This document shows positions 1 to 39,196 of a DNA stretch of 39,196 nt, in pieces. Each line of letters opens with the position of its first letter. Within the stretch, counting starts at the first letter, position 1. Under the pieces are notes generated by a model. That model searched no databases, was not told the origin of the DNA, and saw only the letters and a list, made by a program, of their open reading frames with translations. This DNA is from an uncultured Pelagibacteraceae bacterium (lineage in GTDB: Bacteria > Pseudomonadota > Alphaproteobacteria > Pelagibacterales > Pelagibacteraceae), in NCBI GenBank assembly GCA_902574705.1, contig CACGOM010000010.1:1-39196 (forward strand). Direction: 5' to 3'. The position numbers were made by a program, and so were the translations under genes.

Positions 1-506
1 AAAAACAAGTTAGATATACCTATTTAGCTATCGGCTCAAACTTGGGGGATAAACTAGAAAACATAGAAAAAGCAAAAAGATTTTTAATTCTAAATAATAT
101 TTTTGTTAAAGATAGTTCTAGTGTATATGAAACAGCATCTTGGCCTAACAGAAAATTTCCAAAGTTTTATAATATAGTTATCAAAGTAAATACAAATTTA
201 TCTTTATTTGAATTGTTTAAATCTATAAAAAAAATTGAAAAAAAAATTGGCAGGAAAAAAAACTTAAGAAATTACCCACGAGAATGTGATATTGATATAA
301 TTGACTATAAGGGCTTATGCTTAAATGAAGAGCTCAATAATCAAAAAATATATACTCCACATCCAATGATGCAAAATAGAAATTTTGTAATATTTCCTCT
401 TTATGAGGTTAATAAGAACTGGATTCATCCAAAAACTAAGGCAAATATACATAGTATAATTAATCAACTTAAAAATGAGGACTTTTCTGACATTAGAATT
501 GTTTGA
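1..506 (+). CDS. folK: HPPK, folate biosynthesis (5'-truncated by window edge)
   Basis: 2-Amino-4-hydroxy-6-hydroxymethyldihydropteridine pyrophosphokinase transfers pyrophosphate from ATP to the pterin in folate synthesis. The family N-terminal signature is visible as LAIGSNLGDKLENI, and part of it lies upstream of the first in-frame start-like codon (TTG at 42). The frame is open to base 3 without a start, so the true start is outside the window. The substrate/ATP-binding core follows, with RxxxRDCDIDII-like residues (PRECDIDIIDY, read from about 277) and the HPxMxxRxFVxxPL element (HPMMQNRNFVIFPL, from about 361). The C-terminus is complete. It heads the run that continues with the RelA/SpoT gene 21 bases downstream. 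Identification is firm. Confidence 0.93.
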   Translation, partial: KQVRYTYLAIGSNLGDKLENIEKAKRFLILNNIFVKDSSSVYETASWPNRKFPKFYNIVIKVNTNLSLFELFKSIKKIEKKIGRKKNLRNYPRECDIDIIDYKGLCLNEELNNQKIYTPHPMMQNRNFVIFPLYEVNKNWIHPKTKANIHSIINQLKNEDFSDIRIV

Positions 507-527
507 AATTGGTGTTATAGTATATAA

Positions 528-2273
528 ATGTTAAAATCTGACGATTTAATAAATAAGATTAAAATTTATAATAAGTTTTTAAACCCAAAAACTTTATCTA
601 AAGCATATGATTTTGCATTAAAGGCACATGCTGATCAAAAAAGACATTCAGGAGATCCATATGTAATTCATCCTGTGGCTGTTGCTGATATTTTAACAGA
701 ATTAAAATTAGATAGCGCAACTATAGCTACTGGATTATTACATGATACTATAGAAGATACGCATGCAACTTATAATACTATAGTTAAAGAATTTGGAACA
801 GAGGTTGCTGATTTAGTAGATGGTGTTACAAAAATTAGTGTTTTAGAAAATCAAGCTAATACAACAACAAAAGCAGAAAATTTTAGAAAACTAATCTTAG
901 CAACATCTAAAGATATAAGAGTTTTATTGGTCAAACTTGCGGACAGACTTCATAATATGAGAACAATCGATGCAATTGATAGTTTTGAAAAAAGAGAACG
1001 AATTGCTAAAGAGACAATGGAAATATATGCCCCCTTGGCAGATAGAATGGGTATGAATAGAATAAGAGATGAACTTGAAGATTTATCATTTGGAGTTTTA
1101 AATATTAAAGCAAAAAAAATGATCAAAGATAGACTTGATGATATTAAAGAAAAAAATTTATTAAATTTTAAAAGATTATCGGAGGATTTTCAAAATCTTT
1201 TAAGTAAAAGTAATTTAAAATGTAAAATCTTTGGACGAGAAAAAACACCTTTTTCTATTTGGAGAAAAATTCAAATAAAACGTACTTCACTTGAACAGAT
1301 AACAGATATCATGGGATTTAGAATAATAATGAGTAATATAGATGAATGTTACAAAGCTTTAGGTATATTCCATAGCAACTACAACTGTATACCAGGCAGA
1401 TTTAAAGATTATATTTCTTCACCTAAAATTAATAACTACCAATCTATACATACAGCTATAATTGGTCCAAATAAAAGACCAATAGAAATACAATTAAGAA
1501 CAATGTCAATGCATGAATTTGCGCAAAGAGGTATTGCATCTCACTGGAAGTATAAATCATCTGAAAAAGTTAATTCATTAACATGGAAAGAATATGATTG
1601 GCTTGCTGACTTAGTAGAAATATTAAATAAAAATGAGAACCCAGAGGATTTTTACGAGTACACTAAACTTCAAATGTTCCAAGATAATGTATTCTGTTTT
1701 ACGCCAAAAGGATCTGTAATTAAACTTCCAAAAGATGCCACACCAATCGATTTTGCTTATGCTGTTCATACACAAATAGGTGATACTGCTATCGGATGTG
1801 AAATTAATGGAAAAGAAAGTCCCATACAATCTTTGTTAAGAAATGGTGATGTAGTTAAAATTATTACATCAAAAAAAGTATCACCTTCACTCCATTGGAT
1901 TAGTACTACCAAAACTGGAAAGGCAAGGGCGGCAATCAGAAGATATTGGCAATATAGAGAAAATTATAAAGCACTCAAATCAAAACAATACAATACTACG
2001 TTGTGGATCTCTTTACCTGATTTACCAGGACAACTTGGTGATGTGACAAGTTTAATTGGACAAAATAAAATGAATATATCTAGCGTAGAAATGGTTGAAA
2101 AAACAAAAAATACTATAAACTTTAGGTTTAATTTGATTATTAATGATTTGAAAAACTTTACAAATTTAATCAGTGAGCTAAAACAAAAAGAATTAAAATT
2201 CAAAATTATAAGACACAAAAATAAAAAATATGCTTTCTTTAAAAAACTCTTTAGCGGTTTTAAAAAAAACTGA
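528..2273 (+). CDS. spoT: Bifunctional (p)ppGpp synthetase/hydrolase, RelA/SpoT family, short form
   Basis: This stringent-response enzyme makes and degrades (p)ppGpp from GTP/GDP. Visible domains in order: HD hydrolase (His48, His72-Asp73 in GLLHDTIEDT, LADRLHNMRT at 137-146); synthetase (about 235-340, with GRFKDYISSPK at 290 and YQSIHT); TGS (388-449, starting VFCFTPKG); and a C-terminal ACT domain (492-563, LPDLPGQLGDV). At 581 residues it is roughly 120 shorter than E. coli SpoT, because TGS and ACT are joined by only about 40 residues, so most of the helical/zinc-finger linker is absent. Both catalytic halves look intact, which suggests this is the sole bifunctional RSH enzyme. The last 44 bases overlap pyrE in another frame. 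Confidence 0.93.
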   Translation: MLKSDDLINKIKIYNKFLNPKTLSKAYDFALKAHADQKRHSGDPYVIHPVAVADILTELKLDSATIATGLLHDTIEDTHATYNTIVKEFGTEVADLVDGVTKISVLENQANTTTKAENFRKLILATSKDIRVLLVKLADRLHNMRTIDAIDSFEKRERIAKETMEIYAPLADRMGMNRIRDELEDLSFGVLNIKAKKMIKDRLDDIKEKNLLNFKRLSEDFQNLLSKSNLKCKIFGREKTPFSIWRKIQIKRTSLEQITDIMGFRIIMSNIDECYKALGIFHSNYNCIPGRFKDYISSPKINNYQSIHTAIIGPNKRPIEIQLRTMSMHEFAQRGIASHWKYKSSEKVNSLTWKEYDWLADLVEILNKNENPEDFYEYTKLQMFQDNVFCFTPKGSVIKLPKDATPIDFAYAVHTQIGDTAIGCEINGKESPIQSLLRNGDVVKIITSKKVSPSLHWISTTKTGKARAAIRRYWQYRENYKALKSKQYNTTLWISLPDLPGQLGDVTSLIGQNKMNISSVEMVEKTKNTINFRFNLIINDLKNFTNLISELKQKELKFKIIRHKNKKYAFFKKLFSGFKKN

Positions 2274-2817
2274 AGCATTAAAAGAAGGCCATTTTGTTCT
2301 TTCTTCAGGCCTACATTCACCTCAATATGTTCAATGTGCAAAACTTTTAAGTTTTCCAAATAAAGCAACAGAAATCTGTAAATCATTAGCATCAAAAATA
2401 AAAAGAAAATTTAAAAAAATTGATATTATTTTAGCTCCTGCAATGGGTGGTGTTATTATCGGTTATGAAATTGGTAAAATACTTAATATAGAAACAATAT
2501 TTTGTGAGAGGGTAAATGGAAAATTTAAGTTAAGAAGAGGCTTTAATATAAAACCAAAATCAAAAGTTTTAATAATTGAAGATGTAATCACAACAGGCAA
2601 ATCAAGCATTGAATGTACAAAAATAATAAAAAAATCAAAATCAACCTTAGTTGGTTTTGCATGTATAATTGATAGATCAAACAAAAAGCATATCAAAATT
2701 AAAAAAACTATTATTTCACAAGTTAAATTAGAAATACCCACTTATAAGAAAAATAATCTACCAAATTATTTAAAAAAAATTCCCGTAACATCTCCTGGCA
2801 GCAGAAGAATTAAATGA
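2230..2817 (+). CDS. pyrE: Orotate phosphoribosyltransferase
   Basis: Converts orotate and PRPP to orotidine 5'-phosphate in de novo pyrimidine synthesis. The N-terminal EGHFVLSSGLHSPQY element typical of PyrE is present near residue 20, APAMGGVIIGYE near 75, and the 13-residue PRPP-binding motif VLIIEDVITTGKS near 115. At 195 residues it is a little short but complete. The start at 2230 lies inside the end of the upstream RSH gene; a later start would cut into the conserved N-terminus, so this long overlap (44 bases) appears real. It overlaps pdxJ downstream by four bases (ATGA). Confidence 0.94.
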   Translation: MLSLKNSLAVLKKTEALKEGHFVLSSGLHSPQYVQCAKLLSFPNKATEICKSLASKIKRKFKKIDIILAPAMGGVIIGYEIGKILNIETIFCERVNGKFKLRRGFNIKPKSKVLIIEDVITTGKSSIECTKIIKKSKSTLVGFACIIDRSNKKHIKIKKTIISQVKLEIPTYKKNNLPNYLKKIPVTSPGSRRIK

Positions 2818-3533
2818 TATCTCTAGGTATAAATATTGACCATGTAGCAACCATTAGAAATGCAAGAGGTGAGGAGCATCCCTATCCATATATCGCAGCA
2901 AAAAATGCAATTAAATCTGGAGCAAATTCAATTACAATTCATTTAAGAGAAGACAGAAGGCATATTAATGATAAAGATTTAAAGATAATTTCTTCAATAA
3001 AAAATATTCCATTAAATCTAGAAATGGCTGCAACTAATCAAATGCTTAAAATAGCACTTAAATATAAACCAAATTATGTATGTATAGTTCCTGAAAAAAG
3101 AGAGGAAATTACAACTGAAGGCGGATTGAATATTAAAAAAAATAATAAAAAACTTAAATACATAATTAAAAAATTAAATAATTCTAATATAAGAACAAGT
3201 CTTTTTATAAACCCATCGATAAAAGATATCAAACTTGCAAATTCAATAGGAACTAAATGTATAGAATTACATACTGGAAAAATTTCAAACCTAGTAAAAA
3301 GAAAAAAGAATTATGTGAATGAATTTAACAAAATTAAAAAATCTGCAAAATTTGCGGATTCAATCAACCTAGAGGTTCACGCTGGTCATGGTCTTGACTA
3401 TAAAACAACAAAAATTCTTAGAAAGATACCAGAAATAACTGAATATAATATTGGTCATTTTATAATTGGAGAATCTATTGAATTTAGTCTAAGAAAAGTA
3501 ATTAAGAAATTTATAAAAATTTTAAAAAAATAA
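2814..3533 (+). CDS. pdxJ: Pyridoxine 5'-phosphate synthase
   Basis: Condenses 3-amino-1-hydroxyacetone phosphate with 1-deoxyxylulose 5-phosphate to make pyridoxine 5'-phosphate (DXP-dependent vitamin B6 pathway). The N-terminal LGINIDHVATIRNARG motif is intact, followed by HLREDRRHI (about residue 44), the NLEMAATNQM region, EHAGHG-like residues as LEVHAGHGLDY (about 188) and the C-terminal IGHFIIGES that precedes the final helix. The length of 239 residues is normal. It is coupled to pyrE by an ATGA overlap and lies three bases from acpS; the pdxJ-acpS-lepB-rnc order is common in proteobacteria. Confidence 0.95.
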   Translation: MISLGINIDHVATIRNARGEEHPYPYIAAKNAIKSGANSITIHLREDRRHINDKDLKIISSIKNIPLNLEMAATNQMLKIALKYKPNYVCIVPEKREEITTEGGLNIKKNNKKLKYIIKKLNNSNIRTSLFINPSIKDIKLANSIGTKCIELHTGKISNLVKRKKNYVNEFNKIKKSAKFADSINLEVHAGHGLDYKTTKILRKIPEITEYNIGHFIIGESIEFSLRKVIKKFIKILKK

Positions 3534-3536
3534 ATA

Positions 3537-3923
3537 ATGTCAATAATTGGAATTGGTGTAGATATAGTAAATAATAATAGATTAAAAAAACTTGTAAAAA
3601 ACAAAAACTTTCTTTCAAGAATTTTTACTAATAAGGAGCAAATTCTATCAAATAGATTAAAAAATAAAATTAATTTCTATTCAAAAAGATTTGCTGCTAA
3701 AGAAGCATTTTCAAAAGCTACTGGATTTGGTATTTCTAAAAATTTAAATTTTAAAGATATAGAGATTGAAAATAATAAAAAAGGAAAACCAATAATAAAT
3801 TTGAATAAAACAACAATTTTATATTTAAAAAAAAAATTTAAAGTAAATTCATTTAAAACCAAACTTTCCCTTTCAGATGAAAAAAATTATTCAATTGCTT
3901 ATGTAATCATTGAAAAAAAATGA
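3537..3923 (+). CDS. acpS: Holo-[acyl-carrier-protein] synthase
   Basis: Transfers the 4'-phosphopantetheine arm from CoA to acyl carrier protein. The magnesium-binding N-terminal motif GIGVDIV (Asp9) and the central FAAKEAFSKA motif with its Glu are both present, as is the C-terminal LSLSDEKNYSIAYVI strand, where the usual SH(D/E) is SDE. Length is 128 residues, typical. The gene overlaps lepB by four bases (ATGA), so the two are probably translationally coupled. Confidence 0.93.
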   Translation: MSIIGIGVDIVNNNRLKKLVKNKNFLSRIFTNKEQILSNRLKNKINFYSKRFAAKEAFSKATGFGISKNLNFKDIEIENNKKGKPIINLNKTTILYLKKKFKVNSFKTKLSLSDEKNYSIAYVIIEKK

Positions 3924-4654
3924 TAAATAAAAAAATTATTTTAGATAACTTAAAAACTTTACTTTATGCTTTAATCATAGCAATAATTATAAGATCTTTA
4001 ATTATTCAGCCATTTTATATTCCATCTTCTTCTATGGAGCTTAATCTTTTAGTGGGCGATAGATTATTTGTTACAAAATACTCATATGGATACAGTAAAC
4101 ACTCTTTTCCATTTAGCCCCCCTGTTTTCAAAAATCGAATTTTTGAAAAAGTTCCAAAAAGAGGCGATATTATTGTTTTTAAAACACCATCGGACAATAG
4201 AACTGATTATATTAAGCGATTAATAGGATTACCCGGTGATACAGTTCAATTTATTGATGGAAATTTATATATAAATAATAACCAAGTTTTAAGAACCTTA
4301 ATCAGTGATGATAAAAATTTATTTTGTGGTAATCAAAAAATTAATGTTTCTTTTTATAAAGAAAAATTACCAAATAATAAATCTTATATAGCCTCCTATA
4401 GAAATGATATTTCATTTGTTAATTCTGATAAATATCTAGTACCACAAAATCATTATTTTTTTTTAGGAGATAATAGAGATTGTTCCAAAGATAGTAGATT
4501 TCTTTCAGAAGTTGGTTATGTACACCGTGATAACTTAGTTGGAAAAGCTCAATTTTTATTTTTTTCATCTAATAGCAGAGAAGGAAGTATTTTTGAAATA
4601 TGGAAATGGTCCAAAATAATTAGATTTGATAGATTTTTTAAGAAATTGAAATAA
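3920..4654 (+). CDS. lepB: Signal peptidase I
   Basis: Inner-membrane serine protease that removes signal peptides from exported proteins. One hydrophobic membrane segment (about residues 10-30) anchors the N-terminus. Box B is IPSSSMELNLLVGD with the nucleophilic Ser (about residue 39, usual form PSGSM), box C/D is RGDIIVFK and KRLIGLPGD with the general-base Lys, and box E is GDNRDCSKDSR. A length of 244 residues fits the proteobacterial family without a large insertion. Only one predicted membrane segment is evident, as in other alphaproteobacteria, versus two in E. coli. It overlaps rnc by one base (TAATG). Confidence 0.94.
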   Translation: MINKKIILDNLKTLLYALIIAIIIRSLIIQPFYIPSSSMELNLLVGDRLFVTKYSYGYSKHSFPFSPPVFKNRIFEKVPKRGDIIVFKTPSDNRTDYIKRLIGLPGDTVQFIDGNLYINNNQVLRTLISDDKNLFCGNQKINVSFYKEKLPNNKSYIASYRNDISFVNSDKYLVPQNHYFFLGDNRDCSKDSRFLSEVGYVHRDNLVGKAQFLFFSSNSREGSIFEIWKWSKIIRFDRFFKKLK

Positions 4655-5319
4655 TGAAAAAAAATATTACTAAAATTGAACAATATTTAGGTTTTAAAAT
4701 AAATAAAATTGACCTCTACACTAAAGCTTTAACCCATAAAAGTTATGACAAAAATAATAATTATGAAAAATTAGAGTTTTTAGGTGATAGAGTCCTTGGA
4801 CTTGTTATTTCTAAAAAATTACTTGAAATTTTTCCAGATGAAAAAGAGGGTATTTTAGATAAAAAACTTGCATCTCTTGTCAATAAAAACAAGTGTTATG
4901 AAATTGGTAAACAATTAAAGTTAGATAAGCTATTAAAAATTGGCAACTTGAGATTAAAAAAACAAATTGTTGAAAAAAAAATTGTTTCCGACTCATGTGA
5001 GGCTATATTAGGTGCAATTTATTTAGATAGAGGATTTGATTTTGCAGAAAAGTTTATACTTAGGAATTGGGAGACACATATTAATGATAAAAATACAATT
5101 ATTATTGATGCTAAAACGAAATTACAAGAATATTCATTAAAAAAATTTAAGGTCCTGCCAATTTATAAATTTATTTCAGACACTGGTCCAAAACATAAAC
5201 CAAATTTTAAGGTTGCAGTTAAAATAAAAGACACTTCATTTGTGGAGGCGGAGGGTTCATCAAAAAAACTTGCACAACAAGCTGCGGCAACAAAATTACT
5301 AGGTACTCTGGATAATTAA
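4654..5319 (+). CDS. rnc: Ribonuclease III
   Basis: Double-stranded RNA endonuclease that processes rRNA precursors and structured transcripts. The catalytic signature YEKLEFLGDRVLG is near residue 38, the second acidic cluster SDSCEAILGAIY is near 110, and a C-terminal double-stranded RNA-binding domain begins near 150 (DAKTKLQEYSLKK) and ends in SSKKLAQQAAATKLL. Length is 221 residues, normal. In many bacteria rnc is followed by era and then recO; here recO starts at the next base after the rnc stop and era is not in the window. Confidence 0.95.
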   Translation: MKKNITKIEQYLGFKINKIDLYTKALTHKSYDKNNNYEKLEFLGDRVLGLVISKKLLEIFPDEKEGILDKKLASLVNKNKCYEIGKQLKLDKLLKIGNLRLKKQIVEKKIVSDSCEAILGAIYLDRGFDFAEKFILRNWETHINDKNTIIIDAKTKLQEYSLKKFKVLPIYKFISDTGPKHKPNFKVAVKIKDTSFVEAEGSSKKLAQQAAATKLLGTLDN

Positions 5320-5991
5320 ATGAAGTTCGAGGATAAAGGTTTTCTAGTAAGCAAAAATAAGTATAACGAAAATTCAGTTATTGCTGAATTTTTTACAGAA
5401 AATAATGGCAAAGTCTCTGGTTTAATTTTTGGCGCAACTTCATCAAAAATTAAAAATTTTTTGTTAATTGGAAATAAATTTAATGTTCAATTTATTTCCA
5501 AAAGTCAAAATAAAGCTGGTTATTTTAAAGTTGAAATTGATAAAATTTTTACTCCTTTTTTTCTTGAAAATAAAACTAAACTTAGTTGTATATTGTATTC
5601 TTTAAATTTAATAAAAATATTGACAGTTGAAAATCAAGCTAATAAATATATTTACGAAGAACTTCAAAAATTATTTGAACTTCTTAATTCTGATAAATGG
5701 ATACAAAAATTCATATTTTGGGAACTCAACATAATAAAACTTGTTGGATATGATATTAATTTTAGTGATTATGTTGATAATAATATAACAAGTAATAATT
5801 TTTATGTAACTACATTAGATGGTGAAAAAAAAATTCCATCATTCTTATTAAAGATTAGTGATGCTGAAATTAACAAAGAGATTCTTAAAGATGGGCTCAA
5901 AGTAGTAGGTGATTTTCTTAATAAATCAGTATTAATACCAAATAATATTAATTATCCATCATTACGAACAGAATTTGTAAAATTACTCTAG
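5320..5991 (+). CDS. recO: DNA repair protein RecO
   Basis: RecO works with RecR (and RecF) to load RecA on SSB-coated single-stranded DNA. The N-terminal OB-fold begins FEDKGFLVSKNKYNEN and continues with IAEFFTENNGKVSGLIFGA, matching the family's start. A helical domain follows with FIFWELNIIKLVGYDINF, but the zinc-finger Cys cluster of many RecO proteins is not evident. At 223 residues it is slightly short. ATG at 5320 directly follows the rnc stop. It ends convergently with hemB with a four-base overlap. Sequence divergence makes this call a little less secure than its neighbours. Confidence 0.8.
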   Translation: MKFEDKGFLVSKNKYNENSVIAEFFTENNGKVSGLIFGATSSKIKNFLLIGNKFNVQFISKSQNKAGYFKVEIDKIFTPFFLENKTKLSCILYSLNLIKILTVENQANKYIYEELQKLFELLNSDKWIQKFIFWELNIIKLVGYDINFSDYVDNNITSNNFYVTTLDGEKKIPSFLLKISDAEINKEILKDGLKVVGDFLNKSVLIPNNINYPSLRTEFVKLL

Positions 5992-6977
5992 TCTAGAAAA
6001 TTAGCTACGTCGTTAGCAAAATAAGTCACAATTGCATTTGCACCAGCTCTTTTAAAAGATATTAGGCTTTCAAAAATTGCATTTTGATTAATTATTTTCT
6101 TTTGTATTGCGTTTGTTATCAACGAATATTCACCAGAAACTTGATAAGCAAAAACTGGTATTTTAAATTTTTCTTTGATGGTTTTAATAATATCTAAATA
6201 TGGCATACCAGGTTTTACCATTATTAGATCTGCACCTTCTTTAATATCTAATGCAACTTCTCTAATGGCTTCCTCTGAATTTGAGAAATCCATCTGATAT
6301 GATTTCTTATTACCTCTAAGAATAGATTTTGAACCTACTGCATTTCTGAATGGGCCATAGAAATTAGATGCATACTTGACAGCATAGGATAATAATTGAA
6401 CATTTTGAAAATTATTTTTATCAAGTTCTTTTCTAATTTTTCCAATTCTTCCATCCATCATATCCGATGGCGCAATTACATCACACCCCATTTGAGCTTG
6501 AAGTAATGATTGTTTAATTAAAATCTTTATTGTCTCATCATTTAGAATATAATTTTTTTTCAATACTCCATCGTGACCATGGGATGTATATGGGTCTAAT
6601 GCAACATCAGCCATTAAACCTATTTCATTTTTATATTTTTTTTTTGCAATCTTAAGAGCTCTACAAACAAGATTATTTTCATTTAAAGATTCCGTACCTA
6701 GATTATTTTTTCTATTAAATGGCGTATGTGGAAAAAAAGCTACCATTGGAATTTTATTTTTTAATGCTTTGTCAATCACTTTTGGCACCATATCTATTGA
6801 ATATCTATAAACGCCTGGCATATTTTTAATTATACTTTTTTTATTTATTCCATCTGTCAAAAATATGGGTAAAATTAAATCATTGACTGATAAATCATTT
6901 TCTCTGATTAATCTTCTAGTCCAACTATATTTTCTATTTCTTCTAAGTCTTAATGATGGATATCTGCCAGTAATCAT
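5988..6977 (-). CDS. hemB: Delta-aminolevulinic acid dehydratase (porphobilinogen synthase)
   Basis: Condenses two 5-aminolevulinate molecules to porphobilinogen in heme synthesis. Recognisable elements are RYPSLRLRRNRK at the N-terminus, the metal-switch region DVALDPYTSHGHDGVL (about residue 121), IAPSDMMDGRIG, the FYGPFRNAVGS region with the first active-site Lys after it, and the Schiff-base Lys in IMVKPGMPYLD (about 255). The metal-binding segment has Asp where zinc enzymes have Cys, so this should be the magnesium-type enzyme seen in other alphaproteobacteria. The length of 329 residues is normal. It is a lone minus-strand gene between two plus-strand runs. Confidence 0.96.
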   Translation of the reverse strand: MITGRYPSLRLRRNRKYSWTRRLIRENDLSVNDLILPIFLTDGINKKSIIKNMPGVYRYSIDMVPKVIDKALKNKIPMVAFFPHTPFNRKNNLGTESLNENNLVCRALKIAKKKYKNEIGLMADVALDPYTSHGHDGVLKKNYILNDETIKILIKQSLLQAQMGCDVIAPSDMMDGRIGKIRKELDKNNFQNVQLLSYAVKYASNFYGPFRNAVGSKSILRGNKKSYQMDFSNSEEAIREVALDIKEGADLIMVKPGMPYLDIIKTIKEKFKIPVFAYQVSGEYSLITNAIQKKIINQNAIFESLISFKRAGANAIVTYFANDVANFLD

Positions 6978-7049
6978 ATCAATATTATTTATTTAATTAT
7001 GCGACAAAAGTTATATATACTATATTTATTTTTGAGCTATTAAAAATTT

Positions 7050-7640
7050 ATGCCTTTAAACTTTGACGATTTTCAAATACAGGATATCAAATTTGATATT
7101 TCCAAGCTAAGAAATGCCTGTAATGAAGTATTAAAAATAAAAGGTTTTGATACTAGTCTTGGTATTCCACATTTTGCCGGTATATCTCTAAATCAAATAC
7201 CTGGAGATCCGGACTCTATTAAAGGTAATAATATTAGAGGAGTATTCTGGACCAAACCAGACTCAACAGGAAAAGAAGTTGTAAGGGACTCAAAAATTGA
7301 TGAAAGTAAATATACTGAATTTGTTGAGGATTACAAAAACACATATTTTAATGATGTATACAGCGAGCTATCAAAAAAATTTAAATTAGGTAGAGTACGA
7401 TTATTATTAAAAGAACCAAGATCAACATTAAGTTGGCACAGAGATCCAGAACCAAGATTGCATATTCCTATATATACAAATCCTGGTGCAATAATGGTAA
7501 TAGACCATGTTGCTAAACATATGCCAGCAGATGGATCAGTTTGGATTACAAACAATACAAAATATCATAACGCATTTAACGGTGGTGAAGAAAACAGAGT
7601 TCATTTAGTTGCCTGCGTACTTGATTATAAATTTAATTAA
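7050..7640 (+). CDS. Aspartyl/asparaginyl beta-hydroxylase-like 2-oxoglutarate oxygenase
   Basis: A 196-residue protein of the AspH-like (cupin-fold) Fe(II)/2-oxoglutarate oxygenase type. The visible iron-binding pattern is WHRDPEPRLHIPI (His130, Asp132, Arg136, His138) and HNAFNGGEENRVHLV (His173, Arg183). Such enzymes hydroxylate protein side chains or small molecules; the substrate cannot be told from sequence. It carries no signal peptide or membrane segment, so it is probably cytoplasmic. It sits first in the rpiB-glyA-nrdR run and its stop immediately precedes the rpiB start. The 72-base gap to the divergent hemB should hold promoters for both. The family call is good, the function open. 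Confidence 0.75.
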   Translation: MPLNFDDFQIQDIKFDISKLRNACNEVLKIKGFDTSLGIPHFAGISLNQIPGDPDSIKGNNIRGVFWTKPDSTGKEVVRDSKIDESKYTEFVEDYKNTYFNDVYSELSKKFKLGRVRLLLKEPRSTLSWHRDPEPRLHIPIYTNPGAIMVIDHVAKHMPADGSVWITNNTKYHNAFNGGEENRVHLVACVLDYKFN

Positions 7641-8066
7641 TTGAAAACTATAGTTATAGCCTCTGATCATGCCGGTTACTCTTTAAAAGAGTACGTCAAA
7701 AAAATTTTGACTAAGAAAAAATTCTCGTTAATAGATGTTGGAACTAAATCAAATGATAGCGTTGATTATCCAGATTTTGCTCATAAGTTATCGAGAATTG
7801 TTAAAACAAAAAATAATACCACTGGAGTCCTTATTTGTGGATCAGGCCAAGGAATGGTTATGGCTGCGAATAAACACAAAAATATAAGAGCTGCTTTATG
7901 TAATGATATTAAATCAACGAAATTATCAAGATTGCATAATGATGCAAATATTATTACATTAGGATCTAGACTTATTTCAAAAAAAAATGCAATTAAATAT
8001 ATAAATATTTTTTTGAAAACTAAGTTTGAAGGTGGTAGACACCGAAAAAGAATAAGGAAAATATAA
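7641..8066 (+). CDS. rpiB: Ribose 5-phosphate isomerase B
   Basis: Interconverts ribose 5-phosphate and ribulose 5-phosphate. The N-terminal ASDHAGYSLK signature, the VDYPDFAHK segment and the active-site loop LICGSGQGMVMAANK (Cys about residue 66) are intact, followed by ALCNDIKSTKLSRLHNDANI, which contains the conserved phosphate-binding Arg/His residues. It is 141 residues long. The start is TTG at 7641, immediately after the stop of the oxygenase gene; this fits the family N-terminus exactly and there is no closer ATG. The stop is followed directly by glyA. Confidence 0.93.
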   Translation: MKTIVIASDHAGYSLKEYVKKILTKKKFSLIDVGTKSNDSVDYPDFAHKLSRIVKTKNNTTGVLICGSGQGMVMAANKHKNIRAALCNDIKSTKLSRLHNDANIITLGSRLISKKNAIKYINIFLKTKFEGGRHRKRIRKI

Positions 8067-9380
8067 ATGTCAAAAGAAAGTAATTATATAAATAACCAGT
8101 ACCAAAGTTTTTTTGAAAATAGTCTATCGGATATTGATCCTGATATTCATCAAGCCATAACTGATGAATTAAACAGACAACAAAGTCATATCGAATTAAT
8201 CGCTTCTGAAAACATAGTATCACAAGCAGTTTTAGAGGCACAAGGATCAGTTTTGACTAACAAATATGCGGAAGGTTATTCGGGAAAAAGATATTATAAC
8301 GGATGTGCTTATGTAGATGTCGCTGAAAATTTAGCTAATGAAAGATTAAAAAAACTATTTAATTGTAAATTTGCAAATTCACAACCTCACTCGGGAGCTC
8401 AGGCGAATGGAGCAGTTTTTTTAGCCTTACTTAACCCAGGAGATACCTTTATGGGAATGAGTTTAAACTCAGGTGGTCATATCACGCATGGTTTAAAAAT
8501 CGCTATGTCTGGTAAATGGTTTAATGCCATAGGTTATGATGTAGATAAAAAATCGGAGTTAATTGATTATGATAATGTTGAGAAACTTGCATTAGAGCAC
8601 AAACCAAAATTGATAATTGCAGGCGGGAGTGCATACTCAAGAATAATAGATTTTAAAAAATTTAGAGAGATAGCTGATAAAGTTGGTGCATATTTTATGG
8701 TTGATATGGCGCATTTTTCAGGGTTAGTTGCAGGCAAAGGATATCCAAATCCAGTTGATTATGCCCACGTTGTAACATCTACAACTCATAAGGTATTTAG
8801 AAGTGCAAGAGGTGGAATTGTTTTAACAAATCATGAAAATCTTGCAAAAAAAATTAACACCGCTGTATTTCCTGGGTATCAAGGAGGTCCGTTGATGCAT
8901 ATTATTGCTGCTAAAGCAGTTGGATTTTTAGAAGCACTTAAGCCAGAATTTCAAACTTATATTAAAACAGTTTTATCCAATGCAAAAATTCTAAGTGAAA
9001 CATTAATACATAATGGATTTAAAATATACTCTGGAGGAACGGATACTCATTTAATGCTAGTTGATTTAAGACCTTTTAATGTTAAAGGTAATCTAGCTGC
9101 TGAAAGTTTGGATAGAGCTAATATAACGTGTAATAAAAATGGTATTCCATTTGATACCGAAAGTCCTATGGTAACATCTGGAATAAGATTAGGAACTCAG
9201 GCAGCTACAACAAGAGGTTTTGGATCAGATGAGTTTAAAAAAGTTGGAAACTTGATTACAAAAACTATTAAGGGTCTTTCAGAAAATCCAGAAGATAATT
9301 CAAAGATAGAAAGTGAAGTTCGTGATGAAGTAATAGAACTTTGTTCTAAATTTCCAATTTATAAGAATTTAAGAAAGTAA
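8067..9380 (+). CDS. glyA: Serine hydroxymethyltransferase
   Basis: PLP enzyme that interconverts serine plus tetrahydrofolate with glycine plus 5,10-methylene-THF. The PLP-binding Lys is K242 in [25 protein letters not shown] (about 43), [15 protein letters not shown] (65-79) and QPHSGAQAN (106-114) are family landmarks. It is 437 residues long, with a short N-terminal extension relative to E. coli GlyA. An AAGGAAA-like sequence (8054-8060) precedes ATG 8067 and may serve as a weak ribosome-binding site. nrdR begins at the next base after the stop. I see no glycine riboswitch before it, since there is no gap upstream. Confidence 0.97.
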
Positions 9381-9839
9381 ATGATTTGTCCAATATGTAA
9401 AAAAGGTGAGACCTCAGTTGTGGATTCAAGGCCTGCTGAAGATGGTACATCAATCAGAAGACGAAGATTATGCAATTGTGGAGAAAGATTTACAACTTTT
9501 GAACGAGTACAATATAGAGAAATTGTAGTTATTAAAAAAAGCGGAAGAAAATCTCCTTTTGACAGAGATAAATTATCTAAATCAATATATATAGCTCTTA
9601 AAAAAAGACCTATAGATACTGACACTATTGAAAAATTTATTACAAAAATATCCCGTTCTTTAGAGGAACTTGGTCAAAATGAAATTTCTTCTAATACAAT
9701 TGGAACTATGGTTATGGATGCATTAAAAAATTTAGACCCTGTTGCTTATGTAAGATTTGCATCAGTTTATAGAAATTTTAGAGAAGAAAAAGATTTTGTA
9801 ACATTCGTAGACAGAATAGATGTCTATAAAAAAAGATAA
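9381..9839 (+). CDS. nrdR: Ribonucleotide reductase repressor NrdR
   Basis: ATP/dATP-sensing repressor of ribonucleotide reductase genes. The N-terminal zinc ribbon starts MICPIC (Cys3, Cys6) and the second half reads [16 protein letters not shown] (Cys31, Cys33); an ATP-cone domain covers about residues 49-139 ([17 protein letters not shown]). The second Cys pair is spaced CxC, whereas NrdR normally has CxxC, so one residue appears to be missing. The length of 152 is otherwise normal. It overlaps ribD by 20 bases. glyA-nrdR-ribD is a widespread alphaproteobacterial arrangement. Confidence 0.93.
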
Positions 9840-10905
9840 ATACTTTGGTAGAATTGCTAATAATTTAGCAAAAAATTCCCTTAACCTTACAGGGCCAAAT
9901 CCTTCAGTAGGTGCTTTAATAGTAAAAAACGATAAAATTATTTCATTCGGATCAACTAGTTTTTCCGGAAGACCGCATGCAGAAGATAATGCTTTAAAAA
10001 AATTGTCAAAAAAGAATAAAAAAAATTCAACGATGTATATTTCCCTCGAACCATGTTTCCACTATGGCAAAACATCACCCTGTGTAGATAAGATAATAAA
10101 TTCTAAAGTACAAAGAGTGGTATATTCGATTAATGATATTGATCCTCGTACATCAGGCAAATCTTATAAAAAATTAAAATCAAAAAAAATAAATGTTAAA
10201 AAAAATTTGTTAAAAAAGTACGCAAAATCAATTTATAAAAATTATTTTTTTTCTAAAAAAAATAAGAAACCTTATATTTATGGAAAATTAGCAATATCTA
10301 AAGATAGATATATTAAAGATAAAAAAAATTTTTATATGACAAGCAAACTGTCTTTAAAAACAACTCATATTTTAAGGAGTAAAGTAAATTGTATTTTAAC
10401 AACAGCTAAAACTATTAATGATGATAATCCAAAACTTAATTGTCGAGTTGAGGGTTTAGAAAAGTTTACACCAAATGTAGCAATAATTGATAAATCTCTC
10501 AAAGTGAAAAAAAATTCTTTTATTATTAGAAATGCAAAAAATAATAAAACTTATTTATTTTATAATAAAAAAAAAGTTGATAAGCTTAATTTTCTAAAAT
10601 CGAAAAAAGTAATTACTATTCATATTCCTTTATATAATAATCGACTAAATTTTAATATTATCCTAAAAAAATTGTATAATTATGAGTTATCTAGTGTTTT
10701 AATTGAATGTGGTAAATCATTTATGTCATACTTAATAAATAACAACTTTATTAATGAATTTTATTTATTCGAAACTCCAATAAGATTAAAAAAAAGAGGA
10801 ATTTTAAAAATGAATAATATTAAATCAGACTTATCAAAAAAATTTAATCGTGTTAAAATAAATGAGACTTTTCTAGATAAAGATAATTTAATACACTACT
10901 ACTAA
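9820..10905 (+). CDS. ribD: Bifunctional riboflavin deaminase/reductase
   Basis: Carries out the second and third steps of riboflavin synthesis: deamination of the pyrimidine, then NADPH-dependent reduction of the ribosyl side chain. The N-terminal cytidine-deaminase-like domain has the zinc motif HAEDNAL (about residue 49) and [12 protein letters not shown] (about 75-86). The C-terminal reductase domain starts near 148 ([12 protein letters not shown]) and contains [18 protein letters not shown]. The sequence is very Lys/Asn rich and the reductase half is diverged, but the domain order and the 361-residue length are normal. It is first of the contiguous riboflavin genes and separated from ribE by three bases. 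Confidence 0.92.
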
Positions 10906-10908
10906 CTG

Positions 10909-11493
10909 ATGTTTAACGGAATAATTTATAATCAAGGTGAGGTTCATAAAATCAATGTAACAAAAAAAGGTACATCAATTTTTGTTTACTCTAAAAATCT
11001 GATTAGCAAAAAAAAAATTGGAATGTCTATAGCTGTTGATGGTGTTTGTTTGACTTTAGTATCTTATAAAAAAAATATTTTAGAATTTTATCTTTTACGT
11101 GAGACAATAAATAGATCAAAATTTAAGTACACAAAAAAAGGTGATATTGTAAATTTAGAATTACCATTAAAATTTGGCCAAGATATTTCAGGTCATATAT
11201 GTCAGGGACATGTAGATACAACTTCAAAAGTTTTAAAAATTTCTAAAACAGGAAACTCAAGAATTTTGGAATTTAATATTAACAAAAATTATAAAAAATT
11301 ACTTATAGAAAAAGCTTCAATATTAATTAACGGTGTATCCTTAACGATTTCAAGAGTAACCAAAAAAGGGTTTGAAATTTGGCTTATTCCTCATACATTA
11401 AAATTAACTAATCTTTCTAATATTAAAATAAATACTGTTGTTAATATCGAATTTGATATTTTATCAAAATATGTAAAAAACTATTTATCATGA
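10909..11493 (+). CDS. ribE: Riboflavin synthase, alpha subunit
   Basis: Dismutates two 6,7-dimethyl-8-ribityllumazines to riboflavin and the pyrimidine substrate. The N-terminal MFNGIIYNQGEV matches the family start MFTGIIxxxG, and the two-fold internal repeat is visible: SIAVDGVCLTLV (about 41) in the first half and SILINGVSLTIS (about 137) in the second, with GHICQGHVDT between them. Length is 194 residues, normal. ATG 10909 lies three bases beyond the ribD stop and the gene overlaps the next one by four bases (ATGA). Confidence 0.95.
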   Translation: MFNGIIYNQGEVHKINVTKKGTSIFVYSKNLISKKKIGMSIAVDGVCLTLVSYKKNILEFYLLRETINRSKFKYTKKGDIVNLELPLKFGQDISGHICQGHVDTTSKVLKISKTGNSRILEFNINKNYKKLLIEKASILINGVSLTISRVTKKGFEIWLIPHTLKLTNLSNIKINTVVNIEFDILSKYVKNYLS

Positions 11494-12590
11494 AGAATTT
11501 GAAATTTCACACTATAGAAACAATCATTTCTGATGCCAAAAATGGTAAAATGTATATTCTTGTTGATGATGAAAACAGAGAAAATGAAGGTGATTTAATC
11601 TGTTCTGCAAAAAATATTACTGCAGAAAAAATTAACTTTATGGCTAAGTATGGAAGGGGACTTATTTGTTTAGCATTAGATACTGTTCAAGCAAAAAAAT
11701 TAAATCTTAATTATATGTCACCTAAAAATGAATCGAGAAACCAAACAGCTTTTACAGTTTCGATCGAAGCAAAAAAAGGCATTTCAACTGGAATATCTGC
11801 AAAGGATAGAGCTACAACTATAAAGGTTGCTACTAAATTAAATGTTTCAAAAAGGGATATTGTTTCTCCCGGTCATGTATTTCCTGTTGTTGCTCGTGAT
11901 GGCGGTGTATTAATTAGAGCTGGTCATACCGAAGCATCTGTTGATATATCTAAATTAGCCAAAAAAAATAGTTCTGCTGTTATTTGTGAAATAATGAATG
12001 AAGATGGAACAATGGCAAAGAGAGACGAATTAATTAAATTTGCAAAAAAACATAGACTTTCCATTGGTAAAATTGAAGATTTAATAGCTTATAGATTAAA
12101 AAAAGAAAATTTAATTAAATTAAAAAAAACATCAGATATTTATTTAGGAAAACAAAATTTTAAAATTAAAATTTTTGAAAATAAAGTTGATGGATCGGAA
12201 CATTTCGCACTTATTAAAGGAAATATTAATAGGAATGTAATACCACGTGTTAGAGTCATATCTTCAAATATCGTGCAAAGTTACCTTCTAGGAAACAAAA
12301 TTCCAAATTCCTTTAATCAAACGGTTTCATACTTTAAAAAATTTAAAAACTGTATTTTAGTGTTTATTAAAGACCCAAATTTAAAATCAGTATCTGCGAC
12401 ACTAAAAGATTACAAAAATAAAAAATATTATAAAAAAGGTAAAGATAAACTCATAAGAAATTATGGACTAGGAGCTCAAATATTAAAAAATCTAAAAGTT
12501 AAGAAAATGATTTTAGTTACAAAGTCTCGAAAGAAGGTTATAGGTTTAGATGGATATAATTTATCAATAACTAAACAAGAGATTATATGA
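11490..12590 (+). CDS. ribB: 3,4-Dihydroxy-2-butanone 4-phosphate synthase fused to a degenerate GTP cyclohydrolase II-like domain
   Basis: Residues 1-205 form a complete DHBP synthase, which makes the four-carbon precursor of riboflavin from ribulose 5-phosphate: DDENRENEGDL (acidic metal site, about 27), the conserved FMAKYGRGLICLAL region, RATTIKV, GHVFPVVARDGGVLIRAGHTEA (two segments, Arg and His ligands) and CEIMNEDGTMAKR. The C-terminal 160 residues resemble GTP cyclohydrolase II (RNYGLGAQIL, LDGYNLSI), but all three zinc cysteines are gone: the expected SECLTGD and RCDCG elements read SSNIVQS and NKIPN. It is thus a RibBX-type protein and probably not a working RibA. The missing cyclohydrolase must be encoded elsewhere. 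It sits between ribE and ribH with ATGA overlaps. Confidence 0.9.
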   Translation: MKNLKFHTIETIISDAKNGKMYILVDDENRENEGDLICSAKNITAEKINFMAKYGRGLICLALDTVQAKKLNLNYMSPKNESRNQTAFTVSIEAKKGISTGISAKDRATTIKVATKLNVSKRDIVSPGHVFPVVARDGGVLIRAGHTEASVDISKLAKKNSSAVICEIMNEDGTMAKRDELIKFAKKHRLSIGKIEDLIAYRLKKENLIKLKKTSDIYLGKQNFKIKIFENKVDGSEHFALIKGNINRNVIPRVRVISSNIVQSYLLGNKIPNSFNQTVSYFKKFKNCILVFIKDPNLKSVSATLKDYKNKKYYKKGKDKLIRNYGLGAQILKNLKVKKMILVTKSRKKVIGLDGYNLSITKQEII

Positions 12591-12991
12591 AAGTTTGTAT
12601 TGTTATTTCAGATTACTATAAAGATATTTCAAGAGATTTACTAAATGGTTCAATTAACGAACTAAAAAAAAATGGTTTTAGGAATATTAAAATTAAAAAA
12701 GTTTCCGGAGCCTTTGAAATTCCAAATGTTATATCTAAAAATATTAATAAATTTAAAGCATTTATTGCACTTGGGTGCGTTATAAAGGGTGAGACAGATC
12801 ATTATTATTTTATATCAAATGCAGTAACAAATGGATTGATGCATCTTTCAATTAAGTCAAAAAAACCAATCGGTTTTGGAATATTAACTTGTAAAAATTT
12901 AAAACAAGCCAAATATAGATCTTCATTATTAAAAAAAAATAAAGGTAAAGAAGTAGCTCAGGGAATTATTTCGATTCTTAATAATAAATGA
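12587..12991 (+). CDS. ribH: 6,7-Dimethyl-8-ribityllumazine synthase
   Basis: Joins the pyrimidine and four-carbon riboflavin precursors to form lumazine, the substrate of RibE. KVSGAFEIPNVI (about 38), ALGCVIKGETDHYYFISNAV (about 62-82, with the catalytic His) and KPIGFGILT (about 94-102) are the family landmarks. At 134 residues it is short, missing part of the usual N-terminus, but all ligand-binding loops are present. ATGA overlaps join it to ribB upstream and nusB downstream. Confidence 0.95.
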   Translation: MKVCIVISDYYKDISRDLLNGSINELKKNGFRNIKIKKVSGAFEIPNVISKNINKFKAFIALGCVIKGETDHYYFISNAVTNGLMHLSIKSKKPIGFGILTCKNLKQAKYRSSLLKKNKGKEVAQGIISILNNK

Positions 12992-13380
12992 AATATAAAT
13001 TTTCACCAGCAAAAAACCCAAGAGTTTTAATTGTTCAAAAAGTATATGCACAATTGGTCAATAATGATCAAAAGATTATTTTTGAAAAACATCGTTTTAA
13101 AAAATTTATTAAAGATGTTGTTTTTGGAACAACTGAAAGATTAGAATTAATAAACGATGAAATAAAGTATATTGAAGAAAACTTTAATCTTAAAAATTTA
13201 GATGCTATTTTTAAAATTATTATTCAATGTGCCACATTTGAATTTATGTATAAACCAAATCTTTCTCGTAAAATTATAATTAAAGAATACTTAAACGTCT
13301 CAAATTTCTTTTTAAATACCTCTCAAACAAAATATTTAAATGCAATATTAGATAGTTTATCAAAAAAACTAACAAAATGA
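12988..13380 (+). CDS. nusB: Transcription antitermination factor NusB
   Basis: NusB binds boxA RNA with S10 (NusE) in rRNA antitermination. The 130-residue, all-helical protein begins with the family pattern RVLIVQKVYAQL (usual form ARxxAVQALYQ) and has DAIFKIIIQCATFEFMY plus KIIIKEYLNVSNFF near the C-terminus, equivalent to the conserved RAAxxEL and INExVELAKxF segments. The sequence is diverged, but the position directly after ribH and before thiL is the classic alphaproteobacterial and gammaproteobacterial context and supports the call. Confidence 0.87.
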   Translation: MKYKFSPAKNPRVLIVQKVYAQLVNNDQKIIFEKHRFKKFIKDVVFGTTERLELINDEIKYIEENFNLKNLDAIFKIIIQCATFEFMYKPNLSRKIIIKEYLNVSNFFLNTSQTKYLNAILDSLSKKLTK

Positions 13381-14330
13381 ATGAATTGGATATTATCTAT
13401 AATATAAAAAAAATAATTAAAAATCCTTCAGCATTAAATCTAAACGATGATGTCTTTTTTGATAAAAAAAAAAAATTACTCGCTTCTATTGATACATATA
13501 ACGAACAAGTACATTATTTAGACTTTAAATATCCTGATCTTATAATTAAAAAAGCTATTAGATCTTCAATTTCAGATATAATTTCAAAAGGATCAGATCC
13601 AAAATATATACTTTTATCTTTTTCTGGTAAAAAAAAAGATTTTAGTTCTAAGAATATTAAATTAATCATCAATTCTATTAAACAAGAACAAAAAAAATTT
13701 AAATTTTCTTTAGTTGGTGGTGATATATCAAAATCATCTAAATCATCTTTTACAATATGTGTTTTTAGTTTTTCTAAAAAAATAATCCAAAGAAATAGTT
13801 GTTATATAAATGACGATATATACGTAACTGGAACCATCGGAGATGCTTCAATTGGTTTAGAAATTTTAAAAAAAAAAATTAAAACAGATCAAAAATCTAA
13901 AAATTTCTTTTTAGAAAGTTATTTTGCTCCTAAACTAGCTTTTGGTTTTCATAAAGAGCTTAATAAAATTGCAACTTCATCAATAGATGTTTCCGATGGT
14001 CTGTTGACTGATCTAAAAAAGTTGATAACAAGTAAAAAAAAAGGATTTATTATAGACTCTGCTCTAATACCTAAATCTAATTACTTTAAAAAATTTGTTA
14101 GCAAAAATAATATATCTAATTATAATCATTTATTTAATGGTGATGATTATCAGATTTTATTTACTTCTAAAAAAAAATATAGATCAATTATTATTAAAAA
14201 GGCAATAAAGTGGAATCAAAAAATCACACGAATAGGAAATATTACTTCTAATAAAGAAAATTATATTAAATATAAGGACAAATTAAAAAAAATTATCAAT
14301 TATCAAGGATATATACACAGTTTTGAATAA
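13377..14330 (+). CDS. thiL: Thiamine-monophosphate kinase
   Basis: Phosphorylates thiamine monophosphate to the cofactor thiamine diphosphate. The family pattern is followed throughout: an acidic metal site at LNLNDDVFFD (about 20) and LLASIDTYNEQVHY, a SISDIISKGSDPKYIL helix, LVGGDISKSSK (about 116), VTGTIGDASIGLEIL (about 151), IDVSDGLLTDLKK (about 203) and LFNGDDYQILFT (about 258). Length is 317 residues, normal. It is last in the rib-nusB run. An 87-base A+T-rich gap separates it from hppA. Confidence 0.92.
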   Translation: MNELDIIYNIKKIIKNPSALNLNDDVFFDKKKKLLASIDTYNEQVHYLDFKYPDLIIKKAIRSSISDIISKGSDPKYILLSFSGKKKDFSSKNIKLIINSIKQEQKKFKFSLVGGDISKSSKSSFTICVFSFSKKIIQRNSCYINDDIYVTGTIGDASIGLEILKKKIKTDQKSKNFFLESYFAPKLAFGFHKELNKIATSSIDVSDGLLTDLKKLITSKKKGFIIDSALIPKSNYFKKFVSKNNISNYNHLFNGDDYQILFTSKKKYRSIIIKKAIKWNQKITRIGNITSNKENYIKYKDKLKKIINYQGYIHSFE

Positions 14331-14417
14331 GATTATTTATTGCCTTTTAGATTTTTTTTTGTAATGTCCGTTTTTTAAAAACTAACAATTTATAAGAATA
14401 TAAGGTCAAAATTAATT

Positions 14418-16517
14418 ATGAACTCAGAAACAATACTAGGTTATACAATTTTAGCAGGGTTATTATCTATAGTATATGGATTTATAACTGGAAAAAATAT
14501 TTTAAACTCGAGCCCAGGAAACGCAAAAATGCAGGAAATAGCATCTGCTATTCAAATTGGTGCTAAGGCTTATTTAAATAGACAATATAAAACTATAGCT
14601 ATTGTTGGCATTGTTGTTCTTATAATTATTAGTTATGCTTTTAGTATATTAGTTGGTTTAGGATATTTAATTGGAGCTGCATTATCAGGAATAGCTGGCT
14701 ATGTTGGTATGTTAGTGTCAGTGCAAGCCAATGTACGTACTGCAGAAGCCTCTAGAAAAGGTTTAAACGAAGGACTTGATGTTGCATTTAAATCAGGAGC
14801 TGTTACTGGAATGTTAGTAGCTGGATTAGCGCTTTTATCTATAGCAGTTTACTATTACTTATTATTATCTTTTAATGTTGATGAGAGAGAAATTGTAAAT
14901 GCTTTAGTTGCACTTGGATTTGGAGCATCCTTAATATCAATCTTTGCGAGATTAGGTGGTGGAATTTTTACAAAAGGTGCAGATGTTGGTGCAGATTTAG
15001 TTGGTAAAGTCGAAGCAGGAATACCAGAGGATGATCCAAGAAATCCAGCAGTTATTGCTGATAACGTTGGAGATAACGTCGGTGATTGTGCTGGAATGGC
15101 TGCAGATTTATTTGAAACGTACGCTGTTACAATAGTTGCAACAATGGTTCTTTCTTCAATATTTTTTACTGGAGATTTAAATATGATGATTTATCCACTA
15201 ACAATTGGTGGCGCCTGTATATTAACTTCAATTTTAGGAACTTTTTTTGTTAGGTTAGGAAAATCTAAGAATATAATGACAGCTCTTTATAAAGGGTTTG
15301 TAGTTACAGCAATTACTTCATTAGCTGTTTTGTATCCAATTACTGATTATGTTTTAGGATTGGACAAAATTTATAGTATTGGAAATAAAGAATTTACTGG
15401 TTTAAGTTTGTATTACTGTGGTGTTATTGGTTTAGTCATTACAGGATTAATTATTTGGATTACTGAGTATTATACAGGAACTGGATATAGACCTGTAAAA
15501 AGTGTTGCACTTTCTTCAACAACAGGACACGGAACCAATGTGATACAAGGATTAGCAGTTTCTCTTGAAGCTACAGCAATTCCCGCTCTTATAATTGTAA
15601 CTGGAATTTTAACAACTAATCATATAGCTGGTTTATTTGGAATAGCAATTGCTGTAACATCAATGTTAGCATTAGCAGGCATGGTAGTTGCTTTAGATGC
15701 ATATGGTCCAGTTACAGATAATGCCGGTGGAATTGCTGAGATGTCTAAATTACCTAATAATGTCAGAAAAACAACTGATGCTCTGGATGCAGTTGGAAAT
15801 ACTACAAAAGCTGTAACAAAAGGTTATGCAATTGGTTCAGCTGGATTGGGTGCGCTAGTTTTATTTGCTGCTTACACTGAAGACATAAAACATTTTTCAA
15901 AGATAGCTGGCTCAAATCTAGAAGGTATCGTAGTTACATTTGATTTATCAAATCCGTTTGTAGTTGTTGGATTACTCGTTGGAGGAATGCTTCCTTATTT
16001 ATTTGGATCAATGGGTATGCAAGCTGTTGGTAGAGCAGGCGGAGCTGTTGTGGTTGAAGTTAGGAGACAATTTAAAAAATTTCCAGGAATAATGAAAAGA
16101 AAACAAAAACCTGATTATGCAAAATTAGTAGACTTGTTGACTATTGCAGCAATAAAAGAGATGATAATACCTTCATTGCTGCCAGTATTATCTCCAATAG
16201 TTCTATATTTTGCAATATTCGCTATTGGTGGACAAGTCGCAGCTTTAGCCTCGGTTGGTGCAATGTTATTAGGTGTAATTATTACAGGTTTATTTGTTGC
16301 TATTTCAATGACAGCAGGTGGTGGCGCATGGGACAATGCAAAAAAATATATTGAAGATGGCAACTATGGTGGTAAAGGATCTGAAGCTCATAAAGCTGCT
16401 GTAACAGGTGATACTGTGGGTGACCCATATAAAGATACTGCTGGTCCAGCAGTAAACCCAATGATTAAAATTACAAATATAGTTGCTTTACTATTACTAG
16501 CAGTTATAGCGGGATAA
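14418..16517 (+). CDS. hppA: Membrane-bound proton-pumping pyrophosphatase (K+-independent type)
   Basis: Integral inner-membrane pump that couples hydrolysis of pyrophosphate to proton translocation. It is 699 residues long with about 15-16 hydrophobic segments. The pyrophosphate site is intact: [21 protein letters not shown] split across 189-209 and [18 protein letters not shown] (214-231), with matching Asp clusters near 427-436 ([10 protein letters not shown]) and in the C-terminal region ([17 protein letters not shown]). The determinant GNTTKAVT (460-467) has Lys464 and Thr467, as in K+-independent enzymes; K+-dependent ones have Ala at the Lys position. In a streamlined marine heterotroph such a pump would recover energy from biosynthetic pyrophosphate. 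Monocistronic by spacing; bamE converges with one base between the stops. Confidence 0.97.
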
Positions 16518-16518
16518 T

Positions 16519-16980
16519 TTATCTTCTTCTATTTCTTTTAGGTGCTTCTATCTTTTGAATCAAACTATTAAATAGTTTATCAGTTTTAGACTTTTTATCA
16601 TAACTTTTTAATGTTTGGTCTTTTGCAATTTTAAGATTTTGCATATCTTCTAATAAATATATTTTTTTACTTTCTACTATTCCAAATGAATTAAATTTTA
16701 TTTCTAAAACTACATTTTTACTTATTACTTGATTACCTAATTTAACCACTGATTGATTAATTTTTTCTCTTTGTATAAAGTACCAAATACTATCATCAAA
16801 CATGCTTATAACGGAAGGCTTGCCAAGAAGACTCATTGCATCATTTTTATTTGTATTTAAAATTTTAATTTTTTTGGATTTTAATTCTAAAGCAGAAATT
16901 CCGTGGTTTTTAACTACTTTATTGTTTGAACAACTTATTGTAATAGAAAAAATAAAAAATAAAATAATTAATTTATGCAT
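16519..16980 (-). CDS. bamE: Outer-membrane assembly lipoprotein, BamE/SmpA type
   Basis: A 153-residue lipoprotein precursor: a hydrophobic signal (residues 4-16) ends in a lipobox ITISC with Cys17 as the lipid-modified residue. The mature part has the BamE/SmpA fold pattern, with NKNDAMSLLGKPSVISMFDDSIWYF split near 40-68 (the family motif is V..LLG.P......W.Y) and VLEIKFNSFGIVESKKIY. BamE stabilises the BAM complex that inserts outer-membrane beta-barrel proteins. The Lys/Arg-rich tail (APKRNRRR) is unusual. Its ATG is part of an ATGCAT palindrome that is also the start codon of the divergent gene. Confidence 0.82.
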   Translation of the reverse strand: MHKLIILFFIFSITISCSNNKVVKNHGISALELKSKKIKILNTNKNDAMSLLGKPSVISMFDDSIWYFIQREKINQSVVKLGNQVISKNVVLEIKFNSFGIVESKKIYLLEDMQNLKIAKDQTLKSYDKKSKTDKLFNSLIQKIEAPKRNRRR

Positions 16981-17448
16981 AACGAATATTTAAATATTTA
17001 TAATAATTTAATCAAATTAACCAGAAATAAATCGTTATATTTGAATTTATCTAATAAAGAAACTTTTTCTGATAGATTAATTTTTTTACTACTTCATTTA
17101 TCGTTTTTTCTTAAAATCTTCAAAAATAATAACACTAAAGACTTATTACAAAATATCCATGATTTCATATTTAAACAAATTGAGCTTTCTATTAGAGAAA
17201 TTGGATATGGAGATGTTTCAATAAACAAAAATATGAAAAAATATGTAAATTACTTTTATGATATCTTAATTAAAATAGACAAATGGGAAAATTTAGATAA
17301 TGATAAAAAAGAGGAGATTTTAGAAAAGCTTATTAATAATCCAAAAAATATTTCATTTTTTGCTAGTTATTTTGATAAATTGAGCTCTTTTTATAAAAAT
17401 AATACTTTAAATTTTTTTACAAAAGATATAGAAGAATTTAAATTTTAA
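16975..17448 (+). CDS. Ubiquinol-cytochrome c chaperone (CBP3-like) family protein
   Basis: A 157-residue soluble protein resembling the CBP3/ubiquinol-cytochrome c chaperone family, known in alphaproteobacteria and mitochondria for helping assemble cytochrome b/bc1. Supporting features are the helical segment [19 protein letters not shown] and the family core [24 protein letters not shown] (about residues 74-97, usual form LREMGVGDxxVPKxMK). The genomic position next to bamE and before rpmF-plsX is typical of alphaproteobacteria. The start at 16975 overlaps the bamE start completely; a later start in the weakly conserved first 25 residues is possible. Confidence 0.7.
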
Positions 17449-17450
17449 TT

Positions 17451-17630
17451 ATGGCTGTACCAAAACGCAAAACTACACCTTCAAGAAGTGGAAAGAGAAG
17501 ATCTCATATAAAGGTCTCACCAAAAAATATTATCGAAGATAAAAAATCTGGTGAATATAGACTTTCTCATCATTTAGATTTAAAAACTGGATTTTATAAA
17601 GGTAGACAAGTTTTAGATCCTAAAGAATAA
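17451..17630 (+). CDS. rpmF: 50S ribosomal protein L32
   Basis: A 59-residue reading frame: [19 protein letters not shown] at the N-terminus is the standard L32 signature, followed by a basic stretch, [20 protein letters not shown] and a terminal acidic tail. It is a zinc-free L32, with no Cys. The gene lies two bases after the chaperone-like gene and ten bases before plsX; rpmF-plsX linkage is very widely conserved, tying ribosome production to membrane lipid synthesis. Confidence 0.97.
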
Positions 17631-17640
17631 TATTTTATTT

Positions 17641-18648
17641 ATGTCAAAATCAGTAATAATTGCAGTAGATGCAATGGGTGGTGATAATTCTCCAAAAAAA
17701 ATTATTGCTGGTATGTCTCATTTTTTAAAAAAAAATAAAAATGTTTTTTTTAGGATTTTTGGTAAAAAATTAAACTTAGACAATGAAATATCTAGGTGCT
17801 CAATTGACAAAACTATTTTTGAAATTATTGAATGTGATGATGTTGTTCATAATAATGATACTCCTTTAGCTGCTGCAAAAAAGAAAAATACTAGTATGTG
17901 GCAAGCTATAAATGATGTTAAAGAAAGAAAGTCTGATGTTATAATTTCTGCTGGTAACACAGGTGCGCTTTTCGTTATCTCTAAACTTAATATGAAGATG
18001 ATTGAAAAAATTAACAAACCTGCATTAGCTGCTTTATGGCCAAACAAAATTGGTATGAATATAGTATTAGATTTAGGTGCGAATGTAGAATGCGATGAAA
18101 AGAACTTTGAGGATTTTGCGCTCATGGGATCAGCTTTGCATAAAGCTTTATTTCCAGCTGAAGAATCTAAGGTTGCTTTACTTAATATTGGCTCTGAAGA
18201 AATAAAAGGCCACGAAATTATAAAAAAAGCTTACCAATCTATGGAAGATAAGAAAAATGATTTGTATGAATTTTGTGGGTATATAGAGGGAAATCAAATT
18301 ATGAATGGTGATGTAAATGTAATAGTCACTGATGGTTTTACGGGTAACGTTGCATTAAAGACAGCAGAAGGCACTGCAAATTTTATTTCTACCGAACTTA
18401 AGAAAGCTTTATCCGAAGGTATAATTGCGAAACTTTCAACTTTAGCAAATATTTCAAATCTAAAAAAGTTTAAAAATAGATTAGATCCTAGATTATATAA
18501 TGGAGCAATTCTTTTGGGTTTAGAAACTCCTGTTATCAAAAGTCATGGTTCTACAGATTATATTGGTTTTGCAAATTCTTTAGATGTATGTGTTAAAACT
18601 GTTGAGGGCAAATTAATTGATAAAATAAAAAAAAATATATCTGTTTAA
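17641..18648 (+). CDS. plsX: Phosphate acyltransferase PlsX
   Basis: Makes acyl-phosphate from acyl-ACP for phospholipid synthesis. Family landmarks are IIAVDAMGGDNSP at the N-terminus, SAGNTGALFVISK (about 102), RPALAALWP-like NKPALAALWP, LDLGANVECDEKNFEDFALMG in two pieces near 141-161, LLNIGSEEIKGHE (about 180) and IVTDGFTGNVALKTAEG (about 228). Length is 335 residues, normal. In most proteobacteria fabH follows; here the stop overlaps the ihfA start (TAATG), so fabH is absent from this locus. Confidence 0.96.
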   Translation: MSKSVIIAVDAMGGDNSPKKIIAGMSHFLKKNKNVFFRIFGKKLNLDNEISRCSIDKTIFEIIECDDVVHNNDTPLAAAKKKNTSMWQAINDVKERKSDVIISAGNTGALFVISKLNMKMIEKINKPALAALWPNKIGMNIVLDLGANVECDEKNFEDFALMGSALHKALFPAEESKVALLNIGSEEIKGHEIIKKAYQSMEDKKNDLYEFCGYIEGNQIMNGDVNVIVTDGFTGNVALKTAEGTANFISTELKKALSEGIIAKLSTLANISNLKKFKNRLDPRLYNGAILLGLETPVIKSHGSTDYIGFANSLDVCVKTVEGKLIDKIKKNISV

Positions 18649-18941
18649 TGAGACAAAACCTAACAAAAAAAGAAATAGTTAATTCAATTTATATGCAGCT
18701 TGGTTTTTCAAAAAAATTAATCGAAAATATTATAGAAGATATTTTCGAAATATTATTAGAAAACCTTAAAACAAAAGGAAAAGTAAAAATATCAAATTTC
18801 GGAACATTTATATTAAGATACAAAAAATCAAGAGTTGGAAGAAATCCTAAAACAAAGAAAGAGTCAGTTATATCAGAAAGAAATGTAATTTTATTTAAAC
18901 CATCTAAATATTTAAAAAATAAAATAAATAATGTCAATTAA
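18648..18941 (+). CDS. ihfA: Integration host factor alpha subunit / HU-like DNA-binding protein
   Basis: Small nucleoid-associated DNA-bending protein (97 residues). The HU/IHF fold pattern is clear: LTKKEIVNSIY helix, KVKISNFGTFILR beta strands, and the DNA-contacting arm VGRNPKTKKE with the Pro that intercalates into the minor groove. Placement between plsX and a MerR-type gene is the usual alphaproteobacterial ihfA context, so IHF-alpha is preferred over HU. It overlaps the MerR gene by 11 bases. Confidence 0.88.
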   Translation: MRQNLTKKEIVNSIYMQLGFSKKLIENIIEDIFEILLENLKTKGKVKISNFGTFILRYKKSRVGRNPKTKKESVISERNVILFKPSKYLKNKINNVN

Positions 18942-19296
18942 GTTATCTTCAGCTTATAAAACGATAGGTGAAGTTGTAAAAATATTAAATGAAGCGGAGC
19001 CAAAAGAAATTAAATTAAACCCACATACTTTGAGATTTTGGGAAAAAAATTTTTCTCAACTAAAGCCAAAAATTTTCAATAACAATCGACGATATTATGA
19101 TTCAAATTCAATTGAGTTGCTTAAATTTGTTAAGTTTCTTCTTAAATCAGAAGGCATGACTATACAAGGCGTTAAAAAGCATTTAAATGTAAACAAATCT
19201 AATCTTGACGATACTTTATTTACCTCTATAAGAACAAAATATTTTAAGAATAAATTATCAAATCTTAAAAATATTATTGAAAAATTGAAAAAATAA
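18931..19296 (+). CDS. MerR-family transcriptional regulator
   Basis: A 121-residue protein with an N-terminal MerR winged helix-turn-helix: YKTIGEVVKIL, then LNPHTLRFWEKNFSQLKPK, the NNRRYYDSNSIELLKFVKFLL wing/helix and EGMTIQGVKKHL. There is a short helical tail and no Cys-rich effector-binding domain, so no metal or redox sensing can be inferred. The ihfA-merR pairing is conserved in alphaproteobacteria but its targets are not known to me. The gene lies one base before rpmG. Confidence 0.85.
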   Translation: MSIKLSSAYKTIGEVVKILNEAEPKEIKLNPHTLRFWEKNFSQLKPKIFNNNRRYYDSNSIELLKFVKFLLKSEGMTIQGVKKHLNVNKSNLDDTLFTSIRTKYFKNKLSNLKNIIEKLKK

Positions 19297-19297
19297 T

Positions 19298-19489
19298 ATG
19301 GCAAAAAAAACTTTTGTAAAAATTCGAATGGTACCTGAGTCAAAACCAGATAGTCCTTTTTTTTACTATCTAAAGAAACCAGCTGGCGGCGAAAAGGCTA
19401 AGGTTAAATTATCAGCAAAAAAATATAATCCTAGTACCAGAAAGCACGAATTATTTGTGGAGAAAAAATTGCCACCACACAGTAAATAA
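19298..19489 (+). CDS. rpmG: 50S ribosomal protein L33
   Basis: A 63-residue basic protein beginning MAKKTFVKIRMVP, with FFYYLKK and LSAKKYNPSTRKHELFVEKK, which is the C-terminal L33 signature (KKYDPxxRKHxxxKExK). It is about eight residues longer than typical L33, mainly through the PESKPDSP and PAGGEKAK segments. No zinc cysteines. It stops one base before the stop codon of the convergent chorismate mutase. Confidence 0.87.
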   Translation: MAKKTFVKIRMVPESKPDSPFFYYLKKPAGGEKAKVKLSAKKYNPSTRKHELFVEKKLPPHSK

Positions 19490-19780
19490 TTATTTTTTCC
19501 TAAAATTTCTTCTTTCATAATCAATATATGCTCTAATCATATTGTACCATATTTTTTTTGTGATTTTAGGATCAATATTATGTTTAACTGATTTTCTTTT
19601 AATTTGTGCTAATATGATTTTAATTCTTTTATTGTCTACAATTTGATTTTTAAATTCTTTTAATTTTAAAACCTCGTTTACAATATTTGTTCTTTTTTTA
19701 ATCAATTTAATCAATGAATTATCTAATTTATCTAGTCTTTTTCTAAGTTTTATTAATTTTTTATATTTATCAGGCGACAT
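19490..19780 (-). CDS. Chorismate mutase, AroQ type
   Basis: A 96-residue, all-helical protein of the AroQ chorismate mutase class, which converts chorismate to prephenate for phenylalanine and tyrosine synthesis. The pattern LRKRLDKLDNSLIKLIKKRTNIV matches the first long helix (R..ID.iD..i..Ll..R, about 12-34), then VLKLKEFKNQIVDNKRI and the C-terminal helix WYNMIRAYIDYERR. The catalytic Arg and Lys positions appear filled. It is a free-standing mutase, not fused to prephenate dehydratase. It is lone on the minus strand between rpmG and ctaA. Confidence 0.82.
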   Translation of the reverse strand: MSPDKYKKLIKLRKRLDKLDNSLIKLIKKRTNIVNEVLKLKEFKNQIVDNKRIKIILAQIKRKSVKHNIDPKITKKIWYNMIRAYIDYERRNFRKK

Positions 19781-19823
19781 TTATTAAATTGGAATTATTA
19801 ATAATTATTATATTTATCCAACT

Positions 19824-20837
19824 ATGTATATAGAAAATAATATTATAAAAAATCAAATATCTATATGGCTTATATTTATGTTTTGCCTTGTTGCATTAAT
19901 GATAATTATAGGTGGTTTGACTAGGTTAACTGATTCAGGTTTATCAATTACAAAATGGGAATTATTTTCTGGGACATTGCCACCACTAACGAAAGATAAA
20001 TGGATTAGTTATTTTGATCAATACAAACAAATTCCTGAATTTAAATTACAAAATTTTTCTATGACATTAAGTGAATTCAAAGTAATCTTTTGGTGGGAAT
20101 GGGGACATAGGTTTTTAGGCAGATTAATAGGTATATGTTATTTAATACCTTTGATATATTTTTCTTGGAATATTCATCCCAAGATTTTAAAAAAATTTTA
20201 TTTCATTTTTTTTCTAATCTGTTTTCAAGGATTTTTAGGTTGGTATATGGTTTCAAGTGGGCTTGAACAAAGAATAGATGTAAGTCACTATCGATTATCA
20301 GTTCATTTGTTAGTAGCATTTATTATTCTATCTTTAATTTTTTGGAATTTTTTACAATTGAATTATAGTAAAAATAAAGATTATAAAATTAATTATTTTA
20401 TACCATTAATCTTTTTAATAATGATTTTTATTCAAATTGTAGTAGGTGCATTTGTCTCTGGAATGGATGCTGGTAAAATTTATAATTCCTGGCCTTTAAT
20501 GGGCGAAACTTATTTTCCAAATGATAATGATTTTACAAATTTATTTGAATTTACTGTTTTTAATGATCCATCATTGGTTCAATTTATCCACAGAAATTTA
20601 GCTTATCTAATTGCTTTATTTTATTTATATATAATTTTTAAAGTTCATATAAATAAAATAACTAATCTTTATAAACCAGTATATTTTTTAGGTTCTTTTA
20701 TATTTTTACAGATTATTCTAGGTGTATTTACTATTTTACATGGTGCACAGATTTATATTGCATCTATGCACCAAATAAGCTCTATATTTTTAGTTAGTTC
20801 GAGCATCTACCTATTATTTTTAAACAGTAAGAACTAA
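19824..20837 (+). CDS. ctaA: Heme A synthase (CtaA/Cox15)
   Basis: Integral membrane protein that oxidises heme O to heme A for cytochrome c oxidase. It is 337 residues long with about eight hydrophobic segments. Landmarks are GGLTRLTDSGLSITKWE (about 31-47), EFKVIFWWEWGHRFLGRLIG (about 90, with a conserved His), VDVSHYRLSVHLL-like RIDVSHYRLSVHL, GAFVSGMDAGKIYNSWPLMG and VQFIHRNLAYL, which together supply the heme-coordinating histidines. It ends convergently with the first metY, overlapping by four bases. Confidence 0.95.
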   Translation: MYIENNIIKNQISIWLIFMFCLVALMIIIGGLTRLTDSGLSITKWELFSGTLPPLTKDKWISYFDQYKQIPEFKLQNFSMTLSEFKVIFWWEWGHRFLGRLIGICYLIPLIYFSWNIHPKILKKFYFIFFLICFQGFLGWYMVSSGLEQRIDVSHYRLSVHLLVAFIILSLIFWNFLQLNYSKNKDYKINYFIPLIFLIMIFIQIVVGAFVSGMDAGKIYNSWPLMGETYFPNDNDFTNLFEFTVFNDPSLVQFIHRNLAYLIALFYLYIIFKVHINKITNLYKPVYFLGSFIFLQIILGVFTILHGAQIYIASMHQISSIFLVSSSIYLLFLNSKN

Positions 20838-22159
20838 CTTACGGCTTTCAAGTTTGGTTTTCCAGATGCATCTAAAGCTTGATTTAAATCTTCAATAATG
20901 TCATCTGAATGCTCTATGCCAATAGATAATCTTACATACCCAGGTGTTACACCTGCAGCCAATAGCTCTTCTTCTGTCAATTGACTATGTGTTGTTGTGG
21001 CAGGATGTATTGCCAAACTTCTAGCGTCACCTATATTTGCAACATGGTAAAACATTTTTAGAGCTTCTATAAATTTTTTACCTGCTTCAACTCCACCTTT
21101 AACTTCTATTCCAATTAACGCTCCATTTCCACCTTTGAAATATTTTTTGGATCTTTCGGCAATTTTTCCTTCATGAAGAGTAGGGTAAATTACTCTTGTA
21201 ACATTTTTATGTTTCTTTAGGAAATCGACAACTTTTTCTGCATTTGAACAATGTTGTTTCATTCTAAGTGGTGCTGTCTCTAACCCTTGAATAATTCCCC
21301 ACGCATTATCAGGTGCAAGTGGAGCCCCTAAGTCTCTCAAAAGACATACTCTAGCTCTTACAGCAAATGAAACATTTGCACCAGTTAATTGAGGTACTGC
21401 TTCACCCCATTTAACACCTCCATAACTAGCGTCTGGCTCATTAAAAAGTGGTTGTCTTTTTGGATCTTTTGTCCAATCGAAATTTCCACCATCAATAATA
21501 CCTCCTCCAATAACAGTACCGTGTCCACCAATAAATTTGGTTAATGAATGAACTACAACTGCTGCACCGTGATCCAAAGGCTTACAAATAACTGGTGAAG
21601 CAGTATTATCCATAATAAGTGGTATACTATATTTTCTTCCTATGTCAGATACCTCTTTAATTGGAAAAACTCTTAGATAAGGATTTGGTAATGTCTCTGC
21701 ATAAAAACATCTAGTTCTATCATCTATTAATTTCTCAAAATTGGCTGGGTCTGAAGGATCAGCATATCTACACTCAATACCTAATTTTTTTAAAGTATGA
21801 GTAAACAAACTTACAGTACCACCGTATAAATCTGTTGAACTTATAAAATTATCTCCAGATTGACACACATTCATAATTGCAAATGTCGATGCTGCTTGTC
21901 CTGAACCAACAGTTACGGCAGCAAGACCATTTTCTAACGCAGAAATTCTTTTTTCTAAAACATCATTGGTAGGATTCATTATTCTTGTATAAATGTTACC
22001 AAATTCTTTTAGTCCAAATAAATTTGCTGCATGTTCAGTACTATCAAATTGATATGAAGTTGTTCTGTAAATTGGTACTGCAACTGAATTAGTAGCTTGA
22101 TCTTTACGATAATCTCCTCCATGCAATGCAATTGTTTCTGGATGTTTTGATTTAGTCAT
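20834..22159 (-). CDS. metY: O-acetylhomoserine sulfhydrylase (MetY type), riboswitch-controlled copy
   Basis: PLP enzyme that makes homocysteine from O-acetylhomoserine and sulfide. The PLP Lys is K208 in VVHSLTKFIGGHG; VPIYRTTSYQF (28-38), NIYTRIMNPTNDVLEKR (55-71) and LYGGTVSLF (111-119) are typical. The chosen ATG at 22159 gives 441 residues and is preceded by AGGAG at 22166-22170 with six bases between, one of the best ribosome-binding sites in the window. An in-frame upstream extension to 22204 would add 15 unconserved residues and run into the leader RNA, so it is rejected. A SAM-II type aptamer and a second aptamer-like element lie just upstream. Confidence 0.94.
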   Translation of the reverse strand: MTKSKHPETIALHGGDYRKDQATNSVAVPIYRTTSYQFDSTEHAANLFGLKEFGNIYTRIMNPTNDVLEKRISALENGLAAVTVGSGQAASTFAIMNVCQSGDNFISSTDLYGGTVSLFTHTLKKLGIECRYADPSDPANFEKLIDDRTRCFYAETLPNPYLRVFPIKEVSDIGRKYSIPLIMDNTASPVICKPLDHGAAVVVHSLTKFIGGHGTVIGGGIIDGGNFDWTKDPKRQPLFNEPDASYGGVKWGEAVPQLTGANVSFAVRARVCLLRDLGAPLAPDNAWGIIQGLETAPLRMKQHCSNAEKVVDFLKKHKNVTRVIYPTLHEGKIAERSKKYFKGGNGALIGIEVKGGVEAGKKFIEALKMFYHVANIGDARSLAIHPATTTHSQLTEEELLAAGVTPGYVRLSIGIEHSDDIIEDLNQALDASGKPNLKAVS

Positions 22160-22226
22160 ATTTTTCTCCTTTTTTAGTGCTTGAGCTTTATGCAGGGCGC
22201 ACAATATAGTTCAAATACCCGCCGAA
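22160..22226 (-). promoter_or_regulatory. Candidate second SAM aptamer (SAM-V-like) overlapping the metY ribosome-binding site
   Basis: Immediately after the SAM-II element the leader can form a second small H-type pseudoknot: GGCG (22223-22220) with CGCC (22199-22196), and loop UUUGA (22215-22211) with UCAAG (22184-22180). It is followed by CUAAAAAAGGAG, which includes the AGGAG ribosome-binding site. The CUAAAAAAGG end resembles the SAM-II/SAM-V core. SAM-V riboswitches are known in marine bacteria, some in tandem with SAM-II. The pairings were found by eye; the class assignment is inference. Confidence 0.42.
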
Positions 22227-22236
22227 TATGTTGAAA

Positions 22237-22284
22237 AACCTTTTTAGCTTTTGAGTGCCGGCAATAAGGAACAAATCGGCATAT
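22237..22284 (-). promoter_or_regulatory. SAM-II riboswitch aptamer upstream of metY
   Basis: Read on the minus strand, the core has P1 UGCCG (22281-22277) pairing with CGGCA (22260-22256). The loop begins GAUUU and contains CCUUAUUGC, and the 3' segment is AGCUAAAAAGG (22249-22239), whose AAGG can pair with CCUU to form the pseudoknot. The GAUUU, CC..UAUUGC and GCUAAAAAGG elements match the SAM-II aptamer as I remember it from metX/metY leaders. A run of five U (22238-22234) follows directly, which could make transcription termination the output. Confidence 0.85.
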
Positions 22285-22319
22285 AAAATGTATCAATTAA
22301 TAAAATTGAAAACAACCCT

Positions 22320-23132
22320 TTATTTTGATGGATAATTTTTAAGAATAAATTGCTTTAGTACCTTTAAAACTCTATCTGCTTCCTCTAAAAGCATCATGTG
22401 ACCACAATTATCTATTATTTCAACTACACTTCCATCAATAAGATCTGCTAATTTTTTACCTTCTTTTACTGGACACATTTTATCACCTGTAGCGAGTATT
22501 GATAATGTTGGTATTTTAATTTTTTTTGCTGCTTCAAAACCATTTTTATAATTATCACATGCTCTAAAATCTACTCCCAGTGTATTTTTTATTGTTCTGG
22601 ATTTAGCTAACATTCCACCTGTATTAATGTGATATAAACCTGGAACAGGATGTCCTCCAAAATGTCCTGCGGGTCCATGAGCCCAATCCATCATTAAATC
22701 TACCGCTTTTGGATCATTATTCTCAGCTAAAGATAGCAGTTCTGGATTCATAGGTATAGCTCCCGCACCACCCATTAAACTTAAAGATTTTATTTTATTT
22801 GGATTTCTTGCAGCACATTCGATCGTAACGAGACATCCTTGTGAATGACCAACTAAAGATGCTTCTTTAAAACCAACAGAGTCAATTACATCGCTAACCC
22901 AATCGGCCATTTCTTCAATAGATTTTAAACTTTCACCACTTGATAATCCGTGACCTGGTAAGTCTAACGCGAGCACACTGTACCCATGAAAAGCAAAATA
23001 TCTTGTCTGCAATACCCATGTCATATGGGTTAGTCCACTCCCGTGAACAAATATAATCAGTGGTTTATTTTTGTCAAAAGGACGTCCTCCAGTAGAGGCG
23101 AAGACTTCAGAGCCGTTGACTTGGAATTTCAT
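22320..23132 (-). CDS. Alpha/beta hydrolase fold protein
   Basis: A 270-residue alpha/beta hydrolase with an intact catalytic triad: nucleophile Ser97 in GHSQG, Asp217 in ATGDKMC, His245 in NCGHMM, and oxyanion-hole HGSG at 30-33. A cap region (about 120-200) includes a His/Gly-rich stretch, HGPAGHFGGHPVPG. It has no signal peptide. It is shorter than, and lacks the typical sequence of, homoserine O-acetyltransferase MetX, so it should not be called metX. It overlaps the upstream metY-like gene by four bases (ATGA) and is followed by the riboswitch-controlled metY, suggesting a link to sulfur amino acid metabolism. The substrate is unknown. Confidence 0.8.
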   Translation of the reverse strand: MKFQVNGSEVFASTGGRPFDKNKPLIIFVHGSGLTHMTWVLQTRYFAFHGYSVLALDLPGHGLSSGESLKSIEEMADWVSDVIDSVGFKEASLVGHSQGCLVTIECAARNPNKIKSLSLMGGAGAIPMNPELLSLAENNDPKAVDLMMDWAHGPAGHFGGHPVPGLYHINTGGMLAKSRTIKNTLGVDFRACDNYKNGFEAAKKIKIPTLSILATGDKMCPVKEGKKLADLIDGSVVEIIDNCGHMMLLEEADRVLKVLKQFILKNYPSK

Positions 23133-24463
23133 TGATTTGAGACTAGTCTTGGTTTTTTTGCCGCTCTAAAACCAACTTCAAAGTCATTTTTAATATCATC
23201 TATATCTTCAATTCCAACAGACAGTCTTATCATGTCATGAGATAAACCTGCAAATTTTAGTGTTGCTTCATCCATTTGTGAATGAGTGCCTGAAGCAGGA
23301 TGTATTACTAGTGTTCTTGTGTCCCCAACATTTGCTAAATGTGATGCAAGTTTAACGTTATTAATAAATGCAACACCGGCGTCTTTACCACCTTTTATTC
23401 CAAATGCGATCATAGAGCCACGACCGTTAGGTAAAAGTTTTTTTGCAAGTTCATGATCTGGATGATCAGGTACACTTGGATGTGATACCCAAGCAACACT
23501 TTCGTGTCCAAGCAAATATTTAACCATTTCCTCAGCATTAGAACAATGTTTTTTCATTCTAACAGATAATGTTTCTATTCCTTGTAAAACATTCCAAGCA
23601 TTTTGTGGACTTAAACAAGGTCCAAAATCTCTCATACCCTCGGCACGAGCCTTCATTGTAAATGCAGTTGGACCAAATTCTTCCGCAAAAGATAATCCAT
23701 GATATCCTTCATAGGGAGTTGTCATTGTTGGGAATTTATCATTTTGCATCCAATCAAAATTTCCACCTTCTACCAAAATTCCAGCCATAGAAGATCCATG
23801 ACCAGCCATCCATTTTGTTAAAGAATGTACTACAATATCAGCACCATGTTCAAATGGTCTACATAAATATGGAGTTTGATAAGTGGCATCAACAATTAGC
23901 GGTATTCCTGCATCGTGTGCAATTTTTGAAATTTCTGGCATATTCATTAATTCATTTCCAGGGTTTCCTACAAGTTCTCCAAATATACCTTTAGTATTTT
24001 TCTGAATTGCCTTCTTAAATCCTTCTGTATCTCTTGGTTTTACAAATGTACATTTGATTCCAAATTTTGGTAAAGTAAGTCTAAATAAATTTACTGTTCC
24101 ACCATATAGTTGGGAAGAAACAACGAGATGATCTCCAGCTTCACATAATGTCATAACTGTTAAAAAAATAGCACTCATACCTGATGATGTTGCAAGAGCG
24201 GCTGTACCACCTTCTAAAGACGCAACTCTTTCCTCTAAAACTGCAACAGTTGGGTTTGAAATACGACTGTAAATATGTCCACCTCTTTCTAGATTAAATA
24301 ATGCTGCAGCATGATCAACGTCATCAAAGAGATATGATGTTGTTTGATAAATTGGAACTTGCCTTGAACCAGCATTTTTGTGAGGCTGATAGCCCGCATG
24401 TAGACTTAACGTATCAAATTTGTATGTTTTAGGATCGGTAGCTTTGTTTTTTTTATCTGTCAT
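23129..24463 (-). CDS. Second O-acetylhomoserine sulfhydrylase-like PLP enzyme
   Basis: A 444-residue Cys/Met-metabolism PLP enzyme of the MetY type. The PLP Lys is K217 in VVHSLTKWMAGHG; VPIYQTTSYLFDD (36-48), HIYSRISNPTVAVLEER (63-79) and LYGGTVNLFR (119-128) are typical. It is clearly a paralogue of the gene at 20834-22159, but diverged in the substrate-facing segment after the PLP site. It may use a different thiol or sulfur donor, or a different homoserine ester. AAGGGA precedes the ATG by five bases. No SAM aptamer is visible in the 91-base gap before it. It is first gene of the metY-like/hydrolase pair. Confidence 0.88.
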   Translation of the reverse strand: MTDKKNKATDPKTYKFDTLSLHAGYQPHKNAGSRQVPIYQTTSYLFDDVDHAAALFNLERGGHIYSRISNPTVAVLEERVASLEGGTAALATSSGMSAIFLTVMTLCEAGDHLVVSSQLYGGTVNLFRLTLPKFGIKCTFVKPRDTEGFKKAIQKNTKGIFGELVGNPGNELMNMPEISKIAHDAGIPLIVDATYQTPYLCRPFEHGADIVVHSLTKWMAGHGSSMAGILVEGGNFDWMQNDKFPTMTTPYEGYHGLSFAEEFGPTAFTMKARAEGMRDFGPCLSPQNAWNVLQGIETLSVRMKKHCSNAEEMVKYLLGHESVAWVSHPSVPDHPDHELAKKLLPNGRGSMIAFGIKGGKDAGVAFINNVKLASHLANVGDTRTLVIHPASGTHSQMDEATLKFAGLSHDMIRLSVGIEDIDDIKNDFEVGFRAAKKPRLVSNQ

Positions 24464-24515
24464 AAATTTCCCTTATTTTTAAATGTTAATTATTAACTAT
24501 CAATATTAATATAAA

Positions 24516-24543
24516 TTGACAATATGACATTTATCAGTATTAA
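24516..24543 (+). promoter_or_regulatory. Putative sigma-70 promoter of rplM-rpsI
   Basis: A perfect -35 TTGACA at 24516-24521 and a -10-like TATTAA at 24538-24543 are separated by 16 bases, within the gap between the divergent metY-like gene and rplM. The predicted transcript would start close to the rplM ATG at 24555, leaving a very short leader without a Shine-Dalgarno sequence. A+T-rich context raises the chance of coincidence for the -10. Confidence 0.45.
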
Positions 24544-24554
24544 TCCGGCCAAAC

Positions 24555-25013
24555 ATGACTAAATTTGTTAAGAAAAATGACCTAAATAACAATTGGTATG
24601 AGATTGATGCATCTAATGCTGTGGTAGGAAGACTAGCATCGATTATTGCTAAAATATTAAGAGGTAAAAATAAAGCTACCTTTACTCCTCATATGGACAA
24701 TGGTGATTTTGTTATTGTTAAAAACATAGAAAAAATAAAATTCACTGGAAAAAAATTTCAAGATAAAAAATACTATAGACATACTGGGTATCCGGGTGGA
24801 ATTAAGGAAACTACACCTGAAAAACTTTATGATAAAAAACCTGGCGAAGCACTTAAATTAGCTGTCAAAAGAATGCTTCCTGGTGGACCTTTGGCAAAAA
24901 AACAACTAACAAAATTAAAAATATATAAAGGTTCTGACCACCCTCATTCTGTTCAGAATCCAACAATTATAGAATTATCAAAATTAAACAGTAAAAATAT
25001 TGCAAGAAACTAA
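24555..25013 (+). CDS. rplM: 50S ribosomal protein L13
   Basis: Early-assembling large-subunit protein. The sequence follows L13 throughout: WYEIDASNAVVGRLAS at 13-28, GKNKATFTPHMDNGDFVIV near 39-57, YYRHTGYPGGIKETT (73-87) and the C-terminal KIYKGSDHPHSVQNP. Length is 152 residues, normal. No Shine-Dalgarno sequence is evident. rpsI begins one base after the stop, the universal rplM-rpsI pair. Confidence 0.97.
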   Translation: MTKFVKKNDLNNNWYEIDASNAVVGRLASIIAKILRGKNKATFTPHMDNGDFVIVKNIEKIKFTGKKFQDKKYYRHTGYPGGIKETTPEKLYDKKPGEALKLAVKRMLPGGPLAKKQLTKLKIYKGSDHPHSVQNPTIIELSKLNSKNIARN

Positions 25014-25014
25014 A

Positions 25015-25428
25015 ATGTCTGAGATAGAAAAACTAAATTTTAAAGATAGCAAGTACGCAACTGGAAGAAGAAAAACTTCTATAGCTAAAGTATGGTTAAA
25101 AAAGGGATCTGGACAAATTCGAATTAATGGGAAAAATTATGACAATTATTTCACAAGAGAAATTCATAAAATGAAACTTTTAAGACCTTTTGAAATAATT
25201 AATCAAACTGCAGACTACGATGTTAGAGGTAATGTTACTGGAGGCGGTTTAACAGGTCAAGTTGGCGCTTTAGTTCATGGCATATCTAAAGCTCTTCTAC
25301 AATTTGATGAAAACTTGAAATCCACATTAAAAAAAGAAAAACTTACTACCAGAGACTCCAGGGCTGTCGAAAGAAAGAAATACGGTCATAGAAAAGCAAG
25401 ACGTAGTTTTCAGTTTTCAAAAAGATAA
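25015..25428 (+). CDS. rpsI: 30S ribosomal protein S9
   Basis: Small-subunit protein whose C-terminal tail reaches the P-site tRNA. Family features: ATGRRKTSIAKVWLKKGSG, IRINGKNYDNYF, GGGLTGQVGALVHGISKAL, and the tail YGHRKARRSFQFSKR ending in the conserved basic (F/Q)(F/Y)SKR. I start it at ATG 25015, one base after the rplM stop, giving 137 residues. An in-frame TTG at 25000 would add five residues lying inside rplM and is less likely. Confidence 0.97.
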   Translation: MSEIEKLNFKDSKYATGRRKTSIAKVWLKKGSGQIRINGKNYDNYFTREIHKMKLLRPFEIINQTADYDVRGNVTGGGLTGQVGALVHGISKALLQFDENLKSTLKKEKLTTRDSRAVERKKYGHRKARRSFQFSKR

Positions 25429-25463
25429 TTTTTCTTTTTCAAATACAACAGTTATAATAAATT

Positions 25464-26486
25464 ATGCAAAAGCTAAATATTTTAGTTGCTGGTTCAACAG
25501 GTTACATCGGTACTGAATTGATAAAACTTCTGGTTAAACACAAGGAAGTAAATATTCGTTATCTTTGTGGAAATACATCAGTTGGAAAAAATATAGGTTC
25601 TTTTGATAAATCCCTTATAAATAAAAAATTACCGAAAATAATCAAATTCAATGAAAAATTACTCACAGATGTTGATGTCATCTTTACCGCATTACCAAAT
25701 GGCGAGGCACAAAAAATTTCAAATAAATTAAATAATCATAATACATTAATAGATCTATCTGCAGATTTTAGATTAAATAAAGCGAAACTATATTTAAAAT
25801 ATTATAAAATTAAGCATTCTTCTGTTAAAAATATTAAAAATAGCATTTATGCTCTTCCAGAAATTAAAAAAAGAAAAATTAAAAATTATAAAATAATCAG
25901 CTGTCCAGGTTGTTATCCAACATCTGTATTGCTTCCACTAATACCACTAATCAAGTCTAACATCATTTCTAGAAAAAAAATTATAGTAGACTCAAAATCA
26001 GGTTATTCTGGCGCAGGTAGAGGTGTTCACAAAAAATATAAAAAAAAAAATTTATATGAATCGTTAAGTGTCTATGGAATTAAAACTCATAGACATAATT
26101 CTGAAATTCAACAAGAGTTAGATCTAGAAACAGGAAAAAAAGTTGAATTCACTTTTACACCACACTTATCTCCAATGTTTAGAGGAATTTTAACTACTAT
26201 TTATTGTTCTTCAACCAAGAAACATAATATTAATTCGATTTTATTAATGCTTAAAACTTTCTATAAAAATGAAAAGTTTATAAAAATAGCCAAAAAAAAT
26301 TCATTCATTAGCACAAATGATGTGATAAATACAAATAATTGCTTAATATCAGTATGTGAATCAAAACAAAAAAATCAATTTATTATTTTGTCCGCAATAG
26401 ATAATTTAATAAAAGGTGGGGCAGGTCAGGCAATACAAAATTTAAATTTAATATATGATTTTAAAAAAAATATGGGCTTAAAGTGA
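25464..26486 (+). CDS. argC: N-acetyl-gamma-glutamyl-phosphate reductase
   Basis: NADPH-dependent reductase of arginine biosynthesis. The N-terminal nucleotide-binding loop AGSTGYIGTELI (9-20), ALPNGEA (76-82), LSADFR (98-103) and the catalytic Cys150 in SCPGCYPTS are present, along with DSKSGYSGAGR and the His-containing THRHNSEI. Length is 340 residues, full for the long-form ArgC. A TATAAT box at 25453-25458 ends five bases before the ATG, so transcription could start at the start codon itself. It overlaps the next small gene by four bases (GTGA). Confidence 0.95.
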   Translation: MQKLNILVAGSTGYIGTELIKLLVKHKEVNIRYLCGNTSVGKNIGSFDKSLINKKLPKIIKFNEKLLTDVDVIFTALPNGEAQKISNKLNNHNTLIDLSADFRLNKAKLYLKYYKIKHSSVKNIKNSIYALPEIKKRKIKNYKIISCPGCYPTSVLLPLIPLIKSNIISRKKIIVDSKSGYSGAGRGVHKKYKKKNLYESLSVYGIKTHRHNSEIQQELDLETGKKVEFTFTPHLSPMFRGILTTIYCSSTKKHNINSILLMLKTFYKNEKFIKIAKKNSFISTNDVINTNNCLISVCESKQKNQFIILSAIDNLIKGGAGQAIQNLNLIYDFKKNMGLK

Positions 26487-26665
26487 AATATTTGTTATTT
26501 TTTATTCTTTTCTCATTATTAATTGGCTGTAATAAACAAGTTTTAAATAATAATGATATTGGATTAGAAATTGATATATATAAAAAAAACATGTCATATG
26601 ATGAATTTAAAAAAGCTGTAATAGAGTATGCTGATAAAGCTTCTTATCCAAGTTTAAAAAATTGA
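26483..26665 (+). CDS. Small putative lipoprotein (60 residues)
   Basis: Begins with GTG at 26483 inside the argC stop (GTGA). Residues 3-15 are hydrophobic and end in a lipobox LLIGC with Cys16, so the protein is probably a lipoprotein with a mature part of 45 residues. The mature sequence (DIGLEIDIYKKNMSYDEFKK, then IEYADKASYPSLKN) is partly helical. I recognise no family. Tight packing between argC and hom, with overlaps on both sides, argues that it is a real translated gene. Confidence 0.68.
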   Translation: MKYLLFFILFSLLIGCNKQVLNNNDIGLEIDIYKKNMSYDEFKKAVIEYADKASYPSLKN

Positions 26666-27957
26666 TGATTAAAAAAAATGTTAATATTGCTGTGATCGGT
26701 TTAGGACAAGTAGGAAACTATTTGCTTAACGAACTTAATACAAAAAAAAAAGATATAGAACTTAAGACAGGTAAAAGTATTAAAATAGTTGCAATATCTG
26801 CAAAAAATAAAAACAAAAAAAGAAAATTTAAAATTAATAAATCGATTTTTTTTAATAATCCTCTAGATATTTTAAAAAATAAATCAATTGATGTGTTGTT
26901 TGAAGTAATTGGTCAAAGTGATGGTATTTCAAAAAAAATTGTTGAAACTGCAATTAAAAATAAAATCCACGTAATAACTCCAAATAAAGCGTTAATTTCT
27001 AAACATGGTGATTATCTCTCTAGGTTGGCAGAAATGTATAAAGTAAATTTAGAGTTCGAGGCATCTGTTGCTGGTGGAATACCAATATTAAGAACTATAA
27101 AAGAAGGATTGGCCACTAATAAATTGAACAAAGTTTATGGAATTTTAAATGGCACTTGTAATTATATTCTGTCTGAAATGGAAAAGTCTAAAGATAGTTT
27201 TTTAAATGTTTTAAAAAAAGCACAAAATCTTGGTTATGCAGAACCTGGAAATCCAAAATTGGATTTAAATGGATATGATGCATTTGCAAAAGTAAGAATA
27301 TTATCTTCATTGGCGTTTAATAATAAAATTTCTAAAAAAAAGTGTTTAATGGAAGGAATCGAAAATGTTGAATATAAAGATATAGAGATTGCCTCACAAT
27401 TAAACTTTAAAATTAAATTATTAGGAATAACAGAAATAATAAATGGTAAATTATTTGAAAGAGTTCATCCGGCATTAGTTAAAAAAGACTCATATATTGG
27501 AAATGTAAATGGAGTGATGAATGCTGTGATTGTCGAAGGTGTGCCAGTAGGAGAGAGTGTTCTGCAGGGAGAAGGGGCAGGTCCTAGCGCTACATCCTCT
27601 GCTTTGATGTCAGATTTATTATCTATTTTAAGAGGAAATATTAAATTTCCTTTCGGACTTCCTTCAAATAAAAGAAAAAACCCTATTCCTTATAATGAAA
27701 AAAATTCCTCTAATTCTTTATATTTACGACTTGAGGTCAAAGATAAACCAGGTGTTTTATCTGAAATAACAACTCTTTTATCTAAAAATAAAATATCAAT
27801 CCAAAGGGTAATTCAAACTCCTTATAACAAAAAAAAATTAGCATCTATAGTGATAATTACTCATAAAGCTTTAGAGTTTAGATCCCAAAATCTAATTAGT
27901 TCATTAAAGAAAAATAAAAATGTGGTTAAAAAGCCTGTTCTAATAAGACTTTTTTAA
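26665..27957 (+). CDS. hom: Homoserine dehydrogenase
   Basis: Reduces aspartate semialdehyde to homoserine, feeding threonine and, through the metY enzymes nearby, methionine synthesis. The NAD(P)-binding motif AVIGLGQVG is at 8-16; TPNKALISKHG (about 108), EFEASVAGGIPILRTI and ILNGTCNYILSEM follow, then the catalytic region GYAEPGNPKLDLNGYDAFAK split across 190-209. A C-terminal ACT domain (about 350-430, LRLEVKDKPGVLSEI) suggests feedback control. I place the start at ATG 26665 (TGATG overlap with the preceding stop), giving 430 residues, in preference to the TTG one codon earlier. Confidence 0.95.
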   Translation: MIKKNVNIAVIGLGQVGNYLLNELNTKKKDIELKTGKSIKIVAISAKNKNKKRKFKINKSIFFNNPLDILKNKSIDVLFEVIGQSDGISKKIVETAIKNKIHVITPNKALISKHGDYLSRLAEMYKVNLEFEASVAGGIPILRTIKEGLATNKLNKVYGILNGTCNYILSEMEKSKDSFLNVLKKAQNLGYAEPGNPKLDLNGYDAFAKVRILSSLAFNNKISKKKCLMEGIENVEYKDIEIASQLNFKIKLLGITEIINGKLFERVHPALVKKDSYIGNVNGVMNAVIVEGVPVGESVLQGEGAGPSATSSALMSDLLSILRGNIKFPFGLPSNKRKNPIPYNEKNSSNSLYLRLEVKDKPGVLSEITTLLSKNKISIQRVIQTPYNKKKLASIVIITHKALEFRSQNLISSLKKNKNVVKKPVLIRLF

Positions 27958-28859
27958 TGGAAATATACATCAAACTTTTTGAAGTCTTATTTCCAGTTTT
28001 TTTTGTAGTAGGAATTGGTTATTTTTTGGGTCGAAAAAATCCAAAAATAGATACAACTTTTATAACTAATTTTGCAGCGAATATTGGTACACCTGCTATG
28101 ATTATTTATGCTGTAACATCAACAGGAATTACTTTTGATATTTTTGCAAAATATTTCTGGTATTATTTAATTGCAATCTTTTTTTTTTCTATTTTGGGTG
28201 TTGTTACTTTATATCTGATCAAAACTAAAGATATAGTTCGAGAATTGCCGCCATTAATTCTTCCTAACACTGGAAATATGGGTCTTCCTATATGTTTATT
28301 TGCCTATGGATCTCAAGGTCTCGGTGTATCAGCAGCTATTTCCTCTTTGATTATTTTATTTCATTTCACGTTGGGTGTTTTTTTGGCTGACAGAAAATTT
28401 AATCTTACAGTTATTACAAAAAATCCACCATTTTATGCAATAATATTTTCTTCATTAATTTTATTTAATGAAATTAAACTACCTACATTTATAATTAATA
28501 CTACCGAATGGTTAATGTTTGCTACTATTTTTTTAATCTTAATGTCATTGGGAATAGCGCTTACTAGATTAAAAGTTTTTTCACTAAATAAAGCTATTGC
28601 AGCTTCAATTACAAGAACAATTTTAGGTCCTGTAATTGGTATTTTATTAATTATTTTTTTTGATTTGAGAGGTTTTGCTGCAGGTGTCTTATTAATACAA
28701 TGTTCAATGCCTAGTGCAGTGCTAACGTACCTAGTTGGTTCTATTTATTCTCCAAAAAAGATAGTCGACTCAATTGCTAGTACTATTGTAGTATCTACAC
28801 TAATGTCGTTTATAACCGTTCCTATAGTAGTATTTATTGCCCTTAAATATTTTTCTTAA
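27957..28859 (+). CDS. AEC-family (auxin efflux carrier-like) permease
   Basis: A 300-residue inner-membrane protein with about ten hydrophobic segments arranged as two five-helix halves. It shows the family features FPVFFVVGIGYFLGRK near the N-terminus, the LPNTGNMGLPICLFAYG motif (about 97-113, the conserved N..N.G.P element) and the C-terminal QCSMPSAVLTYLVGS. AEC proteins export or import organic acids and related solutes; the substrate is not predictable. It is joined to hom and to the next gene by TAATG overlaps, so it could handle an amino acid or intermediate of that pathway. Confidence 0.86.
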   Translation: MEIYIKLFEVLFPVFFVVGIGYFLGRKNPKIDTTFITNFAANIGTPAMIIYAVTSTGITFDIFAKYFWYYLIAIFFFSILGVVTLYLIKTKDIVRELPPLILPNTGNMGLPICLFAYGSQGLGVSAAISSLIILFHFTLGVFLADRKFNLTVITKNPPFYAIIFSSLILFNEIKLPTFIINTTEWLMFATIFLILMSLGIALTRLKVFSLNKAIAASITRTILGPVIGILLIIFFDLRGFAAGVLLIQCSMPSAVLTYLVGSIYSPKKIVDSIASTIVVSTLMSFITVPIVVFIALKYFS

Positions 28860-29704
28860 TGAAGGCAATTTTATTAAATATCTCTGCATGGATAATGCTT
28901 CCTTTTATGGATGCAATTGCAAAATATTTGTCAGCGTCTCTGCCTTTTTTTCAAATTACTTGGGCAAGGTATTTTTTTACTGTTTTTTTAGTTTTACCTT
29001 TAATGTTTTTGTTTTTCAAAGATCAACTTAAATGGACAGAAAATCCAAAGTTACAAATCTATAGAGGTTTAACTCTATTTTTTGCTAATATTTGTTTTTT
29101 TTATTCAATATCTATTATTTCAATGGCCAAGGCATTAACTTTAGCATTCGTAGCTCCTTTAATAACGACAATTTTATCTCCAATATTTTTAAGAGAGAAG
29201 GTGGGTATTAGAAGATGGTCAGCAGTCACAGTAGGTTTTATAGGTATACTTGTTGTTATCAGGCCTGGATTTATCGACTTTAATTTAGCCAGCATTGCAG
29301 CTGTTGGAACAGGATGCTTCTATGGTGTTTATTTAATTATAACTAGAAAACTTCATTCAACAGATAGTCCTTTGTTAACTTTGTTATTAACGGGTATAGT
29401 AGGGGCTATAATTGGAACATTTATTGTTCCTACGGTTTGGGTAAGTCCCACATTAATTCAGTGGTCGTGGCTCATTATTATGGGTTTATTTGCATGTTTG
29501 GGGCACATATTGCTTATCTATTCATTAAAGTATGCTGATGCCTCTAAACTGGCTCCATTTGGTTATATTGAGATAATTCCTAACATTATTTTAGGTTATT
29601 ACTTTTTTGATGACTTTCTTGATATTTGGTCTTTTTTAGGCTTACTTATAATTATTAGCTCTGGTTTGTATGTTATAAGAAGAGAGTATGTTATTAATAA
29701 ATAG
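28859..29704 (+). CDS. DMT-superfamily (EamA) transporter
   Basis: A 281-residue permease with ten hydrophobic segments and two EamA repeats. The first half has the start WIMLPFMDAIAKYLSASLP and WARYFFTVFLVLP, followed by LTLAFVAPLITTILSPIFLREKVG, the conserved EamA helix pair. The second half mirrors it with KYADASKLAPFGYIEIIPNIILGYYFF. Members export amino acids or metabolites or take up various solutes; the specificity is unknown. It overlaps the AEC gene by one base (TAATG) and is the last gene before the accessory region. Confidence 0.88.
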   Translation: MKAILLNISAWIMLPFMDAIAKYLSASLPFFQITWARYFFTVFLVLPLMFLFFKDQLKWTENPKLQIYRGLTLFFANICFFYSISIISMAKALTLAFVAPLITTILSPIFLREKVGIRRWSAVTVGFIGILVVIRPGFIDFNLASIAAVGTGCFYGVYLIITRKLHSTDSPLLTLLLTGIVGAIIGTFIVPTVWVSPTLIQWSWLIIMGLFACLGHILLIYSLKYADASKLAPFGYIEIIPNIILGYYFFDDFLDIWSFLGLLIIISSGLYVIRREYVINK

Positions 29705-30145
29705 TAATCATATATTTACTATAATATAAAGTATTACTTTATATATTTATCTTAAACTATTGTAATTATTATATTTTATTAGATTCGTATACTTTATTGA
29801 ACTATAAAAGGATTAATAATAAATTATATTAATTTATGAACTGGAGTTCAAAATAACAAGGAAAATCAAACCTTTTTCAAAGTTTCTGATTACTTGGATT
29901 AAAGAAAACATATATTTTAAACTTCGTGTATCATCTAAAGACTAAAATTATAAGTTTTATAGATAAATTTATAATTAAAAGTCTTAAAAAACAATCAGCT
30001 CTGCAGATATAGAATATAGCGATTAAACGGCCATAGAAGGCATTTATTTAAGCATCAAATAATATACAGTTCAACTGATAGGAGAAACAAAAAAAAATTA
30101 TAATATTTTTAGGATATTATAAAAAAACGTTGAAAATCAACAATT
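29705..30145. other. Gene-free A+T-rich spacer with one long imperfect dyad
   Basis: No reading frame in these 441 bases looks like a protein and no tRNA is visible. The one clear structure is an imperfect inverted repeat at about 29937-29985: AAGACT pairs with AGTCTT and AATTATAA with TTATAATT, across a 15-base loop. It lies about 230 bases beyond the DMT transporter stop and no U-run typical of a terminator follows. A short GAACT/AGTTC hairpin occurs near 29838-29849. The spacer marks the change from core genes to the accessory segment and may hold decayed sequence. Confidence 0.6.
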
Positions 30146-30421
30146 CTAGAGTGAAAAACCCTCCATTTTAAGAAGTTTTTTTTTGGTTTTTTTACCTCCT
30201 GGACCTGAATAACCGCCCAAGCCACCATCAGATCTAATAACTCTATGACATGGTACTTTTGGTGCATATGGGTTCTTTCCTATAGCATTTGCTACTGCTC
30301 TTACTGCTTTTGGCCTTTTTATAGCTTTTGCAACATCAAGATATGTTCGAACTTGGCCTTTTGGGATTTTTAAAAGATATTTCCAGACTTGAATTTGAAA
30401 TTTTGTTCCTTTGAAAATCAT
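30146..30421 (-). CDS. MGMT/Ogt C-terminal-domain protein (alkyl-DNA transferase-like)
   Basis: A 91-residue protein equal to the C-terminal domain of O6-methylguanine-DNA methyltransferase. It begins FQIQVWKYLLKIPKGQVRTY, has the DNA-binding helix with the flipping Arg (AVRAVANAIGKNP, 39-51), the acceptor site VPCHRV with Cys58, and GGLGGYSGPGGKKTKKKLL. The N-terminal half of a full-length enzyme is missing. Alkyltransferase-like (ATL) proteins of this size usually have Trp in place of the Cys, so this one could still accept alkyl groups. I use ATG 30421; ten extra upstream residues would run into the G+C-rich RNA-like element. Confidence 0.82.
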   Translation of the reverse strand: MIFKGTKFQIQVWKYLLKIPKGQVRTYLDVAKAIKRPKAVRAVANAIGKNPYAPKVPCHRVIRSDGGLGGYSGPGGKKTKKKLLKMEGFSL

Positions 30422-30428
30422 AATACAG

Positions 30429-30613
30429 AAAAAACCCCTGTTTCCTTGCACTTTTTAAGGTGCAAAGAACAGTTGTTTTTGGCACGTCGTTGTATGCGCT
30501 ACCGCCATGCCTACCACTCTACGATTTTAGCGCTACTCCGCAGAGTTTTCTGCCCCCTGAGCTTGAACCTCTCGGTTTTTCCTCAATTGGCCAGTTAAGA
30601 GTTGCCTCTTAAG
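30429..30613 (-). ncRNA. Candidate structured RNA or leader, G+C-rich, class unknown
   Basis: In an otherwise very A+T-rich region, bases 30481-30600 are 63 of 120 G or C. Read on the minus strand, several hairpins appear: UUAAGAG-GCAA-CUCUUAA (30612-30595), AACC-GAGA-GGUU (30577-30566), GCAGA/UCUGC (30553-30540), and an eight-pair CUUUGCAC/GUGCAAGG hairpin (30467-30444), then six U (30434-30429). Two loops are GNRA tetraloops only on the minus strand, which favours that orientation. I could not match it to SRP, RNase P, tmRNA or tRNA. It ends eight bases before the MGMT-like ATG, so it could be its leader or a separate RNA. Confidence 0.5.
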
Positions 30614-30719
30614 TTAATGTAACAATATCAAAGTATTTATTTGAATGTTATCACTTAATTGTTGAATTTATTAACTTTTTAACACAGTTGAATAGTGGGG
30701 ATAACTAATAATTTGTTAT

Positions 30720-30896
30720 TTATTTCATAAATATCAAGCCAAAATAGCTTAATGAAAACAAAATAGCTAAAATAGATAGAAAATAAGTTTCTATTGTTTT
30801 TCCGTGTTTTTTATTTTGGATATAAGCAAGAACCCAAAAACCTAAGGCGCTTAATAAAAATATTATATTTGGTATTTCTCCATCAATTGAACCCAT
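30720..30896 (-). CDS. Small two-helix membrane protein (58 residues)
   Basis: Reads from ATG 30896 to TAA at 30720-30722. The predicted protein has two hydrophobic segments: about residues 10-26 (NIIFLLSALGFWVLAYI) and about 39-56 (FLSILAILFSLSYFGLIF), joined by a basic loop QNKKHGKT. That layout suggests a small inner-membrane hairpin protein. I recognise no family. Clean hydrophobic/charged alternation and an uninterrupted frame support it as a real gene. The promoter-like sequence of the divergent recombinase gene lies just beyond its start. Confidence 0.6.
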   Translation of the reverse strand: MGSIDGEIPNIIFLLSALGFWVLAYIQNKKHGKTIETYFLSILAILFSLSYFGLIFMK

Positions 30897-30915
30897 AATT
30901 TTTTAATTTAAACTA

Positions 30916-30944
30916 TTGACATATAAAATCACTTAATATATTAC
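30916..30944 (+). promoter_or_regulatory. Putative promoter of the tyrosine recombinase
   Basis: TTGACA at 30916-30921 followed after 17 bases by TATTAC (30939-30944); the alternative -10 TATATT starts two bases earlier. It lies 34 bases before the recombinase ATG and diverges from the small membrane-protein gene. The -35 is a perfect consensus, the -10 is weak. Confidence 0.4.
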
Positions 30945-30977
30945 TAATGATAATTAATTGTTATCAATAGTAATAGA

Positions 30978-31934
30978 ATGAATGAATTAACAACAGATCT
31001 AAAATTGCTACACGAAGCTACATTAAATAATCTTAAAAGTTCTAAGGCAAATAATACTTTAAGAGCTTACAAATCCGACTTTAGGGATTTTGGAGCGTTT
31101 TGTGTTAAGCATGGTTTAAATTCATTGCCAACAGAACCAAAAATAGTCTCTTTATACCTTACTCATCTCTCTAAAAATTCAAAAATTAGCACATTAAGAC
31201 GTAGATTGGTATCTATTAGTATGGTTCATAAGTTAAAAGGACATTACCTGGATACGAAACATCCAATAATAGTAGAAAATTTAATGGGAATAAGAAGAGT
31301 CAAAGGTAGCTTTCAAAAAGGAAAAAAACCTTTATTAATCAATCATTTAAAATCAATAATTAATGTAATAGATGAACAAAATATAGAAGAGATTAAAAAA
31401 CTTAGAGATAAGTCAATTATACTTGTTGGCTTTGGAGGCGGCTTTAGAAGAAATGAACTAATATCAATTGATTATGAAGATTTGGAATTTGTAAATGAAG
31501 GGGTTAAAATTATGATCAAGAGATCAAAAACTGATCAATTTGGTGAAGGAATGGTAAAAGGACTCCCCTATTTTACAAATGAAAGTTACTGCCCAATAGT
31601 AAACCTTAAAAAATGGTTAGAATATTCTAAAATAAAGTCTGGAGCTATTTTTAGAAGATTTAATAAAGGAAGAAATTTATCTGATAAAAGATTAACAGAC
31701 CAATCTGTAGTTTTGTTAATGAAAGAATATTTAAAATTAGCAGGTATAGATAATAAAAATTTTGCAGGACATAGTTTAAGATCTGGTTTTGCTACAGTAG
31801 CAGCAGAATCAGGGGCTGATGAAAGAAGTATAATGGCGATGACTGGACACAAAACAACACAAATGGTTCGAAGATATATAAGAGAAGCTAATATATTTAA
31901 GAATAACGCATTAAATAAAATAAAAATCGATTAA
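30978..31934 (+). CDS. Tyrosine recombinase/integrase
   Basis: A 318-residue site-specific recombinase. The N-terminal SAM-like core-binding domain covers about residues 1-105 (NTLRAYKSDFRDF), the catalytic domain about 115-318. All catalytic residues are visible: Arg157 in GFRRNEL, Lys184 in SKTD, His265 and Arg268 in HSLRSG, His291 in TGHKT and nucleophile Tyr300 in RRYIRE. The enzyme should therefore be active. It lies at the far end of a glycosyltransferase cluster from tRNA-Glu, and converges on the fucosyltransferase-like gene with a four-base overlap of stops. No phage structural genes are nearby. Whether it moves this island or is a domesticated recombinase is open. Confidence 0.9.
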   Translation: MNELTTDLKLLHEATLNNLKSSKANNTLRAYKSDFRDFGAFCVKHGLNSLPTEPKIVSLYLTHLSKNSKISTLRRRLVSISMVHKLKGHYLDTKHPIIVENLMGIRRVKGSFQKGKKPLLINHLKSIINVIDEQNIEEIKKLRDKSIILVGFGGGFRRNELISIDYEDLEFVNEGVKIMIKRSKTDQFGEGMVKGLPYFTNESYCPIVNLKKWLEYSKIKSGAIFRRFNKGRNLSDKRLTDQSVVLLMKEYLKLAGIDNKNFAGHSLRSGFATVAAESGADERSIMAMTGHKTTQMVRRYIREANIFKNNALNKIKID

Positions 31935-32836
31935 ATTGATTTAACATCCAACCAATCATTAGGATAAATATCATTATTTGATGAGAAACTTATATTACTT
32001 GGCGGACGTATACATAATTTATCCTTGTTAGTACCTAGATAAGCCGACCACCAATGAAAAGTAGAAGGACCGACTATAAAATGCTTACATAACGAACTTA
32101 AATAAAAATCGTTAATTGGTTTATTAGTTGAGTGATAAATTATTTTGTATGTTTTATCATCTAAATAATTAGATAAATCTGTTGTATCATTTGAAAAAAC
32201 ATAAAATTTAGGATCTTGAACTTTGGATTTAATTAATTCTGTAGCTTTTAAAATATAATCAATAGTTTTTTTTACAAATTGATTTGATTTTTCAACATTA
32301 TTTACATTCGATACTTTTTCATCAAATCTATGTTGTCTTATAACTATTGAAACTGAGTTTTCCTTTAGAATGATTGAAGGGTCGACAAAAAGTGTTTTTT
32401 TATCAATATTTTTAATTTGAAATTGATCAATAATATCTTTTTTGTGATTAACAAAATATTTTTCGGACTCAAAATACCCTTCTATGAAAATGTTATCTGA
32501 ATATTTAATTTTAGTATAATCTTCATATTTAGTTAATTTATTAGAAAATTTTTTTTCTACTAAAAAATTTTTATTGATACGAAAAAAATCTATTTTTTTA
32601 TTTATTTTATAACTGATATACTTTGTAAAATTGTCTGGTATATGTATTGGATTTGCTATTTTAATAGGAATATTAAAATTATCTAACAAAAAAGAACGAA
32701 TGTTTATTTTTTTATATGCAGATATATTATCAATAAATAAATCATATCCTAATGTCTTAGAAAAAGAATATGCATGAGCATACATGAATAATTGATTACC
32801 TAAGCCTTCGGATATTCTAACTATTGACTTTTTCAT
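31931..32836 (-). CDS. GT11 alpha-1,2-fucosyltransferase-like glycosyltransferase
   Basis: A 301-residue protein of glycosyltransferase family 11. The N-terminus SEGLGNQLFMYAHAYSFSK matches the family pattern G.GNQ.F.YA, the donor-binding region is VIRQHRFDE (about 176; the usual HxRRxD is modified), and the C-terminus has GPSTFHWWSAYLG, matching SSFSWWxAxL. Family members add fucose or a similar deoxysugar to polysaccharide or lipopolysaccharide. It starts inside the end of the GT2 gene (20-base overlap), consistent with an operon transcribed from the tRNA-Glu side. Confidence 0.85.
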   Translation of the reverse strand: MKKSIVRISEGLGNQLFMYAHAYSFSKTLGYDLFIDNISAYKKINIRSFLLDNFNIPIKIANPIHIPDNFTKYISYKINKKIDFFRINKNFLVEKKFSNKLTKYEDYTKIKYSDNIFIEGYFESEKYFVNHKKDIIDQFQIKNIDKKTLFVDPSIILKENSVSIVIRQHRFDEKVSNVNNVEKSNQFVKKTIDYILKATELIKSKVQDPKFYVFSNDTTDLSNYLDDKTYKIIYHSTNKPINDFYLSSLCKHFIVGPSTFHWWSAYLGTNKDKLCIRPPSNISFSSNNDIYPNDWLDVKSI

Positions 32837-33677
32837 TTTTAGAAGAAATTACTAAAGAATAAATTAATTTAAATTTAGTAATAAATAAATCAAAGTAATA
32901 TTCAAAACTTTTTTGTGGATCAGAAAGAGGACCATTATAATTAGATGCTGATCTTAAATAATGTTTTTTAAAAAACTTAATTGAAATACCCCATTTAAGT
33001 AAAAAAGTTTTTGCACCATTGTTCCAGGCTTTTTTTCTTAAGGAAATAGATGAAAAATGATAAACTCTACATTTACCTAAGCCCTTAAATATTCTCACAC
33101 CAATCTTCCATAATTTCATATTGAAATCAGGATCTGAACCTAGTCCTGGTGAGAATTCTTCGCTAAATCCATTAACTTTTTCCCAAGTAGCTTTTGCTAT
33201 TAGTGATGGTTGCCAATGTGTTCCTTGGAAATCATCGAAGTGAATTAAAGGAAGTTCTTTTAATAATTTTTCCTCATCAAATGTCTGAGGATTATTTCCA
33301 CAATCTAGATCAATTAGGCCATTAAAATATTGAACCATTGTACCTGAAATAAAGAAATTATTATGATTTAATTTCTTTAACTCTTTTTCAAATTCAACAT
33401 CCCAACCTGGACAAAAATACATATCATCATGTCCTAAAACTAAATATTTATTTGTTGAAATACTAGCGGCTTTGTTAAATGCTAAACACACACCTTCATT
33501 TTTAACAGAATAGGTATATTTAAAATTTGATTTTTTAATATAATCTAAAGTACCATCAATCCCTTCATTAATATGAATAATTAATTCATGTTCATATTTA
33601 GAATTTTTTTTAATACTTTGAATGCATAATTTTAAATATTCAAGATTGTTAAAAGTTGGTATTATTACTGAAAACAT
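32817..33677 (-). CDS. Family 2 glycosyltransferase
   Basis: A 286-residue GT-A fold enzyme. FSVIIPTFNNLEYLKLCIQS at the N-terminus is the GT2 nucleotide-sugar site, NEGVCLAFNKAA (about 60) the following helix, and LVLGHDDMYFCPGW (about 79-92) carries the DxD-equivalent metal site (HDD). FSPGLGSDPDFNMKLWKIG (about 175) supplies the acceptor-side acidic residue. There are no membrane segments, so it is probably peripheral. The donor and acceptor are not predictable. It lies two bases after the double glycosyltransferase and overlaps the GT11 gene. Confidence 0.88.
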   Translation of the reverse strand: MFSVIIPTFNNLEYLKLCIQSIKKNSKYEHELIIHINEGIDGTLDYIKKSNFKYTYSVKNEGVCLAFNKAASISTNKYLVLGHDDMYFCPGWDVEFEKELKKLNHNNFFISGTMVQYFNGLIDLDCGNNPQTFDEEKLLKELPLIHFDDFQGTHWQPSLIAKATWEKVNGFSEEFSPGLGSDPDFNMKLWKIGVRIFKGLGKCRVYHFSSISLRKKAWNNGAKTFLLKWGISIKFFKKHYLRSASNYNGPLSDPQKSFEYYFDLFITKFKLIYSLVISSKNEKVNS

Positions 33678-33679
33678 AA

Positions 33680-35809
33680 TTAATTTTTGTTCCAGATGTA
33701 TTTACTATTATCTATTTTACAATCAAAAGTTTTTTTAATTATAAAATCTGCAACAAGAGTTGAATTAAAAAATTTCATATATTTTTTCTTTCCATTCTTT
33801 GCAATAAATTTTCTTAATTTTTCATCTCGACTAATTTTCTGAATATTCTCAGCAAGATCATCTAAATTGGAATAAAAAATCATTTCATTGCTATTAAAAA
33901 AATGTCTGTATAATGTTTTCTCATCTATAAGGGTTACCAAACCGTTTCCTATAATTTGAGTTATTCTATCACTACTGTAATACTTTATAGGTTCTCCCCT
34001 ACTCAGATTTAACCCCATTTTAGAATTGGATATTATTTTAAAATATTGGTCTGCCCATATTGGCTGTACTCCATTCATTCCATAAACATCAAATCTAACA
34101 TTATTACATTTCTTAATTAAATTATTAATAAATATTTCTCTATCATCTGTTGTACTTTTTTTTAATTTTCCCCTGTGGACACCGTGACTTAATGCAAAAA
34201 ATACATCATTAGAACAATTATTTCGATAATTCGATAATGTTTCTATTGAATGATCACATGGATTTGGAATGAAATGACTATTTGTATTATTTAAAAATTT
34301 TAATACATCTGGCGACGTTGTCAAAAAATTTCCATCAATGACATCTATTTTATCTAAAATTCTTTTTTTATTTTTTTCGTAGTCTGGACCATTCGAATTT
34401 AGTGGGTCTAAAAACCATTGAGATATTTTAAGATTTGAATATTCTTTTTTTAGATTGCCTATAATATCCATAGATACCATATCCGCATGACCAAGTACCA
34501 ATAAATCTGGCTTAAAGTGATAACATGTTTTAATTAATTTATCATTTAATGTCTTAGAACCTGAAAAATCTTTATAATTTTTACTTCTACTTACAATATC
34601 TCTATCACTAAACTCTAACACACTATGACCCAAGCGTATGAATCCGTTATTTATTCTTCTACCAGTATTAAAAAAAAGTCTGCCATTATGTCTTTCATTA
34701 AAGTTTGTGATATGAAGAATTCTTAATTTTTTATCTTTTTTTAAAATAAAAGGATTTGATAAACCAATTAAAGATTCACGAACTTTGTCAATTTGTCTTG
34801 ATACAAAACTATGTGTTAGATAAAAATTTTTATATGATAGGTTTTGTAATATAGATCTTTTTTTTTTGTTTATTATTAATTTTTCAATTCTTTCATAAAT
34901 TTCTTTTACGCTTAAACTTTTGAGAATTACACCATTTGTTAGTGTTTCTGGCAAACCACCTCTATTGCTTATAATTACGGCACAACCATTTGCAGAGGCT
35001 TCAAGACTGGTTCTACCAAAAGGTTCTTCCCATCTAGAACAAACAACTGCTATACTTGTTTTTTTATAAAGATTAATAATTTCTTTGTGTTTTATAAATC
35101 CTAGTTTTATGAGATTTTTATGATTAAAATCTATTTTATCTCTAGGTTCATCTCCAGCTACAAAAGCTTTCCAATTTTTATGTTTATTAAGAATTTTTAC
35201 AACAGCTTTACCAAATAAATCGTATCCTTTTGATTTATTTAACTTGCCAACAAAACTTATAATATTTAGTTTCTTTTTTATATTAATTTTATTTTTTGAA
35301 GCAGATTGGTGTATAACTAATAGTTTTTCACTATTAATTGCATCTGAATTCATGTTTTCTAAAAATCTTTTTTTAGACCAGTTACTGTTAAAAATAATCC
35401 TATAACAATTTTGTAATAGGAATATTCTATCTTTAACCGATATAGAGCCATTCATAGACAAAGGATCATTATGAAAATATAAAATATAATTTTTTTTAGA
35501 TAGTTTTAAGGTTAGATAATTTAAATAAATAGGACGGTTATGAATTTCAATTAAGTCAGAATTATTTTTTTTTTCAATCTCTATAAATTTTTTAACATAT
35601 TCTTTATTTGAACTTAAAAACAATTTTTTTTTGGTTTCAATATTAACATACTTATTTTTAAATTTTTTTTTATACTTAGTGTAACCATAAACTGTAGTAC
35701 TATATTTATATTTGCTGTACTTGATGGTATCATTAATAAATAAAGAAACTGCACCAGCATATGTAGGAGAGTAATTTTCTTTATAGGGAAGTAATACAGA
35801 AATTTTCAT
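33680..35809 (-). CDS. Two-domain glycosyltransferase (GT4 plus CgeB-like GT-B)
   Basis: A 709-residue protein with two complete GT-B halves. Residues 1-350 are GT4-like: ISFVGKLNKSKGYDLFGKAV (about 184), AGDEPRDKID and EEPFGRTSLEASANGCAVII (about 260), which contains the E-x7-E donor-binding motif. Residues 360-709 start afresh (LRILHITNFNERHNGRLFF) and resemble the CgeB/DUF-type GT-B family: SQWFLDPLNS, DGNFLTTSPDVLKFL, HFIPNPCDHS and IGNGLVTLIDEKTLY. Both halves may be active, adding two sugars, or one may be structural. The start overlaps the GIY-YIG gene by four bases. It is the largest gene of the island. Confidence 0.85.
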   Translation of the reverse strand: MKISVLLPYKENYSPTYAGAVSLFINDTIKYSKYKYSTTVYGYTKYKKKFKNKYVNIETKKKLFLSSNKEYVKKFIEIEKKNNSDLIEIHNRPIYLNYLTLKLSKKNYILYFHNDPLSMNGSISVKDRIFLLQNCYRIIFNSNWSKKRFLENMNSDAINSEKLLVIHQSASKNKINIKKKLNIISFVGKLNKSKGYDLFGKAVVKILNKHKNWKAFVAGDEPRDKIDFNHKNLIKLGFIKHKEIINLYKKTSIAVVCSRWEEPFGRTSLEASANGCAVIISNRGGLPETLTNGVILKSLSVKEIYERIEKLIINKKKRSILQNLSYKNFYLTHSFVSRQIDKVRESLIGLSNPFILKKDKKLRILHITNFNERHNGRLFFNTGRRINNGFIRLGHSVLEFSDRDIVSRSKNYKDFSGSKTLNDKLIKTCYHFKPDLLVLGHADMVSMDIIGNLKKEYSNLKISQWFLDPLNSNGPDYEKNKKRILDKIDVIDGNFLTTSPDVLKFLNNTNSHFIPNPCDHSIETLSNYRNNCSNDVFFALSHGVHRGKLKKSTTDDREIFINNLIKKCNNVRFDVYGMNGVQPIWADQYFKIISNSKMGLNLSRGEPIKYYSSDRITQIIGNGLVTLIDEKTLYRHFFNSNEMIFYSNLDDLAENIQKISRDEKLRKFIAKNGKKKYMKFFNSTLVADFIIKKTFDCKIDNSKYIWNKN

Positions 35810-36060
35810 ATTTTTTTTAAAATTATTTTTTTTCTCAAATTGTAATTTTTTTTCAATTTAAATTCTTTTTTCATTGCTTCTGTTTTTGAATCATATTTTT
35901 CATAATAAACTAACTTCCATTTTTTTCCTCTTGTAAACTTTGCACCTTTTCCTGAATTATGTAAATTAATCCTTTTTTTTAAGTTATTTGTGTATCCGAC
36001 ATAAGATATCTTTTTGTTATTTTTAAGATTTGATACTAATAGATAAACAAAATATGTCAT
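35806..36060 (-). CDS. GIY-YIG domain protein (UPF0213/YhbQ-like)
   Basis: An 84-residue single-domain GIY-YIG nuclease family protein. The motif pair is FVYLLVSN and SYVGYTNNLKKRINLHN, followed by KGAKFTRGKKWKLVYYEKY and a Lys-rich end. The catalytic Tyr, Arg and Glu positions (YVGYT, KKR, SKTEAMKKE) appear filled. Its ATG (36060) is two bases from the CCA end of tRNA-Glu on the same strand, so its mRNA would have almost no leader after tRNA 3' processing. It overlaps the double glycosyltransferase by four bases. Such proteins are often found with mobile DNA, but the cellular role is unclear. Confidence 0.83.
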   Translation of the reverse strand: MTYFVYLLVSNLKNNKKISYVGYTNNLKKRINLHNSGKGAKFTRGKKWKLVYYEKYDSKTEAMKKEFKLKKNYNLRKKIILKKI

Positions 36061-36062
36061 TT

Positions 36063-36137
36063 TGGCGGTCCCTAGGGGAATCGAACCCCTCTTTCATGGA
36101 TGAAAACCATGTGTCCTAACCGATAGACGAAGGGACC
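36063..36137 (-). tRNA. tRNA-Glu (anticodon UUC)
   Basis: 75 bases including an encoded CCA. The acceptor stem GGUCCCU pairs with AGGGACC, followed by discriminator G and CCA. The anticodon arm is CAUGG-UUUUCAU-CCAUG with UUC at the anticodon positions, and the T arm is GAGGGGUUCGAUUCCCCU. The body closely follows bacterial tRNA-Glu. A TACAAT -10-like box lies 15 bases upstream on the minus strand, within the 45-base gap after recJ. The 3' end marks the border between core genes (recJ) and the glycosyltransferase island. Confidence 0.97.
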
Positions 36138-36182
36138 AGAAAACGCACTTCTATTGTAAAATAATAATTTAATCAAGGTTAA

Positions 36183-37877
36183 TCAGGCTATTGCGTCTTT
36201 AATTATTAAATTAAAATCACTGTTTTTTTGAATAAATTTATTGTTGATTTGAACAATTAAATCAATTTCTTTTTTTGAATGAAGTAATAAATGACCTAAT
36301 TTTGTGCCAATCACATTAAATGCAAAACCCGTATAAGATTTATAACCTTTATTTTTTATTATTAGTTGTAAATGTGTTTCTTTTATAATTTTAAATTTAA
36401 TAATTTTATTACTTTTAACTAAAAAAAATGGACTTGTATTATTGTTGCCAATAGGTTCTAATTTATGAAAGTCTTTTTTGGCGAAAATTAAAAGTGACTC
36501 AATCTTTTGTTCACTTGTGTATAATTTCAAATTTTCAAATTTTTTGAATTTTTTATAATAGCAAGAATTAAGAAATTTTCTAAAATCATTTAGTTTATCT
36601 TTTTCTAATACGCAACCTCCAGCCATTGAATGCCCGCCACCTTTAAGAATAATTTTTTTTTTTAAAGCTAAATAAAAAATATTACCAATATCAAAACCAC
36701 GAATAGATCTTGATGAACATTTTATTAATTTTCCTGAATTAGTTAATACAAAACTTGGTTTATTATATAATTCAACAAAGTTAGCTGCAATAATTCCTAA
36801 TAAACCTTCATTGATATTATTAGCATAATTGAAAATAACTTCTATTTTAGAATTGGCTGAGTTTTTATTTAATATTTTAAATGTACTTCTTTGGATTTTT
36901 TTTCTTTTGTCATTTAAAATAATTAATCTATCTGAAATTTTATCAATATTTAATTTATTTTTTTCAATTAATAAAGTTATTGGTAAATCTGAGTAGCCTA
37001 ATCTACTAGCTGAGTTTAATATTGGGCCTAAAGAAAAACTTATATCAGAAGTCATTAATCGGTTTTTAAGATTTAATAAATTATTAAAATTTTTAAAATT
37101 ATTTAATTTAAAGTTATTGAGACCATTCATTACAATAGATTTATTATAACTTCGCAAAGGCATTTGATCACAAATCGTGGCAATAGCAGAAAAAAATAAG
37201 TATTTGTTCAAATCAATATTTTTATTTATTTTTAAATTTTTTATTAAATATTTAATAAATAAGTAAACTAAAGATGTAGCGCAAAAAATAAAATACTGTT
37301 TATCTAATTTATTTTTGAGCGGGTTTATTAGAACAGTTTTTTTAAATCTTTTTTGTTCTTGTATTTGGTGATGATCAATAATGATTATTTTCAAACCATT
37401 ATTTTCTAAATAATTGATCTCTTCAAGTGAGTTGGAGCCACAATCTACAAATATAATTAAATCATAATTATTATTATTGATTAATTTTTCTAATAATAGT
37501 TTATTTGGTCCATAACCATCTAATAATCGATTTGGTATAAAATAATTACAACTTATATTTAAATTAGTTAAATAATCATAAAGCAAATATACAGATGAAT
37601 ATCCATCAACATCATAATCTCCAAAAATTAATATTTTTTTTTTATTTTTGTAACAATCATATATATACTTAGATGCCTCTACAAAGTCTTGATTTTTATA
37701 AATTATTTCTTTTTCTTGTATTTTATAAATTGAATTGTAAATTTCATCATCCGTATATTTTTTATCTAAAAAAATTTTAGACAATAAGTAAGAAATATTG
37801 AACTTCTGTTTATTTTTTAAAATTAACCGCTCTGGAATATTGTTTTCTTTCCAATTAATTCCATTAACAGATTTCAT
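36183..37877 (-). CDS. recJ: Single-stranded-DNA exonuclease RecJ
   Basis: 5'-3' single-strand exonuclease used in recombination and mismatch repair. The DHH phosphoesterase motifs are intact: GDYDVDGYSS (86-95, three Asp), IFVDCGSNS (142-150), IDHHQ (167-171) and CDQMPL (about 237). The DHHA1 domain ends in GGGHSMAGG (about 408). A C-terminal OB-type domain covers the last 120 residues. At 564 residues it is a normal RecJ length. The gene overlaps glpX by four bases (ATGA), so recJ and glpX are probably co-transcribed. Confidence 0.94.
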   Translation of the reverse strand: MKSVNGINWKENNIPERLILKNKQKFNISYLLSKIFLDKKYTDDEIYNSIYKIQEKEIIYKNQDFVEASKYIYDCYKNKKKILIFGDYDVDGYSSVYLLYDYLTNLNISCNYFIPNRLLDGYGPNKLLLEKLINNNNYDLIIFVDCGSNSLEEINYLENNGLKIIIIDHHQIQEQKRFKKTVLINPLKNKLDKQYFIFCATSLVYLFIKYLIKNLKINKNIDLNKYLFFSAIATICDQMPLRSYNKSIVMNGLNNFKLNNFKNFNNLLNLKNRLMTSDISFSLGPILNSASRLGYSDLPITLLIEKNKLNIDKISDRLIILNDKRKKIQRSTFKILNKNSANSKIEVIFNYANNINEGLLGIIAANFVELYNKPSFVLTNSGKLIKCSSRSIRGFDIGNIFYLALKKKIILKGGGHSMAGGCVLEKDKLNDFRKFLNSCYYKKFKKFENLKLYTSEQKIESLLIFAKKDFHKLEPIGNNNTSPFFLVKSNKIIKFKIIKETHLQLIIKNKGYKSYTGFAFNVIGTKLGHLLLHSKKEIDLIVQINNKFIQKNSDFNLIIKDAIA

Positions 37878-38821
37878 TCAGCTAGATATTTTTTGTGAAT
37901 TATACTAACTAAATTTTGGCTTTTATGAGTTATGAGTGTTTCCGTATAAAAGTTTCTTTCATCTTTATTTAAACCATTAATCAAATCACCCGAAGTTATA
38001 CCTGTTGCACAAAATATAGAATCTCCTTTTACAATTTCATTTAATTCATATTTTTTATTTAGATCTTTAATGCCCATTTGCTTTGCTCTTACTTTATCTT
38101 TATCTGTCTCAAAAATAAATCTACCTTGAAAATTGCAATTCATTGCGTCTAAAGCTGACGCGGCTATAACGCCTTCTGGACCGCCTCCGATACCTACAAA
38201 AATATCTACATTATATTTTGTATCAGAAACTAATAAGGCGCCCGCTACATCACCATCAGTAATTAATTTAACTTTTGCACCTAATTTTTTTGATGAATTT
38301 ATTATCTCAGAATGTCTTTCTCTATCAAGCACACAAATAGTAACTTCTTCTATTTTTTTATTCTTAAAATCTGAAAGATTTTTAATATTTTGTTCGATTG
38401 TATTGTCTAAATCGACTACATCTTTTGGAACATTTTTTCCAAATGCTATTTTATTCATATATGTTTCTGGAGCTTTAAATAAATTTCCTTTTTCTGAAAT
38501 AGCTAATACTGAAATAGCTCCGGGCATATTTTTTGCAACAAAGTTTGTACCTTCTACAGGATCTACAGCTATATCTATTTTTTGACCTTTGTTATTTCCT
38601 AATTTTTCACCAATATATAACATTGGAGCTTCATCTAATTCTCCCTCACCTATCACTACCTCGCCTTCTATATTTAATTTATTAAGATTGTATCTCATTA
38701 CATCTGTTGCCGCTTTATCTGCGAGAATTTTGTTTCCTTTTCCTAAATGAGGGTAGCAAGAAATTGCTGCTTTTGATGTAATATCAATTAAACTTTCTAT
38801 AAGATTTTTATCTAATGACAT
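37874..38821 (-). CDS. glpX: Fructose-1,6-bisphosphatase class II
   Basis: GlpX-type metal-dependent phosphatase of gluconeogenesis, converting fructose 1,6-bisphosphate to fructose 6-phosphate (some members also act on sedoheptulose bisphosphate). Landmarks: DKAATDVMR (about 30), VIGEGELDEAPMLYIGE (about 56-72), DIAVDPVEGTNFVAK (about 83-97, the metal-binding DPxEGT), GDVAGAL (about 185), GIGGGPEGVIAASALDAM (about 207) and FCATGITSGDL (about 270). It is 315 residues, normal. It ends coupled to recJ. Confidence 0.95.
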   Translation of the reverse strand: MSLDKNLIESLIDITSKAAISCYPHLGKGNKILADKAATDVMRYNLNKLNIEGEVVIGEGELDEAPMLYIGEKLGNNKGQKIDIAVDPVEGTNFVAKNMPGAISVLAISEKGNLFKAPETYMNKIAFGKNVPKDVVDLDNTIEQNIKNLSDFKNKKIEEVTICVLDRERHSEIINSSKKLGAKVKLITDGDVAGALLVSDTKYNVDIFVGIGGGPEGVIAASALDAMNCNFQGRFIFETDKDKVRAKQMGIKDLNKKYELNEIVKGDSIFCATGITSGDLINGLNKDERNFYTETLITHKSQNLVSIIHKKYLAE

Positions 38822-38824
38822 TAA

Positions 38825-39196
38825 TTAATCTATAGCATGTTCTTTTTCATCTACAAATTTAAGTTTAGCCTCAAATTCTCGTAATCTCTTATAAACACTA
38901 GCTAATTCAATTATTGTAGGCCAAGCTTTCAATAAATATTGCATAGAACCTTCCACTCTTCCAAAGGCACGAATAATCTGTTGCATTACACCCAAAGTTA
39001 CAGCGCCCGCAACAATTGCAGGAGCTAAAAATACATATGCTGATAAAACATTTGCCTGCAAATATGCAATTCTTCCAATATTAAAATATAAGTATCTTAA
39101 ATAACTTAAAAAATGAATCTCTCTGACTCCATCAAATAATTCTTCAAGTGTTTTTGGTCTTACTGATCCATCATCTTCTGCTATCACAAGTATTTT
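38825..39196 (-). CDS. SbmA/BacA-like transporter, C-terminal part (cut by window edge)
   Basis: The frame is open to the window edge without a start, so only about 124 C-terminal residues are seen. They match the SbmA/BacA family: YLRYLYFNIGRIAYLQANVLSAYVFLAPAIVAG spans a membrane segment (in pieces), followed by TLGVMQQIIRAFGRVEGSMQYLLKAW and IIELASVYKRLREFE, the conserved end of the membrane domain. SbmA and BacA are proton-driven importers of peptides and some antibiotics. There is no ATP-binding cassette after the membrane domain, as expected for SbmA/BacA. It is first in line before glpX, three bases from its start. Confidence 0.82.
   Translation of the reverse strand, partial: KILVIAEDDGSVRPKTLEELFDGVREIHFLSYLRYLYFNIGRIAYLQANVLSAYVFLAPAIVAGAVTLGVMQQIIRAFGRVEGSMQYLLKAWPTIIELASVYKRLREFEAKLKFVDEKEHAID

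Follow-up and report, generated by a model that had tools for sequence, protein, structure and literature searches.

A G+C-rich island in a Pelagibacteraceae contig is a copy of IMES-2, a structured RNA with complementary hairpin loops and a recurrent upstream module

Identity and extent of the element

The G+C-rich island beside an MGMT-like gene in the window (the whole stretch of DNA analysed, 39,196 nucleotides) is a copy of IMES-2, which was already on record as a structured RNA of SAR11 bacteria. Its minus strand, 30619..30479, matches Rfam family RF02035 over positions 1-141 of 141 with 158.1 bits (Rfam scan; cut-off, 54.7 bits); the entry type is 'Gene'. SAR11 bacteria, which have few regulators, rank with the most abundant marine cells. 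We know of no function for the IMES-2 class, and no relevant paper naming it was found in the literature searched.

The element is identical in kind to RF02035 (full-length match, family hairpins in order, single copy per genome), and within the searches made here IMES-2 occurs only in Pelagibacteraceae. The identification is ordinary, the family being known, and the additions are modest: putative kissing loops, a portable promoter-like module and natural absences. Beyond the RF02035 model lie the pairing of loops L3 and L4, a terminal hairpin, the upstream module, a gene neighbourhood that changes between genera, and clean absences. New as far as could be checked are the L3-L4 complementarity, the universal GNRA first loop, and the upstream module that appears to move with the RNA.

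A preliminary description, made from sequence alone, had placed the element in no known class and proposed an Rfam scan and a covariation check in relatives. The class was wrongly left blank: the scan settles it as IMES-2, and the consensus hairpins are kept by covariation. A functional RNA on the minus strand had been correctly proposed (Rfam match, covariation, own terminator hairpin), as had the exclusion of tRNA, SRP RNA, RNase P RNA and tmRNA, since only IMES-2 reaches threshold at the locus (Rfam, ARAGORN). The island itself is real: 63 of 120 bases are G or C at 30480-30599 (composition count, 39-kb window), the top 120-base content in the window, reached at 4 of 39,077 positions, all within the IMES-2 locus, against a background of 27%. 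The minus-strand fold of 30625..30425 has -68.9 kcal/mol (z -4.77; 0 of 200 shuffles equally low), the plus-strand fold z -2.32 only.

Both minus-strand GNRA loops described earlier are present (GCAA of P1, 30605-30602; GAGA of P2), as are the six U after the last hairpin (hairpin 30472-30438, UUUUUU 30434-30429). The hairpins stand, their count of four does not: there are five, P1-P4 plus the terminator hairpin. The span 30429-30613 located the element; it clipped the 5' end of the Rfam match by 6 nt and omitted a conserved upstream module reaching about 30704 (minus strand). The features are as follows.

30479..30619, minus: IMES-2 RNA core, full-length match to positions 1-141 of Rfam RF02035 (cmscan, E 9.2e-42, 158.1 bits)
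30595..30612, minus: hairpin P1, GCAA (GNRA) tetraloop (model alignment and covariation among relatives)
30550..30594, minus: hairpin P2, 4x4 internal loop, GAGA cap (model alignment and covariation among relatives)
30516..30546, minus: hairpin P3, 15-nt loop L3 (model alignment and covariation among relatives)
30528..30533, minus: putative L3 kissing strand GCGCUA (covariation with L4)
30481..30511, minus: hairpin P4, 13-nt loop L4 (model alignment and covariation among relatives)
30496..30501, minus: putative L4 kissing strand UAGCGC (covariation with L3)
30429..30472, minus: terminator-like hairpin P5 (30472-30438) and six U (30434-30429), outside the Rfam model (fold z -4.81)
30620..30665, minus: promoter-like module, TCAACAATTAAGTGATAA (30665-30648) and -10-like TTTGATAT (30632-30625) (near-fixed distance to the RNA; putative function)
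30687..30704, minus: tandem 9-mers TTATCCCCA and CTATTCAAC, DnaA-box-like (varied form upstream in most of 72 loci)
30146..30421, minus: MGMT-like gene (alkyltransferase DNA-binding domain), neighbour outside the RNA (PF01035, 3e-32)
30978..31934, plus: tyrosine recombinase, divergent neighbour (PF00589, 7.8e-22)

The earlier suggestion of a 6S-like RNA did not hold. IMES-2 resembles 6S RNA (RF00013) in its similar length and in being free-standing, and differs in its architecture and in having no match to the model. At the locus, 6S RNA was absent among matches with E up to 10, and the Rfam model gave 0 matches in 99 Pelagibacteraceae genomes, with positive controls in five genomes, among them those of E. 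coli and Caulobacter. Identity with 6S RNA was rejected on the missing match and on the shape, four separate hairpins plus a terminal hairpin in place of one bubbled rod. That IMES-2 is a SAR11 substitute for 6S RNA, binding RNA polymerase, would fit its length of about 190 nt, its single copy and the lack of an Rfam 6S match in 99 family genomes; it is very unlikely given a shape of separate hairpins with a loop-loop contact, without a rod and central bubble, and the absence of the RNA from complete relatives.

Secondary structure and loop-loop pairing

In 38 sequences, aligned with MAFFT independently of structure and scored for the Rfam hairpins together with one further helix, 93.8% of cells were paired and covariation was 0.469, against 0.194 for shuffled and at most 0.097 for slid alignments. 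Among 100 relatives 93.8% of pair cells were likewise paired, with two-sided changes at 36 of 45 pairs and covariation of 0.471 (0.182 shuffled; at most 0.086 slid), but the alignment behind these figures had been fitted to the nested pairs beforehand. The P1 loop is a GNRA tetraloop in 100 of 100 sequences (GCAA, 94; GUAA, 3; GUGA, 2; GCGA, 1), a universality that suggests a docking role.

The loops of P3 and P4 are complementary over 4 to 8 Watson-Crick pairs, in a helix absent from the search model. This helix is 95.7% paired, and 34 cells are changed on both sides, against 4.6 in shuffles; the two-sided changes concern three of the six pairs and are seen in several genera. The L3/L4 variants are GUUCUA/UAGAAC (genera g11, g14); GAACUA/UAGUUC and GUGCUA/UAGCAC (g6); GUACUA/UAGUAC (g10 among others); GCACUU/UAGUGC (g7, g9; five of six paired); and UCGCUG/UAGCGA (one branch of g1). 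Counts of pairs and of pair types carry little weight by themselves (137 and 162 of 500 shuffles do as well); the changed-cell count and the covariation score lie above all shuffles. The longest Watson-Crick run averages 5.83 for a sequence's own loops, 4.41 for swapped and 3.17 for scrambled loops, the highest mean among 2000 swaps between sequences being 4.90. Covarying complementarity across genera points to a kissing-loop tertiary contact between L3 and L4, and supplies a concrete structural hypothesis on which mutants and an improved search model can be based.

The covariation is equally compatible with a contact within or between IMES-2 molecules, and the kissing may join two molecules. 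Dimers or rings would have precedent in GOLLD, ROOL and OLE RNAs, natural homo-oligomers according to one report (PMC12286853); these too are structured bacterial RNAs, described as large, whereas IMES-2 has about 190 nt. Near-constant UAG and CU(A) loop sides around a lineage-variable middle would suit assembly as well as folding. An intramolecular contact is simpler, however, and looks feasible with a linker of 4-6 nt and long loops, and we consider oligomers distinctly unlikely.

Gene neighbourhood, upstream module and terminator

IMES-2 appears to be a free-standing RNA gene and not the leader of the alkyltransferase gene. In the window genus its neighbours are the divergent tyrosine recombinase on one side and the MGMT-like gene on the other (Pfam). 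In genera g2, g3, g4, g6, g8, g10, g11, g13 and g14 it is positioned after mnmA (assigned from an SGGVDS motif and sequence, not by family search), and the next gene is convergent where the contig continues, one short unshared ORF in g10 excepted; in g7 and g9 the neighbours are different again.

Looking across 72 loci from 13 genera, we find that a variable upstream module accompanies the RNA. It comprises adjacent 9-mers, TTATCCACA and CTATTCACA, about 85 to 66 nt upstream, and CAAC...AAGTGATA, about 46 to 30 nt upstream, plus a -10-like box. The tandem 9-mer pair and the CAAC-AAGTGATA element seem to have moved between gene neighbourhoods together with the RNA; nothing convincing was found when other genes with this module were sought in 0.88 Mb sampled. 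At the other end, the terminal hairpin is strong in 6 of 6 genera folded (z -4.8 to -7.3), with sequences unrelated between genera. A terminator scan did not call P5, probably because of extra bases between stem and U run.

The earlier alternatives were a free regulatory RNA, of which the free-standing part has held up (varied gene contexts, same upstream module), and a leader controlling the alkyltransferase gene, which is unsupported because nine other genera have no such neighbour and 11 Pelagibacter genomes keep the neighbourhood without the RNA. Between the end of the U run and the MGMT-like ATG at 30421 lie 7 nt, so that a side effect on this gene is possible in the window genus and its expression there may need read-through. 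A cis leader or attenuator proper is nevertheless very unlikely: in g2, g3, g4, g6, g8, g10, g13 and g14 the RNA faces a convergent, unrelated gene, and most RNA-less genomes examined keep the MGMT gene, which leaves at most a secondary effect.

A small ORF of 58 aa (30723-30896, minus) lies upstream of IMES-2. In several RNA-less genomes similar small ORFs directly precede the MGMT-like gene, so that IMES-2 sits inside an apparent two-gene unit.

The 9-mers upstream of IMES-2 resemble DnaA boxes. A link with DnaA found no support, TTATNCACA being no commoner than a reversed control pattern (genome-wide counts, four genomes). An origin of replication was rejected on these counts and on GC skew: in one genome (G043) the RNA lies at 1.339 Mb, near the terminus (GC-skew maximum at about 1.26-1.34 Mb), and in another (G009) away from both GC-skew extremes. 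A phage element was discarded as well, with no phage record matched and 0 of 17 viral contigs carrying the sequence motif passing the RNA model. Elsewhere in G043 (L104, about 14426-14336, minus) a sequence like the -35 region of IMES-2, TCAACTAATAAGTGATC, is followed by a short GAGGTGA...TCACCTC hairpin and a U run; this may be a tiny separate RNA, an attenuator, or chance.

Distribution and natural absences

The genome of the window holds one copy. IMES-2 was found in 134 of 197 sampled family genomes, each listed with one copy, and in 12 of 14 genera. Among 240 genomes sampled class-wide there were two matches, the window genome and another of Pelagibacteraceae. A pattern scan over 84,980 species genomes returned at least 80 loci; 78 of the 80 listed pass our own model, and all 78 of these are Pelagibacterales records.

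Eleven Pelagibacter genomes without an Rfam match, several of them complete, have the recombinase locus with RNA, module and terminator gone. The MGMT-like gene was seen in 10 of the 11 RNA-less loci within the 900 bases read, and was not within reach in the remaining one (G035). Our own model (R1) detected no divergent copy in the RNA-less genomes searched with it, a weak match in G063 being discounted because it falls in a protein-coding region, and with search filters off no IMES-2 was found at the mnmA and recombinase loci of RNA-less genomes. Four further genomes without a match (G052, G058, G089, G002) look incomplete, as mnmA is missing there too. IMES-1 as a replacement gave no matches, with the control likewise silent. 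In P. ubique HTCC1062, none of the G+C-rich intergenic regions in Table 1 of Meyer et al. 2009 (PMC2704228) is IMES-2-like, which suggests that this strain lacks the RNA.

On the recombinase tree, presence and absence need 8 changes; well-supported branches force 3 of these, and allele exchange between strains could inflate the count. The absences show that IMES-2 is non-essential in the lineages without it. An RNA so widespread among the sampled genera and yet missing from complete genomes of the same genus provides natural plus/minus strains, in which a long-orphan class of RNA can be probed for its function.

Proposed function

We favour, with somewhat better than even confidence, a gene for a free-standing noncoding RNA whose body is closed by kissing loops and which serves as a trans-acting protein-binding scaffold. 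A promoter at about 30665-30620 would drive a minus-strand transcript of about 190 nt, from about 30619 to about 30429; the kissing loops would hold a compact body; and the RNA would act in trans by binding one protein or a complex, and not through antisense pairing helped by Hfq. Such a scaffold best suits the anatomy of an RNA that is compact, brings its own start and stop, has closed loops and leaves little conserved sequence open; that it binds protein at all is guesswork, based on the compactness and on the absence of a conserved open seed.

A small RNA that controls mRNAs in trans by Hfq-independent antisense pairing would also have the anatomy seen here, a free-standing terminated unit. 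It is unlikely, as the conserved positions are nearly all paired or kissing, so that no long conserved open seed remains, and Hfq (PF17209) was detected in 0 of 23 Pelagibacteraceae genomes, the window genome included (control positive in 5).

As a long shot, IMES-2 could be a small self-assembling or protein-organising RNA with a lineage-specific lock-and-key loop code (GCGCUA/UAGCGC, GUUCUA/UAGAAC, GAACUA/UAGUUC and others) and an activator on the tandem 9-mers, and could confer a dispensable trait, one missing from some strains of Pelagibacter.

Other features of the window

A SAM-V riboswitch (RF01826, 82.4 bits) at 22163-22229 (minus) lies where an ORF for a trans-sulfuration enzyme (20834-22204, minus) begins; the listed TTG start falls inside the riboswitch, so that the true ORF start is probably downstream. 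The sole tRNA in the window is a tRNA-Glu (TTC) at 36063-36137 (minus).
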